The notes under the pieces were generated by a model that made no database searches, had not been told where the DNA came from, and was given only the letters and a program-made list of their open reading frames with translations. A stretch of DNA of 64,000 nucleotides from Acidicapsa acidisoli. Its GTDB lineage: Bacteria > Acidobacteriota > Terriglobia > Terriglobales > Acidobacteriaceae. A program made the position numbers and the translations under genes. Location of the stretch: NCBI RefSeq assembly GCF_025685625.1, contig NZ_JAGSYI010000002.1, forward strand, positions 1,054,001 to 1,118,000, read 5' to 3'. How positions within the stretch are numbered: the first letter of the stretch is position 1; each line of letters starts with the position of its first letter. This document shows positions 1-64,000 of this stretch, one piece after another.

Positions 1-73
1 TCGCGGTTTCCGGACGGAAGGCAAAGCCGGAGCTGATTCCGGGAAGCCCCCGGGGAAGATCGATATGCGGCAT
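1..73 (-). CDS. AhpD/carboxymuconolactone decarboxylase-like protein, N-terminal fragment
   Basis: Only the first 24 codons lie in the window; the gene continues past the left edge. The fragment starts MPHIDLPRGLPGI and ends AFRPETA. It matches the N-terminus of the next upstream gene (77-658) at 17 of 24 positions without gaps, so it is a tandem paralogue, probably another peroxidase-related member of the AhpD-like fold. Its ATG follows the TGA of that gene after 3 bases, so the two are very likely co-transcribed and translationally coupled. The catalytic region is not visible. Confidence 0.75.
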   Translation of the reverse strand, partial: MPHIDLPRGLPGISSGFAFRPETA

Positions 74-76
74 AAG

Positions 77-658
77 TCAGGCTCCTTGTGTTTCTAACTC
101 GGGTTGAGGTAGATATTCGCGGCTCATGGTCACATAGCCATCTCTGGCGGTCTTTTTGCCGCGCTGGCGATAGAGTTCTTCGTCCTCCGGCTGCCAGGTT
201 GCGAGACCATCCACATAGCGGTTGAACATGCAAAAGGCTGCAGCGATCAGCACGGTGTCATGAATTTCGATATCGGTCGCTCCCGCCTGGCGCGCCTCTT
301 CGACATCGCTCGCTGTCACATGCTTGCCGCCGCGCTGCACTTTGGATGCAATGACCAGCAGCGCCTTCAGCTTGGCGGATATGTCTGCGTGCTGGAAATC
401 CGCCTTCACCCGTCGCACCAGGTCTTCATCGCCATCCAGATGAGCGGCGGCAATCGCACCGTGTACGGTTTGGCAGAAGTAACAGTCGTTGAGATGTGAG
501 ACATAGGTTGCGATCAGTTCGCGCTCACCGGGCGCGAGCGAGTTAGGCGCGTGCAGAAGGATCTCTGCCAGTTCGTTAAGCGGCTTTGCGGTCTCAGGAC
601 GAAAGGCCATGGGTCCGCGAATGCCTTGCAGACCTTCGGGAAGTTGAATATGGGGCAT
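77..658 (-). CDS. AhpD/carboxymuconolactone decarboxylase family protein (peroxidase-related)
   Basis: The 193-residue protein carries the AhpD-type redox motif: Cys59 and Cys62 in DCYFC, followed by His66 in QTVHG, then a helical region rich in Ala and Leu. Family members reduce hydroperoxides or act in related thiol chemistry in the cytoplasm; the substrate here is unknown. I chose the ATG at 658 because the tandem paralogue at 1-73 begins with the same MPHI motif. The reading frame is open further upstream, but that part is antisense to the permease gene. The start lies 8 bases after the permease stop, so permease, this gene and the paralogue look like one operon. Confidence 0.85.
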   Translation of the reverse strand: MPHIQLPEGLQGIRGPMAFRPETAKPLNELAEILLHAPNSLAPGERELIATYVSHLNDCYFCQTVHGAIAAAHLDGDEDLVRRVKADFQHADISAKLKALLVIASKVQRGGKHVTASDVEEARQAGATDIEIHDTVLIAAAFCMFNRYVDGLATWQPEDEELYRQRGKKTARDGYVTMSREYLPQPELETQGA

Positions 659-666
659 GGTGGCTG

Positions 667-2013
667 TTAACTCCCTTCTGTAACTTCGGATATGTGTGGC
701 GTGGCAGCATGTGGTGTGGCGAATAGTCTGCGCAATGGAAGACCGCAGAGCACGATGGCGACCCCAGCCAGCGCCGGCCAGGGATCGTGCATGAGAATGA
801 GGAGCGCAATCATGACAGAAATGACGATGAAGAGGATGGGCGCAATGGGATACCACCATCCACGCACTGGCGTTTGCACACGGAACAGCGTGGAAGCGGC
901 CAGCGCAAGGAACAGCACCGCCGAGAAGATGATGTAGGACAACACGCGATCGAATGCGCCCAGCAGGAGCACTGCAAGCGAGAGGCCTGTTTGCAGAAGG
1001 ATGGCGTTTGCGGGTGTTCCCCAGCGCGGATGCAGTTTGGCGAATGCGGGAAAGAACGCGCCGGACTGCGCCATTGCGTAGCAAACGCGAGGAGCAGCCA
1101 TCGTAAGCGCGGCCATCCCGCCGCAGACGCAGATCAGCACGCAGATGGAGAGAATACGCGCGCCGAGAGATCCAAAAAGCACCTGACCGAACTGAGCGAC
1201 GAATGCGGTGTTCGAAGTGAGGCGCTCGATGGGCAAGACAGAGAGAAACGCTGCGCTGATAAGCAGGTAGACGGCTGTCACAACGGCAACGCCGCCGATA
1301 AAGGCTAGCGGCAATGTGCGCCTCGGGTTGCGAACTTCGCCTGCGATCTTGCTCGCCTCCCACCATCCGCCAAAGCTGAAGAATGCACTCACCACGCCGC
1401 CTGCAATGGCGGGAAAGATCGCCTCCGAACCGGGCCTGCGCACGGTGAATGGCATCAAGTTGCTCAGGTGCGCGTGGCCGGAAACGGCCGCCCAACCGAC
1501 GAGTGCGAAGAGGATGACCAGCTTGAGGATGTTCACGAATGACATGATCGAGCCGCTCAATCGCGTGCCAAGCAGGTTGATTCCACCGAAGAGGCAAAGC
1601 AGCACGACGGGCATTGCGCTCAGCCACGCCGAACCGATGGGAAGAACCTGGGCCAGATAGGGAACCGATCCGACAGCCAGCGCTGCCGCCACGCCCGGAT
1701 ACATGACGATGGAACTCATCCAGCCGTAGAGAAACGCTACCGGTTCACCGTAGCCCGCCCGCAGATAAACATACTCGCCGCCTGATTCGGGAAATCGAAT
1801 CGCGAGTTCGGAGTAGCAAAGTGCGCCGCACATGGCCATCAGTGCGATGACCAGCCAGACGAGCAGAAGCAGGAGCGGCGATCCAAGAGACCTGGCCATG
1901 GCTGCCGGGGTAAGGAATATGCCCAGCGCGATGGATTCGCCGGTGACAACGGCAATGGCCGCTGCCAGACCGAGTTGCCTCTGAGGGCGCGAGGAATTCG
2001 AATCAATCGGCAC
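667..2013 (-). CDS. APC-superfamily amino acid permease
   Basis: This 448-residue inner-membrane transporter has about twelve hydrophobic segments. The N-terminal stretch with GESIALGIFLTP and the following SELAIRFPESGGEYVYLR is the conserved first part of LAT/APC-type amino acid or polyamine carriers. Length is normal for the family. The frame starts with GTG at 2013 and has no clear SD, so the start is the least certain part. It is the first gene of a probable operon with the two AhpD-like genes downstream. The substrate cannot be read from the sequence; no purine-permease signature is present despite the nearby ureide genes. Confidence 0.85.
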   Translation of the reverse strand: MPIDSNSSRPQRQLGLAAAIAVVTGESIALGIFLTPAAMARSLGSPLLLLLVWLVIALMAMCGALCYSELAIRFPESGGEYVYLRAGYGEPVAFLYGWMSSIVMYPGVAAALAVGSVPYLAQVLPIGSAWLSAMPVVLLCLFGGINLLGTRLSGSIMSFVNILKLVILFALVGWAAVSGHAHLSNLMPFTVRRPGSEAIFPAIAGGVVSAFFSFGGWWEASKIAGEVRNPRRTLPLAFIGGVAVVTAVYLLISAAFLSVLPIERLTSNTAFVAQFGQVLFGSLGARILSICVLICVCGGMAALTMAAPRVCYAMAQSGAFFPAFAKLHPRWGTPANAILLQTGLSLAVLLLGAFDRVLSYIIFSAVLFLALAASTLFRVQTPVRGWWYPIAPILFIVISVMIALLILMHDPWPALAGVAIVLCGLPLRRLFATPHAATPHISEVTEGS

Positions 2014-2073
2014 GCGGGAATACTACGTGGCGATCAGCGCTCCCGGCATCCATCGAAAGTTTTAGTTGGTCTC

Positions 2074-2383
2074 TCAGTCAAGTAGTGCCTCGATGTCGCG
2101 GGAGCCGTGGATAACTCGCACGACCTCAATACCCTGGTGTTTGGGTTGGTAGAAAATAAGCCAATTTTCGAAGCCTTTCAGTGGCCAGCGGCGAATCCGA
2201 CGCAAAGATAGTCTGCGAAAACCGCAGCGCAGACCCATTCTCGGCATGCGCCAATGCTTCGAAGGTTTCGCGGGCAGCCGTAACAAATTGGTCAGCCAGC
2301 CCAATCCCTGCCTCATTCTCCAGGTAGGCAGTGCAATCGATCAGATCCCGACGGGCTCGGGGAAGAATGAGGACGCTTGGCAA
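2074..2383 (-). pseudogene. parE: ParE/RelE-family toxin, broken by a frameshift
   Basis: The N-terminal part (TTG at 2383, reading PSVLILPRARRDLIDCTAYLE) and the C-terminal part (KGFENWLIFYQP, EVVRVIHGSRDIEALL) of a normal ParE toxin lie in different frames. Reading must skip one base near 2248, where the N-terminal frame runs out of similarity and MPRMG begins, so the lesion is a 1-base insertion or a 2-base deletion. The rejoined product would be about 102 residues, a normal ParE length. The TTG start is one base after the antitoxin stop. No slippery homopolymer is seen at the junction, so decay is more likely than programmed frameshifting. A sequencing error cannot be excluded. Confidence 0.7.
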
Positions 2384-2384
2384 G

Positions 2385-2678
2385 CTACGAAGCCTTAGCC
2401 GACTGAACTACCATTTTGGCGGAGGTCTTACGGGAACTCGACCGCTCTCTTATTTCGTTTCGCAGGGTTGCCCACCACTCCGGGGTCGCTTCCATGGCCT
2501 CACCTGAGTTGAGCGCATCCAGCAAGGTTTGCTCCAGTTGCTCTTTCGCGTGACGTTTCTGGTCGGCGCGCACCAGTTCGCGAATATATTCACTTGCGCT
2601 CGAATACGCTCCGGCAGAAACCTGCTCTTCAACAAACTGTTTCATTGGATCGGGAAGAGAGATATTCATGGTTTGCAT
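2385..2678 (-). CDS. parD: ParD-type antitoxin, CopG/RHH family
   Basis: The 97-residue protein begins with MNISLPDPMKQFVEEQV, a ribbon-helix-helix strand followed by the typical YSSASEYIRELVR helix of ParD antitoxins. In intact modules ParD binds and neutralises ParE and represses its own promoter. The ATG at 2678 has AGAGGAG about 6 bases upstream; a second ATG at 2669 is possible. A good promoter and a perfect dyad lie directly upstream. The partner toxin (2074-2383) is frameshifted, so this antitoxin may now be an orphan. A second, intact ParDE pair lies at 43826-44403. Confidence 0.85.
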   Translation of the reverse strand: MQTMNISLPDPMKQFVEEQVSAGAYSSASEYIRELVRADQKRHAKEQLEQTLLDALNSGEAMEATPEWWATLRNEIRERSSSRKTSAKMVVQSAKAS

Positions 2679-2696
2679 GGAATGCTCCTCTCCAGC

Positions 2697-2725
2697 AGTG
2701 TAATTTCATTGACAAAAATTGGCAA
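2697..2725 (-). promoter_or_regulatory. Sigma70-type promoter of parD
   Basis: On the minus strand a -35 TTGCCA (2725-2720) and a -10 TACACT (2702-2697) are separated by exactly 17 bases, 20 bases upstream of the parD start. They match consensus at 5 of 6 and 4 of 6 positions. The -35 overlaps the dyad at 2718-2736. Confidence 0.55.
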
Positions 2726-2736
2726 TTCCTGCCAAT
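2718..2736. promoter_or_regulatory. Dyad operator candidate of the ParD/ParE module
   Basis: ATTGGCA and TGCCAAT form a perfect 7-base inverted repeat around ATTCC. The dyad covers the -35 element of the parD promoter, the usual place for ParD autorepression. Binding is inferred, not shown. Confidence 0.5.
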
Positions 2737-2790
2737 GCACGAAAATCTAAGAATAACCATCCGCGAAAATCAAGGCCCTCACCGCATATA

Positions 2791-3270
2791 TCAGTAATTC
2801 ACCTTTATCGGGGCTGTGATCCAGGTTGCAAAGGGCTCCCATGCCTCGGACTGGAGGAGCTGAACGGACGGAATATTGCGTTGCCCGGCGCTCTTGCGGA
2901 ACTCTTCATACAGAAATGCGTCATCGAAACCCGCCTTGGCTGCGTCCTGCTGATTACTGCCGAAGTAGATTGCCTCCAGACGCGCCCAGTAGATGGCCGC
3001 GAGGCACATCGGGCATGGTTCGCAGCTGGTGTAGATTTCGCAGCCGGTCAGTGAGAACGTTCCCAGTTGTGTGCAGGCTTTGCGGATGGCGTTGACTTCG
3101 CCGTGGGCTGTGGGGTCATTCGTCGTGGTGACGGAGTTGGCGGCCTCGGCGATTACTTCTCCGTCGCGAACAATCAGCGCGGCGAATGGTCCACCGGCGC
3201 CCTCAAGCACGTTCTGGGTAGCAAGCTCAATGGCGCGGCGTAAAAAGGCGGGGTTGGGTTGACGCGACAT
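2791..3270 (-). CDS. guaD: Guanine deaminase / nucleoside deaminase family
   Basis: The 159-residue protein is a zinc-dependent cytidine/deoxycytidylate deaminase-fold enzyme. His56 and Glu58 in HGEVNAIRKA and Cys86/Cys89 in CEPCPMC are the zinc ligands and proton-shuttle Glu. Length and the C-terminal pattern (YEEFRKSAGQR) fit bacterial GuaD, which converts guanine to xanthine and ammonia; a tRNA adenosine deaminase is less likely. It starts only 48 bases from allantoinase on the other strand, which supports a role in purine catabolism. Xanthine dehydrogenase and uricase are not in the window. Confidence 0.8.
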   Translation of the reverse strand: MSRQPNPAFLRRAIELATQNVLEGAGGPFAALIVRDGEVIAEAANSVTTTNDPTAHGEVNAIRKACTQLGTFSLTGCEIYTSCEPCPMCLAAIYWARLEAIYFGSNQQDAAKAGFDDAFLYEEFRKSAGQRNIPSVQLLQSEAWEPFATWITAPIKVNY

Positions 3271-3318
3271 CGAGCTCCAGACCTCCGATACACTTGATTC
3301 TCAGGGAATATCGACAGT
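3271..3318. promoter_or_regulatory. 48-bp divergent spacer between guaD and allB
   Basis: Both divergent transcripts must start in or next to this very short spacer, which suggests shared control of guanine deamination and allantoin breakdown. A TTGATT at 3294-3299 could serve as a -35 for the plus strand, but I see no convincing -10 with correct spacing. Confidence 0.3.
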
Positions 3319-4785
3319 ATGGCACAAGGTTCAGGAGAAAGCTGGAAGACAACACTGACGTGGGCCTTTCGCTCGCGGCGGGTGGCGACAGCGGATGGCT
3401 TGCGCCCGGCAACTGTGGTGGTGAAAGCCGACCGGATTGTGGATGTAGCGGAATGGAACGAGGTGCCGGTGGCTGCGCATCTACGCGATTATGGAGACCA
3501 TGTACTGCTCCCCGGTCTGGTCGACACGCATGTGCATATCAATGAACCGGGGCGAACTCACTGGGAAGGATTCAGGACCGCGACCCAGGCCGCGGCGGCA
3601 GGCGGCGTTACGACGCTGGTCGATATGCCGCTGAACTGCAAGCCGGAGACGATCTCGGTGGCAGCGCTGGAGGCCAAGCGGGCAGCTGTGCATGAGAACG
3701 AAAGCGGTTCAGTGACCGGAGCCAGCGAAGGCGTGAGCCATGCCTGGGTGGATTGGATGAGCTGGGGTGGTGTCGTTGGGAATCATGGTGGGGGCGGCAA
3801 CGAGGCTGAGATTCCGTGGCTGATTGAGGCCGGTGTTCCGGGCTTCAAGTGCTTCCTTGTACATTCCGGAATCGACGGCTTTGCATGGGTCGACGAGGCT
3901 CAGTTGCGCAAGGCGCTGGCGATGCTCCGAGTCTCTGGATTGCCGCTGCTGGTTCACGCGGAGCTGGCTGGCCCGATAGACCGCGCGACGGCGCTGATCA
4001 ACTCGTCGAGTTCGGCTGACTGGCGGAGCTACGCCACCTATCTCGCATCCCGGCCCGACGAAGCGGAGATCGAAGCGATTGAGCTTCTGATTGGTTTGGC
4101 GGATGTCTTTGACGCCCGGCTGCACATTGTCCACCTTGCAACGGCCAAAGCGCTTCCGGCAATTCAACAAGCCCGGGCTGCCGGACTCAAGATTACGGTC
4201 GAAACCTGTCCGCAATACCTCTGGTTTGCCGCGGAAGAGATTCCGGATGGGGCTACGGAGTTCAAGTGCGCTCCGCCGATCCGCAATGCGGACAATCGCG
4301 AGGCGCTTTGGCAGGCGCTCCGCGACGGCGTCATTGATATGGTTGCAACGGACCACTCACCATGCCCGCCTGAGATGAAGAACCGCGATTCGGGGCGCTT
4401 CGATCAGGCCTGGGGTGGAATTGCAAGCCTGGGACTGGCTTTGCCCGTGGTCTGGACTGGATTGCGGCAACGCGGAGGCGGTCTGGAACTGCTTGCCAAA
4501 TGGATGGCCGAAGGACCGGCCCGGCTGGCTGGGCTAACTGGCCGCAAGGGAGCGCTGGCTCCCGGTTACGACGCCGACTTCGCCGTGCTGGACTCGGAGG
4601 CAGAGTGGACGGTGACGGAAGAGGACTTGCGATTCCGGCACAAGCTTTCGCCTTACCTCGGAGCTTCTCTGCGCGGCAAGGTGCTTGAAACCTACCTGCG
4701 CGGAGAATGCATTTACTGGGGGCGAAGCCAAGACTCCGTTCTCGATCCAAAGGCGCGGGGACAAGAGATTCGGCGGACGCCATGA
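3319..4785 (+). CDS. allB: Allantoinase
   Basis: The 488-residue amidohydrolase opens the hydantoin ring of allantoin to give allantoate. The metal-binding residues of the cyclic amidohydrolase family are present in order: HVH in DTHVHINEPG (His71, His73), the carboxylated Lys in GFKCFLVHSG, His in LLVHAE, His in HIVHLATA, and Asp in ATDHSPCPPEMK. The motif HINEPGRTHWEGF is diagnostic for allantoinase against dihydroorotase and hydantoinase. It overlaps the next gene by ATGA and begins a four-gene plus-strand operon for ureide breakdown. The N-terminus before about residue 20 is not conserved, so a slightly later start is possible. Confidence 0.93.
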   Translation: MAQGSGESWKTTLTWAFRSRRVATADGLRPATVVVKADRIVDVAEWNEVPVAAHLRDYGDHVLLPGLVDTHVHINEPGRTHWEGFRTATQAAAAGGVTTLVDMPLNCKPETISVAALEAKRAAVHENESGSVTGASEGVSHAWVDWMSWGGVVGNHGGGGNEAEIPWLIEAGVPGFKCFLVHSGIDGFAWVDEAQLRKALAMLRVSGLPLLVHAELAGPIDRATALINSSSSADWRSYATYLASRPDEAEIEAIELLIGLADVFDARLHIVHLATAKALPAIQQARAAGLKITVETCPQYLWFAAEEIPDGATEFKCAPPIRNADNREALWQALRDGVIDMVATDHSPCPPEMKNRDSGRFDQAWGGIASLGLALPVVWTGLRQRGGGLELLAKWMAEGPARLAGLTGRKGALAPGYDADFAVLDSEAEWTVTEEDLRFRHKLSPYLGASLRGKVLETYLRGECIYWGRSQDSVLDPKARGQEIRRTP

Positions 4786-6044
4786 CGGAACCAACTGCGA
4801 CAGATACAAAGACCAGAGCCGCGGCGGCGATTGCCGAGTGTCGCCTGATCGCCACCATGAGCGAAGAGGCGGGACGGACGACGCGCCGGTTTCTGACGCC
4901 ACCCGTCACCAAGGTTCACGCGCATCTGCGTGCTCGCATGGCCGCGCTTGGGATGTCGGTAAGGGTTGATGCGGTGGGAAATCTGCGTGGACTGTGGCAA
5001 CCAGCTTCCGGTACATCGAAGCGGTTCGTACTCGGTTCGCACATCGACACGGTTCCCGATGCTGGAGCTTTCGATGGCGTTCTCGGCGTGGTGCTGGCGC
5101 TTGAACTTGTGGAGATGGCGCGCGTCCGTTCTCTGCCCCTCGCGATCGAGGTCATCGCCTTTTCAGAAGAAGAGGGCGTTCGATTCGGCGTTCCTTTTCT
5201 TGGGAGCCGCGCTGTGGCTGGGCGGTTTGACCCCGCGTTACTGGATCTGCGTGATTCCGCAGGAGTGTCGGTGACGGAATCGATCCGGAACTTCGGGCTT
5301 GATCCGGGAGAAATAGACGCGGCGCTCTTAAGCGACGCCGCTACCGGCTTTTTTGAGATTCACATCGAGCAGGGGCCGGTGCTCGAAGCGGAAGGGTTGC
5401 AACTCGCAGTGGTAACGGGCATTGTCGGGCAAACCCGCTGCGAGGTGTGCTTCCTGGGACAGGCCAATCATGCCGGGACGACTCCGATGGCGCACCGCCG
5501 GGATGCGCTGACGGCAGCGGCGGAATGGATATGCGCCGTGGAAGCGGCGGCGAAGGAGCACAACAGCGGCCGGGATGAAATCATCGCGACGGTCGGCAAG
5601 ATTGTCGCGGAACCAAATGCGGGAAACGTCATTGCCGGGAGTGTTCGAGTAAGCCTGGATGTGAGGAGCACGCGGGACTCTGTTCGGGAGGCGACCGTCG
5701 CAAGGCTGCTCGATCTGGCAGCAGCCATCGCAGCCAGACGCGGATTGAGGTGCGAGGCAAAGCGGCAGATGGAGCAGCCAGCCGTTCCGATGGATGAGCA
5801 GTTGACGGCGTACCTGACGGAAGCTCTGGAAGCCGCCGACTTCCCGGTACGGCAGATGCCGAGCGGTGCAGGCCATGATGCTATGGTGATGGCAACACGT
5901 GTTCCGACTGCGATGCTTTTTTTGCGCAGCCCCGGCGGCATCAGTCACCATCCGGCGGAAGCGGTTCGCGAAGAAGACGTAGAAACAGCCCTGATCGTCG
6001 GTGACGTCTTCCTGCGTCGGCTAGCGACTATTCACACGCATTAA
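4782..6044 (+). CDS. allC: Allantoate amidohydrolase (M20 family)
   Basis: The 420-residue M20-fold metal hydrolase converts allantoate to (S)-ureidoglycine, CO2 and ammonia. Metal and catalytic motifs are GSHIDTVPDAGAFDG, FSEEEGVRFGVPFLGSRAVAG, HIEQGPVLE and GISHHPAE. The EEEGVRF form is that of allantoate amidohydrolases (plant AAH, bacterial AllC) and differs from the EEPTRFG form in the paralogue at 6890-8137. I chose the ATG at 4782, which overlaps the allB stop as ATGA. The frame is open upstream, but that part lies inside allB. N-carbamoyl-amino-acid hydrolase is the main alternative; the context favours AllC. Confidence 0.9.
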   Translation: MTEPTATDTKTRAAAAIAECRLIATMSEEAGRTTRRFLTPPVTKVHAHLRARMAALGMSVRVDAVGNLRGLWQPASGTSKRFVLGSHIDTVPDAGAFDGVLGVVLALELVEMARVRSLPLAIEVIAFSEEEGVRFGVPFLGSRAVAGRFDPALLDLRDSAGVSVTESIRNFGLDPGEIDAALLSDAATGFFEIHIEQGPVLEAEGLQLAVVTGIVGQTRCEVCFLGQANHAGTTPMAHRRDALTAAAEWICAVEAAAKEHNSGRDEIIATVGKIVAEPNAGNVIAGSVRVSLDVRSTRDSVREATVARLLDLAAAIAARRGLRCEAKRQMEQPAVPMDEQLTAYLTEALEAADFPVRQMPSGAGHDAMVMATRVPTAMLFLRSPGGISHHPAEAVREEDVETALIVGDVFLRRLATIHTH

Positions 6045-6090
6045 CCACATTGACATCTGTTGCTTACAGACAGAAGTGAAAGAGGATTCC

Positions 6091-6867
6091 GTGCCGCATG
6101 GATTGGGAAATACCCGAAGCAGCCTGAAGGCGGATCATCTCCTGCAGACTCCGGACACTTTCATTCGCACACCGCTCCCGGGCGCGAACGGCGTGGAATT
6201 CGTGGTGCACACCGGATCGCGTCTCGGCACCGCTTTTACGCAGATGACTGCCGAATTCGCCCGGAATGGATCGCTCGCCCCAGCCGGACCGGGAGTGCAG
6301 CGGTTCGTATACGTGCTGGACGGGCTCGTCGATCTGGAAGTCCTGGGAGGAAGAACAAGCGGCGCACTGACTCCCGGGGGCTTCGCCTACATTCCTGCGG
6401 ATGGGGCCCACCAGATTCGCGCACGGGAGGTCTCGCGTGCGGTTGTGATCGAGAAGCGCTACACGCTCCTGGCCGAAAGCATCTTCGGAACAGGCGCGCA
6501 AGCCAACCAGCCGGAGGTAGTCATCGGCGACGAAGCGCAAGTTGCACCCGAAGCGCTAGGCGGCGATGAAGGTCTGCAGGTTCGGCATTTGATGCCGGAC
6601 GGACCCGGTTGGGATTTTGCTGTGAACACGATGACCTATGACCCCGGCGCAGCGCTGGCGATGGTCGAGATTCACGTCATGGAGCATGGGCTGTTTATGC
6701 TCGAAGGCGGCGGAATCTATCGCCTTGGGGACAGTTGGTATCCGGTAACGGCGGGCGACTTTATCTGGATGGCTCCGTATTGCCCGCAGTGGTTTGGGGC
6801 GATTGGGAAGACTCCGGCGAAGTATCTGATTTATAAGGATTGGTACAGGCATCCGCTGGCTACGTAA
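6091..6867 (+). CDS. allE: (S)-ureidoglycine aminohydrolase, bicupin
   Basis: The 258-residue protein has two cupin domains. It resembles the UGHY/YlbA family, which uses manganese to release ammonia from (S)-ureidoglycine and give (S)-ureidoglycolate. Features include QRFVYVLDGLVDLEVLGG and GFAYIPADGAHQIRA in the first cupin, and VEIHVMEHGLFMLEGGGIYRL and FIWMAPYCPQWFGAIG in the second, whose His/Glu set holds the metal in the family. Two GTG starts are possible; I prefer 6091 because AAAGAGG lies 5 bases upstream, whereas 6076 has no SD. Position between allantoate and ureidoglycolate hydrolases supports the assignment. Confidence 0.88.
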   Translation: MPHGLGNTRSSLKADHLLQTPDTFIRTPLPGANGVEFVVHTGSRLGTAFTQMTAEFARNGSLAPAGPGVQRFVYVLDGLVDLEVLGGRTSGALTPGGFAYIPADGAHQIRAREVSRAVVIEKRYTLLAESIFGTGAQANQPEVVIGDEAQVAPEALGGDEGLQVRHLMPDGPGWDFAVNTMTYDPGAALAMVEIHVMEHGLFMLEGGGIYRLGDSWYPVTAGDFIWMAPYCPQWFGAIGKTPAKYLIYKDWYRHPLAT

Positions 6868-6889
6868 ATAGAAATCTGGGTGAGAGAAC

Positions 6890-8137
6890 ATGGCCGAAGT
6901 GGCACCGCTCGTCGAAATCGACAGATTGATGGCAGAGCTGGCGAAGCTTGCGCGCATTTCCGAGGCCGAGCCGCCGGTCGTGACCCGCATCGTATTCAGC
7001 AAAGCGGACCTGCGGGCTCGGGCGTACATGAAAGACTTGTGTCGCGTAGTGGGTTTGTCGATCCGCGAAGACGCCGTCGGCAACACATTTGTCCGATGGC
7101 AGGGCGCTGATCCGAAGCTGGCGGCCGTCGCGACCGGTTCGCATATCGATGCCATTCCCAATGCGGGCGCCTATGACGGAGTGGTCGGCGTGCTCGGCGG
7201 TCTCGAAGCAATTCGCGCTCTGCAGCGCACGGGATTTCGGCCCCGCCGACCGATTGAGCTGGTGATCTTCACCTCCGAGGAGCCGACCCGCTTCGGCATA
7301 GGCTGCCTGGGAAGCCGGATGATGGGTGGAGTGATGACGCCGGACCATGCTCGAACTCTGCGGGACAGCGAGAGCCGCAGCCTGGACGAGCTGCGAGGGC
7401 AAGCCGGATTTTCCGGCAACCTGGAGACGGTTTTGCTTTCAGAGGGTCATTTTCATGCTTTTGTCGAGCTGCACATCGAGCAGGGGCCGATCCTGGAAAG
7501 CGAAGGGATCGATCTCGGAATCGTGACGCACATCGCGGCGCCCGCGTCGTTGAAGGTGACGATCGAGGGCGAAGGTGGACATGCCGGCGCGATGCTTATG
7601 CCCATTCGCCACGACGCCCTGACCGCAGCTGCAGACCTGATTCTGGCTCTTGAGGCCGCGGCAAAATCCAGCGGCGTGATCGATACGGTGGCGACGGTCG
7701 GTGTATGCGAGGTCTTTCCGGGGGCGGTGAATTCGGTTCCGTCGCTGGTGCGGCTCGAATCCGACATTCGCGACACGGACGGGACGCGCAGGGACGGGGT
7801 CGTGGAAAATTGGAAGGCCGTTGCGGCAGAGGTCGCTGCCAGGCGAGGAGTACAGATCAACTTTGAAACCGTGAATGCGGACCCGCCGGCCATCTGCGAC
7901 GCCTCTGTTCTGGAGGCTGTTCAGAACGCGGTGAGCAGCGCCGGAAAGACCAGCGTGCGGATGGTCAGCCGGGCTTATCACGATTCTCTGTTCGTGGCCC
8001 GGTTCGCTCCGGTGGCGATGATCTTCACGCCTTGCCGAGGTGGCGTGAGTCATCGGCCCGACGAATATGCCAGTCCGGAATGGATTGCCAGCGGGGTCGA
8101 GGTCCTGGCGCGAACATTGGCCAATCTCGCGAGATGA
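6890..8137 (+). CDS. Ureidoglycolate amidohydrolase (M20 family)
   Basis: The 415-residue M20-fold enzyme is a paralogue of the gene at 4782-6044. Its motifs are GSHIDAIPNAGAYDG, FTSEEPTRFGIGCLGSRMMGG, LHIEQGPILES and GGVSHRPDEY. The EEPTRFGI-CLGSR signature is characteristic of plant-type ureidoglycolate amidohydrolase (UAH), which cleaves (S)-ureidoglycolate to glyoxylate, CO2 and two ammonia. This differs from the urea-forming lyase route. It is the last gene of the ureide operon, 22 bases after the aminohydrolase, with an ATG preceded by a weak purine-rich SD. Allantoate amidohydrolase is the alternative call, but that role is already filled. Confidence 0.85.
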   Translation: MAEVAPLVEIDRLMAELAKLARISEAEPPVVTRIVFSKADLRARAYMKDLCRVVGLSIREDAVGNTFVRWQGADPKLAAVATGSHIDAIPNAGAYDGVVGVLGGLEAIRALQRTGFRPRRPIELVIFTSEEPTRFGIGCLGSRMMGGVMTPDHARTLRDSESRSLDELRGQAGFSGNLETVLLSEGHFHAFVELHIEQGPILESEGIDLGIVTHIAAPASLKVTIEGEGGHAGAMLMPIRHDALTAAADLILALEAAAKSSGVIDTVATVGVCEVFPGAVNSVPSLVRLESDIRDTDGTRRDGVVENWKAVAAEVAARRGVQINFETVNADPPAICDASVLEAVQNAVSSAGKTSVRMVSRAYHDSLFVARFAPVAMIFTPCRGGVSHRPDEYASPEWIASGVEVLARTLANLAR

Positions 8138-8450
8138 AGAGAGAGCAAGAGGTAAACCCTAGTAGTTTTATCTTTATAATCAATCACTTAAACTGCAAAA
8201 CTAAATGTAAATTATCATAATTTGAAGCGCTCGTCTTTCATTTTGGAACAGTCAGCCACATTTTGGACTATTTTGTGGAAAACCTGTGGGCATCGATCTA
8301 TATTCCTCTCGCAATTTTCTGCTAACGCATTTATTTATCAGTCCATTACAGAATAAATCTAAAGTTTGCTTCTCCGAGGCAACTTCTTCAAAAAAGATCC
8401 CCGGCTCCAAATGGAACCGGGGACCGTTTGTGCTGTCCTTTCAGCTCAGC
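8138..8450. other. AT-rich spacer between two convergent transcripts
   Basis: About 240 bases here are far richer in A and T than any other part of the window. The stretch holds three ATTTTG-type repeats (about 8240-8276) and two TGTGG words (8274-8282, 8285-8293); the first, TGTGGAAAA, is one base from a DnaA box. The lon terminator is at its right end. I see no credible gene. A weak terminator for the ureide operon might lie here, but no good hairpin follows that operon. Confidence 0.5.
8390..8422 (-). terminator. Rho-independent terminator of lon
   Basis: On the minus strand a GC-rich 10-base stem (GGTTCC/GGAGCC type, one mismatch, arms 8399-8408 and 8413-8422, loop AAAT) is followed by six U (A at 8390-8395). 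It lies 28 bases past the lon stop. Confidence 0.85.
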
Positions 8451-10898
8451 TCAGGCAACGTGACCAACAATCACGCCGCTCAAGGCCTCAGCATCCTGCG
8501 GCCGGGCGTGGAGGAGCGGCAACGCTGCTGCCAGCACCTCCTCGACGCGACTCGCGTAGTGGATCGTGACGCCCTCGGTTTGGGCCGGGGTCAGATCCTC
8601 TTCGACGTTCTGGCGGTTGTCCGCAGGCAGAATCACGTGCTGGACTCCGGCGCGCCGGGCGGCGAGGAACTTCTCCTTGATCCCGCCGACCGGCAGTACG
8701 TTTCCGCTGAGAGTCACTTCGCCGGTCATGGCCGTAAAGGGCCGGATCGGCGTGTTCGTCATGAGCGAAACCAGAGTCGTGACCATGGTGACGCCTGCGG
8801 ACGGACCATCCTTGGGGATGGCGCCCGCCGGCACATGAATGTGCAGGTCGACGGAGTTGGTGAAGTCCTCTTCCAGGCCGAGGCTTCCGGCGTTGGAGCG
8901 GACCCAGGTCAGCGCGGCCTGCATGGATTCCTGCATGACTTCGCCGATCTGGCCGGTCATCGTGAACCCGCCCTTGCCCTTCATGCGGTTAGCCTCAATG
9001 AAGAGGACATCGCCGCCAGCGGGTGTCCAGGCAAGACCGACCGCTACGCCAGCCCGGCGCGTCCGCTCGAAGACTTCCATATCGACGCGAACCTGAACGC
9101 CACCGAGGAACTCCTGCAGAAGCTCTTTGTCGATGACCAGCTTCTCCTTGTTTCCTTCGACGTAGCGCCGAGCGACCTTGCGGCAGACCGTGCCGAGCAC
9201 CTGCTCCAGCCTGCGGACGCCGGCCTCGCGGGTGTAGTGACGGACGATGTGCTTGACCGCCTCCTCAGGGAACTCAATTACCTCGGCCGGAATGCCGTTG
9301 CCTGCAATCTGCCTTGGAATCAGGTATTTGTATGCGATATGGACCTTTTCCTCCTCGGTATAGCCCTGGAGCGAGATGATCTCCATGCGGTCGAGCAACG
9401 GCTCCGGAATGGGATCGAGCATGTTCGCGGTGCAGATAAAAAGCACTTTGGACAGGTCGAACGGCACATCCAGGTAGTTATCCCGGAAGGTGTTGTTCTG
9501 CTCAGGGTCGAGCGTTTCGAGCAGGGCAGCCGCCGGGTCGCCGCGGAAATCGCGGCCGAGTTTGTCGAGTTCATCGAGCATGATCACCGGGTCGTTGGTG
9601 TCTGCGCGACGGATGCTCTGCATGATCTGGCCGGGAAGCGCGCCTACATAGGTGCGTCGGTGGCCGCGAATCTCGGCCTCGTCGTGCATGCCGCCGAGCG
9701 AAACGCGCTGGAACTTCCGCCCGAGCGCCCGAGCGATGGACCGTCCCAAAGAGGTTTTGCCGACTCCGGGAGGTCCGACGAAGCAGAGGATCGGCCCCTT
9801 CATATCAGGCTTGAGCTCGAGAACGCTGAGGTAGTCGAGGATGCGGTCCTTTACCTTTTTCAGGCCGTAGTGGTCGTCATTGAGGATCTCGGCAGCTTTG
9901 CCCAGATCGACTTTCGTACCCGAACTGCGTGCCCACGGCAGGGACGCAAGCCACTCGACGTAGTTACGAACAAGGGACGAATCCGATGCCATTGGAGACA
10001 TCCGCGCCAGCCGATTCAGTTCCTTGAGCGCCTCTTTCTTGACGTCATCGGGCATTCCGACTTCTTCGATTTTCTTGCGCAGCTCGTCGATATCCTTTTG
10101 TCCTTCATCGACTTCGCCGAGCTCTTTTTGAATTGCCTTTAACTGTTCCCGGAGGTAATAGTCCCTTTGTGACTGTTGTACCTGATCCTGCACCTCGGTC
10201 TGAATCTTGTTCCGGAGTTGCTGGACATCGATCTCTTTGGCGAGAAACTGGTTGATCTTCTCCAGACGCGCGGCGACGTCAGCGGACTCGAGCAGGGTCT
10301 GCTTGTCGGTGGTGGTGAGGAACGGTAGCGACGAGGCGATGAAGTCCGCGGCGCGACTGGGCTCCTGGATGTTAGCCGCGATGGTCTGCAACTCATCGGA
10401 CAGGGTCGGCGATGCGTTGACGATCTGCTGGAACTGGAAGATAACGTTGCGCTGCAGAGCCTCAACCGCTGACGATGCGGCAGCCTCGGCCGCCTCCACG
10501 TCCGCGACCGGCTCGACTTCAGCCATCAGAAACGGCTCCGTCTGGCTGAAACGGACGAGGCGCACGCGAGCGGTGCCTTCGGTGAAGACAAAGCGGCTCT
10601 GGTTCGGCATCTTCACGACCTTGTGGACGGTGGCGAGTGTGCCGTACTCGTACAACTGGTCGGGCTGCGGCGAGTCCACACGGGCGTCGCGCTGCGCCAC
10701 GACTACGATAGTCCGTTGATCGCCCAAGGACTCAATCAGCTGAATCGAGCTTTCGCGGCCCACGGTCAACGGGAGCACGGCGTGGGGAAAAAGCACCGTA
10801 TCGCGCACCGGCAATACGGGAATGGCCTTGGCGGCGGACTGGGTGAGCTCTAGTCCGGACTGGGAACTGGGCTGGGAATTGGAAGATGGATTGAACAT
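8451..10898 (-). CDS. lon: ATP-dependent protease La (LonA)
   Basis: The 815-residue cytoplasmic AAA+ serine protease degrades misfolded and regulatory proteins. In order are the LON substrate-binding domain (about 25-220), coiled-coil helices, the AAA+ module with Walker A GPPGVGKTS and Walker B VIMLDELDKLG, and the C-terminal protease domain with the Ser in PKDGPSAG and Lys in GGIKEKFLAA forming the catalytic dyad. Length is normal. I chose ATG 10898, with GAGGA 7 bases upstream, over an open TTG 18 bases earlier. It is monocistronic, with its own terminator. I saw no sigma32 or HAIR-like heat-shock element upstream. Confidence 0.97.
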   Translation of the reverse strand: MFNPSSNSQPSSQSGLELTQSAAKAIPVLPVRDTVLFPHAVLPLTVGRESSIQLIESLGDQRTIVVVAQRDARVDSPQPDQLYEYGTLATVHKVVKMPNQSRFVFTEGTARVRLVRFSQTEPFLMAEVEPVADVEAAEAAASSAVEALQRNVIFQFQQIVNASPTLSDELQTIAANIQEPSRAADFIASSLPFLTTTDKQTLLESADVAARLEKINQFLAKEIDVQQLRNKIQTEVQDQVQQSQRDYYLREQLKAIQKELGEVDEGQKDIDELRKKIEEVGMPDDVKKEALKELNRLARMSPMASDSSLVRNYVEWLASLPWARSSGTKVDLGKAAEILNDDHYGLKKVKDRILDYLSVLELKPDMKGPILCFVGPPGVGKTSLGRSIARALGRKFQRVSLGGMHDEAEIRGHRRTYVGALPGQIMQSIRRADTNDPVIMLDELDKLGRDFRGDPAAALLETLDPEQNNTFRDNYLDVPFDLSKVLFICTANMLDPIPEPLLDRMEIISLQGYTEEEKVHIAYKYLIPRQIAGNGIPAEVIEFPEEAVKHIVRHYTREAGVRRLEQVLGTVCRKVARRYVEGNKEKLVIDKELLQEFLGGVQVRVDMEVFERTRRAGVAVGLAWTPAGGDVLFIEANRMKGKGGFTMTGQIGEVMQESMQAALTWVRSNAGSLGLEEDFTNSVDLHIHVPAGAIPKDGPSAGVTMVTTLVSLMTNTPIRPFTAMTGEVTLSGNVLPVGGIKEKFLAARRAGVQHVILPADNRQNVEEDLTPAQTEGVTIHYASRVEEVLAAALPLLHARPQDAEALSGVIVGHVA

Positions 10899-11311
10899 TG
10901 CGCGTCCTCGTATCAACTTTCCTTATTAGACACTACACAAGCTTGAAAGTTTCAGAAAGGGATTTTCGATACCAGTTCCCTTGCTTCAAATCTCCTGGCG
11001 CATCAGGAGTTACGTAAAATCACCGCCCTCCCGTTCCATGTGAATGAACTGTGGCCTGGCTTCGCAGCTTGCAGACCCACTTCCAACGGGAAAAAGCTCC
11101 GCAGGCCGCCTAGAGGCAGTCAAGGGATGTATCGGCGCTCTGGTCGATTGCTTTATCTAAAGAAGGATGGCGGAATTGGCCGGAAATATCTGAAGTATTT
11201 GGAGATAGTGTAAGGGCTCGCTAATTACTTCCGGGGTTCGCCGCTCCGGCTGAGGCAATTTCAGAGTTAAACAAGCCGGACTGCCTGGAGACATAAGCCT
11301 TGAAGCCGCCC
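10899..11311. other. Intergenic region upstream of lon and downstream of pheA
   Basis: The 413 bases contain no credible gene on either strand. The lon promoter must lie near the left end, but no sigma70 pair with good spacing stands out. The right end carries the inverted repeat that overlaps the pheA stop codon. Nothing else recognisable is seen. Confidence 0.4.
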
Positions 11312-11326
11312 TTAGCGGGCGGCTTC
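11302..11326 (-). terminator. Perfect hairpin around the pheA stop codon
   Basis: GAAGCCGCCC (11302-11311) and GGGCGGCTTC (11317-11326) form a perfect 10-base stem whose 5-base loop contains the TAA of pheA. No U tract follows, so intrinsic termination is doubtful; it could instead protect the 3' end of the mRNA. Confidence 0.45.
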
Positions 11327-12145
11327 GACGTAGCGCCCAAGTTCCTTGACCATGGAACAGTGGGTGCGGAGCGCCTCGATTGCGCGGGTGCCGTCTGCGG
11401 GGCTGTGGAGCTGGCAATCGACGTAAAACACGTACTCCCAGGGACGGCCATGGACTGGGCGGGACTCGATCTTGGTGAGGTTTGTGCCTTCCTTGGCCAG
11501 TTCCGAGAGCGCGGCAACCAATGTTCCAACCCGGTTTTCGACGGTAAACGCGAGGCTTAGCTTGTTCGCATGGGGGTTCGGTACTGCGTCGGCTAGCCGG
11601 CGGAGGTAAAAGAAGCGGGTGTAGTTTTCCGGATTGTCTTCGACGCCAGAGACGAGAATCTGAGCGCCGTAGTAGCTGGCCGCCTCTGCGCTCGCGATCG
11701 CCGCAGCGTGACGGTCGCGGAGCTCGACCAGTTGCTTTACGCTTCCCGCCGTATCGTAAAAGGCGAACGACTCCATCTTCGGATGTTCGGACAGAAAGCG
11801 CCGGCACTGCGCCAGGGCAACGGGGTGGGAAAAGACGCGGTCGATCTGGTTGAGGGATGCTCCGGAGATCGCGATCAGGTTGTGGCGGATGCGCAGCAGA
11901 GCCTCGCGGACTATGGTGACATCGTGCGTCAACATGAGGTCGAAGTGTTCTGTGACGGAACCGGCCAGCGAGTTCTCAATGGGGATGACAGCAGAGTCGA
12001 CGTCGCACCGGGACAGAGCGGCGAAGGCCTCGGCGGAGAGGGAAAACGGGATGATGCGTGCGTCTTCGCCCATCTCGGCAGCCAGCCGGGTGGCAGCCTC
12101 GTGGCTGAAAGAGCCGGGTTCTCCCTGGATTGCGATCTTGGTCAA
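11312..12145 (-). CDS. pheA: Prephenate dehydratase with ACT domain
   Basis: This 277-residue cytoplasmic enzyme makes phenylpyruvate for phenylalanine synthesis. The dehydratase domain (about 1-185) begins KIAIQGEPGSFSHEAA and contains VIPIENSLAGSV and the NYTRFF motif with the catalytic Thr. The C-terminal ACT domain has the phenylalanine-binding ESRPVHGRPWEYVFYVD motif, so feedback inhibition by phenylalanine is expected. No chorismate mutase is fused. Two TTG starts are possible: 12145 (MTKIAIQGE, family-like) and 12166; AGGAG lies between them, 12 bases before 12145. It follows the prenyltransferase gene by about 160 bases. Confidence 0.93.
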   Translation of the reverse strand: MTKIAIQGEPGSFSHEAATRLAAEMGEDARIIPFSLSAEAFAALSRCDVDSAVIPIENSLAGSVTEHFDLMLTHDVTIVREALLRIRHNLIAISGASLNQIDRVFSHPVALAQCRRFLSEHPKMESFAFYDTAGSVKQLVELRDRHAAAIASAEAASYYGAQILVSGVEDNPENYTRFFYLRRLADAVPNPHANKLSLAFTVENRVGTLVAALSELAKEGTNLTKIESRPVHGRPWEYVFYVDCQLHSPADGTRAIEALRTHCSMVKELGRYVEAAR

Positions 12146-12307
12146 GATAAAAGGACACTCCTGCAAGGGATGCGGATCAATCTCTGGTTTGTTCTGGACC
12201 CTCGCGGGTGGAAAAACGCGTGTATCCGAAAAATATCATAGTGCTGGACAAGGATCTTGCCGCTTTTGGGTGATGCGCATTGGAGAAATGCCACTGAGAC
12301 GCAAACA

Positions 12308-13174
12308 CTAGTGCTTGAACCAAAGGTCGGCGGCTACAAACGCCAGAAAGACCGTGGCGATCACCCCGTTCATGGTGAAGAAGGCGGCGTTGAGCTTGCG
12401 CAGATCTCGTGGGGAGACCAGGCTGTGCTCATAGAGCAGCAAAACTGCGACGGCGGCGATGCCGATACGGCCTGGCCAGCCGAAATAGAAGAGGATGGCG
12501 AACCAGCCCAGCAGCACCACGACTGTTAGATGAAGGATGCGGGCCATCCAGAATGCGGCGTCGAGACCGAGGGCCTGCGGAATACTGAACAGGCCCGCAA
12601 TTCGGTCGTGTTCCATATCCTGGCAGGCATAGAGAATGTCGAAGCCCGCGACCCAGCAGGTGACGATAGCAGTGAGCAGGGCGATGCGCAGGTCTAAAGA
12701 GCCGCGGACGGCGATCCAGGCGGCAGACGGCGCGATACCGAGCGCCAGCCCGAGAACGATGTGCGACCAGCGGGTGACGCGCTTCATGTAGCTGTAGCCC
12801 AGCAGCACTGCGAGGACGATAGGCGAAAGCTCCAGCGTCAGTGTGTTGAGTTGCCAGCAGGCCAGTTCAAAGACGGCGATCATCGTCAGGATGAAGGCGA
12901 GTACGAAGCCGCGCGAGAGCAATCCGGCCGGAATGGCCCGGGTGCTGGTGCGGGGGTTAGCGGCGTCGAGCGCGGCGTCGGCCCAGCGATTGAAAGCCAT
13001 GGCCGCGGACCGCGCGGAGACCATCGCGACCAGAATCCAGCCGAGGGTTCGCATCGAAGGAAGGCCCTGCGCCGCGAGCAGTGCGCCGGTCAGCGCAAAC
13101 GGGAGCGCGAAGATCGAGTGCTCCCACTTGATCATTTCCAGCGTGATCCTGGTTTTCGCCCAAAGGGTAGTCAT
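12308..13174 (-). CDS. UbiA-family polyprenyltransferase (MqnP-like)
   Basis: The 288-residue integral membrane prenyltransferase has about eight hydrophobic segments and the two Asp-rich motifs of the family: NRWADAALD followed by NPRTSTRAIPAG, and CQDMEHDRIAG. These bind the Mg-diphosphate of a polyprenyl donor. The short form with NPRT-RAIPAG resembles the UbiA-like group that includes MqnP of the futalosine menaquinone pathway. 4-hydroxybenzoate octaprenyltransferase is the usual automatic label but is less likely in an Acidobacteriota that uses menaquinone; that is inference. The frame is open upstream to 13459, but it would then overlap the phosphatase gene, so I chose ATG 13174. Confidence 0.85.
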   Translation of the reverse strand: MTTLWAKTRITLEMIKWEHSIFALPFALTGALLAAQGLPSMRTLGWILVAMVSARSAAMAFNRWADAALDAANPRTSTRAIPAGLLSRGFVLAFILTMIAVFELACWQLNTLTLELSPIVLAVLLGYSYMKRVTRWSHIVLGLALGIAPSAAWIAVRGSLDLRIALLTAIVTCWVAGFDILYACQDMEHDRIAGLFSIPQALGLDAAFWMARILHLTVVVLLGWFAILFYFGWPGRIGIAAVAVLLLYEHSLVSPRDLRKLNAAFFTMNGVIATVFLAFVAADLWFKH

Positions 13175-13253
13175 AAAAACGTAATCAGCCCACTCTTCAG
13201 TGTACTTGAGGGATCGACGATGGTAGGTTGGAACGAATCTCCGAGGAGGACGC

Positions 13254-15260
13254 TTGAACCCTCCGGAATCTCTCATTCCTAACCGCATACCTGAGCGCTG
13301 GCGCTGGCTCTTTGCTATCGCAGGGTGCCTGGGTTTAGCGATTGCGTCGCCGCCCTTGAGGGCGCAGAGCTTCGATGCCACCAATCTGCGCGTACCGGCA
13401 GAGCTGGGTGCAACCGGCGTCTTCATCGGTGGAGATGACCCCGCCTTCGCGCATCCCAACTATGACGACTCGAAGTGGCTCTCCGCCAACGACAAACGAC
13501 CGGTACGCATGATCATTCCTTCCAGCCAACCGGAAATCGTCTGGCAGCGCATACACGTGAAGGTTTCGCCCGACGAGACCGGATTGGCTGTCAAAGCCTT
13601 CGATGTCGCTGATGCCTTTGAGCTTTTTGTGAACGGTCAGAAGTTGCTCGAATCTGGCCGGTTTGCTCCCCTGGTTCGCTACACTGAGGGCGCAAGGCTT
13701 GTGGCGCGAATTCCAGATGCTCAGATCGCAACCGGAAACCTTGTGATCGCGATCCGCGAACGCACGAGGCCAACATGGTGGCGGCAATCGAGTGACGTCG
13801 CGTTCTTCGCGGAAATGCTCTCTCTGGGGGAGGAAACCGCACTAACCGACCATGTCCGGCTTGGCGTGATCTACCCCAACGCCTTCGGCTGGCTTGTTCA
13901 GCTCATGGGCATCGGCGTGAGCGTGGTTGCCTTAGCCCTCTTCACCGCGCAGCGGCAGCAGAAGGAATATCTCTGGTTGGCTCTTCAGGGGGGATCTATA
14001 TGCCTCGATCTTCCCATCGAGATAATCCAATCGCTCAGAAATATACCTGCTTGGGTCCAATATCTTTATCCGCTTTCGGACGGACTCTTGAATTTCTTTA
14101 CTGCCCTTATGGTGTTTGCGTTTGTCCACCGGAAACTCCGCGGATGGCTGCGCATTTATATCGTCCTGAGCTGTATCAGTATCGTCCTCGTGAACTGGGT
14201 GGAATTGTCCGACATCATCCTCCCGGCCTATTACAGACCGATCATAGATGTTCCCTTTTTTGCGATATTCGCTATTGTGATCCCCGCTGTGCTGATCTCA
14301 GATCTGCGATGTGGCAACCGGGGAGCACGCATCCTACTGATTCCTGTGGTTTCCTGGTGCGTGAGCAATGTTCTCTGGGGGGCCGAGATTGTGATGGGTA
14401 TTGTCCCTAGATGGCACGCGGCAGGAACTCATCTAGCACAAACGATGAATTCTTTTGCGGTCGGGCCATTTATTGTGAACACAGGTTCGGTGACGGCCGC
14501 TATTGGCTACGTCTCGCTGACCGTCATCATGGTGCTCCGCTCGACACAGACCAGCCGCCAGCAGGCAGTGTTCGAGGGTGAGTTGGAGGCAGCCCGCCAG
14601 GTGCAGCAGGTCATACTGCCAGAGCAGATCGAAGCAATTCCCGGATTCATTGTCGAAAGCGTCTATCAGCCCGCGCAACAGGTCGGCGGCGATTTCTTCC
14701 AAGTGCTTCCAACAGATGACCTTGGCCTGCTTCTGGTTATTGGCGACGTTGCCGGCAAGGGCTTGCCCGCAGCCATGCTCGTTTCCGTACTCGTGGGGTC
14801 GATTCGAACCGTGGCCGAAGACACGCATGACCCTCAGATCATCCTGCGCAGGCTGAATGAGCGCCTGATAGGCCGCACCAGAGGCGGTTTCTCGACGGCG
14901 CTCGCCGCCCAAATCACCGCCGACGGCGCGGTGACCATCGCCAATGCCGGCCATTTGTCACCCTATCTCGATGGGCAAGAGATAGAGCTGCCCGGCGCGT
15001 TGCCCTTGGGCGTCGTGAGTGGCGCAAGCTACGAGACATTCCAGTTTCAACTCTCCCCAGGCAGCCGGCTCACCTTCTATTCCGATGGTGTCATCGAAGC
15101 GCAAAGCGAAAAGGGCGAGCTATTCGGATTCGAGCGCGGACGCGAGATTTCCACGAAGCCTGCCGCCGCAATCGTGGAAGCCGCGAAGCAATTCGGCCAA
15201 TCCGACGATATCACTGTTGTAGCCATTACCCGCGTCGCCGCAATTGCAACCGCCGCCTGA
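13254..15260 (+). CDS. Membrane-bound PP2C/SpoIIE (RsbU-like) serine phosphatase
   Basis: The 668-residue protein has a signal-like segment (about 15-37), a periplasmic beta-rich domain (about 40-200) with a jelly-roll look, about seven membrane segments (about 205-425), a short coiled linker (AVFEGELEAARQVQQVILP), and a C-terminal PP2C/SpoIIE phosphatase (about 440-660). The phosphatase metal sites are VGGDFFQVL, IGDVAGKGLPAAM and QSDDITVVAI, all with Asp present. Such proteins dephosphorylate anti-sigma antagonists or other phosphoproteins in response to envelope signals. The TTG start has GAGGAGGA 3 bases upstream. No kinase or STAS partner is adjacent, so the target is unknown. Confidence 0.85.
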   Translation: MNPPESLIPNRIPERWRWLFAIAGCLGLAIASPPLRAQSFDATNLRVPAELGATGVFIGGDDPAFAHPNYDDSKWLSANDKRPVRMIIPSSQPEIVWQRIHVKVSPDETGLAVKAFDVADAFELFVNGQKLLESGRFAPLVRYTEGARLVARIPDAQIATGNLVIAIRERTRPTWWRQSSDVAFFAEMLSLGEETALTDHVRLGVIYPNAFGWLVQLMGIGVSVVALALFTAQRQQKEYLWLALQGGSICLDLPIEIIQSLRNIPAWVQYLYPLSDGLLNFFTALMVFAFVHRKLRGWLRIYIVLSCISIVLVNWVELSDIILPAYYRPIIDVPFFAIFAIVIPAVLISDLRCGNRGARILLIPVVSWCVSNVLWGAEIVMGIVPRWHAAGTHLAQTMNSFAVGPFIVNTGSVTAAIGYVSLTVIMVLRSTQTSRQQAVFEGELEAARQVQQVILPEQIEAIPGFIVESVYQPAQQVGGDFFQVLPTDDLGLLLVIGDVAGKGLPAAMLVSVLVGSIRTVAEDTHDPQIILRRLNERLIGRTRGGFSTALAAQITADGAVTIANAGHLSPYLDGQEIELPGALPLGVVSGASYETFQFQLSPGSRLTFYSDGVIEAQSEKGELFGFERGREISTKPAAAIVEAAKQFGQSDDITVVAITRVAAIATAA

Positions 15261-15312
15261 GGCAATGGGTACGTACCCCTGAGCAGGCGAACGAAAAAGG
15301 TAGACTGGTGCC

Positions 15313-16788
15313 ATGCTTTCAAGACGCCTTCTTTTCTGTCTGTTCGCTGCGATCCTGTTGCCGCGGCAGACGCTCGCTGCCCCAACCCCTGCGCAGGCAG
15401 CGCACCAATACACGGCCGGTCATCAGTCTGAGCTGATAAAACAGTTCAGCGACTTTCTGGCTATCTCGAATGTCGCTGCCGATCCGGCCGGCCTCAAGCG
15501 CAACGCTGACCTGTTGGTGGATGAACTGAAGAAACGCGGTGCGGACGCTCAACTGCTTTCGATACCCGGCGCACCGTCTGTCGTATATGGACGGATCGAT
15601 GTTCCGGGCGCTAAACACACCATTGTTTTCTATGCCCATTACGATGGCCAGCCGGTGACTCCCTCGGAGTGGACGGTAACGCCGCCATTTATGCCGGTTC
15701 TACGAGAGGTCGACGGAAGCCAACGAATTTACGCGCGGTCTGCGGGAGACGACAAGGCGGCGATCTTCGCGCAGCTTATTGCCCTCGACGCGCTGCGCGG
15801 CGCTGGGATTCCGCTGCGCGCCAATATCCGCTTCGTCTGGGAAGGCGAAGAAGAGGCGGGATCGCCGCATCTGGAAGAGATCCTTACCGCGCATCGGGAC
15901 CTTGTGCATGGCGATGTTTTTCTGGTCTGCGACGGACCGGTGGATCAGAGCGGAAAGCAGACGGTGGTTTTCGGCGCGCGCGGCGATGCCCATCTCGAAG
16001 TCACGCTTTATGGGCCTCATCACGGTCTGCACAGTGGCCACTACGGCAATTGGGCTCCGAATCCGGCGATGATGCTTGCCCAGTTGCTGGCTGGCATGAA
16101 GGATGAGTCAGGACATGTGCTGATTCCGCACTTCTATGACGGCATCGCGCCGTTATCCAGTCTGGAAAAACAGGCTCTCGAGCGCGCTCCGGTCAACGAC
16201 CACATGCTCATGGACGCCTTCTGGCTGGGTCACATCGACGGCTCTGGAGCGCATCTGCTTGACCTCATCAACCAGCCGTCGCTGAATGTCAATGGAATCT
16301 CGTCCGGACAGACGGGCCCACATGCTGCGAATGTCATTCCGCCGACAGCGACCGCCGATCTGGATTTGCGACTTGTTGTCGGCATCGACTGGCAGAAGCA
16401 ACAGGAGCGCGTGGTGGATTACGTCCAGTCTAGCGGCTATTTCGTGGTGGCGAGCGAGCCGACGCGCGAGATACTGCTGGCCCATCCCAGGGTCGCGCGC
16501 ATTGTACACGATCCGGCCAGCTACAACGCTGTTCGCACACCGATGGATCTTCCGATTGCGCAGGAAGTAATTCATGCCGTGGAGGCTGCACGTGGCGACG
16601 TCGTACTGCTGCCGACGATGGGCGGCAGTGTGCCGCTGGGTGCAATGGAGCGGGCGGCGCAAACGCGTACCATCACTGTCCCAATTGCCAATTACGACGA
16701 CAATCAGCACGCGGCGAACGAGAACCTGCGGCTTGAGAATCTCTGGGATGGTGTCGAGACGATGGCTTCGCTGTTGCAGATGGAGTAG
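15313..16788 (+). CDS. Secreted M20-family metallopeptidase (dipeptidase-like)
   Basis: The 491-residue protein has an N-terminal signal peptide (about 1-22, ending TLAAP) and a complete M20 peptidase core. Zinc and catalytic motifs are YAHYDGQP, ARSAGDDKA, WEGEEEAGSPHLEE, FLVCDGP and, near the end, DDNQHAANENL. The long insertion and the overall order resemble CNDP-type dipeptidases and ArgE/DapE relatives. It is probably exported to the periplasm to hydrolyse peptides or N-acyl amino acids; the substrate is not readable. It lies 52 bases after the phosphatase gene on the same strand. Confidence 0.85.
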   Translation: MLSRRLLFCLFAAILLPRQTLAAPTPAQAAHQYTAGHQSELIKQFSDFLAISNVAADPAGLKRNADLLVDELKKRGADAQLLSIPGAPSVVYGRIDVPGAKHTIVFYAHYDGQPVTPSEWTVTPPFMPVLREVDGSQRIYARSAGDDKAAIFAQLIALDALRGAGIPLRANIRFVWEGEEEAGSPHLEEILTAHRDLVHGDVFLVCDGPVDQSGKQTVVFGARGDAHLEVTLYGPHHGLHSGHYGNWAPNPAMMLAQLLAGMKDESGHVLIPHFYDGIAPLSSLEKQALERAPVNDHMLMDAFWLGHIDGSGAHLLDLINQPSLNVNGISSGQTGPHAANVIPPTATADLDLRLVVGIDWQKQQERVVDYVQSSGYFVVASEPTREILLAHPRVARIVHDPASYNAVRTPMDLPIAQEVIHAVEAARGDVVLLPTMGGSVPLGAMERAAQTRTITVPIANYDDNQHAANENLRLENLWDGVETMASLLQME

Positions 16789-16874
16789 TACGGCGAATGT
16801 ACTGAGCAAAAGCTTAGGCGTAGACTGGAAGACGCTCGCGTCCTCATGCGCGAGTCGCAGCGTGATTGGAAGCC

Positions 16875-17717
16875 ATGTTCTACCGCCGCTACACTCCGCC
16901 ACCTCCGCTGTCGGCCTTCGTCGACTGCATGTGGTATTCCGAGGGCTTTGAGGGTACCCATCAGCGCGAGCGGCTTCTGCCGAACGGCGAGTCGGGTATC
17001 GTCTTCGACCTGCGCGAGGAGCAGCCGGTTCGTAATCCGGTCCGGATATTCAACCCGCAAAACGACGCCCGATTCGAAACCTTCGCCCCGGCTATCTTCT
17101 GCGGAGCCCGGACTGACTGCTTTGTGATCGAAACCAGCCAGCAGGAGCGTGTCATCGGCATCCAGTTTAGGCCGGGCGGCGCGTTTCCCTTCCTCTCCAT
17201 GCCCGCGTCTGAGGTTGCCAATGCGACTTACTCGCTGGACGACATCTGGCCGGGTCAGGCTGCGTCGATTCGCGATGCGCTGATGAACGCGTGCGATTTC
17301 CGAGCGATGTTTTCCATCCTCGAACGAGCGCTGCTGGCGCGGCTCAGAAACGCCTCGCCGTTGCATCCGGCGATCGCGTTTGCTATTGCTCGCCTGGCGA
17401 GGCCCAGTCAATCCGGTGAAAATGTGCGCGTAGGCGACATTGCCGATCGCGTGGGATTCAGCTCCCGCCGGTTTATGGAGCTTTTTCGCCAACAGACGGG
17501 ACTGGCCCCGAAATCCTTTCAGCGCGTCAGGCGCTTTCAGCGTGTTCTGCAAACGCTGCGCGCCGAGTCGGTCGAGAATTGGGCTGATGTTGCGTATCGC
17601 TGCGGATACTACGATCAGCCGCATTTCATTCATGACTTCCGGATGTTTTCGGGGCTAACGCCGGGTGAGTATGTCGCCGTGGCTACGCCGCATCTGAATC
17701 ATGTTCCGCTGACCTGA
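16875..17717 (+). CDS. AraC-family transcriptional regulator
   Basis: The 280-residue regulator has an N-terminal sensor region of the DUF6597 type (YRRYTPPPPLSAFVDCMWY, LLPNGESGIVFDL, GIQFRPGGAFPFL) and a C-terminal double HTH (about 180-275). Recognisable parts of the latter are VGDIADRVGFSSRRFMELFRQQTGLAPKSFQRV and VAYRCGYYDQPHFIHDFRMFSGLTPGEY. I chose ATG 16875; a TTG 9 bases earlier is also open. The neighbouring VOC gene starts about 110 bases downstream and could be a target, but no operator was seen. Confidence 0.9.
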   Translation: MFYRRYTPPPPLSAFVDCMWYSEGFEGTHQRERLLPNGESGIVFDLREEQPVRNPVRIFNPQNDARFETFAPAIFCGARTDCFVIETSQQERVIGIQFRPGGAFPFLSMPASEVANATYSLDDIWPGQAASIRDALMNACDFRAMFSILERALLARLRNASPLHPAIAFAIARLARPSQSGENVRVGDIADRVGFSSRRFMELFRQQTGLAPKSFQRVRRFQRVLQTLRAESVENWADVAYRCGYYDQPHFIHDFRMFSGLTPGEYVAVATPHLNHVPLT

Positions 17718-17827
17718 GTTGGCATCGACTGCCGTATGGTTTCTGGGAACAAATTCCACCAAGGCCACTTTTTTACAATCCTTCGCAACTGCGGTGGTCA
17801 AGAATGCTTGTACAAGGAGCATTCGTT

Positions 17828-18289
17828 ATGACCGAGAGTGTTATGATCCAGACCCGTAAGGTTCCCGAGGGCTATCACAGCGTGCAGCCCTACCTGATGT
17901 TTGTCAACACGCGCGAAGCTATGGCCTTCTTCGCCAAGGTCTTCGGGGCGAAGGAAAAACTCTGCATGCAATCGCCTGAGGGGCGTGTTCATCACGCGGA
18001 GATCGCGATCGGCGATTCCGTCGTGATGATGGCGGATGAGAACCCGGCGATCGAAGCCTTTGCAGCGTCACACTACGGAGGGTCGCCGGTCAGCGTGATG
18101 GTCTACGTCGACGACTGCGACACGACCTACGCCAAGGCGCTCGAAGCAGGAGCAACCAGTCTTCGCGAGCCCGCCGATCAGCCCTATGGCGACCGCATGG
18201 CCGGCATTCTTGACCCCTTTGGCTACAAGTGGTGGGTCGCTCATTCACTCGCAAACAACGCCCAGCGCGGCACGGAGGAAGGCCAATGA
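17828..18289 (+). CDS. VOC-superfamily (glyoxalase/PhnB-like) protein
   Basis: The 153-residue protein has the paired beta-alpha-beta-beta-beta units of the vicinal-oxygen-chelate fold. It opens with VQPYLMFVNTREAMAFFAKVFGA, continues with VHHAEIAIGDSVVMMADE, and ends with DRMAGILDPFGYKWWVA. This is the PhnB/YkcA-like subgroup without a known substrate. The ATG at 17828 has AAGGAG 8 bases upstream, better than the ATG at 17804. It overlaps the YjbR gene by ATGA, so the two are translationally coupled. Confidence 0.88.
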   Translation: MTESVMIQTRKVPEGYHSVQPYLMFVNTREAMAFFAKVFGAKEKLCMQSPEGRVHHAEIAIGDSVVMMADENPAIEAFAASHYGGSPVSVMVYVDDCDTTYAKALEAGATSLREPADQPYGDRMAGILDPFGYKWWVAHSLANNAQRGTEEGQ

Positions 18290-18645
18290 CTGCCGACGAA
18301 TTCCGCGAACTAGCCCTCAATCTCAAGGACGCGACCGAGTCCGCGCACATGAAACATCCGGACTTCCGCGCACATGGCCGCATCTTCGCCACGCTTGGCT
18401 ATCCTGACAGCTCATTTGGCATGGTCAAGCTCTCACCGCAGGATCAAAGACATTTCGTCGATCTGCATCCTCAGGCGTTTGTGCCAGTCAGAGGCGCGTG
18501 GGGATTGCAGGGCTGCACCAGTGTTCGTCTTGGGGCGGTCAAGCCGGACGCACTGGCGCAGGCGCTCGATCTTGCCTGGCAGCGGAGCGCCGAGGCTCCT
18601 CCGGTCAAAAAGGCGAAGAAAAAAGTTGCCCAACGCACGGCATGA
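18286..18645 (+). CDS. MmcQ/YjbR family protein
   Basis: The 119-residue protein has the CyaY-like YjbR fold signature: TADEFRELALNLKDATES, HPDFRAHGRIFATLGY, and the C-terminal GCTSVRLGAVKPDALAQALDLAWQ, followed by a Lys-rich tail (KKAKKKV). The family binds DNA or stays functionally unassigned. It often sits next to VOC proteins, as here, where it overlaps the upstream VOC gene by four bases. Confidence 0.85.
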   Translation: MTADEFRELALNLKDATESAHMKHPDFRAHGRIFATLGYPDSSFGMVKLSPQDQRHFVDLHPQAFVPVRGAWGLQGCTSVRLGAVKPDALAQALDLAWQRSAEAPPVKKAKKKVAQRTA

Positions 18646-18725
18646 ATGGTGCCAATTGCGTGAAATTCCGGCAACTGTAGAGATGAATGTTGATCGCAAG
18701 AATTGATTCAGCTTAGTCTTAGGCC

Positions 18726-19718
18726 ATGTCTATCGAGATGAGGACCCCTACGCAGAAGACGCCAGCCAGCGCTCCGGCCTCCGGCACATCGGCAGGGCCG
18801 ACGCTGCTGCTGCGCGGGCTGCGCAAGGTCTATGCCGATGTGGTCGCGGTCGATAGCCTCGACCTTGAGGTTGCGCGCGGCGAGTGCTTTGGCCTGCTCG
18901 GACCCAACGGCGCGGGCAAGACCACGACCATCGAGATCTGCGAAGGTCTGACCACGCCCGATGCCGGCACTGTGGAATTGCTTGGCCTAGGCTGGAGCGC
19001 GAACGCCAACGAGTTGCGTCAGCGCATCGGCATCCAGCTTCAGGAGACGCAGTTCCCCGACAAGCTCACGGTTGAGGAGACGTTGCGCCTGTTTCGCAGC
19101 TTCTACAAGCGCGGCATCTCGGTCGACGAATCGATCAAGACCGCGCAACTGGAAGAGAAACGAAAATCGCGAGTCGGTGGACTTTCCGGCGGGCAGAAGC
19201 AGCGCCTGGCCATGGCCTGCGCTCTGGTAGGCGACCCGGAGCTGCTGTTTCTCGATGAGCCGACCACGGGTCTCGATCCGCAGGCCCGGCGGCATCTATG
19301 GGATCTGGTCGACAACCTGAAGCGGGCCGGGCGCACGATCATCCTCACAACACACTATATGGATGAAGCCGAACGGCTCTGCGACCGCGTGGCCATCATG
19401 GACCATGGCAAGATCATCGCGCTCGGCACCCCGCAACAACTCATCGCTTCGATTGGCGGCGAGCATATCGTTGAATTTGCATTGAGCGCTGACCTGACGC
19501 CGGATATCGCGCCTCTGCTGGCGATCGCAGGCATCCAGTCTCACCGCGTCGATGCCGGACGTCACCAGCTCTCCGTTTCTGAGCTGCATGTCGCCGTGCC
19601 GCGCATCTTTGCCGCGCTCAACGACCAGGGGCTGCACCTGAGCGAATTCCGCACCCACTCGGCTACGCTCGAAGATGTTTTTGTCGGATTGACAGGGAGG
19701 AATCTACGCGATGAGTAG
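18726..19718 (+). CDS. ABC-2 type transporter ATP-binding protein
   Basis: The 330-residue ATPase has Walker A GPNGAGKTTT, the signature VGGLSGGQKQRLAMA, Walker B ELLFLDEPTTGLDPQ and the H-loop TTHYMDEAERLCD. The C-terminal extension after residue 240 is typical of DrrA/CcmA-like exporters of drugs or lipids. It overlaps the permease start by eight bases (19711-19718), so one ATPase and one permease form a simple exporter at the inner membrane. The exported substrate is unknown. Confidence 0.93.
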   Translation: MSIEMRTPTQKTPASAPASGTSAGPTLLLRGLRKVYADVVAVDSLDLEVARGECFGLLGPNGAGKTTTIEICEGLTTPDAGTVELLGLGWSANANELRQRIGIQLQETQFPDKLTVEETLRLFRSFYKRGISVDESIKTAQLEEKRKSRVGGLSGGQKQRLAMACALVGDPELLFLDEPTTGLDPQARRHLWDLVDNLKRAGRTIILTTHYMDEAERLCDRVAIMDHGKIIALGTPQQLIASIGGEHIVEFALSADLTPDIAPLLAIAGIQSHRVDAGRHQLSVSELHVAVPRIFAALNDQGLHLSEFRTHSATLEDVFVGLTGRNLRDE

Positions 19719-20742
19719 TTTTGAAAACAGCTCCCTGTTTCAACTGACGATGACGCGCTTCCGGCTCTTTCTGCGCGAGCCGGAGGCTATCTTCTGGATC
19801 TTCGTCTTTCCCGTTCTGCTAGCCGTTGGCCTCGGCATCGCCTTCCGCAACCGTCCGGCGGATGTGCTGCAGGTGGGCGCGACGACCGCGCAGCTCACGC
19901 AATCGCTCGCCGCCGACAAGGGCCTTGCCGCAACGACGATGGACGAGGCTGAGGGCACGCACGCGCTCGCAACCGGAAACATTCTGCTGCTGGCAATCAA
20001 GACACCGGATGGCGTCACCTACAAGTACGACGATACGAATCCTGATGCGCGAACGGCGCGGCTGCTTGCTGACCGGGCAATTCAGACGGCAGCAGGCCGC
20101 AAGGAAGCTCTGCCTTCCGGCAACCAGCTTATCCATGAGACAGGCGCGCGTTACATCGATTTCGTTGTTCCCGGCCTCTTGGGGATGAATCTGATGGGCT
20201 CGGCGATCTGGGGCCTCGGCTTTGCCATTGTCGAAGCGCGCCAGAAGAAGCTCCTAAAACGACTGGTGGCCTCGCCGATGCCTCGCTGGCAATACCTCGC
20301 CTCTTATATCTTGTCGCGTTTGATCATGCTGGTGATCGAGGTCGTGGCTTTTCTGGGCTTTGCCCGGCTGGTCTTCGGGGTGCCTTTGCGCGGCTCGCTT
20401 CTGGAGCTGGGCATACTCTGCGTGCTCACTTCCCTCGCCTTTTCCGCATTGGGCCTGCTTGTCGCGTCACGCGCGAAGACCATGGAAGCCGCATCGGGTT
20501 TGATGAACCTGGTGATGCTTCCCATGTGGATTCTCTCCGGAGTTTTCTTTTCGGCGAGCCGCTTTCCGGCGATCATTCAGCCATTCGTGCAAGCTTTGCC
20601 GTTGACCGCTGCCATCGTCGCGCTGCGCGGCAACATGCTGCAGGGGATGCACCTAGGCCAACTTGTCACCCCGGTTGCAATTCTGCTGGCCTGGCTAATC
20701 GCGCCATTCGCCGTCGCGCTGAAGATCTTCCGCTGGAGATAG
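19711..20742 (+). CDS. ABC-2 type transporter permease
   Basis: The 343-residue membrane protein has an N-terminal transmembrane helix (about 25-47), a periplasmic domain (about 50-150), and five C-terminal helices. The ABC-2 motif is MLPMWILSGVFFSASRFPAIIQPFVQALPLTA. Family members export drugs, polysaccharides or other hydrophobic compounds. The start ATG lies within the end of the ATPase gene. No plus-strand terminator was found in the 200 bases downstream, which are occupied by a convergent small gene. Confidence 0.9.
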   Translation: MSSFENSSLFQLTMTRFRLFLREPEAIFWIFVFPVLLAVGLGIAFRNRPADVLQVGATTAQLTQSLAADKGLAATTMDEAEGTHALATGNILLLAIKTPDGVTYKYDDTNPDARTARLLADRAIQTAAGRKEALPSGNQLIHETGARYIDFVVPGLLGMNLMGSAIWGLGFAIVEARQKKLLKRLVASPMPRWQYLASYILSRLIMLVIEVVAFLGFARLVFGVPLRGSLLELGILCVLTSLAFSALGLLVASRAKTMEAASGLMNLVMLPMWILSGVFFSASRFPAIIQPFVQALPLTAAIVALRGNMLQGMHLGQLVTPVAILLAWLIAPFAVALKIFRWR

Positions 20743-20750
20743 GCGGTGAG

Positions 20751-20942
20751 CTACCCGAGCCACGGGAGGGCGGGCTCGAGCTGATGCAGGTCCGACTCGA
20801 ACTCCGACCACTGCGCCTGGGTGATGGTTTTTTCCTGATAGAGCCGGTACAACTGCTTCTGCACCGTAACCAGACTGCAATTCCTGAGCAGTCGCCGTTC
20901 CTTGAACGCGAGAACGAAGCTATGCCATTCCGCGACGCACAT
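20751..20942 (-). CDS. Small protein of unknown function (paralogue A)
   Basis: I do not recognise this 63-residue protein. It is Trp-rich and amphipathic (CVAEWHSFVLAFKERRL, AQWSEFESDLHQLEPALPW). It aligns without gaps to the neighbour at 21083-21298 with 33 of 61 residues identical, including EW-SF, KER, QLY, AQW-EFE and LEP-LPW; this conservation is strong evidence that both are real genes. The ATG at 20942 has a perfect SD (AAGGAGG) 5 bases upstream, but that SD is part of a 16-base hairpin. No signal peptide or membrane segment is seen. It is convergent with the ABC permease, 8 bases away. Confidence 0.75.
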   Translation of the reverse strand: MCVAEWHSFVLAFKERRLLRNCSLVTVQKQLYRLYQEKTITQAQWSEFESDLHQLEPALPWLG

Positions 20943-20947
20943 TGGAA

Positions 20948-20984
20948 CCTCCTTAGCTCAGGCAACTGTGCCTGAGCTAAGGAG
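20948..20984 (-). promoter_or_regulatory. Hairpin containing the SD of the small gene
   Basis: CTCCTTAGCTCAGGCA and TGCCTGAGCTAAGGAG (16 bases each, plus-strand arms 20949-20964 and 20969-20984, loop ACTG) pair perfectly. On the minus-strand mRNA the distal arm contains the SD AAGGAGG, followed by TTCC and then the A of ATG. No U tract follows, so it looks like a translation-control element rather than a terminator. Confidence 0.65.
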
Positions 20985-21082
20985 TAGTGGCGGGAAGCCC
21001 AAAACCGTTACAGGAAAAACGTGAAAGGGAACCTACAAAGAAGACGAACTGAATCCTAGAAAACCGTGCAACCAGAAGGATT

Positions 21083-21298
21083 CTATCCTCGAATTTCCGT
21101 GGCCGACTTCAACCGCCAGGGCAAGCTTGGTTCCAGCCGATGAATCCCGGCCTCGAACTCCGCCCATTGCGCAGTCGTAATGGAGCGCGACTTATAGTAC
21201 TGATAAAGCTGCGCCTGCACCGCGTGCAGATTGCAGCCTTTGGGCAATTTTCGTTCCTTAACCATGAGCATGAAACTCTGCCATTCGTTCGGATACAC
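21083..21298 (-). CDS. Small protein of unknown function (paralogue B)
   Basis: I do not recognise this 71-residue protein. It shares the pattern EW-SF-L--KER-L---C-L--VQ-QLY--Y with paralogue A (20751-20942) and has a 10-residue C-terminal extension (LKSATEIRG). It starts with GTG at 21298, with AGAGGAGG about 6 bases upstream and freely accessible, unlike in paralogue A. It lies 140 bases upstream of paralogue A on the same strand. The pair probably arose by tandem duplication and diverged in regulation. Confidence 0.72.
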   Translation of the reverse strand: MYPNEWQSFMLMVKERKLPKGCNLHAVQAQLYQYYKSRSITTAQWAEFEAGIHRLEPSLPWRLKSATEIRG

Positions 21299-21505
21299 AA
21301 TAGCCTCCTCTTTATTAAGCGAAAACGCTCGCCATTTTCCTTCTAGCGATTAGTGGTCTCTTACGGAATAACGTTACAAATTGAATTTATTCGGTTCGCT
21401 TGATTGTACACTTCGGCGGTCTCCGCCGCTTCAATAGGTGAAATGGGGATAACTGCCGTTACAATCGTGCATCGTTTGAGAACACGCAGTCTGCCGGTCA
21501 AACCG

Positions 21506-21536
21506 TAAAAAAGCCCGGACTTTTCGATCCGGGCTT
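21506..21536 (-). terminator. Rho-independent terminator of the BON gene
   Basis: On the minus strand the stem AAGCCCGGA/TCCGGGCTT (9 bases, arms 21528-21536 and 21511-21519) is followed by a U tract (A at 21507-21512). It lies about 50 bases past the BON gene stop. Confidence 0.85.
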
Positions 21537-21587
21537 AAGGCTTTATCGTTTCGGCCATGTGTCTGGATTCGGCACAACGGTAGTGTC

Positions 21588-22424
21588 TTAGTTCTGCTTG
21601 ACCTTGTTGTTTGCGTTGTCTTCCGGAGTCTCGTTGGCGACCTGCAGATAGTTCTTCACGCCGAAGACCCCTGGAACGCTGTTGGCGCGCAGATACGCGA
21701 CATCCTTGTCAGCCTTCGTATCGACAACTCCGTACAATTCGACATTGCCGTTCTGCACCGAGATCCGAATCGGCTTCGCCGGGTCGATCGCGTATTTGTT
21801 CAGGCTCGGAAAACCATAGACAGACCGCGCCACTTCCATCCGAATGCGATCGTCCATCTGCGAAACTGGGTCGACCTGGATCTCCTCATTCACGTCCTTG
21901 ACGCCGGGGTACATGCTGACCAGCGCCATCGCGGAATCTCTGTCAACATAAGTCCTGGCATGACCGGCAAGAGTCACCACGCCGTTCTGAACGTCGACCG
22001 ATATGGCGTTGAAGGCGTTGCCATAGCCGACGCGATCATATTGCAGCTTCTCGACAAGTTTGGCCTTGAGCTGGTCGTCGGGAACGGATGGTCCCGAAAC
22101 CTCGATCTGGTTGCGCACCGCTGCGATTCCCTTCACTTTCTGGGCGCGCTTGGCCGCATCGGCCTTGTATTCATACATCTCGACCGTGCCGGTCAGTGTG
22201 GCGATGCCGTTGTCTACGGTGGCTTTGACGTTTTGAAACTGTTTCTTGTCGAGTTTGGCGGTTACGGCTGCGGCGGCCGAGTTCTCATCTTCCATGCTTG
22301 CCGTCGCTCCAGGCGTCCCAGAAGCGGATAAAGGAGCGGCAAAAGAAGCCTGCGGAAGGCTGAGGAGGGCCCCCATGACGAGTCCGGCGAGAGTGATCCT
22401 GCCGGTAATGCGAGTGGGAATCAT
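21588..22424 (-). CDS. Secreted protein with three BON domains
   Basis: The 278-residue protein has a signal peptide (about 1-30, ending SFAAP) and three BON repeats at about 52-115, 120-190 and 195-265. Each carries the pattern of an ionic N-terminal helix and a central V-NGVVTLTG-type strand (NGIATLTGTV, NGVVTLAGHA, NGNVELYGVV). BON domains bind phospholipid or peptidoglycan and are found in OsmY-like periplasmic stress proteins. I chose ATG 22424 because AAAGGAGG lies 8 bases upstream. It has its own terminator and sits downstream of tamB on the same strand. Confidence 0.85.
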   Translation of the reverse strand: MIPTRITGRITLAGLVMGALLSLPQASFAAPLSASGTPGATASMEDENSAAAAVTAKLDKKQFQNVKATVDNGIATLTGTVEMYEYKADAAKRAQKVKGIAAVRNQIEVSGPSVPDDQLKAKLVEKLQYDRVGYGNAFNAISVDVQNGVVTLAGHARTYVDRDSAMALVSMYPGVKDVNEEIQVDPVSQMDDRIRMEVARSVYGFPSLNKYAIDPAKPIRISVQNGNVELYGVVDTKADKDVAYLRANSVPGVFGVKNYLQVANETPEDNANNKVKQN

Positions 22425-22593
22425 ACCCAAATCCTCCTTTTACGAGCGCTGGAGAGCTTGGCTATTGAATTTGTCCAGATAGGCTCTGAACGCTGCCCAA
22501 GCCTTCGACATCCATCGTTCGTTCACTATAGACACGAGGCTCAACGTGGAGTTGTGCCGTTTGGAACGGCGCGGCGGTTGGATGGAAAATATC

Positions 22594-25500
22594 TTACTTG
22601 AATCGCCGCCGGATCTTCACCACCATGGAGAAAATCCCGGATTCATCCTGCGTCAGCACGAGGGAGACGTGGCGATTGATGGCAATTTCCGCCTGGATGA
22701 GCTGTTGGGTGGTGGTGTTTACGTTGCTGGCGTAAGTAAAGGTCAGGTTGTTGCCGATCTGCTCCACGACCGTTACCCGAGCCGTCGAGTTGCCCAGCGT
22801 CCCGATGAAGTTGGGATCGACTTTGATCGCTCCGGTGCCGAAAAGACGCTGCACTCGGTTGGATACGGTGGCATTCAGGGCCCCGCCGAGCAGCGCGTCG
22901 GTCATAGGATTGTCGCCCGCCTGCTGTTGCGTCTGGCCGCTGTAGGTAGTTCCCTCATCCTGCGTGTGCCCGAGGGCAAGCAGCGCAATGATGTCGGCTT
23001 CGGGCAGCGGCGGTTCCGAGCGATAGCTGAGTCGCGGCTTATCGGAGCTGCCATGCAGGCCGATGGTGATGTCGTAGTCCTCGACGCGGGCTGTCGCATC
23101 CACATCGATAATCGGTTGGATGCGGACCGGATTGCTGAAATTGATATCGCCGCGCTGCAACTCATATTTGGTCCCGCTGATCGTGGTGCTTCCTTCTGTA
23201 AGTGATATCCGCCCGAGCAGCGAGGGCGAGGCCAGTGTGCCGCGCAGGTGCAGATCGACGTCGCCGGCCAGCTTTGCGTAGGCGTTCTGGAAGTTGAGTT
23301 GAGGCGCAGAGGTGAGGTGAACGTCGAGACGCAGGTGATTCGACGGCGCATCGGGCGAAACGATCGGCTGCGCCGCGCCGGTCTGCGCGGTCAACGCAGC
23401 GATGTCCAGGTCGGAATTGATGGCGAAGCGCGTCACCATGACGGTTCCGTTGAGCAGCAGATTGTTCTGCGGTCCCTGCAAGCGAAGATTGGCGTCCGCC
23501 AGCGAACTCACACCTTGCGGATAGCGCAGGCGGATGGCTTTCCCAGTCGCGGAAAGGTCCGCGTAAAGACCGTGCTGGAAGCCGAGATATCCGGCAACGC
23601 TGAGCTGGCCGCCGCCGCTCATCGCCGTCAGAGAACGCACTTCGAGCCGGTTCTGATTGAATTCCAGGGTCCCCTGAATCTGGCTCAACCCGTTGGGGAA
23701 GTCCTGAAGCGCGAGCGAAGCGTTCTTGAACTCGACTCTGCCTTGCAGAATCGGATCGGTCATTGATCCGTGGGCCTGGAGTTGAAAATTGGTTGCGCCG
23801 GACGCGATCAGGTCCGGATCGAGCGTCTCGGCGAGGCGCATGTTCACCGAGCCATCCGCCTGCAGATCGAGCTCCCGTTTTCCTGTGATCGCAACCGAGC
23901 CATGCAGCTTCAAATCGGTGTCTTCGCCGGTGATTTCCAGAGGATCAAGCCGTGCGACGCCTTCCATGAGTGTGGCGTGGGCTGCGCCTTTGCTCGCCAG
24001 ATGCACCCCTTCGACGACCACGGCAAGGTCGTTCAGTTTCGCCTCGCCGCGTAGCTTTTCCGGGTGAGCCAGCGGCCCGGAGATATTGGCCGTGCCTTCC
24101 AGGTTCGATTGGCCGTTGATGCCTGTGATGTGGAGCAGTTTAAGCAACGCGCCGATATCGAACTTGGAAAACTGCAGACTGGCCTGGGTCAGGTAGTCGG
24201 TCTTCAGACTGGTTTCGCCATGCGCCGTGAAATCGCCGGTGGACTGGTGCGAGTTGAGGTCGTATCGGAGCGCGCGTTGAGCCGCTGTGGCAGAGAGATG
24301 CAGATCAGCGACGGGTTCGCCGGCCACGCTCACATTGCTTACAGTCGCGTGGGCGACGAAATGCGGGTCGGCTATGGCTCCGTCGCCGATGGCTGTGAAG
24401 CCCACCCGGCCCGCGATGGTCACGCCTGCGCTCTTCACCTCGGAGATGCTGGCCAGATCGATCGCCGAACCGCGAGCATCCACCTTGAAGCTCTTATGGG
24501 CAAGGTCATAACTGCCGGTCGCGGTAAATTGTCCGCCATTTTTTCCCGAGGATTGCCGGGCTGTCAGGCTGGTGATCTTCAACTGCTGGCCACCAACTGA
24601 GCCTACGGCGTGGATGTGGTCGATGGATTCGCCGTACACCGTGAGCTTGTCCAGATCGACATTGCCGGTGCCGGAGAGTCCGTTCGAGCCTGCATCCGTG
24701 CCCAATTGCCCCTGAAGACTAACGGAGGCGCTGAGTTTTCCGGCGATCGGGGCGGAGATTCCGGCAAGAGGAAGCAGTTCGCTGAGAGGAAACTGCTCCG
24801 CATCCGCCTTCAAGCTCAGCACCGAGCGCGCATCAAACTCGGGCTCCGTATCGCCGATCTTGTATTCGGGGTCATCCGCGTCGAGGTGGCCTTGCACGGT
24901 CAGGCTGGCCGCACCGCGCCGAAGCAGGCCGTGGTGGATGACGATGCTTGCCGGGGTGTACAACCCATCCACATCGATGGAGTCCCAGTCCAGAAAGCTC
25001 AGAGCTGCATTGGGGTCGGTATTGGCAGAGGGAATCTCGATACCGATGTTGCTCGCCGTCAGATGGCCCTCCACCCGCGGAGTCAGCCAGGAGCTGTTGA
25101 ACTGGCCGCGAAATTGCGCTTCGCCTTTGAGAGCCACGGGGAGCGCCGCGGAACCGACTCGGTTACCCTGCTTCAGCTCCAAAGTGCGCAATATGCTGTC
25201 GAACTCCGAAAGATCCGTCGATTGGAAGACGAGTTCCATCTCGGACGCGCGAGTAATCGGGAAGACACCGAGTGAGCCTTCGCCCTGAACACGGCTGTGC
25301 GGCAGCTTCACATCCATCGCGCGGACATTGATCGATCCGGCATCCGCATGGAATGTTCCGTCGACAAAGCCCTGCACCGGAGCTTCTCCTGGGATCGTCG
25401 TGCCGGAAGGCGCAAGCGCCAACTGACCGCCGATGGCAAGATCCTGCGCCAAACCGGTCCATTGCGCGGTCGCTGGACCGGAAACCACGGTGTCGAGACC

Positions 25501-26868
25501 AAGATGTCGATACGGCGGAGCGGCAAGCATGGTCAGGATGGTGTCCAATGACACGCCGTTGAGATTGGCGCGGACCATGCCTGTCGGCACGGGCCATGAT
25601 TTGTGAGCACGCCGCAAGGCTAGCTGTGCGGCAGGAGTCGGCGTGAAGTCGAGCCAGTTTTCGAACTGAAATTCCCCATCGACTTCCCCACCCTGCACCA
25701 GACGGGTCCGGATATCCGAGATAACCAACTGCTTCGCATCCGCACGGAAGCGAGCGGTAAGGGTGCTCTGCGCATCGACAACGGGATCACGGTAGTGAAC
25801 GGAACTCGATGCAAGATCGCCTGTTACACCAAACTGCGCGCCTCGTCCGGAAGCGGAAGCGTTAAGGGTAACGACCCCCTCTCGCACGAAGAAGAAGCCG
25901 GTGTAAGGCGCCAGGACGCGCAAGTCCACCTGGCCGCTCGCCTGCCCCTGCCAGGCGGGATGAGCGAAATCAGTCAGCGTCCCTTTCAGCGATAGTGTCT
26001 GATCCAGAGCTGCCAGGCGCAGACTGTCCAGTTGCACGCTGTCGTGAAAGAGCGTGAGCGAAGCATCGAGCCGGCTCTTCGGCGGCGTGAAATTCCCTTG
26101 CGCGAAGCCCAGATCGCCGAGGCTGAGCAGAACGCGGTAGCTCCCTGCCGGGTTCGGCTTCGCCGCTCTGGTGTTGGTCGGGCCAATCGCCGCGCCGCTG
26201 TCTGGAACCCAGCTTAGCTGCAAATTTGCGTCGCGAGCCTGCAGATCCAACGGAACAACGAGGTCGGCGATATGCAGCGTTCCCTGTTCCACGGCAAGCT
26301 GGCCGATCTGTGCATCGAAGAGCGTGTCCATCGCCGGTTTGGTGGACTTGCGCGTTCGGCGCGGATGCGGCTGATTCGTCGATCCGTCCGAATAGACGAT
26401 CAGATGAAACTCCGGCCGCAGGATCTCCGCTTCGCGCAGGATGATGCGCGGCGAAAAGGTGGAGGTGAACAGGTCAAGGATCGCAATTTGAAAACGGAGC
26501 CGGTCGACATGCGCGTAAGGCGCTTCATTGGCGCCTTCGAGGCCATGAATCGTGATGCCATCCGCCTCAACGCGCAGATGGAGCAGGTCCCAATGGAAGG
26601 CGCCCATCTCTACCCTGCCGCCGGTGGCGTCCGTGAGTTGCGCGATCACGCGATGGCGCACCGTGTCTTCAAAGGCGGCTGAGCTGGCCCAGTAATACAG
26701 CCCGATCACGAGTCCGACCAGGATCAGGACAACCACTCCGAAGGAAATCCCAAGATGCCGCTTCCATCGCCATTTGCGACGAGTCGGCGGATGGGTGGAA
26801 GACGGCGTCGCCTCGGGTTCGATCACTTCGCCTGTTTCAGGAGCGCCCGGAACATTGGAAGTTGTCAC
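22594..26868 (-). CDS. tamB: TamB-family translocation/assembly protein (DUF490)
   Basis: The 1424-residue protein has one N-terminal transmembrane anchor (about 38-62), then a very long beta-rich region of alternating hydrophobic strands, and a conserved C-terminal DUF490 domain ending in MVVKIRRRFK. TamB-like proteins span the periplasm as a hydrophobic groove and work with an Omp85 partner in outer-membrane protein assembly or phospholipid transport. The gene overlaps the SurA-like gene by ATGA and is the third member of the unit Omp85, SurA-like, TamB. The length is near E. coli TamB (about 1260) but longer. Confidence 0.9.
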   Translation of the reverse strand: MTTSNVPGAPETGEVIEPEATPSSTHPPTRRKWRWKRHLGISFGVVVLILVGLVIGLYYWASSAAFEDTVRHRVIAQLTDATGGRVEMGAFHWDLLHLRVEADGITIHGLEGANEAPYAHVDRLRFQIAILDLFTSTFSPRIILREAEILRPEFHLIVYSDGSTNQPHPRRTRKSTKPAMDTLFDAQIGQLAVEQGTLHIADLVVPLDLQARDANLQLSWVPDSGAAIGPTNTRAAKPNPAGSYRVLLSLGDLGFAQGNFTPPKSRLDASLTLFHDSVQLDSLRLAALDQTLSLKGTLTDFAHPAWQGQASGQVDLRVLAPYTGFFFVREGVVTLNASASGRGAQFGVTGDLASSSVHYRDPVVDAQSTLTARFRADAKQLVISDIRTRLVQGGEVDGEFQFENWLDFTPTPAAQLALRRAHKSWPVPTGMVRANLNGVSLDTILTMLAAPPYRHLGLDTVVSGPATAQWTGLAQDLAIGGQLALAPSGTTIPGEAPVQGFVDGTFHADAGSINVRAMDVKLPHSRVQGEGSLGVFPITRASEMELVFQSTDLSEFDSILRTLELKQGNRVGSAALPVALKGEAQFRGQFNSSWLTPRVEGHLTASNIGIEIPSANTDPNAALSFLDWDSIDVDGLYTPASIVIHHGLLRRGAASLTVQGHLDADDPEYKIGDTEPEFDARSVLSLKADAEQFPLSELLPLAGISAPIAGKLSASVSLQGQLGTDAGSNGLSGTGNVDLDKLTVYGESIDHIHAVGSVGGQQLKITSLTARQSSGKNGGQFTATGSYDLAHKSFKVDARGSAIDLASISEVKSAGVTIAGRVGFTAIGDGAIADPHFVAHATVSNVSVAGEPVADLHLSATAAQRALRYDLNSHQSTGDFTAHGETSLKTDYLTQASLQFSKFDIGALLKLLHITGINGQSNLEGTANISGPLAHPEKLRGEAKLNDLAVVVEGVHLASKGAAHATLMEGVARLDPLEITGEDTDLKLHGSVAITGKRELDLQADGSVNMRLAETLDPDLIASGATNFQLQAHGSMTDPILQGRVEFKNASLALQDFPNGLSQIQGTLEFNQNRLEVRSLTAMSGGGQLSVAGYLGFQHGLYADLSATGKAIRLRYPQGVSSLADANLRLQGPQNNLLLNGTVMVTRFAINSDLDIAALTAQTGAAQPIVSPDAPSNHLRLDVHLTSAPQLNFQNAYAKLAGDVDLHLRGTLASPSLLGRISLTEGSTTISGTKYELQRGDINFSNPVRIQPIIDVDATARVEDYDITIGLHGSSDKPRLSYRSEPPLPEADIIALLALGHTQDEGTTYSGQTQQQAGDNPMTDALLGGALNATVSNRVQRLFGTGAIKVDPNFIGTLGNSTARVTVVEQIGNNLTFTYASNVNTTTQQLIQAEIAINRHVSLVLTQDESGIFSMVVKIRRRFK

Positions 26869-27698
26869 GGTCTGCCTCCCTTCCCGGGCGATGCGCTCTC
26901 TGCCGGTGCGCTGGGCGATGCTTCCGCTCCTGACTCGGGCGGAGCCGCGTCGCGCAACGCGGGATCGAGAATCTCAACCTGGCCCTGATCCTGAAGACTC
27001 TTCACCCAGTCGCCCAGCAGAACATTCACCTTCTGCTGCAAGAGAATCTCTTGAATCCGCGGGGAAAGCTTCTCTAAAGATGGTGCGTCTTCAGGCTTTG
27101 CATACTTCGGAACCAGCGTCTCCTGATAGTACTTCCGAATCTCGTCCGGCAGGATGCGGATGCCGCTGCGGAAGCGCATTTCGATGAAGCGGAGCAGCGC
27201 CATCCGGCGCGCCCAGTATGCGGAAACCCGTTCCGGAGTAAGACCGAGCGTGGCTAGATACGAGGACCATCCCTCTGCGGTGGCGCAATCGTGGCTCTTG
27301 CAGGCCGGCAGGCTCTGGCGCAGCTCAGCAAGAGAGTCCTCAAGGTCCTTCGGCGTAACGTCGAGGCCCTGCGGATCTTCCAGCAGAATCTGCTGTTCGA
27401 TAAGGGTACGGGTGATCATTCGCTCGAGCGCCTTCGCGCGAGTGAAATCGACGCGGGTGCCGATCGGCAACAGGCGGAAGAGGCGCATCTCCAGATCGAT
27501 ATCGCTGGCCAGGATCACCTGGTTGTTGACGACCGCAACAACGCTGTCCAGTGTCTCAGCGTGCGGCGCTGTTTCCGGCTCTGGACTCGCAGGCGCGGAG
27601 TCAGCCTGCGCGTGAGCCGGCACAACGCAACAAATCAGCAGGAGCAACGCCGCGGCCTGGGCCGCGCAATGGACTGCGATCGTTGCATTGATCCGCAT
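26865..27698 (-). CDS. SurA-like periplasmic chaperone without PPIase domain
   Basis: The 277-residue protein has a signal peptide (about 1-30, VVPAHAQA) followed by the SurA N-terminal domain pattern LDSVVAVVNNQVILASDIDLEMRL and long helices. The C-terminus is Pro/Ala/Ser-rich. No parvulin-type peptidyl-prolyl isomerase domain is visible, so it should act as an unfolded-OMP chaperone rather than an isomerase. Its ATG overlaps the Omp85 stop by one base (TGATG), and its own stop overlaps the tamB start, giving strict translational coupling in an outer-membrane assembly operon. Confidence 0.82.
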   Translation of the reverse strand: MRINATIAVHCAAQAAALLLLICCVVPAHAQADSAPASPEPETAPHAETLDSVVAVVNNQVILASDIDLEMRLFRLLPIGTRVDFTRAKALERMITRTLIEQQILLEDPQGLDVTPKDLEDSLAELRQSLPACKSHDCATAEGWSSYLATLGLTPERVSAYWARRMALLRFIEMRFRSGIRILPDEIRKYYQETLVPKYAKPEDAPSLEKLSPRIQEILLQQKVNVLLGDWVKSLQDQGQVEILDPALRDAAPPESGAEASPSAPAESASPGKGGRP

Positions 27699-30600
27699 CA
27701 GAAGCTTTGCCCCAGGCTGAAGAAGAAGTTGAAATGCGCACCTTCGCCTTCGTACGGGTTGGTTAGGTTCGTGTCTGTGATCGTGTTGTAGGTCACAGGA
27801 TAGATCGGAGGGTTGAGATTCCAGCTGAAATCGACACGCACCGGCCCAACCGGCGTGTGATACCGCAGGCCGAGTCCGAGCGCATGCGAGAAATAGTTAA
27901 AGCTGCAAGTGCCTTCCGTGCCGGTCGATGTGACCGTTCCGGTCGGCGGCCCTGGCGCCAGGTCGCGGCATCCCGCGCGGTCCTGCTGGCGGAATCGTAA
28001 AAAGCTGGGCCAGACATCGCGTGAGTTGTCGAAGACGTTGCCCATATCGTGAAAGAGCACGAAACTCACAGAGTTACCGACATACGGCAAAGTCGGCGGC
28101 GGCATGCGCAACTCGGTCGAATTTACGAATACGGCAGCGCCACCGATGGGAAAGCCCGACTGAGGATCACGCGGACCGGCGGAGTTGACGCCGAAGCCGC
28201 GATGGGAGTTGCCGCCGCCGGCGTAAAGCCGCTCCGGCAAGGGAATGCTCTCATCCACTGCGTTACCGTAAGCCCGCTCCTGCCCGTAGCGCGTGTTACG
28301 CGCCAGAACGAAGCGATGATGGTCCAGATCGTAGTAACTGGAGTTGGACGCGTCCAACTGGTTGAAGTTGGCCTCCGAATCGAAGATTGCCGAAGAGATG
28401 AACTCCTGAAAGCTCGTGTAGGTACCGCGATGAGCGTCCAGCGGGGCGTCGCGTGTATCACGAATCCATGTAAAGCTCGGGCCGCCTACGCGCACCGCCT
28501 GCAACAGAAGGGGAATCTCCGTGATCGGCAGCGCGACGCTGTCCTGGTTCACCTTTACCCGGCGATATACGAACTGGTAGATGAAGGTATTGGCCTTGCT
28601 GAACAGCGTGTGTTCGCCGTTGAACTTCTCCGTCAGGCGCAGGCTGCCTTCCAGTTGCGAGGCGCTGTAGGTAACAACATCCTGACTGTTGTTGTAGCCC
28701 GCAGAGAAACTGAAATTGAAGTTCCTGGCGCCGAAAACATGGGGATACTGGTACACGAATTGGACCCGCTGCTCCAGCAGGCCTAGATTCCCGCGAACGG
28801 AAACGGTCTGGTCGCGGCCAAAGAGATTGATGCGGCTCAGCTCAAGGACTCCGCGTGGACTCGCGCCAACTGTTCCATTCGGGCCGGGAGAGCTCCCTCC
28901 GTTCACGGTGCCGGTCTGCACCTCAAAGCCGCCTCCGTAACTGAGATCCCATCGCCGGGCCTCGGTCGTCTGCAGCAGGACGGTCTTGCGCGGTTCCTCG
29001 CCCGTGGGATTTTGAATCACGGGACTGACCTCGTTGAAGAGCGCCAGGTCGTACAGATTGCGCTGCGTATCCAGAAGCGCCGATTGATCGAGTGGCTCGC
29101 CTTCTTTCATCGTGATGCCGTGCGCGATGGTCTGCGGCCGGGTGTAATGCAGGCCTGTGATCATCAGGCCGCGCAGGAAAACCTGCTCACCTTCGCGAAT
29201 GTGAAAGATAATATCCACCTGGCCGGAGGCTCCAGTCTGTTTATCCGGCTGCTGATTTTCCTGCGTCTGCTTGTCTGTTTTCTGTGTACCCTGAGGCGCG
29301 GCCTGGGCGACATCGACCTGGGCCTGATCGAATCCGCGGCTGAGGTAGTAGGTGAGCAGGGCCTCGCGATCGCCAGCCAGGCTCTCCGGCGAAAGCGGCT
29401 GCCCCGGAGCGGTATTCAGGAGCTTTGTCAATTGAGCCGGCGCAATTCGCTCTGTTCCCTCAAGCTGCACGGAATGAATGCGCTCCTGTTGCCCTTCTTC
29501 GATGTGGTACACCACGTCGAGGCCGACGAGCTTGCCGTGTGCCCGGCTTCGACTCTGGCTCTGGTCCTGACTCTGACTCCGGCTCTGACCCGCGCCAGGT
29601 TGCGCCCCGTTGCCCTGGCCTCGATTGTCTTCGTCCAGAATCTCAGGCGTCACCTTCACGTGCGCGAATCCGTTGTTCTGGTAAATGGCTTCCAGGGAAC
29701 TCACATCGGTATTGACGAGAGACTGGTTGTAGACACCCTCACGATCAAAGGCGTCCCGCGCGCGCACGCTTAGCCGTTCCTGCAGCGTGGGCAGATCAAA
29801 GTATTTGGCGCCGGCAATCGTTACGCTGCCCACGCGATGCCGCGCACCCAACTGCACGTGGAAGGCAATATCGACCAGATCGGCACTCGGAGGCTTCTGC
29901 TCATGCTGCACCTTCACGTCAAAGAAACCAAGCCGCTGACAGTAGTTCTGAAGCCGCCGGCTGCCTTCGTTAAGGAGGTCTTCATCCACGCTTCCTTCTT
30001 CGTAGATCGGCAATAGCTTGCGCATCTTCGCATCGCTCAGCTTGACGCCGTCAACGGAGACATGGACGACCGGCCCGCGATTGGCGAAAAACTGATAATC
30101 CACCGCTTTGTTCGCGACGATGTACTGCTTCGACTCTTGCCTGACCTCGGCCTCCAGCCGCTGCTCCTTTCGGTAGTGATTCTCCACACCGTTGAGCGCC
30201 CTCGAAGTGGTTTCCTGGTCGACGGTATGCCCTGATTTCAGCTTCGAGTAGCTCCGGAATTCCTCCGGCGTCAGTCCGCTTTCTCCACTCACGGACACGG
30301 CTCCAATCTTCGCGTGCGGCCCGGAATCGACGGTAAAAGCGATATCCACAAGCTGGTTCTCCGGGTGCTGGGAGAGCGAATACGAAAAAACCGGCTCATA
30401 GTAGCCGCTGTCGGCCAGCGAATGCCGCATCGCCGCCTCGGCGCGGTCCAGACCGGAGGCGACGAAGCGAGTACCGGGCGTCAGACGGCTGATACGGGCC
30501 AGCAGGGAGTTGGTGTTGCTGCCTTTTGCTCCGTTCACGCTGACCAGGCCGATAAAAGTCCGTGGCGTTCCACGAAAAACGAGTACCACGCGTCCGTCCG

Positions 30601-31180
30601 CGATGCTTCCCTGCGCCGTAATCGAGTCATACAGGCCGGACGCGTAAAGCCGGCGCAGACTTTGGCGAACGTTCTCGGCGCGAAGCGGGACGTTTGGCTG
30701 CTGCGGCAACTGATCCGGCAGCGGAGCGAGCCGCGGCGCGGCGACTCCTTCGAAGTCAATGCGCAAGACCGTCTTCCCCTCCAACGCCTCAAGCCGGTCC
30801 TCGGCCGTTTGCTCGCTCCCCGCGAAATCGCCCTCATAGGGGCGTGGACTGGCTAGACTGGCCGGCCTGGCTGCGGAATTTGATTCCGATGCAGCCCCTT
30901 CCTGCTGCGGCGACGGAGCATCGGGAAGAGATTCGCTCCCGGCCGACTTGTCAGTCGACGGTTGGCGAGTTTCCGGACCGATTGCCTGCGCGACGGCTGC
31001 GAATCGGCCATTTCCATCCAGCGTTCCCAGTAGACAGGCAAAAAACAGGCCTGTAACGCGGAGCGGGCCTCCGCGAAAGCCCGCGCGAGATTTAGTCCGG
31101 TTCGTGGGCTCCTTTTTCGCTTTCACTGTGAACAGAATGGCTCCAAATCTCCAAAACACGAGCGACTTCCCGTCATGCAT
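27698..31180 (-). CDS. Omp85-family outer membrane assembly protein (BamA/TamA-like) with seven POTRA repeats
   Basis: The protein is about 1160 residues. After a signal region and a Pro/Ser/Ala-rich linker (to about 130), I count seven POTRA-like units at about 137-207, 209-289, 291-371, 372-448, 449-567, 568-690 and 690-770. A 16-strand-type barrel follows (about 770-1160), ending in a C-terminal Phe (FFFSLGQSF). POTRA 5 and 6 carry low-complexity Gln/Ser-rich insertions. The barrel has the expected RGF motif region (HRGFGVNS). BamA of E. coli has five POTRAs and TamA three. The first gene of the coupled unit, it probably inserts outer-membrane proteins. ATG 31180 is plausible; a GTG at 31126 before a better signal peptide, or a TTG at 31279, are alternatives. 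Confidence 0.88.
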   Translation of the reverse strand: MHDGKSLVFWRFGAILFTVKAKKEPTNRTKSRAGFRGGPLRVTGLFFACLLGTLDGNGRFAAVAQAIGPETRQPSTDKSAGSESLPDAPSPQQEGAASESNSAARPASLASPRPYEGDFAGSEQTAEDRLEALEGKTVLRIDFEGVAAPRLAPLPDQLPQQPNVPLRAENVRQSLRRLYASGLYDSITAQGSIADGRVVLVFRGTPRTFIGLVSVNGAKGSNTNSLLARISRLTPGTRFVASGLDRAEAAMRHSLADSGYYEPVFSYSLSQHPENQLVDIAFTVDSGPHAKIGAVSVSGESGLTPEEFRSYSKLKSGHTVDQETTSRALNGVENHYRKEQRLEAEVRQESKQYIVANKAVDYQFFANRGPVVHVSVDGVKLSDAKMRKLLPIYEEGSVDEDLLNEGSRRLQNYCQRLGFFDVKVQHEQKPPSADLVDIAFHVQLGARHRVGSVTIAGAKYFDLPTLQERLSVRARDAFDREGVYNQSLVNTDVSSLEAIYQNNGFAHVKVTPEILDEDNRGQGNGAQPGAGQSRSQSQDQSQSRSRAHGKLVGLDVVYHIEEGQQERIHSVQLEGTERIAPAQLTKLLNTAPGQPLSPESLAGDREALLTYYLSRGFDQAQVDVAQAAPQGTQKTDKQTQENQQPDKQTGASGQVDIIFHIREGEQVFLRGLMITGLHYTRPQTIAHGITMKEGEPLDQSALLDTQRNLYDLALFNEVSPVIQNPTGEEPRKTVLLQTTEARRWDLSYGGGFEVQTGTVNGGSSPGPNGTVGASPRGVLELSRINLFGRDQTVSVRGNLGLLEQRVQFVYQYPHVFGARNFNFSFSAGYNNSQDVVTYSASQLEGSLRLTEKFNGEHTLFSKANTFIYQFVYRRVKVNQDSVALPITEIPLLLQAVRVGGPSFTWIRDTRDAPLDAHRGTYTSFQEFISSAIFDSEANFNQLDASNSSYYDLDHHRFVLARNTRYGQERAYGNAVDESIPLPERLYAGGGNSHRGFGVNSAGPRDPQSGFPIGGAAVFVNSTELRMPPPTLPYVGNSVSFVLFHDMGNVFDNSRDVWPSFLRFRQQDRAGCRDLAPGPPTGTVTSTGTEGTCSFNYFSHALGLGLRYHTPVGPVRVDFSWNLNPPIYPVTYNTITDTNLTNPYEGEGAHFNFFFSLGQSF
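29541..29592 (-). repeat. Low-complexity Ser/Gln/Arg/Asp repeat in the Omp85 gene
   Basis: Imperfect GACTCTG/GGCTCTG units encode an SRSQSQDQSQSRSR tract inside POTRA 5, between two well-folded parts. Such short repeats are prone to length change by slippage; in-frame change would only alter a linker. Confidence 0.6.
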
Positions 31181-31623
31181 CCGAGAAGCACCGTTACCCC
31201 AACCAGAATCCCAGTGGCCACTCGGAACCCAGGCCACCCAAAACGCGCGAAGGCAAGGGAATCCGGTCAATCCTACCAAATACCTATCGCCGCCCCCTGA
31301 TCTGTTTCGGACGCGGCGAGGAATCCGTTTTCGCGCACCAAGGTTCTCTTTTTCAACGCCGTTCGGGTTCGCCGACAGATCCAGAATCAGGCCCCATCGG
31401 ACGGTACCCTATTGCGCTTAACCGCTGCTCCCTATACTAATAACCTCAAGCGAACTACGCCGGGGCAAATGCTCGCAGCCCGCTCCGAGCCTGGTTCACG
31501 ATCTGGCAGACATCCCGGGGCATTCGCCAGGCCGGATGAAGCAAAGCCTCAACAGCGACTGGTCAAGTGCTCAGCCTTGCATTTGGACGGACAGATGCAC
31601 CTTTTAGGTTCGAAGGACTCCCA
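31181..31623. other. Divergent intergenic region between the Omp85 operon and the sigma factor gene
   Basis: The 443 bases must hold the promoters of the outer-membrane assembly operon (minus) and the sigma/anti-sigma operon (plus). No credible gene is seen. One plus-strand promoter candidate is listed at 31412-31438. A sigma-E-type element (GAACTT and TCTGA) was not found, so control of the Omp85 operon by the adjacent sigma factor remains only a possibility. Confidence 0.4.
31412..31438 (+). promoter_or_regulatory. Possible sigma70-type promoter of the sigma factor operon
   Basis: TTGCGC (31412-31417) and TATACT (31433-31438) are separated by 15 bases. The -10 is good; spacing is short. 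It would give a leader of about 180 bases before the sigma gene. Confidence 0.35.
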
Positions 31624-32457
31624 ATGGGCTTATCGAAATCCCCCGGCGTGACTGACACTGATCTCCCGGCCGCTGATGCAACTGAGACCGCCAAGGCCGA
31701 AACGGGTTACGATCCGGTCCGAGAAAGCGCTCAGACGCAAACCGCCGAGAATGCATCCAATACTCAGGAGCAGGAGGATTCTTCAGACCGCGACCGATCA
31801 GAAGGTGCGCGGACGGATCGCTCCGAAGAATCAGTTCCGGCATCTACTGGACCGGCGAAAACGCAGGATGCAGGCGCGGAAGGCGAATCGGCGGAAGCTG
31901 TCATCCTCGCCCGGGCACAATCGGGGGATCATGCGGCATTTGCCCAGCTCTATTCGGCTCATAAGCGCCGGGTCTATTCCTTATGCCTGCGCATGTTGGG
32001 CAACGTAGCAGAAGCCGAGGACCTGACGCAGGAGTCTTTCTTGCAACTGCATCGGAAGATCGCAACATTTCGTGGCGATTCAGCTTTCTCGACCTGGCTG
32101 CACCGCCTTACTATCAACGTGGTGCTGATGCACCTTCGACGTAAGGGCCTGAATCTCATCTCGTTGGATGAGGCGCTTGATCCTTCGCCAGACCACGGTC
32201 CCGCGCGCAGCTTTGGGGCGCCGGATTTGCGTCTGACTGGCTCGATCGATCGCATGACACTGGAAAAAGCGGTGGAAAGCCTCCCGGCGGGATACCGTCT
32301 TATTTTCGTCCTGCATGATATTGAAGGATATGAACATAACGAAATCGCAACCTTGCTTGACTGTTCCATTGGAAATTCAAAGTCTCAGCTCCATAAGGCC
32401 CGAATGAAGTTGCGGGAAGCGCTGCGCGCCCCTGCGGATGAGGAGATGGCCAAGTGA
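31624..32457 (+). CDS. ECF-type RNA polymerase sigma factor (RpoE-like)
   Basis: The 277-residue sigma factor has region 2 at about 105-180 (FAQLYSAHKRRVYSLCLRMLGNVAEAEDLTQESFLQLHRK, then GDSAFSTWLHRLTINVVLMHLRRK) and region 4 at about 210-265 (LPAGYRLIFVLHDIEGYEHNEIATLLDCSIGNSKSQLHKARMKLREAL). An acidic, Thr/Ser/Glu-rich N-terminal extension of about 90 residues before region 2 is unusual. The ATG at 31624 has AAGGA about 7 bases upstream. It overlaps the anti-sigma gene by GTGA, the usual arrangement for a sigma factor held by its cognate regulator. Confidence 0.92.
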   Translation: MGLSKSPGVTDTDLPAADATETAKAETGYDPVRESAQTQTAENASNTQEQEDSSDRDRSEGARTDRSEESVPASTGPAKTQDAGAEGESAEAVILARAQSGDHAAFAQLYSAHKRRVYSLCLRMLGNVAEAEDLTQESFLQLHRKIATFRGDSAFSTWLHRLTINVVLMHLRRKGLNLISLDEALDPSPDHGPARSFGAPDLRLTGSIDRMTLEKAVESLPAGYRLIFVLHDIEGYEHNEIATLLDCSIGNSKSQLHKARMKLREALRAPADEEMAK

Positions 32458-32744
32458 CCCAACCCCAGGATAGGTACCGCACATCAGAAGAAGTCAAAGA
32501 AATCAATCGGGACATCCTCGACGCAGATTGCGCCAGATTTCAGGCCAGTATGCCGGAACGCGTCGGCGCAGGCGAGGAGTTACAGGCAGATCCCCACATG
32601 CTTACCTGTGAGCGATGCAGCGCACTGGTGCGCGAACTCGAGTACATTGCTGAAGTAGCGCGCCAACTGATGCCCATCGAAGAAGAGCCCCGCGACGAGC
32701 TCTGGGCCAATATTCAATTGGCGATCGAGCGCGGAGACGCCTGA
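32454..32744 (+). CDS. Soluble zinc-type anti-sigma factor
   Basis: The 96-residue protein has a His-x3-Cys-x2-Cys motif (PHMLTCERCSALVRELEYIAEVARQL), the core of zinc-binding anti-sigma (ZAS) domains, with an upstream Cys in DADCARF. No transmembrane segment follows, so it would act in the cytoplasm, perhaps sensing redox or zinc. The GTG start overlaps the sigma factor stop. Because it is so short, it may lack a separate sensor domain. Confidence 0.7.
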   Translation: MTQPQDRYRTSEEVKEINRDILDADCARFQASMPERVGAGEELQADPHMLTCERCSALVRELEYIAEVARQLMPIEEEPRDELWANIQLAIERGDA

Positions 32745-32745
32745 A

Positions 32746-33360
32746 ATGCCGTCTGGGAATTCGGATCGAGTGCCGATTGAGCTTGCCGTAGAAGCACCTG
32801 CCGGAGTGCGACGGATTGTATTGACTGGATTTATGGGCGCGGGAAAGACGACGGTCGGGCGCTTGCTGGCCCGGCGTCTATCTTGGCAATTTCTTGACGT
32901 CGATGCCGAGATCGAAGCCACCACGGGAACCACAATCGCGCAGATCTTCCAGAATCGCGGCGAACCCTGGTTCCGTCAGTTCGAACAGGAGACAATCCGC
33001 CGGCTGCTGGCCTCCGAATCGCTCGTCCTCGCCCTAGGCGGCGGCGCAATCGAAGATTCGCACACCCGCAACCTGCTTCTAACCGGGGACGGCACGCGCC
33101 TGGTCCATTTGGAGGCCACTCTTGAAACCGTTCTCACCCGCTGCCGGGGAACGGAACCGCTGAGACCCGTCCTGCAGGACCGGGACAATCTCGAAGATCG
33201 CTACCGGCGCCGTCTGCCACTCTATCGCGCATCACACTTGACCGTCGCGGTCGATTCCCTGCCCCCGGGCGCGATTGTGGAGACCATTCTCGAATCGATC
33301 GGGTCAAACCAATCAATCGGTCAGCCGATCGTCGGCCAAATCAAGGAGCTGCAACGTTAA
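32746..33360 (+). CDS. aroK: Shikimate kinase
   Basis: The 204-residue enzyme phosphorylates shikimate for chorismate synthesis. Walker A is GFMGAGKTT, followed by DVDAEIE for shikimate and Mg binding, FRQFEQETIRRLL, the GGGAIED loop and the substrate Arg in EPLRPVL. It begins one base after the anti-sigma stop, so it is probably read from the same transcript. This is a surprising partner for a sigma factor. A hairpin with a short T tract follows. Confidence 0.93.
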   Translation: MPSGNSDRVPIELAVEAPAGVRRIVLTGFMGAGKTTVGRLLARRLSWQFLDVDAEIEATTGTTIAQIFQNRGEPWFRQFEQETIRRLLASESLVLALGGGAIEDSHTRNLLLTGDGTRLVHLEATLETVLTRCRGTEPLRPVLQDRDNLEDRYRRRLPLYRASHLTVAVDSLPPGAIVETILESIGSNQSIGQPIVGQIKELQR

Positions 33361-33375
33361 GGAAGGAATCCGAAA

Positions 33376-33404
33376 GGAAATCCGGCCCGGATTTCCTGCC
33401 TTTT
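33376..33404 (+). terminator. Probable terminator after aroK
   Basis: GGAAATCCG and CGGATTTCC (arms 33376-33384 and 33388-33396, loop GCC) form a perfect 9-base stem, followed after TGCC by four T. The T tract is short. Confidence 0.5.
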
Positions 33405-33529
33405 GGCAAAACTGGTTGGACCCTTACCATAGTGCGGAAGCATCCAAGTTTCAGCCTTGCTATCATCAGGATAGTTTGCGCCTTACAGAAAACCGGCGGC
33501 GTTGCCGCAAGTGAGGTCTTCCCTTCCGA

Positions 33530-34576
33530 ATGTCCACTGCCCCTTCAGCGACCGCCAAAGCGGGAATCCAGTTGCCCGCTCCGGCAGCGGGATCGAAGTC
33601 GCCGACAATTTTGGAAAAAGCATCCGGACCGGGAAGCGCCTCCGCCGTGCTGCATCCCGCACCGGGCGCCACGGCTACATTCATAGGCGACCTGCGCGAA
33701 CTCTTCAAATTTAAGGTGACGGCGATGGTCCTGGTCACCACCTGGGCCGGTTTCTACCTTGGATCGATGCACTCCGGGATCTCCAGCATCCAACGCGGCC
33801 AATTCGAAACCTTGCTGGAAACCCTTGTCGGCGTGGCACTTGTCTCCGCAGGCGCAAGCGCGCTGAACGAAGCCCTGGAGCGCAAGACCGACGCCAAGAT
33901 GATCCGCACCGCCCAGCGGCCCATCGCGGCCGGACGGATTTCGCTCTTCCAGGGCCTCGCGCTCGGTCTGGGAGCAGTCATTTCCGGTGGTCTGTGGTTG
34001 CAGTACTTCACCAACCAGCTCACCGTGGGCCTGGCGCTGCTGACCGTCTTCCTGTACGTAGCCATCTACACGCCGCTCAAGCAGGTTACGACGCTCGCCA
34101 CATTCCTCGGGGCATTTCCCGGCGCGGCAGGTCCGCTGCTCGGGTGGACAGCCGCGCGCGGCCAGATCGAGTGGCCCGGCATTGCCCTCTTCGCGATCCT
34201 TTTCGTATGGCAGTTTCCGCATTTCATGGCCATCGCCTGGCTCTACCGGCATGACTACGGCCGCGCCGGCATCCGCATGCTCCCGGTTGTGCAGCCGGAC
34301 GGCTTTTCCACCGTGATCGAAGCGCTTTTCTATGCGGTGCTCATGATTCCAGTGAGCCTCGCGCCCTGGTGGCTCGGCATGGCCGGGCTGACCTACGCGA
34401 TCCTGGCCACGGTGCTGGGGCTGGTTTATCTTGGCTACACCATCCGCTTCAGCCGCATTCTGCGCGCCACGACTGAGACGCAAAGCCGCATGTTCGCCCG
34501 CGATCTGTTGAAGGTGAGCGTCCTCTACCTGCCGCTGCTGCTCACCGTCCTGATGCTCGCCGCGACTGTGAAATAG
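33530..34576 (+). CDS. ctaB: Protoheme IX farnesyltransferase (heme O synthase)
   Basis: The 348-residue membrane prenyltransferase has about nine hydrophobic helices and the family motif NEALERKTDAKMIRTAQRPI with the Asp-rich site, plus the second motif WLYRHDYGRAGIRMLPV. It farnesylates heme B to heme O for heme-copper cytochrome oxidases. A Pro/Ala/Ser-rich N-terminal extension of about 45 residues precedes the first helix. The DUF420 (CtaM-like) gene follows 63 bases later, consistent with an oxidase assembly unit. Cytochrome oxidase subunits are not in the window. Confidence 0.93.
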   Translation: MSTAPSATAKAGIQLPAPAAGSKSPTILEKASGPGSASAVLHPAPGATATFIGDLRELFKFKVTAMVLVTTWAGFYLGSMHSGISSIQRGQFETLLETLVGVALVSAGASALNEALERKTDAKMIRTAQRPIAAGRISLFQGLALGLGAVISGGLWLQYFTNQLTVGLALLTVFLYVAIYTPLKQVTTLATFLGAFPGAAGPLLGWTAARGQIEWPGIALFAILFVWQFPHFMAIAWLYRHDYGRAGIRMLPVVQPDGFSTVIEALFYAVLMIPVSLAPWWLGMAGLTYAILATVLGLVYLGYTIRFSRILRATTETQSRMFARDLLKVSVLYLPLLLTVLMLAATVK

Positions 34577-34639
34577 CTCTCATTTTTCCTCATGATTCGC
34601 GAAGAATCGCCAACGACGAACTAACACTGACCTGGAATT

Positions 34640-35209
34640 ATGACGACTCAAACCACAGCCCACAATCGACAAATACCTCCCACAGCCAGTCCCCGGCCGT
34701 ACATCGCAGCGATCGTCGCCATCAGCCTGGTGGCCACGCTGTTCCTCTTCTGGCTGATTTATGTTCATCCGGCAGCGGACGCAGCCAGCGTCGAACTCAC
34801 CTTCCTGCCCGCGCTCAACGCACTGTTCAACGGACTCAGCGCCTCGGCCCTGCTCATCGGCTACACGTTCATCCGGGCGAAGCGAATTCCTGCTCATCGC
34901 GCGGCCATGTTCACGGCCTTTGCGTTTTCGTCTCTTTTCCTGGTCAGCTACATCGTCAATCACGCCTTGCATGGCGAAAGCCACTATCCCGGCCACGGCC
35001 TCATCAAGACCATCTACCTCGGAATCCTGATCAGCCACGTCCTCCTGAGCGTGATCGCGCTGCCTCTGGTTCTGACGACTTTCTTCTTTTCTCTCAGCGG
35101 CAGAATTCCCATGCACCGCAAAATCGCCCGCTGGACCTTCCCAATCTGGTTGTATGTATCGGTGACGGGCGTGGTTGTTTACGCAATGCTGGCCGCGGCG
35201 CGGGCATAA
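34640..35209 (+). CDS. DUF420 membrane protein (CtaM/YozB-like)
   Basis: The 189-residue protein has five predicted membrane segments and conserved His residues (NHALHGESHYPGHG, ISHVLLS, MHRKIARWTFPIWLYVSVTG) typical of DUF420. In Staphylococcus aureus the homologue CtaM is needed for cytochrome aa3 maturation. Position next to heme O synthase supports the same role here; that link is inference from context and family. Confidence 0.85.
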   Translation: MTTQTTAHNRQIPPTASPRPYIAAIVAISLVATLFLFWLIYVHPAADAASVELTFLPALNALFNGLSASALLIGYTFIRAKRIPAHRAAMFTAFAFSSLFLVSYIVNHALHGESHYPGHGLIKTIYLGILISHVLLSVIALPLVLTTFFFSLSGRIPMHRKIARWTFPIWLYVSVTGVVVYAMLAAARA

Positions 35210-35228
35210 GCTGAAGACGAAGGGACGA

Positions 35229-35558
35229 ATGCTCGCAGCCCCGATGGCACCCAAGCGCCAAACAACCGGTCAGGATAACCTTCTACCCGACGACGGCACG
35301 ACCCAGCTACTACGCTGGGGATCGCTCATCATGGCCGTGGGAGTGGTGGCAATCGGCCTCCTGATGACACTGCTCGGCGGCGTCGGTGTCGAAGGGGCGC
35401 GCTCAAACTCCGGCTGGCTGGCGCTGATTACCGGCATGATGTGCCTTCCTTTCGGCTTGATGCTGACCGTCCTGGGCGCGGCAAAGTGGCTGCGCAGGCG
35501 CAGTCTGAAACGCGAACTGGGACGCGATCAGGGACGCAATCCAGGGCGCAACAAATAG
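35229..35558 (+). CDS. Small membrane protein of unknown function
   Basis: I do not recognise this 109-residue protein. Two transmembrane segments (about 34-57 and 65-90) are separated by a Gly-rich loop (GGVGVEGARSNSGW), and the C-terminal tail is strongly basic (RRRSLKRELGRDQGRNPGRNK). ATG 35229 has GAAGGGA about 5 bases upstream. It is 19 bases after the DUF420 gene, so it is likely in the same operon. Confidence 0.6.
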   Translation: MLAAPMAPKRQTTGQDNLLPDDGTTQLLRWGSLIMAVGVVAIGLLMTLLGGVGVEGARSNSGWLALITGMMCLPFGLMLTVLGAAKWLRRRSLKRELGRDQGRNPGRNK

Positions 35559-35657
35559 CAATGCGGCCTTAACTCAACCCCGGCTGGCAGAAGACAGGCG
35601 AATCCTCTGCTATTCTTTTTCCTTACGTCCCGTGATTGGGCAAGTGGAGCGAATTTT

Positions 35658-36137
35658 ATGGCAAAGAGCGTAAACAAAGTAATTCTGTTGGGAAATGTGG
35701 GCAAAGACCCGGATATTAAGGTTCTGCCGAGCGGGCAGCCCGTGGCCAACTTCTCGATTGCGACCAGCGAACGGTTCAAAGACCAGCAGGGCAACTGGCA
35801 AGACCGCACCGAATGGCACAACCTGACCGCCTACGGGAAACTGGCCGAGATTGTGCGTGACTACGTGAAAAAGGGCAACAAGCTTTACGCCGAGGGCCGC
35901 CTGACCACCCGCAGTTGGGACGACAAGGAAAGCGGCAAGAAGGTCTACCGGACCGAGATTGTCGTCGGCGACATCTCGCTGCTCTCAGGCCGCGGTGAGG
36001 AAGGCGGAAGCTCCGGCGGAAGCTATCAGCAGCGCGGCAGCAATTCCAGCAACACATCGAGCTTCGATCAGCGCCCTTCCGGCGGTGACGACTACGCACA
36101 CTCGGCAGAAATCACCGACGACGACATACCCTTCTGA
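35658..36137 (+). CDS. ssb: Single-stranded DNA-binding protein
   Basis: The 159-residue protein has the OB fold (about 1-108: VNKVILLGNVGKDPDI, VANFSIATSERF, TEWHNLTAYGKLAEI, KGNKLYAEGRLTTRSW, YRTEIVV), a Gly/Ser/Gln-rich linker, and the acidic C-terminal tip DDDIPF that recruits replication and repair proteins. Length and tip are normal. SD-like GGAGCGA lies 5 bases before the ATG. It appears to be transcribed alone. Confidence 0.96.
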   Translation: MAKSVNKVILLGNVGKDPDIKVLPSGQPVANFSIATSERFKDQQGNWQDRTEWHNLTAYGKLAEIVRDYVKKGNKLYAEGRLTTRSWDDKESGKKVYRTEIVVGDISLLSGRGEEGGSSGGSYQQRGSNSSNTSSFDQRPSGGDDYAHSAEITDDDIPF

Positions 36138-36149
36138 CCACTTTCGAGG

Positions 36150-36206
36150 CCATGGATGCGCAACTGATGACAGGGCGCATCCATGGAGCTTCATCAATCC
36201 ATGGAT
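36150..36206. repeat. Inverted repeat with a third copy, between ssb and tatA
   Basis: CCATGGATGCGC (36150-36161) and GCGCATCCATGG (36175-36186) pair perfectly around a 13-base loop. A third copy of ATCCATGGATGC follows at about 36197-36208. No T tract is present, so it is not a classical terminator, although it separates two convergent genes. Confidence 0.5.
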
Positions 36207-36240
36207 GCCCGTCCGCAGAAAGCACGGACCACCATCCTCA

Positions 36241-36417
36241 CTAAGCCTTGTTCGTGGGTTGATCCTCTTCGCGAAAGCCTTTAATTCCATCCCGAAATGC
36301 GCGAAACCCTTCGCCGATTCCCTTGCCCAGTTCCGGAATCTTCTTCCCTCCGAAGAAGAGCACGACGATTCCAAGGACTACTGCGAGGTGGGTGGGGGTG
36401 AATAAATTTTCAAGCAT
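36241..36417 (-). CDS. tatA: Sec-independent translocase protein TatA/E
   Basis: The 58-residue protein has the short N-terminal helix (LFTPTHLAVVLGIVVLFFG), the FGGKKIPELGKGIGEG hinge and the amphipathic helix typical of TatA/TatE, with a short acidic tail. It multimerises in the inner membrane to let folded proteins pass. The ATG at 36417 has AAGGAG about 6 bases upstream; longer readings to 36525 lack family similarity. TatB and TatC are not in the window. The Tat-signal bicupin at 37847-39115 nearby is a possible substrate. Confidence 0.92.
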   Translation of the reverse strand: MLENLFTPTHLAVVLGIVVLFFGGKKIPELGKGIGEGFRAFRDGIKGFREEDQPTNKA

Positions 36418-36526
36418 GAGGAGTCTCCTTTCGATGAGGCTCGTTTCAACAATTGGTGAATGCGAGGGCGAAGACTGAATGTATCTGACGATCAGTCGTG
36501 CCTCTCGGATTGATATCGAAGTCAAT

Positions 36527-36925
36527 TCAGTGCAGCAATAGACTGCCCATTAGAGTCGCCAGCACAACACATGTGATGGCGACATAGATGCGGTCACGCT
36601 CCAAAGCAAAGCCGACAATCGAGAACGTCACCCGGATGATCGGGGTGAGCAGGAGCGCTATGATTCCCAATTGCGTTATGGCCAGCCCACGTTCTAGCTG
36701 GGTAACGCCATGAAGTTCGAATGCCTGACGCAGCATCAGACCAGGAAAGGCATAGAGCGAATGAGTGCCCTCAAAAAGATGGAAAGATACAGGCTTTGCA
36801 TCCGGAGCTGTCAGAAATAGGAGTCCGCCAACAATTCCGGTTATGCTCGCTACGAGGACACCGCCGCGCAGGGTAGCCCCGATCAACCGTTGCAATTTCG
36901 TATCAGTCAATACAATAGCGCTCAT
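36527..36925 (-). CDS. DUF1634 family membrane protein
   Basis: The 132-residue protein has three membrane segments (about 16-38, 78-100, 107-131) and matches the DUF1634 family, which is almost always encoded next to TauE/SafE permeases. Its ATG overlaps the TauE stop by ATGA, so the two are translationally coupled and probably form a transport complex. The substrate is unknown. Confidence 0.85.
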   Translation of the reverse strand: MSAIVLTDTKLQRLIGATLRGGVLVASITGIVGGLLFLTAPDAKPVSFHLFEGTHSLYAFPGLMLRQAFELHGVTQLERGLAITQLGIIALLLTPIIRVTFSIVGFALERDRIYVAITCVVLATLMGSLLLH

Positions 36926-37758
36926 AGCCTTCCTCTCAATCCCTGCGTAATCATCTGGACTGCAATCACTACGACAACCACGGCAAAAATGCGGCGTAAT
37001 GTCATTACTGGCATACGAGGCAGGAGCCTTGCTCCAAGCATTGAGCCCCCAAGTACACCGAGCATAACCGGTAGTGCGATGAGCGGATGAATGTATCCGC
37101 GCTTGAGATAAATTGCGGCGCTCGCAACCCCTGTCACACCGATCATTAAGGAACTGGTAGCCGTCGATACTTTGAACGGAATGCCCATGATGCGATCCAT
37201 CGCAATTACCTTAAGAGCTCCCGACCCGATGCCCAGCATTCCGGATAGCACGCCTGCCACGTACATCAGTCCGAAGCCCGACTTTGCGCGTGATACGCGA
37301 TAATCGACTGTTCCCTCTGAGGAATGAAACACGCCGTTGAGCTGAAGCGTCTCGCAGAGAGGGTCCGCCGCCTGATTCCGATTCTGCTGTTTCTTTGCCT
37401 GAATCACCTGCCAGGCTGAGTGAAGGAGTACTGCGCCAAAAAGAATTGCCAGCGCGTTTGTTGGCGTCCTGCTGGCGAGGATTGCCCCACAGATTGCGCC
37501 CGCCGTTGTTGCCATTTCCAGAAACATGCCGATGCGTATGTTGGAGAGGCCGTCCTTCACATATGCCGCAGCCGCACCTGAGGATGTTGCGATAACTGAA
37601 ACCAGACTTGCTCCGATGGCATAGCGAATATCCACACCCAGTAGAAGTGTGAGCGCGGGAGTAACAACGATCCCGCCGCCAAGCCCCGTCAACGCTCCAA
37701 GGAGGCCGGCCGAGATAGAAACAAGAAAGACAATAAGTGTGAATTCATACGCAGTCAT
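36922..37758 (-). CDS. TauE/SafE (TSUP) family permease
   Basis: The 278-residue protein has about eight membrane segments in two halves. Each half starts with the family pattern (SAGLLGALTGLGGGIVVTPAL and SGMLGIGSGALKVIAM). TSUP permeases export sulfite, sulfoacetate or organosulfur and related anions. It is coupled to DUF1634 and lies 88 bases downstream of the bicupin gene on the same strand. Export of an oxalate-derived anion is one speculative possibility. Confidence 0.88.
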   Translation of the reverse strand: MTAYEFTLIVFLVSISAGLLGALTGLGGGIVVTPALTLLLGVDIRYAIGASLVSVIATSSGAAAAYVKDGLSNIRIGMFLEMATTAGAICGAILASRTPTNALAILFGAVLLHSAWQVIQAKKQQNRNQAADPLCETLQLNGVFHSSEGTVDYRVSRAKSGFGLMYVAGVLSGMLGIGSGALKVIAMDRIMGIPFKVSTATSSLMIGVTGVASAAIYLKRGYIHPLIALPVMLGVLGGSMLGARLLPRMPVMTLRRIFAVVVVVIAVQMITQGLRGRL

Positions 37759-37846
37759 TTTTACCTTTCATCACCGCGCGAGTGAAACACGGCGCGGAAT
37801 ACTGGGTTGGAACCAGTCGTCCGCGCCGGCTGGAGATGGAATTGGA

Positions 37847-39115
37847 TTATCCTGCGATGACTGCCTGCTTCTCCGAAGGAATCTTCTTGAGCGTTTCCGC
37901 ATCGAGATTCAAGTGAGAAGTGGCCATTTCCGGCGGCATGCGCCTGATCCAGTTGTTCAAGGAGATATCCAGGAATCGCGGTGCTTTGAACATTTCAAGG
38001 AACACAAGATCTTCTGTGCCAGTGTTCTCGATGTAGTGTCCTGCGACTGCGGGAACAAAGCCCACGTCATTCGCATTAAAGTCCATCGTGCGAGCTCTGC
38101 CTTCCGGCATAACGATGGTCATGCGGCCCTTTCCAGATAGCCAGAACTGCCACTCCGTTGCGTTGGGGTGCCAGTGCAGCTCGCGCATCCCTCCCGGCTT
38201 GAGACGTACCAATCCGGCTGCAACGGTGGTGCTGGCCGGAAAGTTCGACGAATCGACGACACGTACTTCGCCGCCCGCGCTCGTGAATGTAGGGGCCATC
38301 GATCCCATCTTGAATGTGTACTGCTGCGGCGCCTGGACGCGGCTTCCTCCAATTGCGGCCTTGTCTGCGGCCAGCGATTGCGGCAGGTCTGCCGGGAAGA
38401 TATACAGCTGTTCTTTCGGGAGCTTCGCGATATCGCTCGGTGACAGACGCGAATTTTTGGTCAGGATGTCTGGCGGAATGTGGGCAACAAACTCGGAGAG
38501 CAGGAAGGTATTGTCCTCTGAGAAATTCCCTTCATCAAATACCAACAGGAACTGGCAGCCGTCTTTCCCAAGCCCTTGAATCGAATGCGGATATCCGGCC
38601 GGGAAGAACCAAAGATCACCTGGGCCCACGTCATCGATGAACATGGTTCCATCCGGATTCAACACCGAGACGCGTGCAGTTCCATACTCCATAAACGCCC
38701 ACTCGTTGGCTGTATGCCAGTGCAACTCGCGGAAGCTGCCCGAGGTCAGGCGCATGTTTACTCCGGCGAGATCTTTCGAAGTGGGAAGCTCTCTTTGGGT
38801 CACCTGATGTGTCCAACCGCCCTCTTCAACGCGCTTACGAGAAAGGTCAAAAGAGTACCAGACCGGGCCGATCTCGCCGTGGTCTGTCGGTGGAGGTGTA
38901 TTGGTGTGCGGATTCTGTTTGAGCAGTACCCGATTTTCAGGCCCTGGATCGCTCGATGAATTGTCACCCTCTGCTTTGGCCGTGTCATCGCGCTGTTGCG
39001 CATTGGCCGTCAGACCCGCCATTGCAACTGTTGCCAGCGCGGCTGATCCAACTCCCAGGAAACTACGTCTCGACACTCCGTCGAGAAATGGCTTCTCTTC
39101 ATTCTGATCGCTCAT
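37847..39115 (-). CDS. oxdC: Tat-exported bicupin, oxalate decarboxylase-like
   Basis: The 422-residue protein has a Tat signal (VSRRSFLGVGSAALATVAMAG) and two cupin domains. In cupin 1, HWHTANEWAFMEYG and GYPHSIQG supply three His and one Glu for Mn; cupin 2 repeats this (HWHPNATEWQFWLSG, AGHYIENTG). The lid segment FSEDNTF aligns with the SENST lid of Bacillus OxdC, whose Glu162 is the proton donor, so decarboxylase rather than oxidase activity is predicted. The product would be formate and CO2 in the periplasm. SD AAGGAG lies about 10 bases before the ATG. A LysR gene and a dyad lie upstream. Confidence 0.85.
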   Translation of the reverse strand: MSDQNEEKPFLDGVSRRSFLGVGSAALATVAMAGLTANAQQRDDTAKAEGDNSSSDPGPENRVLLKQNPHTNTPPPTDHGEIGPVWYSFDLSRKRVEEGGWTHQVTQRELPTSKDLAGVNMRLTSGSFRELHWHTANEWAFMEYGTARVSVLNPDGTMFIDDVGPGDLWFFPAGYPHSIQGLGKDGCQFLLVFDEGNFSEDNTFLLSEFVAHIPPDILTKNSRLSPSDIAKLPKEQLYIFPADLPQSLAADKAAIGGSRVQAPQQYTFKMGSMAPTFTSAGGEVRVVDSSNFPASTTVAAGLVRLKPGGMRELHWHPNATEWQFWLSGKGRMTIVMPEGRARTMDFNANDVGFVPAVAGHYIENTGTEDLVFLEMFKAPRFLDISLNNWIRRMPPEMATSHLNLDAETLKKIPSEKQAVIAG

Positions 39116-39218
39116 GTCTCTCTACTCCTTGTTTATTACAGTGTTTCGAAGTGCCGTTTAAGGCCGTTGCACTTTCAATTACGATTACAAAAGAGCAGCC
39201 ATAGATTCGTCCAATCGT

Positions 39219-39237
39219 ATTATTCGCATTCAATAAT
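39219..39237. promoter_or_regulatory. LysR-type box upstream of the bicupin
   Basis: ATTATT and AATAAT form a perfect 6-base inverted repeat around CGCATTC, containing T-N11-A as in LysR-family operators. It lies 104 bases upstream of the oxdC start, between it and the adjacent LysR gene. Confidence 0.45.
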
Positions 39238-39297
39238 TAGATTTTGTTATTACAGAAAAAACGCATAGAAGGGCATGGCCAGGAAGAGACGCAGATC

Positions 39298-39346
39298 ATA
39301 ACTTGACTTATCGTTTTTGCATATAACTTAACTAATCGTCTTGCAT
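39298..39346. repeat. Tandem repeat of about 25 bp at the 3' end of lysR
   Basis: Unit 1 (39298-39322) and unit 2 (39323-39346) share ATAACTT-ACT-ATCG followed by a TTGCAT end, with only two substitutions in the first 16 bases. Unit 2 contains the last codons and stop of lysR; unit 1 is just past it. Confidence 0.6.
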
Positions 39347-40218
39347 ACCTTGCGCGCAACAGAGACGAACGATTCGACAAGGGATGAGTTATTGCCTGCT
39401 CGTGTGGCAAGTGCGATCTCGGAATGTTCTGTTGATTTCGACAATGGCTTCATTACGATATTTCTCGACTGAGCACGAACCACGGATTGCGGCAGGATTG
39501 CAATGCCAGCGCCTGCCCCAACCAACGCAATCGCGGTGTACATCTCACCTGTTTCCTGAACAATATTCGGGCTGAAGCCTTCGCGGTTGCATATTTGCAT
39601 AACGGAATCAAAGAAACCAGGCGCCCAGCGCCGGCCATATGCGACAAACGGCTCCTCCCGCAACTGCGCAGCGCGAAGCTGCTTCTCCTTGGCAAGCCGG
39701 TGTTCTTTCGGCAATATCACCACAAATTTCTCTCGATGGATGATGGTGATGCTCAACTGATCATTGGATAGGGGTAATCGTACAAACCCAATATCAAGGG
39801 TCTTCTCAAGCAACCCTTCTACCTGATTGGCAGTCTGTATATTGATCAGATCGAGAGCCACTTCAGGATGTTGTTTCCTGAACTCGATTACGATGCCGGG
39901 AACAATTTCGAGCGCCGCTGAAGAAACAAAGGCAATCTTGAGCCTTCCGAATTCGCCACGAGCTGCCTTTTGTGCACGATCCGCAGCTTGCCTGGCCCGG
40001 GCTAAAGTGGCTCTGGCCTCTTCAAGAAAGATCGTTCCAACATCGGTAAGCTTGACCGTTCGCCGGTTGCGCGCAAGCAGTTGGACGCCGAGTTCTTCCT
40101 CAAGTTTCTGGATCTGGCCAGTGAGTGCCGGTTGAGAGATGTGAAGCTGCACTGCTGCGCGCACAAAGCTCAATTGATCTGCCACGGCGACGAACGATGT
40201 CAGGTGCTTTAGCTCCAC
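39328..40218 (-). CDS. LysR-family transcriptional regulator
   Basis: The 296-residue regulator has an N-terminal winged HTH (ELKHLTSFVAVADQLSFVRAAVQLHISQPALTGQIQKLEEELG) and a LysR substrate-binding domain from about 90. I prefer GTG 40218 (family-like MELKHL start, AAGGAA about 5 bases upstream) over ATG 40254. It lies upstream of oxdC on the same strand, with a dyad in the 212-base gap, so it may activate the bicupin and the TauE/DUF1634 genes. Confidence 0.9.
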   Translation of the reverse strand: MELKHLTSFVAVADQLSFVRAAVQLHISQPALTGQIQKLEEELGVQLLARNRRTVKLTDVGTIFLEEARATLARARQAADRAQKAARGEFGRLKIAFVSSAALEIVPGIVIEFRKQHPEVALDLINIQTANQVEGLLEKTLDIGFVRLPLSNDQLSITIIHREKFVVILPKEHRLAKEKQLRAAQLREEPFVAYGRRWAPGFFDSVMQICNREGFSPNIVQETGEMYTAIALVGAGAGIAILPQSVVRAQSRNIVMKPLSKSTEHSEIALATRAGNNSSLVESFVSVARKVCKTIS

Positions 40219-40326
40219 TGAATTCCTTATCTCGCAGCCCGCTATCCCCATCATAGTATCGGGCCTCAGACTCTGCGATGGTCAGGATCAGAACAGGCCG
40301 TCAGCACTAAAACAATTGCCCGGAAG

Positions 40327-41271
40327 TCAGCGCGAAGTAACCAATGAGGCGGGTTGCGCTCCGGCAGCAATCACAGGCTCACGAACCAGCGCCGCGGCCT
40401 GTTGCAGACTCAACCCGGAGGGCACGGGCGTAAAGCCGCCGCGAACCTCGCTCGTCTCGCGCGCGATGGTTTTGAACAGCATTGCGCGGCCAATCATGTG
40501 AACCTCCAGCCGCTGCGTCTTCCAATCGCCATTGCCGGAAGCGGAACTGCCCGCATTGACGTGGGTTCTCTCTAGCCGGAACCACCCGCCCTTGTACAGA
40601 CGGCCCAGGAATCCATAGCCGAAGTCCACATTCTCCTGCAGCTTGCCATCGAGGCGCACCAGCCGCTTGTGATCCACGCTGATCCAGAGATCGCCAGTCA
40701 TCGCGTGAAAAATGCGCGATTCAATCGAGTGCGCTGGATAGTCGGGATTGGGACGGAAGCGCATGTGATAACACGCGCATTCCGGCATCTGCGGACTCCT
40801 AGCTTCTTCCTCCGCAGGCTCATAGAGAAAGGCATCGGGAAGAAGCGCGAGGATGCGGCCAATGCGATGCTCGTCGTCTGAATATTCTTTGCGATGCTGT
40901 GCCTGCTCGCTCGGCGAAGTCAGCAAATGCTGCAGCCTGCGGTCTTCGTCCTCGCGGGCATCTTCCGAGAGAGGGTGGCCGTTGTTCAACTCCAGCCGTG
41001 CAACCGGACCATCTGGAGTCTCGACCGCTTCCTGCATTTGAGTCTCTTTGCTGGAATGCCGTTCGATCCAATAGCGCCAGTAGCCATGCGTGTCATGATC
41101 GTGAAGCTCGTTATAGACCACCTCGCGAACCAAATAAGCGGAATTCCCGTCCGCCTTCGCTCCCGCACTTCTGACCGCAAATGGGGACTCTCCGCCCGCC
41201 GTGATCGGGGCGAGCGCAAGCCCCAAAACCGCCGTCACACAACAGAATCCGATGAGCTTTCGTATTTTCAC
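40327..41271 (-). CDS. Secreted protein of unknown function
   Basis: I do not recognise this 314-residue protein. It has a signal peptide (about 1-26, KIRKLIGFCCVTAVLGLALAP) and a mature domain rich in charged residues. Distinct stretches include WRYWIERHSSKETQMQEAVETPDGPVARLELNNG, CACYHMRFRPNPDYPA, and DLWISVDHKRLVRLDGKLQENVDFGYGFLGRLYKGG. The end of the protein has a LolA/LolB-like feel of alternating strands, but this is weak. GTG 41271 has GGAG 6 bases upstream. Similar proteins are common in Acidobacteria, from general knowledge. Confidence 0.65.
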   Translation of the reverse strand: MKIRKLIGFCCVTAVLGLALAPITAGGESPFAVRSAGAKADGNSAYLVREVVYNELHDHDTHGYWRYWIERHSSKETQMQEAVETPDGPVARLELNNGHPLSEDAREDEDRRLQHLLTSPSEQAQHRKEYSDDEHRIGRILALLPDAFLYEPAEEEARSPQMPECACYHMRFRPNPDYPAHSIESRIFHAMTGDLWISVDHKRLVRLDGKLQENVDFGYGFLGRLYKGGWFRLERTHVNAGSSASGNGDWKTQRLEVHMIGRAMLFKTIARETSEVRGGFTPVPSGLSLQQAAALVREPVIAAGAQPASLVTSR

Positions 41272-41474
41272 GATTGTCTCCAGTCGAAGTGGTGTTGGTT
41301 GAAGTGGCCTTACGTTTATTAGACTGCTGCAAATCAAGTAAAGGGTGTACGAAGCGGATGTGAATTGACAGAGAAAACCGGTACAAAGCCCAACAAAAGC
41401 CAAATCGGAGTTAATCGCGCGCCCTTCTGTCCCAATTTGGGCAGAAAATAGCCTTGAATTGATACACTGGCGGC

Positions 41475-41783
41475 ATGATGGACGAAGTGGAATTTCGCAA
41501 GGCGGCCGATGCGGCCATTGAAGAACTCAAACAGGAACTCTACGCCTCCGAAGACGACGGCAACTTTGAAGTAGAAGAGCAGGCCGGCGCGCTTTATGTA
41601 ATCTTCGAGGAACCCGAAGGCAAATTCGTGATCACACCTAATACTCCAGTGCAACAGATCTGGATCTCCGCCCGCAGCACCAGCTTCAAGCTGGATCTCA
41701 CCACCGAAGGCTTTGTCCTGTCCAAGACGGGCGAGAAACTCGGCCCGCTGGTGAAGCGCCTGATTGAAGAGCACACTGCCTGA
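41475..41783 (+). CDS. cyaY: Frataxin/CyaY-like iron-binding protein
   Basis: The 102-residue protein follows the frataxin pattern: acidic helix 1 (MDEVEFRKAADAAIEELKQELY), the beta sheet with YVIFEEPEGKFVITPNTPVQQIWIS, then FKLDLTTEGFVLSKTGEKLGPLVKRLIEE. The Trp in QQIWIS and the acidic ridge in helix 1 fit iron binding. CyaY supports or inhibits Fe-S cluster assembly by IscS/IscU. It is a little shorter in its C-terminus than E. coli CyaY (106). The next gene is only 30 bases away. Confidence 0.8.
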   Translation: MMDEVEFRKAADAAIEELKQELYASEDDGNFEVEEQAGALYVIFEEPEGKFVITPNTPVQQIWISARSTSFKLDLTTEGFVLSKTGEKLGPLVKRLIEEHTA

Positions 41784-41813
41784 TCTCGCCCCATTCAGCC
41801 AATACCCCATCCG

Positions 41814-42596
41814 ATGAAGCTCTCCATAGCTATCCTGGCCTGCAACGAGGCGGCGAATCTTCGCCGTACACTCCCCAGCGTTGCCTGGGCCGACGAGCTG
41901 GTCCTGGTCGATTCCGGCTCTACGGACGATACGGTCGCCATTGCAAAGGAGTTCGGCGTCAAGGTCTTCATTGAGCCATGGAAAGGCTACGGGCCGCAGA
42001 TGAACTCCGCCATCGACAAATGCACCTCACCCTGGGTCTTTTCGCTCGACGCGGACGAAGAGCTGACACCGGAGTTGCAGACCGAGATTCGGGCGCTGCT
42101 TGTAGGCGAGCCAAAGTTTGATGCCTACTGGGTGCCGCGCCGCAATCAGATATTCGGCCGCTGGATGCGCTACGGCGGGCAGTATCCCGACTATAAGCTG
42201 CGCCTGTTCCGCCAGGGAACGGCGCGCCTGCCCGAAGATACCGAACCGCACGCGACGCCTAAGTGGCCCGGGCCCAAGGGTAAGTTACGCGGCGACCTGC
42301 TGCATTACCAGTATCCGACCGTCGCGCTCTATGTCGAACATATGAACCGCTACAGCTCCGCCAGCGTCCCGCTCGTCCTGCGCAAAGACCGAAGCTGCCG
42401 CGGTCTCTTTGAATTCCTGGCCATGACGGTTGTGAATCCCGTACTTACCTTCGTGAAAAACTATTTCTTTCGGAGCGGCTTTCTGGATGGCCGCGAGGGG
42501 CTGCTTTTTCATCTCTATCACTCGGCTTACACGAGCTGGAAGTACGCCAAAGCCTGGGAATCCACCCGATCTTTGAAGTCAGATAGCCCACGCTAA
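41814..42596 (+). CDS. Family 2 glycosyltransferase, WaaE/KdtX-like
   Basis: The 260-residue GT-A enzyme has ILACNEAANL at the N-terminus, the nucleotide-sugar motifs VDSGSTDDT and SLDADEEL (DxD), and the acceptor region VPRRNQIFGRWMRYGGQYPDYKLRLFRQG. This pattern is that of LPS core beta-1,4-glucosyltransferases of the KdtX/WaaE group. It likely adds a hexose to LPS core at the inner membrane face. The last 60 residues are hydrophobic and basic. It is 30 bases after cyaY. Confidence 0.85.
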   Translation: MKLSIAILACNEAANLRRTLPSVAWADELVLVDSGSTDDTVAIAKEFGVKVFIEPWKGYGPQMNSAIDKCTSPWVFSLDADEELTPELQTEIRALLVGEPKFDAYWVPRRNQIFGRWMRYGGQYPDYKLRLFRQGTARLPEDTEPHATPKWPGPKGKLRGDLLHYQYPTVALYVEHMNRYSSASVPLVLRKDRSCRGLFEFLAMTVVNPVLTFVKNYFFRSGFLDGREGLLFHLYHSAYTSWKYAKAWESTRSLKSDSPR

Positions 42597-42685
42597 AACC
42601 CCGTTTCTTCGAAATGTCAGTTTTCGGTACTTTCCTTCTGGAAAAGCCTTTTACTCCATACTTCAATTCTGTTACAAATTGACGG

Positions 42686-43765
42686 ATGCCAAAGGTACCG
42701 TCAGATTCGAAGCCTGGCCATGTCAACCTGAAAATGCTGGCCGAGCATCTTCAGCTATCACAGACAACGATTTCGCTGGTCTTAAACAACTCTCCGTCTG
42801 CGAAATCGATTCCGCAGGAAACGCGCCAGCGCGTCCTGGACGCCGCCGAGAAGTTGAATTACCGGCCTAACTACTTCGCGCGGTCGCTACGCCAGAGCCG
42901 CAGTATGAGCGTCGGCGTGCTCGCGCCCGATCTCAGCGAAGGTTACTTTACCCGCGTAATGAGCGGCGTGGTCGAGGAACTGACACTGGCCAGGTACTTC
43001 TATTTCACCGCATGCCATGACTGGCGTCCCGAGTTGCTCGAAGAGTACCCGCGCATGCTGGTGGAACGCGCCGTAGACGGCTTTCTGCTCCTGAACACTC
43101 CAGCTGAGATCGACGTGCCGGTGCCTGTGGTGGCAATCTCGGCACACGGCTCCGAGGCAGGCGTGACGCATATCGTGCTTGACCATCTCAAGGCCGCCGA
43201 ACTGGCCCTTGGTCATCTCTACGAGCTTGGCCACCGGCGCATTGCCTTCATGCGCGGACCGAAAGCCATCCCGGACTCGGACTTTCGCTGGGAAGGGATC
43301 GAGCAGGCCGCCCGGGCACTCGGATTGGAGCTGGACGCCAGCCTCGAAACCCGCATCGACGCCGGAAACGGCAACGGAAGCTGGAGCGAAAAGACCGGCC
43401 ACCACCCCATGTCGCCCGAGATCGGCTACCTGCCGATGAAACAGTTGCTTGCAAGAACCCGCGCCTTCACCGCAGTCTTCTGCTTCAATGACATTGCCGC
43501 AATTGGCGCGATTCGCGCCCTCAGCGAGGCCGGATTGCGCGTCCCGGCCGATGTTTCCGTCGTCGGCTTCGACGATATTCAGTCCGCCGCTTTCTGCACG
43601 CCCAGCCTGACAACAGTTCGGCAACCACTGAACGAGATGGGCAAGCGCGGCGCGCGAATCCTGCTGGAGCGCATCGCCAACCCCGAAAAGACAGAACTCG
43701 CAGCCGAAGTGGTCATGGAGCCGGAGCTGGTTGTGCGGGAGTCGACCGGCCCGATCAAGGCATAG
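42686..43765 (+). CDS. LacI-family transcriptional regulator
   Basis: The 359-residue regulator has an N-terminal LacI HTH (NLKMLAEHLQLSQTTISLVLNN, hinge helix TRQRVLDAAEKLNYRPNYFARSLR) and a periplasmic-binding-like sugar domain (VGVLAPDLSEGYFTRVMSG, HLYELGHRRIAFMRGP, VFCFNDIAAIGAIRAL, VSVVGFDDIQSAAFCTPSLTTV). The family usually controls sugar-uptake genes; no target gene is obvious nearby. ATG 42686 is preceded by a TTGACG. The preceding region holds no clear own operator. Confidence 0.93.
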   Translation: MPKVPSDSKPGHVNLKMLAEHLQLSQTTISLVLNNSPSAKSIPQETRQRVLDAAEKLNYRPNYFARSLRQSRSMSVGVLAPDLSEGYFTRVMSGVVEELTLARYFYFTACHDWRPELLEEYPRMLVERAVDGFLLLNTPAEIDVPVPVVAISAHGSEAGVTHIVLDHLKAAELALGHLYELGHRRIAFMRGPKAIPDSDFRWEGIEQAARALGLELDASLETRIDAGNGNGSWSEKTGHHPMSPEIGYLPMKQLLARTRAFTAVFCFNDIAAIGAIRALSEAGLRVPADVSVVGFDDIQSAAFCTPSLTTVRQPLNEMGKRGARILLERIANPEKTELAAEVVMEPELVVRESTGPIKA

Positions 43766-43792
43766 ACGAAGTTCTGCAAAAACCGGAATATT

Positions 43793-43815
43793 CGAGTAGG
43801 ATAGAATCCTATTCG
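43793..43815. promoter_or_regulatory. Operator-like dyad of the second ParDE module
   Basis: CGAGTAGGAT and ATCCTATTCG (one mismatch in 10) flank AGA. The dyad contains TAGGAT/TAGAAT, which look like the -10 element, so bound ParD would block RNA polymerase. It ends 10 bases before the parD start. Confidence 0.5.
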
Positions 43816-43825
43816 GAGCGGATTT

Positions 43826-44104
43826 ATGCGAACAACTCAGCAATTCAGCATTACGCTAACGAACGAAATGGCACAAATGGTCCGTGCCAAGGTCGAATCC
43901 GGCGAGTATGCGAGTGAGAGTGAAGTCATTCGCGATGGACTGCGGACCCTGCAACTCCATGAACGGGCGCTGGAAACCTGGCTTCGGGAGCAGGTTGCTC
44001 CGGCTTACGATGCGATCAAGGCCGATCCGTCCAGGGCTGTCTCGGCAGACAAGGTGCGCGCCTCGCTGGCTGCTGCCCGTAAATCGACACTGCGCGCCGG
44101 ATGA
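43826..44104 (+). CDS. parD: ParD-family antitoxin
   Basis: The 92-residue antitoxin has an N-terminal RHH segment (TQQFSITLTNEMAQMVRAKVESGEYASESEVIRDGLRTLQLHERALETWLREQV) and a C-terminal helix that would bind the toxin. It overlaps the toxin gene by ATGA. The first antitoxin (2385-2678) is of the same kind but not closely similar. Confidence 0.9.
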   Translation: MRTTQQFSITLTNEMAQMVRAKVESGEYASESEVIRDGLRTLQLHERALETWLREQVAPAYDAIKADPSRAVSADKVRASLAAARKSTLRAG

Positions 44105-44403
44105 TCTATCGCGTTATCTATACGCCCGAGGCAGAGGCTCAGCTTGTAGCCCTCTATTTCTATATCGCCGCGGCAGCCTCGCCAGAGATTGCCGCTAAGT
44201 ACACAGAAGATATCGTGAGCCAATGCGAGAGTCTCGCGACCTTTCCCCTGCGAGGCACGGTGCGAGAAGAGATTCGTCCAGGTTTGCGTACGATGGGCTA
44301 TAAGAAGCGAGTTACAATCGCCTTCGATGCTACAGATGGCCAAGTGACTGTTTACGGAATCTTCTATGGCGGACAGGACTTTGAGACGGCATTGCGCGAA
44401 TAG
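44101..44403 (+). CDS. parE: ParE-family toxin
   Basis: The 100-residue toxin has the family pattern: YRVIYTPEAEAQLVALYFYIA, AAKYTEDIVSQCESLATFPLRGTVREEIRPGLRTMGYKKRVTIAF, and VTVYGIFYGGQDFETAL. ParE toxins poison DNA gyrase; some relatives act on mRNA. Complete and in frame, unlike the partner of the first module. Translation is coupled to parD. Confidence 0.9.
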   Translation: MIYRVIYTPEAEAQLVALYFYIAAAASPEIAAKYTEDIVSQCESLATFPLRGTVREEIRPGLRTMGYKKRVTIAFDATDGQVTVYGIFYGGQDFETALRE

Positions 44404-44453
44404 GTGCTCTTTGCTGCGACCTCAAGACCCTTCGCGTACTCGGATGGCGTCCA

Positions 44454-44816
44454 TCAAACATAGGTAGACTTGCCCGCGTAGTGGATCGAATAAGATTCAT
44501 ATTGATCGCTGTCGTCGTATATCTCGAGCTGTGTGCCATTCTCAAAGCCCAGACATAATACGCTGCCCGCTGACATCTGCGACGAGACAATTGCTACATT
44601 GAGCAACTTCAGGAGGAAGTCGGCTTCTTCTCTGAAATCCTCAGATTTCTTGCACGCACCGTCCCCGTCTACGCATCCGATCGAGGACCAGATCGAGACC
44701 GTGGCCAAGGTATCTCCCTGAAAGTTAAGAATGAGATCATGCGGACCAAAGCAAGCCTGAATCAGTGTCTGGCCGACGAAGAAGCTAACATCGGTATCCG
44801 GGCTCAGTCCATGCAT
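44454..44816 (-). CDS. Protein of unknown function
   Basis: I do not recognise this 120-residue acidic protein. It has a Cys in GPHDLILNFQ context (LIQACFGPHDLILNF), a conserved-looking end (VLCLGFENGTQLEIYDDSDQYESYSIHYAGKSTYV), and no signal or membrane segment. Ends with DSDQYESY resemble small DUF6188-type or immunity-like proteins; that is only a resemblance. It lies 9 bases after hom on the same strand and may be read through from it. Confidence 0.55.
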   Translation of the reverse strand: MHGLSPDTDVSFFVGQTLIQACFGPHDLILNFQGDTLATVSIWSSIGCVDGDGACKKSEDFREEADFLLKLLNVAIVSSQMSAGSVLCLGFENGTQLEIYDDSDQYESYSIHYAGKSTYV

Positions 44817-44825
44817 TCCGTATCC

Positions 44826-46124
44826 CTACTTCTCCAGCATCTGCAGGTCCAACGGCTTCTCCAGCAGCGCAGACATCTGACCAATCTCCTTCAACGCGCG
44901 TTTGAGCGACGAAGTCTTGCAAGGCTCAACCGTGACCACAAACGGCAATTTATCGAGCGAAAATCCCGGCTTCTGAAGGATAGCGTTCAAATTGATGTTC
45001 TCACGGGCCAGCGCTCCGGCAATGCCGGCCACGATGCCAGGCCGGTCGCTGACCGTGAATCGAATGTAGTGCGGCACTTCCAGCTCGGTGCCAACCGTGG
45101 CAGGCTTGCTGGGAATCGCTATCCGGCACGATCCCTGGGCCAGCCCGACCAGGTCGCTCACCACTGCGACCGCAGTGGGATGGCCGCCAGCGCCATGACC
45201 AGAGAAGACGACATCTCCGCCATAGTGGCCGGTGGTGACAACCATGTTTTCCGTTCCCCGCGACCAGGCCAGCGGTGAGGTCAGTGGCACCAGCATCGGC
45301 CGGACGGTCGCGGCCAGATGGCCATCGACGCGCTCCGCGCGGGCAATCTGCCGGATCGTGCAATTCAAATCCCGGGCATACGAGAAGTCGATAGCCGTAA
45401 CTTCGGTAATCGGGCAAGCCAGAATATCTTCCGGATGCACCTGCGCCCGTAGCGCCAGACGGATCAGAATCGACAGTTTAGCCCGTGCATCGTATCCGGC
45501 CACGTCTTCCGTGGGATCGGCTTCGGCGTAGCCCAGCGCTTGTGCTTCGGCCAGCACAGCGCCGTATTCCGCGCCAGCCTCCATTTTGCTGAGAATGAAG
45601 TTGCATGTGCCGTTCAAGATTCCTTCCACACGATCCACGCGATCGCCGGCAAGACCGTGCTCCAGGCCTGGAATGACCGGAATGCCCCCGGCAACTGCGG
45701 CTCCGTAAAGCAAATGCAGGCCGTTGGCGGCGGCCATCGATTCAAGTTCGAGGCCGTGATAGGCGATCAACTTCTTGTTCGCGGTCACGACGCTTTTTCC
45801 GGATGTCAGGGCCTTGCGCACCCAGTCTCCGGCTGGCTGCAATCCGCCAGCGAGCTCGACGATGATGTCCGGGCCTCCCGGCGAACGCGCCAGGATGGAT
45901 TCCGTATCCTCGGTCCAGGTGACCGAAGCCGGAACCCAGTCAACTCGCTTGCGGTCGACATTGCGATTGACGATGTGCGTCAGTTCCAGGCCAGCCGGGG
46001 CCGATTCAACAAGGATGCGGGCCACCGAACTGCCAACGGTGCCAAAGCCGAAGATGGCGACGCGGAGCGGACGGGAAGAGTTTGTCGGAAACGAAGACGA
46101 AACGGACGCGGAGCTTTGAGACAC
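44826..46124 (-). CDS. hom: Homoserine dehydrogenase with ACT domain
   Basis: The 432-residue enzyme reduces aspartate semialdehyde to homoserine for threonine, methionine and isoleucine synthesis. The NAD(P) site is GFGTVGSS, the catalytic region has ANKKLIA and GILNGTCNFILSKM, EADPTEDVAGYDARAKLSIL, and the C-terminal ACT domain (about 350-420, TVSDRPGIVAGIAGALARENINLNAIL) predicts feedback control by threonine. GTG 46124 has AGAGGAAG 6 bases upstream; the open frame to ATG 46178 is less supported. It is divergent from a secreted protein gene. Confidence 0.94.
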   Translation of the reverse strand: MSQSSASVSSSFPTNSSRPLRVAIFGFGTVGSSVARILVESAPAGLELTHIVNRNVDRKRVDWVPASVTWTEDTESILARSPGGPDIIVELAGGLQPAGDWVRKALTSGKSVVTANKKLIAYHGLELESMAAANGLHLLYGAAVAGGIPVIPGLEHGLAGDRVDRVEGILNGTCNFILSKMEAGAEYGAVLAEAQALGYAEADPTEDVAGYDARAKLSILIRLALRAQVHPEDILACPITEVTAIDFSYARDLNCTIRQIARAERVDGHLAATVRPMLVPLTSPLAWSRGTENMVVTTGHYGGDVVFSGHGAGGHPTAVAVVSDLVGLAQGSCRIAIPSKPATVGTELEVPHYIRFTVSDRPGIVAGIAGALARENINLNAILQKPGFSLDKLPFVVTVEPCKTSSLKRALKEIGQMSALLEKPLDLQMLEK

Positions 46125-46265
46125 GGAGACTTCCTCTTGTTTGAAACTCTTGTTTACTGCATAAGGGTACGAAACCAAGGCGCGAAGGATTACGGGAATT
46201 CGCGTTTTTCCGATAATACCTGAGGCGATGCCTCCGGGAATGCGGCTCGTGTACGATAAAGTCGG

Positions 46266-46691
46266 ATGCGACGGACTCTTTCCATTTTAATGCTGCTGGT
46301 TCTCGGATTGGGACAGGCAGCTCCCGCAAGCATACTGGCGTCTGGCCTGATGTCCGGTCCGGCTTCAGTATGGTCCGGCAAGGTGGATGAATCGCGCCTG
46401 CCCGCTTGCTGCCGTCGCAATGGCAAGCATCATTGCGCCATGGACTCGGAAGCGTCACAGGCGGTTGACTCCAGCGGCGAGACGACGATTTCCGCTCTGG
46501 ACTCATGCCCGTTCATGCCCCACGCGTTGACTTCGACCGCTCCATCGGTCATGGCAATCGCGGCTTCGGCGGCCAATTCATCGGCCCTCGCGTCCGAGCT
46601 ACGCGTCGAGCACGGCGTCGTCACAGCAGCTCAAATGAGCGAACGCCGCAGCTGGTCTCAGCGCGGACCGCCCGAAGCGCAAATCCTCTAA
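46266..46691 (+). CDS. Secreted Cys/His-rich protein of unknown function
   Basis: The 141-residue protein has a signal peptide (about 1-20, ILMLLVLGLGQAAPA) and a metal-like cluster LPACCRRNGKHHCAM, with a further Cys-Pro-Phe-Met (CPFMPH). The C-terminal 60 residues are low-complexity Ala/Ser. The CC-x4-HHC-x-M arrangement suggests copper or zinc binding. It precedes a TonB receptor by 155 bases and may be part of the same metal-uptake unit; the link is inference. No family was assigned. Confidence 0.6.
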   Translation: MRRTLSILMLLVLGLGQAAPASILASGLMSGPASVWSGKVDESRLPACCRRNGKHHCAMDSEASQAVDSSGETTISALDSCPFMPHALTSTAPSVMAIAASAANSSALASELRVEHGVVTAAQMSERRSWSQRGPPEAQIL

Positions 46692-46846
46692 AATTCCCAT
46701 CTTCAATTCCACTCCGGGCCTGATCACCGGGGGAAGCCGTGCGATTCAAGACGCGGCTAACAGCGGCACGACTGATAGCCAATATCGGCCTGCCGGGCGC
46801 GAGTGCATCTACTAACTCGCATTCCTGTTTCATTTTTGGAGTTTGT

Positions 46847-49153
46847 ATGCGTTTACGTACTTTAATTACTGTGGCCTTCCTGTCGTTATGGGCAGCTTTT
46901 GGATCGATTCCGAGCCTGGCTACAGTATTTTCTTCTCTGCATGGCGTGGTTCACGATGGACAGCATTTTCCTGTCAAGGGAGCGGAAGTTACGATACACG
47001 CCGCTGATTCGGACTTCGAATTGACGGCAACAACCGATGGTAACGGCCAGTTCGATCTGGCTTCTGTGCCGCTCGGCACCTATCGCATTCACGTAGAGGC
47101 CAACGGATTCTCCGACGCGGAAGAAGTCGTGACTCTGCTCTCGGGGACCCATCCTGTGTTGCACTTCGCCCTGAATGTAGCCAGTCTCAAGACAACCGTC
47201 ACAGTCAATGGAACGGAGAGCCTGGTCGACTCCGTCACGCCTACGACCCTGGTTTCGCGCGCGGATATTGACGAAACCCCAGGCGCCGGCCGCACCATCG
47301 GCTCGCAGATGATCACCGACTACGTCCCCGGCGCATATATGACCCACGACATGCTCCACATGCGCGGCGGCCACCAGACCACCTGGCTTCTCGATGGAAT
47401 CGCGATTCCCAATACCAAGATCGCCTCCAACGTCGGCCCGCAGATCGATCCCAAAGACATCGACCAGTTGGAAGTCGAGCGCGGCAGCTACGATTCGGAG
47501 ATCGGCGACCGCACCTACGGCGCCTTCAACGTGCTGCCAAGAAGCGGCTTTGAACGCAATCGCGACGCCGAGTTGCTGGTAACGGGCGGCACCTACGATA
47601 CTGGCGAAACCCAGCTCTCGCTAGGCGATCACTCCGCCCGAACCGCCTGGTACACAAGCGTCACCGGCTCGCGTTCCAACTACGGCCTGGCTACGCCGGT
47701 AGCGGCTGTCTTTCACGACGCGACCAACTCCGAGAGCGTTTTCGCGTCCGTAGTGCGCAACCAGACCCCGAAAGACCAGCTCCGGTTCACCGGGCAGTTC
47801 CGCAATGATCACTTCGATGTACCCTACGATCCCAGCAACACCGATTACGAATTCACCTCGGGCTACTACGACTCTTTCGGCCTCCGCGACGCGCAGACCG
47901 AGCACGATGGGTTTCTCATCGCCAACTGGGTGCACACCATCTCGTCCAAGGCAATGTTCCAGATCGCTCCCTTCTACCACCTCAACGAATCCGACTACGA
48001 CTCGCTTCCGACCGATCCGACCGTGGCGACCACGTGGCACCAGCGATCCAACTACGCCGGCGCACAAGCCGACCTCCGCGCTGACGTAGGCAAGAGAAAC
48101 AGCTTCTCCGGCGGCCTGTACTCGTTTTTCCAGAACGAGAGCGACCTCTTCGGGTTCATCGTCAACGACGGCTCAGCGCAATCCCAGCCCAACACCACAG
48201 GCGTGGCCAACGCAGGGCTAGTCGAGTTCTACATTTCCGACCACCTGCGCGTGAACCAATGGATCACGCTCCTTGGCGGAATGCGCTTCTCGATCTACCA
48301 CGGTGGTCTCGACGAGAGCGCGGCCTACCCACGCATCGGCGCAACAGCGGAGATCCCCAAGCTGCACTGGGTCCTGCGCGGCTATTACGGACACTTCTTC
48401 CAGCCCGCCCCGCTAGAAACCGTCTCAGCCTCCGTGCTGAACTACGCAAGCAACCTGCCGGCCGGCGAAAACACCTTCACTCCCATCCCGTCCGAACGCG
48501 ACGAAGAGCACCAATTCGGCATTCAGATCCCCTACAAAGGCTGGGTGCTCGATGTCACCAACGTGAAGAACCGTGTGAACAATTTTCTCGATCACTCGAA
48601 CCTCGGCGAATCGAATATGTATTTCCCGATTGCCGTCGACGGCGCATTGGTTCGGGCCTGGGAAACAACGCTCCGTTCGCCGCGACTGGCGAAACTCGGG
48701 CAGTTTCATTTGACGTATTCCAATCAGATCGCCGAGCAGCGCGGCAACATCATTGGCGGATTCACCTGCAGTATTCCCAACGACCCGGCCTGCTATCTCG
48801 GCCCGGACTACACCCCGGTTGACCACGATCAACGCGACACCCTGAACACCGGATTCACGACCAATCTTCCGGTGCATACATGGTTCTCGACGAACGTGTA
48901 CTACGGCTCAGGATTTACGAATGGCCTTGCGGGTGCCAACGAGGGCCCGTACAACGGAGCGTACCTGCCGGCGCACACTACCTTTGATATTTCAGGCGGC
49001 CATGCGTTCGGCGAACGGCTTCACCTGTCAGCAAGCGTGCTCAATGTTACCAACCACCGCGTCCTGCTCGATAACTCAGTTACCATCGGCGGATTCCACT
49101 ACAACGATCCGCGCATAATTTCAGCGCAGTTGAAGTATCGCTTTCACTTTTGA
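46847..49153 (+). CDS. TonB-dependent receptor with carboxypeptidase-like N-terminal domain
   Basis: The 768-residue outer-membrane protein has a signal peptide (about 1-25), a carboxypeptidase-regulatory-like beta domain (about 30-110; VVHDGQHFPVKGAEVTIHAAD, DGNGQFDLASVPLGTYRIHVEANGF), a plug (about 135-240; MRGGHQTTWLLDGIAIPNT, IDQLEVERGSYDSEIGDRTYGAFNVLPRSG) and a 22-strand-type barrel ending with a terminal Phe (YRFHF). It is the oar/SusC-like layout common in Acidobacteria. The ligand is unknown; the preceding Cys/His-rich protein suggests a metal. ATG 46847 has GGAG 6 bases upstream; a longer reading from 46739 lacks a signal peptide. Confidence 0.9.
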   Translation: MRLRTLITVAFLSLWAAFGSIPSLATVFSSLHGVVHDGQHFPVKGAEVTIHAADSDFELTATTDGNGQFDLASVPLGTYRIHVEANGFSDAEEVVTLLSGTHPVLHFALNVASLKTTVTVNGTESLVDSVTPTTLVSRADIDETPGAGRTIGSQMITDYVPGAYMTHDMLHMRGGHQTTWLLDGIAIPNTKIASNVGPQIDPKDIDQLEVERGSYDSEIGDRTYGAFNVLPRSGFERNRDAELLVTGGTYDTGETQLSLGDHSARTAWYTSVTGSRSNYGLATPVAAVFHDATNSESVFASVVRNQTPKDQLRFTGQFRNDHFDVPYDPSNTDYEFTSGYYDSFGLRDAQTEHDGFLIANWVHTISSKAMFQIAPFYHLNESDYDSLPTDPTVATTWHQRSNYAGAQADLRADVGKRNSFSGGLYSFFQNESDLFGFIVNDGSAQSQPNTTGVANAGLVEFYISDHLRVNQWITLLGGMRFSIYHGGLDESAAYPRIGATAEIPKLHWVLRGYYGHFFQPAPLETVSASVLNYASNLPAGENTFTPIPSERDEEHQFGIQIPYKGWVLDVTNVKNRVNNFLDHSNLGESNMYFPIAVDGALVRAWETTLRSPRLAKLGQFHLTYSNQIAEQRGNIIGGFTCSIPNDPACYLGPDYTPVDHDQRDTLNTGFTTNLPVHTWFSTNVYYGSGFTNGLAGANEGPYNGAYLPAHTTFDISGGHAFGERLHLSASVLNVTNHRVLLDNSVTIGGFHYNDPRIISAQLKYRFHF

Positions 49154-49177
49154 TCTGCAACGACAGGAATTAACTTG

Positions 49178-49264
49178 CCTCCACGGACGGAAGTCGTGTA
49201 ATGTTTGCGCGCGTAGCGGCGAAGACATCCAGCACAATTCCGCTATAGATTAAACCCGTGGAGG
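49178..49264 (+). promoter_or_regulatory. Long-range inverted repeat in the aqpZ leader
   Basis: CCTCCACGG (49178-49186) and CCGTGGAGG (49256-49264) are perfect complements 69 bases apart. The downstream arm contains part of the SD (GGAGGAG, 49260-49266) of aqpZ, so pairing would hide it. Confidence 0.35.
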
Positions 49265-49270
49265 AGTCCC

Positions 49271-49969
49271 GTGTCTCTCATTAAGCGCTCGTTCGCTGAG
49301 TGTTTTGGAACTTTTTGGTTAGTCTTTGGCGGATGTGGCAGCGCGGTGTTTGCCGCTGCCTATCCGACCCTCGGCATCGGATTCGCCGGGGTCGCGCTGG
49401 CCTTTGGGCTGACGGTGCTGACCATGGCCTTCGCCATCGGCCACATCTCCGGATGCCACCTGAACCCGGCCGTCACTGCAGGACTCGTGGCAGGCAAGCG
49501 ATTCCCCGCCAGCGAGGCCTTGCCTTACATCCTCGCGCAGGTTGTTGGAGCAGTTCTTGCAGCCGGTGTGCTGTTCGTAATCGCCAGCGGCAAGGCCGGC
49601 TTCAGCCTTGCCGGAGGATTCGCCTCCAACGGCTACGGTGACCACTCCCCCGATCATTACTCACTCATGGCCTGCCTCGTGGCGGAGATCGTGCTGACTG
49701 CGTTCTTCCTCATCGTCATCATGGGATCGACCGACTCACGCGCCCCCAAGGGCTTCGCGCCCATCGCCATCGGGCTCTGCCTCACGCTGATTCATCTCAT
49801 CAGCATTCCCATCACCAACACTTCGGTGAATCCAGCGCGCAGCACCGGCCAGGCGCTATTCGTGCAAGGATGGGCGCTCGAACAACTCTGGCTCTTCTGG
49901 GTGGCTCCGCTCGTTGGCGGCATTCTCGGCGGCCTCATCTACAACGGACTGTTCGGGAAAGAAAATTAA
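49271..49969 (+). CDS. aqpZ: Aquaporin Z
   Basis: The 232-residue channel has six membrane helices and both NPA boxes ([31 protein letters not shown]). The selectivity-filter Arg follows the second NPA, as in water-specific AqpZ rather than glycerol facilitators. Start GTG 49271 has GGAGGAG 4 bases upstream. It is transcribed toward the sirtuin gene; a hairpin at 50000-50022 may end it. Confidence 0.95.
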
Positions 49970-49982
49970 GTCCACAATTGCT

Positions 49983-50699
49983 TCAACTCACAGACAGCAG
50001 GCCGGGGAGCACTTCCCCGGCCTTTCCTGTCACCACGTGCGTAAAGGCAGATGCATTCAGCGGAGCTTCCGGACCGACATAAACAGTCCTCGCGCCGCCC
50101 TGCCGCGCCCAGTGGACAAAGTTGGCCGCCGGATAAACAGACCCCGAAGTACCAACGACAAGCATCAGCGTAGAGCGGCGAATCTCGACCGTGATCCAAT
50201 CCATCTCCAGCGGCGTTTCGCCAAACCAGACGATGTGCGGACGCAGCAGCGCTCCACAGGCACATCGCGCAACGTTGGCCAGTGTTGGATAGAGCGCGTG
50301 ATCTGTTTGCGGCGGTTCGCCGCACTCCTCGCTGCATCGCGATGTAAACAGCTCCCCATGCATGTGGACGAGACGCCGCGAACCGGCTTTCTCATGCAGA
50401 TTGTCCACGTTCTGCGTGCATAGAAGATAACGCTCGCCTAACTCCGACTCCAGCTTTGCCAGCGCAAGATGCCCAGGGTTCGGCTGCGCTTTTTCCGCAG
50501 CCTCGCGCCGGGCCGAATAGAACTGCCAGACAAGCTCAGCGTTGCGATCCCATGCCTCCGGCGTGCAGACATCCTCAATACGATGGCCTTCCCAAAGCCC
50601 ATCCGCAGCGCGAAAGGTCGGCAAACCGCTTTCCGCGCTGATCCCAGCGCCTGTGAGCACAAATACCTGATCCTCTGCGGTGATTTCAATCGTCGACAC
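49983..50699 (-). CDS. cobB: NAD-dependent protein deacylase (sirtuin)
   Basis: The 238-residue Sir2 enzyme has the NAD motifs GAGISAESGLPTFR, TQNVDNLHEKAGS and HMHGE (catalytic His), and four zinc Cys in RCSEECG and ARCACGALLRPHIVWFGE. VGTSGSVYPAANF is the ribose-binding strand. It removes acetyl or succinyl groups from Lys in the cytoplasm, giving nicotinamide and O-acyl-ADP-ribose. It is 10 bases downstream of the quinone oxidoreductase gene, so the two form an operon. Confidence 0.94.
   Translation of the reverse strand: MSTIEITAEDQVFVLTGAGISAESGLPTFRAADGLWEGHRIEDVCTPEAWDRNAELVWQFYSARREAAEKAQPNPGHLALAKLESELGERYLLCTQNVDNLHEKAGSRRLVHMHGELFTSRCSEECGEPPQTDHALYPTLANVARCACGALLRPHIVWFGETPLEMDWITVEIRRSTLMLVVGTSGSVYPAANFVHWARQGGARTVYVGPEAPLNASAFTHVVTGKAGEVLPGLLSVS
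50000..50022 (+). terminator. Hairpin at the 3' end of the sirtuin gene
   Basis: GGCCGGGGA and TCCCCGGCC (arms 50000-50008 and 50014-50022) pair perfectly around GCACT and are followed by TTT on the plus strand. It would terminate aqpZ although it lies inside the last codons of the convergent sirtuin. The T tract is short. Confidence 0.4.
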
Positions 50700-50708
50700 A
50701 AGAGTCCT

Positions 50709-51677
50709 CTACGGAATCAGCAGCAGCTTACCGGTCGTATTGCGCGAAGCAATGTCGATCTGCGCCTGCGCTGCCTCGGCGAGCGGGTAGGTGTGAGAGG
50801 CGCGGACCTTGAGCTTGCCTTCTTCAATCCAGCGAAAGACGTCTCCGGCCCTCCATTCAAGATCCTTGCGGGTAGCAATGTAATCCTTGAGCGTTGGGCG
50901 AGTCACAAACAGCGAACCTCGCGTGCTCAATTGAATCAGGTCGAACGGCGGCACCGCTCCGCTCGACCCGCCAAAGAGCACCATCATGCCGCGCGGGCGC
51001 AGGCAGTTCAGCGATTTCTCAAAAGTCGTCTTGCCCACCGAGTCGTAGACCACATCCACGCCGCGCCCTTCCGTGAGCCGCTTCGTCTCGGTCTCGAAAT
51101 CAGCTTCGGTATAAAGAATGACCTCGTCCGCACCTGCTGTGCGGGCCAATTCAGCTTTCGCCTGTGTCGAAACGGTGGCAATCACTCGTGCCCCAATCGC
51201 ATGAGCCATCTGAACCAGAAGCTGACCCGTCCCGCCCGCTGCGGCATGAATCAGCGCCGTATCGCCGGACTTGAGCGGGAAGGTCGAATGCGAAAGATAG
51301 TGCGCCGTCATGCCTTGCAGAATCGCCGCAGCAGCCTGCTTCAAATCCAAGCCAGCCGGCACTCTGACCAGTTGAGTGGCCGGGACCAGTGCATATTCCG
51401 CATAGCTTCCGATCACGCCGGTAGACGCAACCGCATCGCCAACGGCAAAACCGTCCACGCCGTCGCCAAGCTGCTCGACCGTTCCCCCAGCTTCCATTCC
51501 CGGAATCAGCGGCAGCGGAGCCTTGTACCGGCCCTCGCGAAAGTAGATCTCGATGAAGTTGACGCCCGTAGCCGCGATCTTGATGAGCACTTGCCCCGGA
51601 CCGGGCGTAGGGATGGGAATCTCGGCCACGGTAAGCACTTCCGGGCCGCCTGTCTGGTGAATCTGAATAGCTTTCAT
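50709..51677 (-). CDS. NADPH:quinone oxidoreductase, zeta-crystallin type
   Basis: The 322-residue medium-chain reductase has the quinone-reductase N-terminus (MKAIQIHQTGGPEVL), GVNFIEIYFREGRY, PGMEAGGTVEQLG and the NADPH site HAAAGGTGQLLVQMAHAIGARVIATV. No zinc ligands of alcohol dehydrogenases are present, as expected for QOR. It reduces quinones or enones with NADPH. The sirtuin follows 10 bases later. Confidence 0.93.
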   Translation of the reverse strand: MKAIQIHQTGGPEVLTVAEIPIPTPGPGQVLIKIAATGVNFIEIYFREGRYKAPLPLIPGMEAGGTVEQLGDGVDGFAVGDAVASTGVIGSYAEYALVPATQLVRVPAGLDLKQAAAAILQGMTAHYLSHSTFPLKSGDTALIHAAAGGTGQLLVQMAHAIGARVIATVSTQAKAELARTAGADEVILYTEADFETETKRLTEGRGVDVVYDSVGKTTFEKSLNCLRPRGMMVLFGGSSGAVPPFDLIQLSTRGSLFVTRPTLKDYIATRKDLEWRAGDVFRWIEEGKLKVRASHTYPLAEAAQAQIDIASRNTTGKLLLIP

Positions 51678-51826
51678 GACTTGCTCAGAATACCCTGTCC
51701 GGGGTGCCCTCTGCCCCTCGAATCATAGGCGTCGGGGATCAAGTGATTCGTTGTACAGAATCGAGAGAGGCATCAGCGCTTCAATTACACGATTTGCTTT
51801 CTCGCATCATTGACGGGCTGAAAGGG

Positions 51827-52087
51827 CTAAACCGTCTTGGCATTTGGAAACTCGACTTCGCCCCAAAATCCCCTCCATCTCTCTTCGGGCCCTACCAAGC
51901 TAAATACGACTCCGGTCTCCTTCTCCAGAAACCATCTTTCATCGTGGTAGGTGCGTCGATCACTGCTGACTGGAATTTCAAGAACATATCCGCGCTCGAT
52001 CGTCTCACTGAGCATTCGTTGAACTTCCCTGTAATCTCGCTCGGAGGCGAACTGTCTACCAAGATACATCTCACGAAAGACCGTCAT
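51827..52087 (-). CDS. Protein of unknown function
   Basis: I do not recognise this 86-residue protein. It is Glu/Arg/Trp/Phe-rich (REMYLGRQFASERDYREVQRMLSETIERGYVLEIPVS, DERWFLEKETGVVFSLVGPEERWRGFWGEVEFP) and resembles small immunity-type proteins, without a match I can name. It starts 7 bases after the alpha-L-fucosidase stop, on the same strand, and may be translated from that transcript. Confidence 0.5.
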   Translation of the reverse strand: MTVFREMYLGRQFASERDYREVQRMLSETIERGYVLEIPVSSDRRTYHDERWFLEKETGVVFSLVGPEERWRGFWGEVEFPNAKTV

Positions 52088-52094
52088 GACTCAT

Positions 52095-53522
52095 TCACTT
52101 GGCTGTTTGCAGCCGAAGCACCCAGTCATAACTGCCCGGAAGCGAAGTCGGCAGCGTCACTTCGAGATCATCCGCCTTCTGGCTCCATTTCAGCGGCCCG
52201 GAGTTACCCAACAGAGTTATCTCCGAACCCGGCGCGGCAACCAGGTTATGCAGCACAACCGTGGAAGAAGCGGGCTTGCCGAAAAGCGTGGCATAAAGAT
52301 GCCCGTCCTTCTGCGTAAAGCGCAAGTCGACAGTGCGGCCCGCAGCATCTTTCTGATTCGTCGTTCCATTGGGTCGCGTCCACGGATGAGTTCCGTAAAT
52401 CGCCTCGCCATTCTGTTTGAGCCACACGCCAAGCTTCTCCAGGCGGTCGAGCTGAATCGGCGGAATCGTCCCGTCTGCCTCCGGACCGACGTCAAGCAGC
52501 AGATTGCCATTCTTGCTGACAATGTCCACCAGCAGTTCAATCAGCTCCTGCGGTGCGATGGTCTGCGCATCGCCCTCCGCGCGGTTGTAGCCGAACGACA
52601 TTCCCAATCCGCGGCATTCTTCCCACTTCTTCTTGCTGATCTGGTCGAGTTTCGCATACTCCGGCGAAGTAAAGTCCGAGTGAGGAACGCCGAACCGGTC
52701 ATCCACTACCCCATCCGGCGTCGAGTTATAGTAGTCGGCCATGATCTGCAGCGGCTTGCCCGACTTAGGCCAATCAATGTCATTCCAAAGCACCGCAGGA
52801 TGATAGAGATTGATAAGTTCTTCGATCTGCGCGTCGGCATAGACTCCGTAAGCCGTCGATTCCGGCTTTACATTCTCATAATCCGCCGGCTTTTCGATTG
52901 GCCCGCGATTGAAGGTCCAGTCATATCCTCCCGAGTAATAAAGCCCCATCTTCAGGCCGGACTTGCGCACCGCCTGAGTTAGCTCCCCGACTATGTCCCG
53001 CTCCGCCTGCAGATTGCCCTGGTTCGGGTTGACCACCTTGCTCGGCCACAGCGTAAAGCCCTCATGATGCTTGGTTGTGAGGACCACATACTTCGCCCCC
53101 GCATCGCGGAAGATAGCCGCCATCTTATCCGGGTCCCACTTCTTGCTTTCCTGGTTAAAGGTCGAAGTGAAGTCGTAATAGTTATGATTCGGCCCGAAAT
53201 GTTCGCGGTCATACTGCGCCGTCGGCGAGTTAGGGATGCGCACGACGTTGTAATACCACTCGGCATAGGGATCGTTGACGATGTAGTCGAGAGACGCGAA
53301 GTCATGATCTGCGTGCTGCACCGGTGCCCATCCCGGAACGGAATATAGCCCCCAGTGGATGAAGATCCCGAGCTTGGCATCGTCATACCAGGCTGGCAGC
53401 GGATGCTTATCGAGCGACTCAATGGTTGGCTCGTAATGCGCCAGCTCAGCATTTTGGGCGCTTGCTGCGATGGATACGCTTACAAAAAGAATCGGCGCGA
53501 TGGCAAGAATCTTACGGAGCAA
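52095..53522 (-). CDS. Alpha-L-fucosidase (GH29), secreted
   Basis: The 475-residue enzyme has a signal peptide (about 1-22, LRKILAIAPILFVSVSIAASAQ) and a GH29 TIM barrel (KLGIFIHWGLYSVPGWAP, FDFT-like NHNYYDFTSTFNQ, AGAKYVVLTTKHHEGFTLWPSKV, YYSGGYDWTFN). The nucleophile Asp lies in AVLWNDIDWP. The C-terminal part (from about 355) is a beta domain. It removes alpha-fucose from glycans outside the cytoplasm. TTG 53522 (family-like signal start, AGGGAG about 7 bases upstream) is preferred; the open frame reaches 53612. Confidence 0.93.
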   Translation of the reverse strand: MLRKILAIAPILFVSVSIAASAQNAELAHYEPTIESLDKHPLPAWYDDAKLGIFIHWGLYSVPGWAPVQHADHDFASLDYIVNDPYAEWYYNVVRIPNSPTAQYDREHFGPNHNYYDFTSTFNQESKKWDPDKMAAIFRDAGAKYVVLTTKHHEGFTLWPSKVVNPNQGNLQAERDIVGELTQAVRKSGLKMGLYYSGGYDWTFNRGPIEKPADYENVKPESTAYGVYADAQIEELINLYHPAVLWNDIDWPKSGKPLQIMADYYNSTPDGVVDDRFGVPHSDFTSPEYAKLDQISKKKWEECRGLGMSFGYNRAEGDAQTIAPQELIELLVDIVSKNGNLLLDVGPEADGTIPPIQLDRLEKLGVWLKQNGEAIYGTHPWTRPNGTTNQKDAAGRTVDLRFTQKDGHLYATLFGKPASSTVVLHNLVAAPGSEITLLGNSGPLKWSQKADDLEVTLPTSLPGSYDWVLRLQTAK

Positions 53523-53614
53523 TGGGATCTCCCTCTTTCGACAGCACTTCGGAACAGATTGGACAGACAGAGAAAGTGTACACAAAGCAAGGCACGCGAA
53601 GCCACGCACCAACG

Positions 53615-53644
53615 AAAAACCCCGCTCCGGCAGCCGGAGCGGGG
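53615..53644 (-). terminator. Rho-independent terminator of the glycosyltransferase gene
   Basis: On the minus strand CCCCGCTCCGG and CCGGAGCGGGG (arms 53634-53644 and 53620-53630, loop 3) form an 11-base perfect stem followed by UUUUU (A at 53615-53619). It lies about 27 bases after the stop of the gene at 53671-54660. Confidence 0.85.
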
Positions 53645-53670
53645 GTCGATTTCGTCTTGTACTGAGAGCG

Positions 53671-54660
53671 CTAGTTGCCCGAGAGCAGACTTGGCTCTTC
53701 CGGAGCCCGCAGCCTCACCAGCCGGTCAATGGCATACGGCGCGCGATGACTGCTCGTATGGTAGTGGCGCACCTGCAACTCACCCAGCAAGCCAATGGCC
53801 AGCATCTGGATTCCAGCCACAATCAGCACAGCGGCCACCACAAACAGCGGTCCGTGCTCATCCATCACATTCTGGTGGGGATGAATCAGCTTGGCCACCA
53901 GCAGGAACAGCGAGAACAGCATACCGGTGACAATACCCAGCGCCCCAAACCCTCCGAAAAAGTGCAGCGGACGGCTCATGTGCTTGAGCAGGAAGCGGAT
54001 CGTCAGCAAATCAAAGAAGACGCGGAAGGTGCGGCCAATGCCGTAGTGGCTCTTGCCCCGCTCACGCATCACGTTCTTGATCGGAATCTCGCAGATGGAC
54101 GCGCCATACCAGGCCGCCAACGCCGGAATAAACCGATGCATCTCGCCGTAAAGTGGAATGTTATGAATGATTTCCCGGCGATACGCCTTAAACGTCGTGC
54201 CGAAATCGTGAATATCCACTTCCGAAAGCTTGGCCATCAGCCAGTTGGCGCAACGCGACGGAAAGCGGCGCATGACAAAGTTGTCAATCCGCTCCTTGCG
54301 CCAGCCGCTGACCACATCGTAACCCTCTTCGAGCTTCTCGATAAAAGCAGGAATTTCATTCGGGTCGTGCTGCAGATCGCCGTCCATGGCGATGATGAAG
54401 TCGCCATTCGCGTTGTCGAAGCCCGCCGCCAGCGCCGAAGTCTGCCCGAAATTTCGCCGCAACTTGACCACCAGCACACGGCTGTCGACCGCGGCAATCT
54501 CTTCAAGCAGCTTGTAAGTGCGGTCGCTGGAACCGTCGTCGACCAATACCAGCTCAAAACTGTCGCCTACCTGTTCCATTACGGATTTGAGTCGGGCGTA
54601 TAGCTGGGTTACATTCTCTTCTTCATTGTGGAAGGGGACCACGATGGAAAACTTCGGCAT
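53671..54660 (-). CDS. Family 2 glycosyltransferase, DPM1/ArnC type
   Basis: The 329-residue enzyme has a GT-A domain (FSIVVPFHNEEENV, VDDGSSDRT, NFGQTSALAAGFDNANGDFIIAMDGDLQHDP with DxD, FGTTFKAYRREI) and two C-terminal membrane helices (about 240-262 and 278-300). It probably moves a sugar onto undecaprenyl phosphate for envelope glycans. ATG 54660 fits the family N-terminus; the open frame to 54690 is not conserved. Confidence 0.92.
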   Translation of the reverse strand: MPKFSIVVPFHNEEENVTQLYARLKSVMEQVGDSFELVLVDDGSSDRTYKLLEEIAAVDSRVLVVKLRRNFGQTSALAAGFDNANGDFIIAMDGDLQHDPNEIPAFIEKLEEGYDVVSGWRKERIDNFVMRRFPSRCANWLMAKLSEVDIHDFGTTFKAYRREIIHNIPLYGEMHRFIPALAAWYGASICEIPIKNVMRERGKSHYGIGRTFRVFFDLLTIRFLLKHMSRPLHFFGGFGALGIVTGMLFSLFLLVAKLIHPHQNVMDEHGPLFVVAAVLIVAGIQMLAIGLLGELQVRHYHTSSHRAPYAIDRLVRLRAPEEPSLLSGN

Positions 54661-54736
54661 ATTGACATTATAGATGCGCGTCCAATGCAAAAGGCGTCAG
54701 AGGAAGTTGATATAGCAACAACTTTTTCCAAATGAC

Positions 54737-54758
54737 TACTGACAGGATGCTGTCAGTA
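54737..54758. promoter_or_regulatory. Operator-like dyad upstream of the VOC/YafY pair
   Basis: TACTGACAG and CTGTCAGTA pair perfectly around GATG. It lies 53 bases upstream of the VOC start, between divergent genes. The symmetric TGACAG-N4-CTGTCA form is a plausible site for the WYL regulator encoded two genes downstream. Confidence 0.5.
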
Positions 54759-54810
54759 TGGGTGGAGCAATATCACTCTTAAGCGTGACTTTTCACGCGG
54801 GGAGATAGAG

Positions 54811-55206
54811 ATGACAAAGGAAAAGCGCCTCAATAACGTGGTCTGGTTTGAACTGCCGGTTACCAACCTGGACCGCGCCACCCAATTCTACGAGACCGTC
54901 TTCGATACGAAATTGGCCACCGATCAGCGTTTTCCGGGGATTGCGATGTTTCCGAAACGCCACGAGACAGCCACCACCGGAGCCCTCGCCGTCACCCACG
55001 ACCCCAAAATCGAAGGTCGCCCTTCGACCGACGGAGCCGTCGTTTATCTCAATTGCGATGGCGAACTGGATGCCGTGCTGAAGCGGGCCAAGGCAGCAGG
55101 CGGAGAACTGTTGCAGGAGGTCGCTCAACTGCCCGGCGAGATGGGTTGGATTGCCCAGTTTCGCGATCTGGACGGCAACCGCGTCGGCTTGCACGCTACG
55201 TTTTAG
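54811..55206 (+). CDS. VOC-superfamily protein
   Basis: The 131-residue protein has the glyoxalase/bleomycin-resistance fold (NVVWFELPVTNLDRATQFYETVF, GALAVTHDPKIEGR, VVYLNCDGELDAVLKRAKAAGGELL, GWIAQFRDLDGNRVGLHATF). No substrate is assigned. SD GGGGAG lies 8 bases before the ATG. The YafY-type regulator starts 47 bases downstream; VOC/YafY pairs are a common soil-bacterial arrangement. Confidence 0.87.
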   Translation: MTKEKRLNNVVWFELPVTNLDRATQFYETVFDTKLATDQRFPGIAMFPKRHETATTGALAVTHDPKIEGRPSTDGAVVYLNCDGELDAVLKRAKAAGGELLQEVAQLPGEMGWIAQFRDLDGNRVGLHATF

Positions 55207-55252
55207 GCGGTTCCTGTGCCAGATTGCCCCGTTGGGATAGGATGCCATCATC

Positions 55253-55948
55253 ATGCGTCGGGCCGACCGGCTATTTCGAATCGTCCAACTGCTGCGCGCG
55301 GGCCGGCTGCAAACCGCGCGCAGCCTTGCGCAAAAGCTCCAGGTCTCCGACCGCACGATTTACCGCGACGTGCAGGATCTTCAGCTCTCCGGCGTCCCCA
55401 TTCTGGGCGAAGCCGGGGTCGGCTACACCCTGCGGCGCGACTTCGACCTTCCTCCGCTTATGTTTGATCGAAGAGAAATCACGGCCCTCGTACTCGGCAG
55501 CCGCATGGTGGCGTCCTGGGGAGACGCCGAGCTAGCCGCTGCTGCCAACGACGCGCTACGCAAGATCGAAGCTGTTCTCACCCCGGCGCTGCGCGACCGC
55601 ATCGATGCCGTTCCACTGTACGTCCCGGGGTATCACCTTGAAAATCAAGGCTCTACGCGGCAGCTGCTGGAGCAGTTACGCATTGCCATCGATAGCCGCC
55701 AGGTGATCGAGGTTGCCTATTGCGACGAGAAATCTCAGATCACCGAGCGCAGGTTGCGTCCCCTGGCGCTGCTCTTCTGGGGGAATGTCTGGACATTGGT
55801 GGCCTGGTGCGAACTCCGGGTCGATTTTCGCAGCTTTCGCGTCGACCGCTTTCAGAGTCTTCGCATCTCCGAAGAGCAATTTAGTCCCCAACCGGGCCAG
55901 TCTTATGAGGATTATCTGGCGCAAGTCAAGATTCAATTCGGCACCTGA
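55253..55948 (+). CDS. YafY-type HTH-WYL transcriptional regulator
   Basis: The 231-residue regulator has an N-terminal HTH (RADRLFRIVQLLRAGRLQTARSLAQKLQVSDRTIYRDVQDLQLSGVPI) and a WYL domain (about 140-215, IEVAYCDEKSQITERRLRPLALLFWGNVWTLVAWCELRVDFRSFRVDRFQSL). Here the WYL signature is modified to W-T-L in the domain. Such regulators sense nucleotides or nucleic acid ends and often control a neighbouring VOC gene. The dyad at 54737-54758 is a candidate operator. Confidence 0.9.
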   Translation: MRRADRLFRIVQLLRAGRLQTARSLAQKLQVSDRTIYRDVQDLQLSGVPILGEAGVGYTLRRDFDLPPLMFDRREITALVLGSRMVASWGDAELAAAANDALRKIEAVLTPALRDRIDAVPLYVPGYHLENQGSTRQLLEQLRIAIDSRQVIEVAYCDEKSQITERRLRPLALLFWGNVWTLVAWCELRVDFRSFRVDRFQSLRISEEQFSPQPGQSYEDYLAQVKIQFGT

Positions 55949-55949
55949 C

Positions 55950-55985
55950 AAAAAGGCCAGCGCAGAGGGGAGATCTGCGCTGGCC
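55950..55985 (-). terminator. Terminator of the WXXGXW gene, perhaps bidirectional
   Basis: GGCCAGCGCAGA (55955-55966) and TCTGCGCTGGCC (55974-55985) pair perfectly around a 7-base loop. Toward the minus strand five U follow (A at 55950-55954). It also lies at the end of the convergent YafY gene. Confidence 0.8.
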
Positions 55986-56007
55986 TGCTGCGTTGCGTTA
56001 TATAGGA

Positions 56008-56298
56008 TTACCGCCAGTGGCCTTCAACCATGACGTAACCGCCGTTCTTGTGTACCCAGCGATGGGCAACCCAGTGCGCGCCAGGATGGGGTGGACGATC
56101 CCAGCGGCCTGCAACCCAGACGTAGCGTTGTCCGTCCCAGCGTTGATAACCATCGATCCAGACAAAACCCGGTCCCGGTGCGGGGCCGCGTCTTTCGACA
56201 ACTGGCGCGGGCGGTCCAATGCGGACCACAACCTGCGCAAAAGAGGCGGCAGGTAGCAGAGAGACAGCAAGCAGCAAAGCTGGAAGAAATTTCTTCAC
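56008..56298 (-). CDS. WXXGXW-repeat secreted protein (BcpO-like)
   Basis: The 96-residue protein has a signal peptide (about 1-22, LLLAVSLLPAASFA) and repeated aromatic motifs (FVWIDGYQRWDGQRYVWVAGRW, VAHRWVHKNGGYVMVEGHW). This YXWGXW type is a small periplasmic family of unknown function. It is transcribed alone with a strong terminator. Confidence 0.82.
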   Translation of the reverse strand: MKKFLPALLLAVSLLPAASFAQVVVRIGPPAPVVERRGPAPGPGFVWIDGYQRWDGQRYVWVAGRWDRPPHPGAHWVAHRWVHKNGGYVMVEGHWR

Positions 56299-56436
56299 TT
56301 GTGTTGACTCCTTCTCGGTGAATTCTTAGAGCCTCGCCGTTTAGCTGGCGGGCATCCGGTCTTTCTATTGCATAGAACGTCGAACGACTCGAATTAGTTG
56401 CGTTTCTATGGTTAAAACATGAGGAAAAGTCAGCGT

Positions 56437-57543
56437 CTAGACCACCGAAGCTGTTGCCTGGCCTACACTTGCGAGCTCTTCAACAAGAACCTGCGCAGCC
56501 TTCCGGCAAGCTGCCCCATCCGCATCATGATGCGTCACCAGGCGCACCGATTGCGGGCCTACGGCGCTCATCAGAATGCCTTTCGCCTTGAGGCTGGCCG
56601 TCAGATCCACCGCTGGCACCGTGCGCAGCGAGAAAATCACAATGTTGGTCTGCACCGCATCCAGATCGATCTCGACGCCCGGAATCTGCGCCAGCGTCCC
56701 GGCGATCATCCGCGCATTGGCGTGGTCTTCGTGCAGGCGCAGCGACATCTTCTCCAGCGCAATCAGTCCGGCGGCGGCCAGAATTCCTGCCTGGCGCATC
56801 CCTCCGCCCAGCGCCTTGCGGTAGATGCGGGCCTCATCAATGGCGGCCTTGCTGCCCACCAGCATCGATCCGACTGGCGCCCCCAGCCCTTTGGACAGGC
56901 AGAACATCACCGTATCGAAGCCGCTCGTCAGCTTCCGGACACCGTCAAAAACATCCCCGCCCAGAGTCGTCGCCGCATTGAAAACGCGAGCGCCATCAAG
57001 ATGAACCGGCAAACCGCGCTTCCGCGCTTCCGCCCAGATCTCTTCCAATACTGGCAGCGGAGTAACCGTCCCGCCAGAGAGGTTGGCCGTATTTTCGATC
57101 TCGATCAGGCCGGTATCCGCGCGAAACCCTCCGCGTTTGAAGATCACCGGCGCAATATGATCCCAGGTCAGAATGCCGCGAGGAGCCGCGACCGCGCGAA
57201 TCATACACCCGGAAAAGCTCGCTGCCGTCGCCATCTCCCAGTCCAGGATGTGAGACCGCGACTCGCAGATAATCTCCTGCCCGGGCCGCGTATGCAGCCG
57301 AATCGCCATCTGGTTGCCCATCGTTCCCGTAGGCACAAAGATGGCGGCTTCGCGGCCAAAGATCTCGGCAGCTCTGCGTTCCAGTTGATTGATGGTTGGA
57401 TCTTCACCATAGACATCGTCGCCGACATCGGCGGCAGCCATGGCCGCGCGCATCTCGGGCGTAGGCCGGGTGACTGTGTCGCTGCGCAAATCAATGACGT
57501 TATCGGGCGTATTCTCTGCTTGGGCTTGGTACAAATTAGGCAT
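56437..57543 (-). CDS. ltaE: Low-specificity L-threonine aldolase
   Basis: The 368-residue PLP enzyme starts IDLRSDTVTRPTPEMRAAMAAADVGDDVYGEDPT, with PTGTMGNQMAI, HLDGARVFNAA and the PLP Lys in CLSKGLGAPVGS. It cleaves threonine to glycine and acetaldehyde. The ATG at 57543 has GGAG 7 bases upstream. It lies 115 bases after hemW on the same strand, close enough to share a transcript. Confidence 0.93.
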   Translation of the reverse strand: MPNLYQAQAENTPDNVIDLRSDTVTRPTPEMRAAMAAADVGDDVYGEDPTINQLERRAAEIFGREAAIFVPTGTMGNQMAIRLHTRPGQEIICESRSHILDWEMATAASFSGCMIRAVAAPRGILTWDHIAPVIFKRGGFRADTGLIEIENTANLSGGTVTPLPVLEEIWAEARKRGLPVHLDGARVFNAATTLGGDVFDGVRKLTSGFDTVMFCLSKGLGAPVGSMLVGSKAAIDEARIYRKALGGGMRQAGILAAAGLIALEKMSLRLHEDHANARMIAGTLAQIPGVEIDLDAVQTNIVIFSLRTVPAVDLTASLKAKGILMSAVGPQSVRLVTHHDADGAACRKAAQVLVEELASVGQATASVV

Positions 57544-57658
57544 TGTAATCTCCGGATGAAATCCGTCTCAGTTGCATTCCATCCCAGTCTAATTTGCAGC
57601 AGTACAGATATGAAACGTGCCGGGATTGCGATTAAGCAAGGTCGCGGAAATCACCCGT

Positions 57659-58882
57659 TCAGCGCGCCATTTCTACAGCGGAAGCAAGGCCCAGGAACTC
57701 GGCGAAAACATCATTGGAGATAAGACGCCCGCGACTTGTCAGCCGCACAATATCGCCTTCCATAATCAGCAATCCGTCTGCAGCGAGACGACGCGCCGCA
57801 TCCACCGGGGGCTCAATTGCCGACGCGCCAAACTCACCGCGCAAGTCGTCAATGCGAACACCTGAGTTGCAGCGTAGCCCAAGAAACCAGGCCTCTTCCA
57901 ATTGCTGCGCCGAACCGAGCCATGCCGTCTCCGAAGACGCTTCCGAGTTGCTCAAATAGCCAGACAAATCGTCCGTCGTTGTTGCTCTCAGCACGGCGCG
58001 GTCTTCCTCAACCGAAGATCGCAGCATCGACGAAGCATCGAGGCCAACCCCGAGATATGGCCGCCGCTGCCAATAGCGCAGATTATGCCGGGAAGCCTGG
58101 CCTTCCCGAGCGAAATTCGAAATCTCATACTGCTGCAGTCCCGCGTCGGCGAAGGCGAGAATCGCGTCTTCATACATCCGCGCAATGGCATCATCAGTCG
58201 GCACCAGTCCGGCAGAATAGCGAGCCCCACCCGAGATCAACTCCCGTCCCAGCCGCGAATCCTCGTCAATCTCCAGCATGTAAACGCTGGCGTGCGGCAC
58301 ACCCGTCTCCGCCAGAACCGAGAGCGATTCGCGCCACGAACTCATCGTCTGCTCGGCCAGTCCAGCCAGCAGATCGATGTTGAGATTTGCGATTCCAGCA
58401 GCACGCAACCGGCGTAGATCGTCCAGTACCTGCGTACGGGTGTGAAGCCGTCCGCTCAACGCAGCTTCCCGATCCACAAAAGACTGCACACCGAGGCTCA
58501 CGCGATTGACGCCCGCCTCGGCCATGCTCGCAAGAGTCTCATCGGAGAGCTGTCCTGGTGCGCACTCGATAGTGATCTCTGCATCCGCATCCACTTGAAA
58601 CCGGTCGCGAACAGCCGCAAAAATTCGCGTGAAGAGTTCGGGCGCGAGCAGCACCGGCGTCCCGCCTCCAAAATAGATCGTGTCAACCTGCTTCGGTAAA
58701 TCGACCTGCATGGATTCCGCCCAGGATGGCGCATTCGCAAGATCTTCGAGCAATCGATCCACGTAGCGGGCATGGTCGCTCGCAGGATAGACGCCCGAAG
58801 CAAAGTTGCAATACGTGCACTTGGCGCGGCAAAACGGAATCGAAAAGTAAAGGCCGAGCGAATTGTGAGAAGAAGCTGGCAT
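57659..58882 (-). CDS. hemW: Radical SAM HemW-like protein
   Basis: The 407-residue protein has the radical-SAM Cys cluster (IPFCRAKCTYCNF), SAM/GGGTP motif DTIYFGGGTP, ECAPGQLSDETLASMAEAGVNRVSLGVQSF and YEISNFAREG, ending in a HemN-like C-terminal domain. The short N-terminus before the cluster is HemW-like. HemW is a heme chaperone; oxygen-independent coproporphyrinogen III oxidase is the older label. No partner is adjacent. Confidence 0.9.
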   Translation of the reverse strand: MPASSHNSLGLYFSIPFCRAKCTYCNFASGVYPASDHARYVDRLLEDLANAPSWAESMQVDLPKQVDTIYFGGGTPVLLAPELFTRIFAAVRDRFQVDADAEITIECAPGQLSDETLASMAEAGVNRVSLGVQSFVDREAALSGRLHTRTQVLDDLRRLRAAGIANLNIDLLAGLAEQTMSSWRESLSVLAETGVPHASVYMLEIDEDSRLGRELISGGARYSAGLVPTDDAIARMYEDAILAFADAGLQQYEISNFAREGQASRHNLRYWQRRPYLGVGLDASSMLRSSVEEDRAVLRATTTDDLSGYLSNSEASSETAWLGSAQQLEEAWFLGLRCNSGVRIDDLRGEFGASAIEPPVDAARRLAADGLLIMEGDIVRLTSRGRLISNDVFAEFLGLASAVEMAR

Positions 58883-59038
58883 TCAAAGGTATTTTCTCAT
58901 CTCCGGCCCGAACACAGTCCTACTGGCCGATTGCTCCATGAATCGAAGCGAATGAGACGAACTACAATCTGCGCAGTGCGCATCCAAATTGCATGGCGCT
59001 GCGTCCATTGTTTTGTTTGTGGTAAAGAACAGGGCTGC

Positions 59039-59821
59039 ATGACTCTGATTGCAACAACCGAATTTCAACCCGGCGTCCCGGAACGCCTTCCGGCCACGCA
59101 TCGCCGGCAACGGGATATATGGGAGCTTTCCGGAGTGTATTGCCTCATCCTGCTTGCACTCTGGACTCCGCGGCCATGGCAGACATATCTCGCAATTGCG
59201 ACGCTGGCCCTGGTTCTAATCGTCACGTGGCGCTCGTTCGACGGCTCGCGAGAAATGGGCTTTCGCGTCGCGGGCTTTTGGCGTTCCGTCTGGGTTGTAG
59301 CTGTCGCGCTTGCGCTAGCCGCTGCCGCTGTCGTTTTAGCAGCTCATCTGCAAACGCTGCACGCACCCTCGTCAGCCGGTCTTTTCCTATCGCGCTACTG
59401 GTCGTACACCATCTGGTCATTCCTGCAGGAGTTTCTGTTGCTGAACTTCTTTCTACTTCGTTTCATGCGGTTAGTTTCAAACAGGTATCTGGCCGCAATT
59501 GCAGCTACCGGACTGTTCGCGCTGGCGCACCTGCCAAGTCCCATACTGACTGCGTTGACTCTAATATGGGGCTACGCCGCATGTCTTATCTTCCAGCGTT
59601 ATCGCAACATTTACATCCCGGCTATTGCGCACGCTATCTTCGGCATCTGCATCGCAATTACCATTCCCGGACCCATCGACCATAACATGCGCGTGGGCCT
59701 CGGCTATCTAACCTATCGCGAACACGCGCATCATCACGGCAATCATCAGCGCAGCCAGATCGACCACACGGTATCAACCGTGGCATGTGTAATCGCGGAA
59801 GCTCCGACGCGCCGTTCCTGA
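59039..59821 (+). CDS. CPBP-family intramembrane protease
   Basis: The 260-residue membrane protein has about seven helices and the CPBP (Abi/CAAX protease-like) motifs in weakened form: FLQEFLLLNFFLLRFM (Gln-Glu in place of Glu-Glu), LFALAHLPSP and AIAHAIFGI. The C-terminal 40 residues are hydrophilic and His-rich (REHAHHHGNHQRSQIDH). The last 76 bases overlap the end of the next CPBP gene on the other strand. The real start is ATG 59039; the frame is open upstream. Confidence 0.78.
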   Translation: MTLIATTEFQPGVPERLPATHRRQRDIWELSGVYCLILLALWTPRPWQTYLAIATLALVLIVTWRSFDGSREMGFRVAGFWRSVWVVAVALALAAAAVVLAAHLQTLHAPSSAGLFLSRYWSYTIWSFLQEFLLLNFFLLRFMRLVSNRYLAAIAATGLFALAHLPSPILTALTLIWGYAACLIFQRYRNIYIPAIAHAIFGICIAITIPGPIDHNMRVGLGYLTYREHAHHHGNHQRSQIDHTVSTVACVIAEAPTRRS

Positions 59822-60621
59822 CGCCATGCACGGCCATAGAAGACACCGGCCAGAATCGCCAACAACACATATTGCCAATTGAAGCTGGTAGTCCGCTTAT
59901 TCCAGTGCGATAACCCAAAGAGCGCCGCGGTAAGAATAAGTGCAGGATAACGGCCAATGCGGCGCTCCAACAGGTTCTGCATCCACCCGCGAAAGAAGAG
60001 TTCTTCCGGCACGGCGATAAAGAAAAACGTGAAAAGATACGCACCACTGAACTGCATCGGCGAGGGCCAAAGATCATGGAAATGCAGGAAGCCGATGCCT
60101 AAGCCAAGAACGATCGCAATCGGCGTGTAGAAAAGAAATTCGCGGAGCCCTAACCGCAGATCGCGCAATCGCAGCCGCAAATCGAAGCCCACGCCGTCAA
60201 GCCGACGGAGCATCCCGAAGCCGTAAATGCCCGCGTCGAGCAACAGGATTTTGTTGAAGACTGCGAAATGCGCAGGCCATGCAGGCTCAAACCAACGCAG
60301 ATCGACAGCCATACCCAACAAGATCAGAACGAGATAGTCGCGCCAGTTCCCACGTTGCTCGGCATCGGCGCAGCGAGCCTGATGCAACATGACTGCAATC
60401 GCGACCGGCAGTGTCGCGTAAAGTGCCAGCCAATACCACCGGAAAACTCCGAACGAGATCCCAACGATGCCATACGGAACACACAGGGTAGCAGGAGCAA
60501 CAAGGCGCGCCGCCACGCTGAGCTTCTCAGTGACAGTCGCAAGTTGCCGTCCGAAAAAAGCTCCTGCTAGATACGGGGCGAGCGTCAGCAGAGCCGCGAT
60601 CACAATGGAAAACGTTAGCAT
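59746..60621 (-). CDS. CPBP-family intramembrane protease
   Basis: The 291-residue membrane protein has about eight helices and the full CPBP motifs: VPEELFFRGWMQNLL (EE-x3-R), FGLSHWNKR and SAITHATVDTVW. CPBP proteases process prenylated or signal-type peptides and confer bacteriocin immunity in some species. Its last 76 bases overlap the tail of the CPBP gene on the plus strand. Confidence 0.87.
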   Translation of the reverse strand: MLTFSIVIAALLTLAPYLAGAFFGRQLATVTEKLSVAARLVAPATLCVPYGIVGISFGVFRWYWLALYATLPVAIAVMLHQARCADAEQRGNWRDYLVLILLGMAVDLRWFEPAWPAHFAVFNKILLLDAGIYGFGMLRRLDGVGFDLRLRLRDLRLGLREFLFYTPIAIVLGLGIGFLHFHDLWPSPMQFSGAYLFTFFFIAVPEELFFRGWMQNLLERRIGRYPALILTAALFGLSHWNKRTTSFNWQYVLLAILAGVFYGRAWRQERRVGASAITHATVDTVWSIWLR

Positions 60622-60733
60622 CGATTAGCTTTAGTTCAGCTTTAGTCTAGCCTTCCAAGAGTTCGCTCTCAAGGTGCGCACAGCCAGCCATAATTCTTAT
60701 CGATTGTTACAGCAGAAAAGGGATGAGCATGCT

Positions 60734-60955
60734 CTAGCGTCTTGAGCTGGGCTGCTCGACGAGAAGATGAGACCGGAAATAATCCAGAGTTTCATTCAGG
60801 ATCATTTCACTGCATCGATGGTTTGCTTCGTCCTGCTCCAAATCAGCCTCACGAGCCCGCGTTGATATTACATCGAAACAAGCGGGGCATGCGGACTCAT
60901 ATTCCCCGTATTCGTTGATTCTCCGCAGGAAAACAGGGGGCTTTTCACTCGACAT
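60734..60955 (-). CDS. Small Cys-containing protein of unknown function
   Basis: The 73-residue protein has FLRRINEYGEYESACPACFDVISTRAREADLEQDEANHRCSEM, a Cys-x2-Cys plus later His-x-Cys pattern that could bind zinc. Proteins of this FLRRI-EYES-CP-C type are frequent in Acidobacteria from general knowledge; function unknown. ATG 60955 is preferred; the open frame to 60985 adds a non-conserved stretch. Confidence 0.6.
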   Translation of the reverse strand: MSSEKPPVFLRRINEYGEYESACPACFDVISTRAREADLEQDEANHRCSEMILNETLDYFRSHLLVEQPSSRR

Positions 60956-61286
60956 GGACGGGTCCTCGGATTGGACCCAAGGCAACTCAATAGCTCAACC
61001 TGGCTCGCTTAAAGTATGTCTGTCCCATCGCGCCAGACGTTTCCTCCATCTCGACGGGATGAAGGCTGCTCTTAACAGGAATATAGAAAATAATTGGCGA
61101 CTTGTCACCGAAAACATACGCTCAGTGCAGCGAGGTGATGTGAGTGGCGCGGTAAAGTCTTGAATTATTATGCGGTTCGTGCCAATTTAATCAGACCAGA
61201 TGAAGTGGAAACTCGACAGATTTCATCGGCAAAAAAGTGGGACGAGCACTATTCGCCCGTCCCACTCATAATTTGTTCTGACAACC
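60956..61286. other. Intergenic region
   Basis: The 331 bases hold the hxlA terminator (61231-61265) and the promoter area of the small Cys protein. Open frames here look like noise. No RNA gene or repeat was recognised. Confidence 0.4.
61231..61265 (-). terminator. Rho-independent terminator of hxlA
   Basis: On the minus strand GTGGGACG and CGTCCCAC (arms 61258-61265 and 61237-61244, loop 13) are followed by six U (A at 61231-61236). It lies 21 bases after the stop. Confidence 0.8.
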
Positions 61287-61919
61287 TTATCCGAGTTGCT
61301 TGATCTTCTCCCGAAGCGCCTTTGCTGCAGCTCCAGGATCCTTCGCGCCATAAATCGCCGCGCCCGCAACAGCGATCGTCGCTCCCGCGTTCTCAACGCC
61401 TTCGATGCGGTCGGTATTGATGCCGCCTGCAACAGAGAAAGGCACGTCCGCCTTGCGTCCTACTTCAAGCAGCTTCTCAATCGAGTAGCCGGCCTGCGCC
61501 TGTTCGTCGAGACCAGCGTGCAGTTCGACCCAGCTCACGCCGAGCGCCTTCAGTTCTTTCAGGCGTGCTGCCTTATCGACCACGCCGATCATGTCGGCCA
61601 CAACGGCCTTGCCGTGCGCCTTGCCGGCCTTCACAGCGCCTTCGATCGTGCTGTCGCCGGCGGAGGCGAGCACAGTCATAATGTCCGCGCCGGCCTTGAA
61701 TGCCAGATCAGCTTCAAGTTCGCCCGCATCCATGGTCTTCATGTCCGCGAACACCAGCTTATCCGGATAAGCGGCCTTTACATTGGTGACAACGCTGAGG
61801 CCCTGCTGCTTGATCAGCGGGGTTCCAAGCTCAATGACATCGACGTGCTCCGCTACCGAATTCAGCAGTTTCAGCGCATCCGCGGTTGAAAGAAGATCAA
61901 TTGCAACCTGTAGTTTCAT
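61287..61919 (-). CDS. hxlA: 3-hexulose-6-phosphate synthase
   Basis: The 210-residue TIM-barrel enzyme (orotidine-decarboxylase superfamily) condenses formaldehyde with ribulose 5-phosphate. Motifs are LQVAIDLLSTADAL, VIELGTPLIKQQG, FADMKTMDAGELEADLAFKAGADIMTVL, VELHAGLDEQAQAGY and SVAGGINTDRI. SD GAAAGAG lies 9 bases before the ATG. It is downstream of hxlB by 105 bases; together they form the RuMP formaldehyde-fixing pair. Confidence 0.92.
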   Translation of the reverse strand: MKLQVAIDLLSTADALKLLNSVAEHVDVIELGTPLIKQQGLSVVTNVKAAYPDKLVFADMKTMDAGELEADLAFKAGADIMTVLASAGDSTIEGAVKAGKAHGKAVVADMIGVVDKAARLKELKALGVSWVELHAGLDEQAQAGYSIEKLLEVGRKADVPFSVAGGINTDRIEGVENAGATIAVAGAAIYGAKDPGAAAKALREKIKQLG

Positions 61920-62024
61920 CGTTAACTCTCTTTCCTATTACTTCGTGAAGATTGGGCCGTATCCACGGCCATTAAAAATTGTTGAGTGACGCCGCACAGT
62001 GATTCTTTTCGCACCCTGAGTTGC

Positions 62025-62603
62025 TTACTCAAGGTTTGCGTGTCGCTTATAGAGCTCTTCCGCGCTCTCGCCCCATTCGCGCCACATCGCATGAAACATC
62101 GAATCTGTAAGCAACATCACACTCTGCTCGAAGAGCGCACCGGCATACTGCGCGGATGCTGTCCCATTCAGGTTCTGCTTGGTCGCTGCGGGAATCACAA
62201 TCAGCCACTGCGCCAGGTTTGCCAACTTCGAGTCGCGCGTCGCGGTGACAGCCAGTACCTCGGCGCCGACCTTCCGCGCAACTTCGGCTGCATGTACCGC
62301 GCTGGCGGTGGCGCCCGAACCGGATGCAACCAGAAGAAGATCGTCCGGACCAATCGCTGGAGCGGTGACTTCTCCAGCCACGTGAACCTCCAGCCCAAGA
62401 TGCATGAAGCGCATCGCAGCCATCTTCAGCGCCAACCCACTACGTCCTGCACCTGCGACGAAGATTCGCTTTGCTGCGAGGATTCTCCGTTGGGCTGTTT
62501 CGATTTCTGCTTCGCTCACGGCTGCGAGCGACTGCTTCAATTCATCAAGAATCAAAACCTGATTCAGGGAATAACTCTGCGGTTCTAATACGCCAAGCGA
62601 CAT
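62025..62603 (-). CDS. hxlB: 6-phospho-3-hexuloisomerase
   Basis: The 192-residue SIS-domain enzyme (RIFVAGAGRSGLALKMAAMRFMHLGLEVHVAGEVTAPAI, LLLVASGSGATASAVHAAEVARKVGAEVLAVTA) isomerises hexulose 6-phosphate to fructose 6-phosphate. I chose ATG 62603; the open frame extends to 62933, into the LysR gene. Upstream of hxlA on the same strand; LysR lies 89 bases further upstream. Confidence 0.9.
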   Translation of the reverse strand: MSLGVLEPQSYSLNQVLILDELKQSLAAVSEAEIETAQRRILAAKRIFVAGAGRSGLALKMAAMRFMHLGLEVHVAGEVTAPAIGPDDLLLVASGSGATASAVHAAEVARKVGAEVLAVTATRDSKLANLAQWLIVIPAATKQNLNGTASAQYAGALFEQSVMLLTDSMFHAMWREWGESAEELYKRHANLE

Positions 62604-62692
62604 AACTCTGTCAGAATGACATCGTCCCGCGTGCGAATCAAACTGGAAATTCTGATTAGTTGATAGCTTATTTCTATCAGGGCAGTTGTAAT

Positions 62693-63616
62693 CTAACGAG
62701 GCGATTTTACCCGAAACTTCTGATAGGCGGTCAGCATCGCGCGAATCGCACTGACCATCTCGGGCGAATGCGCCATCTCCATAAACGCATGTACCGCAGC
62801 CGGAAGCGGATTGCTCTTTACGGTCACGAATCCGACATTCGCCTGCTCCACCGGCTTGACAATGGCAATGGCTCGGAGCGACGACACCGATGGCAGAGTT
62901 GATGCCAGCGATTGCGGCAGCACCGTCGACCATCGTCCTGTATTCAGATGGGCTGCCAGCACTGCTGTTGAATCGGTGTAGATCATCTTCGACGCTCTTT
63001 CAAGCTGCAGCTCCGCGCTGCGCGGCATTGCCGAGCGCAAAAGGCAAAGCGGAAGTGCGGCAACATCCGCCCAGCTCACGCGGTCTGCTTCTCCCGCGTC
63101 AGTTGATGTGAACAGAAACATTCGCTCGCGATACAAGGCGAATGCGTCCAGCCCGTCCGTCATCGGTTCGTCGATATAGGTGAGCGCTACGTCCACCCCG
63201 CCGTTACGCACGGCGTGTAGCAACTGGGTCACGTCGCCGGTCTCGGTCGACATCTGTATATCCGGAAATTTTTCAGAGAAGGCGATGCTCAGCACCGAAC
63301 TGATCGCGGAGGTTGCCGGCAGCATGGCCAGTCGGAACGGCCCCTGCATTCCGTGTTCGCGGAGTTCGTGCAGCTCGCGCTTCAGCCGCACGCAATCTTC
63401 CATCATCTGTTGCGCCCAGGCGAGCACTCGCTTTCCTTCGGGTGTAAATCCCTCGAATTTACGGCCGCGCTTGACGATCAGCACATCCATATCTTCTTCG
63501 AGTTGCTTGATTCCGGCGGAAAGGGTCGGTTGGGAGACATGACATTCCGCAGCGGCACGGGCGAAGTGGCGCTCTTTATTCAAAGCGAGCAGGTACTCAA
63601 AATTTCTGATAATCAA
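62693..63616 (-). CDS. LysR-family transcriptional regulator
   Basis: The 307-residue regulator has a winged HTH (IIRNFEYLLALNKERHFARAAAECHVSQPTLSAGIKQLEEDM) and a LysR effector domain. The TTG start fits the family N-terminus. It is transcribed toward hxlB-hxlA, with a divergent unknown gene beyond parS. A role in formaldehyde or one-carbon control is inferred from position only. Confidence 0.88.
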   Translation of the reverse strand: MIIRNFEYLLALNKERHFARAAAECHVSQPTLSAGIKQLEEDMDVLIVKRGRKFEGFTPEGKRVLAWAQQMMEDCVRLKRELHELREHGMQGPFRLAMLPATSAISSVLSIAFSEKFPDIQMSTETGDVTQLLHAVRNGGVDVALTYIDEPMTDGLDAFALYRERMFLFTSTDAGEADRVSWADVAALPLCLLRSAMPRSAELQLERASKMIYTDSTAVLAAHLNTGRWSTVLPQSLASTLPSVSSLRAIAIVKPVEQANVGFVTVKSNPLPAAVHAFMEMAHSPEMVSAIRAMLTAYQKFRVKSPR

Positions 63617-63765
63617 GGCTGTTTATGCGGTTTAAGGCCGTCCCCTTCAGTCTCTTAGCTTCAAAGTTGCCAACTCCAATTGGACGCGGCAGGCATCGTG
63701 CCGGACACAGCATTTTTAGCTGCTCTGTAGGGAGGACGGTGAGACTCACTGCCGTTCTATGGAAA

Positions 63766-63781
63766 TGTTCCACGTGGAACA
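63766..63781. promoter_or_regulatory. parS, ParB-binding centromere site
   Basis: TGTTCCACGTGGAACA is a perfect 16-base palindrome and matches the conserved bacterial parS sequence; the symmetry extends three more bases each side (63763-63784). ParB loads here and spreads to organise origin segregation. parS usually lies near the chromosome origin; parA and parB are not in the window. Confidence 0.88.
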
Positions 63782-63907
63782 TTTTTGGGTGGGATTTCCG
63801 GCTTGTGAGTGTCAAGTGGAATTTCCTGCATGTGGTTTGTTTTCGGTGACATGAATTTGCGCAACATTTAGCCGTTTGTGCATTGGTTTATGGCTTGCGT
63901 TTTATAT

Positions 63908-63923
63908 ATAGCGTGCATGCTAT
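63908..63923. promoter_or_regulatory. Dyad at the promoter of the unidentified gene
   Basis: ATAGC and GCTAT flank GTGCAT, a near-perfect 16-base palindrome directly after TATATA and 12 bases before the ATG. The GTGCATGC core resembles GntR-type operators; the regulator is unknown. Confidence 0.35.
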
Positions 63924-63934
63924 CTTCCACTTCC

Positions 63935-64000
63935 ATGACTAACATTTTGCGACAGGAAGAACGGATTGCGAGGGATGCCGCGTTTGAACGGATGCTTGCG
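63935..64000 (+). CDS. Start of an unidentified gene (partial)
   Basis: An ATG at 63935 opens a 22-codon frame to the window edge (MTNILRQEERIARDAAFERM). No family can be named. The TATA-rich sequence and the dyad just upstream support a real gene. No clear SD is seen, so the start may be leaderless or later. Confidence 0.4.
   Translation, partial: MTNILRQEERIARDAAFERMLA

Follow-up and report, generated by a model that had tools for sequence, protein, structure and literature searches.

A perfect hairpin over the Shine-Dalgarno sequence of one of two tandem small genes in Acidicapsa acidisoli: a candidate translational insulator

Two small paralogous genes lie in tandem on the minus strand of the window (the whole stretch of 64,000 nt analysed here), and ahead of the second the RNA can fold into a perfect hairpin that takes in the Shine-Dalgarno (SD) sequence: what does such a structure do at this place, when only one of the two genes carries it? 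A spacer of 140 nt separates the upstream gene B (21083–21298, minus strand; 71 aa, GTG start) from gene A (20751–20942, minus strand; 63 aa, ATG start), a predicted three-helix small protein that is 54% identical to its paralogue and whose gene converges with that of an ABC transporter permease (19711–20742, plus strand). No Pfam family was found for gene A, with Pou as its sole match and below the cut-off of that family, and none was assigned to it by NCBIfam, in which gene B gave a weak match to TsaC far below cut-off; PHROGs returned no match. The structure of gene A predicted from 3 sequences exhibits three helices with a mean pLDDT of 76.9, and a search of the PDB with this model gave a best match at E 4.2, which is not meaningful.

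On the minus strand the sequence before gene A reads CTCCTTAGCTCAGGCA-CAGT-TGCCTGAGCTAAGGAG-GTTCCA-ATG. The stem search resolves this into a 5' arm (20969–20984, minus strand; CTCCTTAGCTCAGGCA in RNA sense), a 4-nt loop (CAGT, 20965–20968, minus strand) and a 3' arm (20949–20964, minus strand; TGCCTGAGCTAAGGAG) ending in AAGGAG, with 16 of 16 base pairs formed and the 6-nt GTTCCA separating the hairpin from the ATG at 20942. The SD of gene A is AAGGAGG (20948–20954, minus strand), six of whose seven bases lie inside the stem. Thus, the geometry described in the sequence-only reading, a perfect 16-bp stem with a loop of four that contains the whole AAGGAG and ends 5–6 bases before the ATG, is confirmed, as is its statement that no U tract follows, and the structure does not qualify as a canonical intrinsic terminator. 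Folding of the gene A leader RNA produces the hairpin as drawn, with a z-score of -3.95 and none of 200 shuffled sequences folding equally well. No perfect stem in the 64 kb is longer when loops of 3–10 nt are allowed (the runner-up at 55954 has 13 bp), and for random sequence of this base composition arms of at least 16 bp are expected about 0.0002 times per window and 0.02 times per genome. The claim that the arms are longer than chance would provide consequently holds against random sequence, but not against the genome itself, for which such a length is unremarkable: beyond the window, a further 1.2 Mb of this genome contains 12 stems of at least 16 bp, and 0.4-Mb samples of A. dinghuensis and of a further family member contain 4 and 5, respectively. 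The arm sequence is unique in the 7.1-Mb genome, its own partner being the sole match with fewer than two mismatches, and a repeat element of the REP or MITE kind was rejected for want of additional genomic copies of the arm. No Rfam family matched at gathering score in the whole window, nor at E values up to 1 in the interval 20700–21500.

In order to place the masking of the SD on a scale, its opening cost was calculated across 1.66 Mb of sequence (1.264 Mb of the same genome including the window, and 0.4 Mb of A. dinghuensis) for the 660 genes in which an SD could be recognised, using a home-made gene caller that missed gene B, so that the distances and counts given here on SD cost, upstream regions and gene ends are approximate. 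The SD of gene A is the costliest to open of all 660 at 13.7 kcal/mol, compared with a median of 3.2 and a 99th percentile of 9.8 kcal/mol. The earlier observation that only paralogue A is masked also stands by calculation: the SD of gene B (AGGAGG, 21304–21309, minus strand) costs 4.3 kcal/mol and is much less masked, and that of the A. dinghuensis homologue costs 3.0 kcal/mol (leader cut 3 nt off the GTG start; 8-base SD opened). The runner-up in the survey is another gene of the same genome at 13.5 kcal/mol (G000:C2:362848, at about 2848 of L084), where GGACTCCT...AGGAGTCC stands ahead of a putative TTG start and the N-terminus of the protein is signal-like. For gene A the result depends on where the RNA begins: opening the SD takes 14–16 kcal/mol if the RNA begins at 20984 or further upstream, and 1.1 kcal/mol if it begins at 20978 or 20977. 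For the long RNA (from 21030), heating to 55 °C leaves the SD 98% paired in the calculation, and at 75 °C the value is still 87%. By calculation, then, the SD is sequestered in a stable stem of a transcript with both arms, and calculation supports the statement that gene A should be silenced on any transcript containing both arms. This part of the silencing proposed in the sequence-only reading is upheld; the part in which a signal opens the stem, by temperature or by ribosome passage, is not.

A candidate promoter lies immediately ahead of the 5' arm. The heptamer TGTAACG (21006–21012, minus strand), a candidate -35-like or regulator element, is common to gene A, gene B and the A. dinghuensis gene, standing 70, 80 and 88 nt before their respective starts; a 7-mer shared at a like offset occurred in 0 of 5000 shuffle sets, and one shared anywhere in 18 of 5000. 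The candidate -10-like CCACTA (20985–20990, minus strand) abuts the 5' arm, and the TGTAACG upstream of gene B (21372–21378, minus strand) is likewise followed by N15 and CCACTA: TGTAACG-N15-CCACTA(A/C)TC exhibits the same spacing in both genes. In A. dinghuensis, CCACTA is not kept. A 183-aa ORF begins about 62 nt after the third exact match of this pattern in the genome (L030); 25 relatives were searched for this ORF without a match, and the protein that follows a match with two mismatches (L034) was found in none of the 14 other genomes of the genus. With up to three mismatches the full pattern yields 75 matches genome-wide, fewer than the 192 of the reversed control, and TGTAACG-N8-24-CACTA yields 6, fewer than the 17 of its control; four of these six have a spacing of 16, two of them being genes A and B themselves and another (L042, the same place as L033) lying, judged by eye, apparently inside an ABC transporter gene. 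Ungapped similarity between the two leaders is marginal, with the 31-nt window matched by 9 of 500 shuffles and the 20-nt window by 447 of 500, and the likeness of the leaders may be mere descent. A sigma-70 scan returned no minus-strand site at the gene A/B region. Taken together, the leader sequences weakly support TGTAACG...CCACTA as a promoter. If transcription begins 7–8 nt after CCACTA, the candidate start at 20978 or 20977 (minus strand) falls inside the 5' arm, leaving a shorter hairpin and an SD that is nearly free. Transcripts that start inside the hairpin had been listed in the sequence-only reading as an observation that would refute it; they are a live possibility and the mode of release that we prefer.

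Further copies of the heptamer were also recorded. There are five in the 64-kb window on both strands, three of them upstream of gene A or gene B in sense direction, and the second one upstream of gene B is found at 21457–21463. TGTAACG was rejected as a general promoter motif: across 858 upstream regions, A. dinghuensis included, it is not enriched (6 seen against 8.8 expected), and these six include the one of gene A, the one of the B-type gene in A. dinghuensis and two at one further gene, gene B having been missed by the caller. In A. dinghuensis (L119, at about 10216–10243), two copies of TGTAACGA spaced 21 nt apart stand 91 and 70 nt before a gene that we take from its sequence to encode a short-chain dehydrogenase-like protein, and this pair, two helical turns apart, may mark where a regulator binds.

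The reading that we prefer, tentatively and somewhat short of an even chance, is that the hairpin acts as an insulator, blocking translation of gene A on RNA that reads through from gene B while the transcripts of gene A itself escape. Read-through RNA from gene B would carry both arms and would fold the SD of gene A into the stem; at 14–16 kcal/mol for opening, gene A should hardly be translated from such RNA. The own transcript of gene A, driven by the TGTAACG...CCACTA element, would start inside the 5' arm and, lacking the outer part of this arm, would form the inner hairpin only, with AAGGAGG left free. Silencing in the cell, the start within the arm and read-through from gene B are each what we infer. 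If this reading is correct, a duplicated small gene is kept off on the transcripts of its neighbour and yet can be switched on from its own start, by means of a simple element.

The strongest competitor, to be taken seriously though somewhat unlikely, is that the structure serves chiefly as the 3'-end hairpin of gene B, either as a terminator without a U tract or as an RNA-stabilising end, its overlap with the SD arising incidentally from the crowding of the tandem genes. Its force comes from a count of 27 hairpins with arms of at least 13 bp in 1.66 Mb (the studied hairpin and A. dinghuensis included, the other family member, G064, left out, and gene B added by hand): 20 of them lie within 75 nt of a gene 3' end and 23, the studied one included, within 150 nt, compared with 15% and 25% of 5000 random intergenic intervals. 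None of the 27 lies inside a called gene, and 18 have no U tract by the criterion used. The studied hairpin is on the strand of gene B and lies 98 nt after its stop codon. Against this, the 98 nt exceed the distance in 20 of the 27 hairpins, the stem is not followed by a U tract, the register covers AAGGAG exactly, and the 6 nt to the start of gene A are the smallest non-overlapping distance among the 27; three hairpins of the set, this one included, overlap a called start or lie within 15 nt of one, against a background of 4.5%. A long perfect stem is ordinary in this genome as a gene-end structure; it is the register over the SD that stands out. Intrinsic terminators without a U tract are known from mycobacteria, and the hairpin is like them in being a stable perfect stem between tandem genes, with many such stems at gene 3' ends here; it differs in that its 3' arm is the SD of the next gene, and termination is a putative role. 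Given that the long perfect hairpins of this genome lie mostly at gene 3' ends, the stem may also end or protect transcripts of gene B, and this role and that of an insulator may both be true at once. Immediately behind gene B, at 21051–21083 from the end of its stop codon, GAATCCT/AGGATTC forms a 7-bp stem with a 19-nt loop, followed by a T-rich stretch: judged by eye it is a weak terminator candidate for gene B, which the terminator scan did not return.

A further explanation draws upon the history of the pair. Clear homologues were found in one other genome only, A. dinghuensis 4GSKX: counting the own genome each time, homologues occur in 2 of 41 relatives, 2 of 15 genomes of the genus and 2 of 398 of the family, and in the class sample the count was 3 of 399, made up of the own genome plus two weak matches (E 0.001, interrupted by stops; E 0.008). 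None was found in viral contigs or, with gene B as query, in plasmids, and of two scans of genome contigs the first returned none and the second one, that of A. dinghuensis. This genome holds a single B-type gene beside the same permease (84.5% protein identity) and lacks gene A, and among the genomes searched no homologue of gene A together with its leader was found. With the A. dinghuensis gene as outgroup, gene A has accumulated 14 amino acid and 40 base changes, compared with 2 and 15 in gene B, and it is without eight near-C-terminal residues that are present in both gene B and the A. dinghuensis gene. One could hence regard the hairpin as a lesion that silences a rapidly evolving duplicate, in which a template switch during replication would have created the inverted repeat over the SD of a gene that is being lost, in keeping with the faster change of gene A, its missing residues and its absence from A. 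dinghuensis. We consider this improbable: the frame of gene A is intact, and dN/dS between genes A and B is 0.28, with an upper bootstrap bound below one (0.12–0.63), compared with 0.07 between gene B and the A. dinghuensis gene. Gene A appears from this ratio to be under purifying selection and is probably made at some time, which also counts in favour of the insulator. The asymmetry in changes must be read with the choice of outgroup in mind, which is uncertain since synonymous sites are nearly saturated in these comparisons: protein identity is highest between gene B and the A. dinghuensis gene (70%, vs 54% for A–B), whilst synonymous differences are smallest between genes A and B (0.64, vs 0.73 for gene B and the A. 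dinghuensis gene).

A DNA operator at the promoter of gene A, with the RNA structure being incidental, would account for the position of the palindrome, as the 36-bp dyad abuts the candidate -10 element and covers the candidate start. We nevertheless hold this to be decidedly improbable: operators seldom have half-sites that are perfect over 16 bp, and there is no second paired site, with the 31 other arm matches in the genome at up to three mismatches (the closest having two) all without a partner arm at hairpin distance. A switch opened by a signal, be it an RNA thermometer, an sRNA target or opening by ribosome passage, fits the masking of the SD as such but is scarcely credible, given the absence of internal mismatches that could melt and of any Rfam match even at the relaxed E value, and with the stop codon of gene B 98 nt upstream of the hairpin making opening by ribosome passage unlikely. 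In case of the thermometer, the types represented by ROSE and fourU likewise pair the SD in a leader hairpin, with stems that are imperfect and marginally stable, whereas the stem here is perfect; because the SD remains paired to the extent calculated at 55 °C and 75 °C, and is not freed in the physiological range, a thermometer is very unlikely.

The principle of hiding an SD is already known from phages, and what is found here is an orphan gene pair. According to the review PMC3014915, leaders of the T4 genes e (lysozyme), soc, 49 and I-TevI form a hairpin that hides the SD in long run-in transcripts; gene e is masked in this way on long early transcripts, whereas its late promoters, located at the 5' strand of the hairpin, produce short RNAs that lack the 5' part of the structure and have a free SD. 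The insulator that we propose is like gene e in that the SD is hidden in long upstream RNAs and would be free in 5'-truncated ones. The T4 switch has been demonstrated, belongs to a phage and takes its timing from late promoters, whereas at this locus it would concern chromosomal orphan paralogues and a candidate start. A wider proposal, speculative and on balance unlikely, is that the locus is a chromosomal, non-phage counterpart of the gene e switch between tandem paralogues: a regulator-linked promoter would lie across the 5' arm, the choice of start site would decide translation of gene A, and long perfect hairpins of acidobacteria would have a double role, forming gene 3' ends and insulating the next gene against translation.

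Beyond this locus, the hairpin observations point to a class of long perfect gene-end hairpins in acidobacteria; of the papers found on promoters or transcript ends in this group, none is devoted by its title to where acidobacterial transcripts end. The 13-bp perfect hairpin at 55954–55986 of the window, 5 nt past a called gene end and flanked on one side by T-rich sequence, belongs to the same class, and perfect stems of 24, 21 and 22 bp stand at gene ends elsewhere in the same genome (L061, 6506–6559; L061, 3801–3845; L047, 4043–4089).
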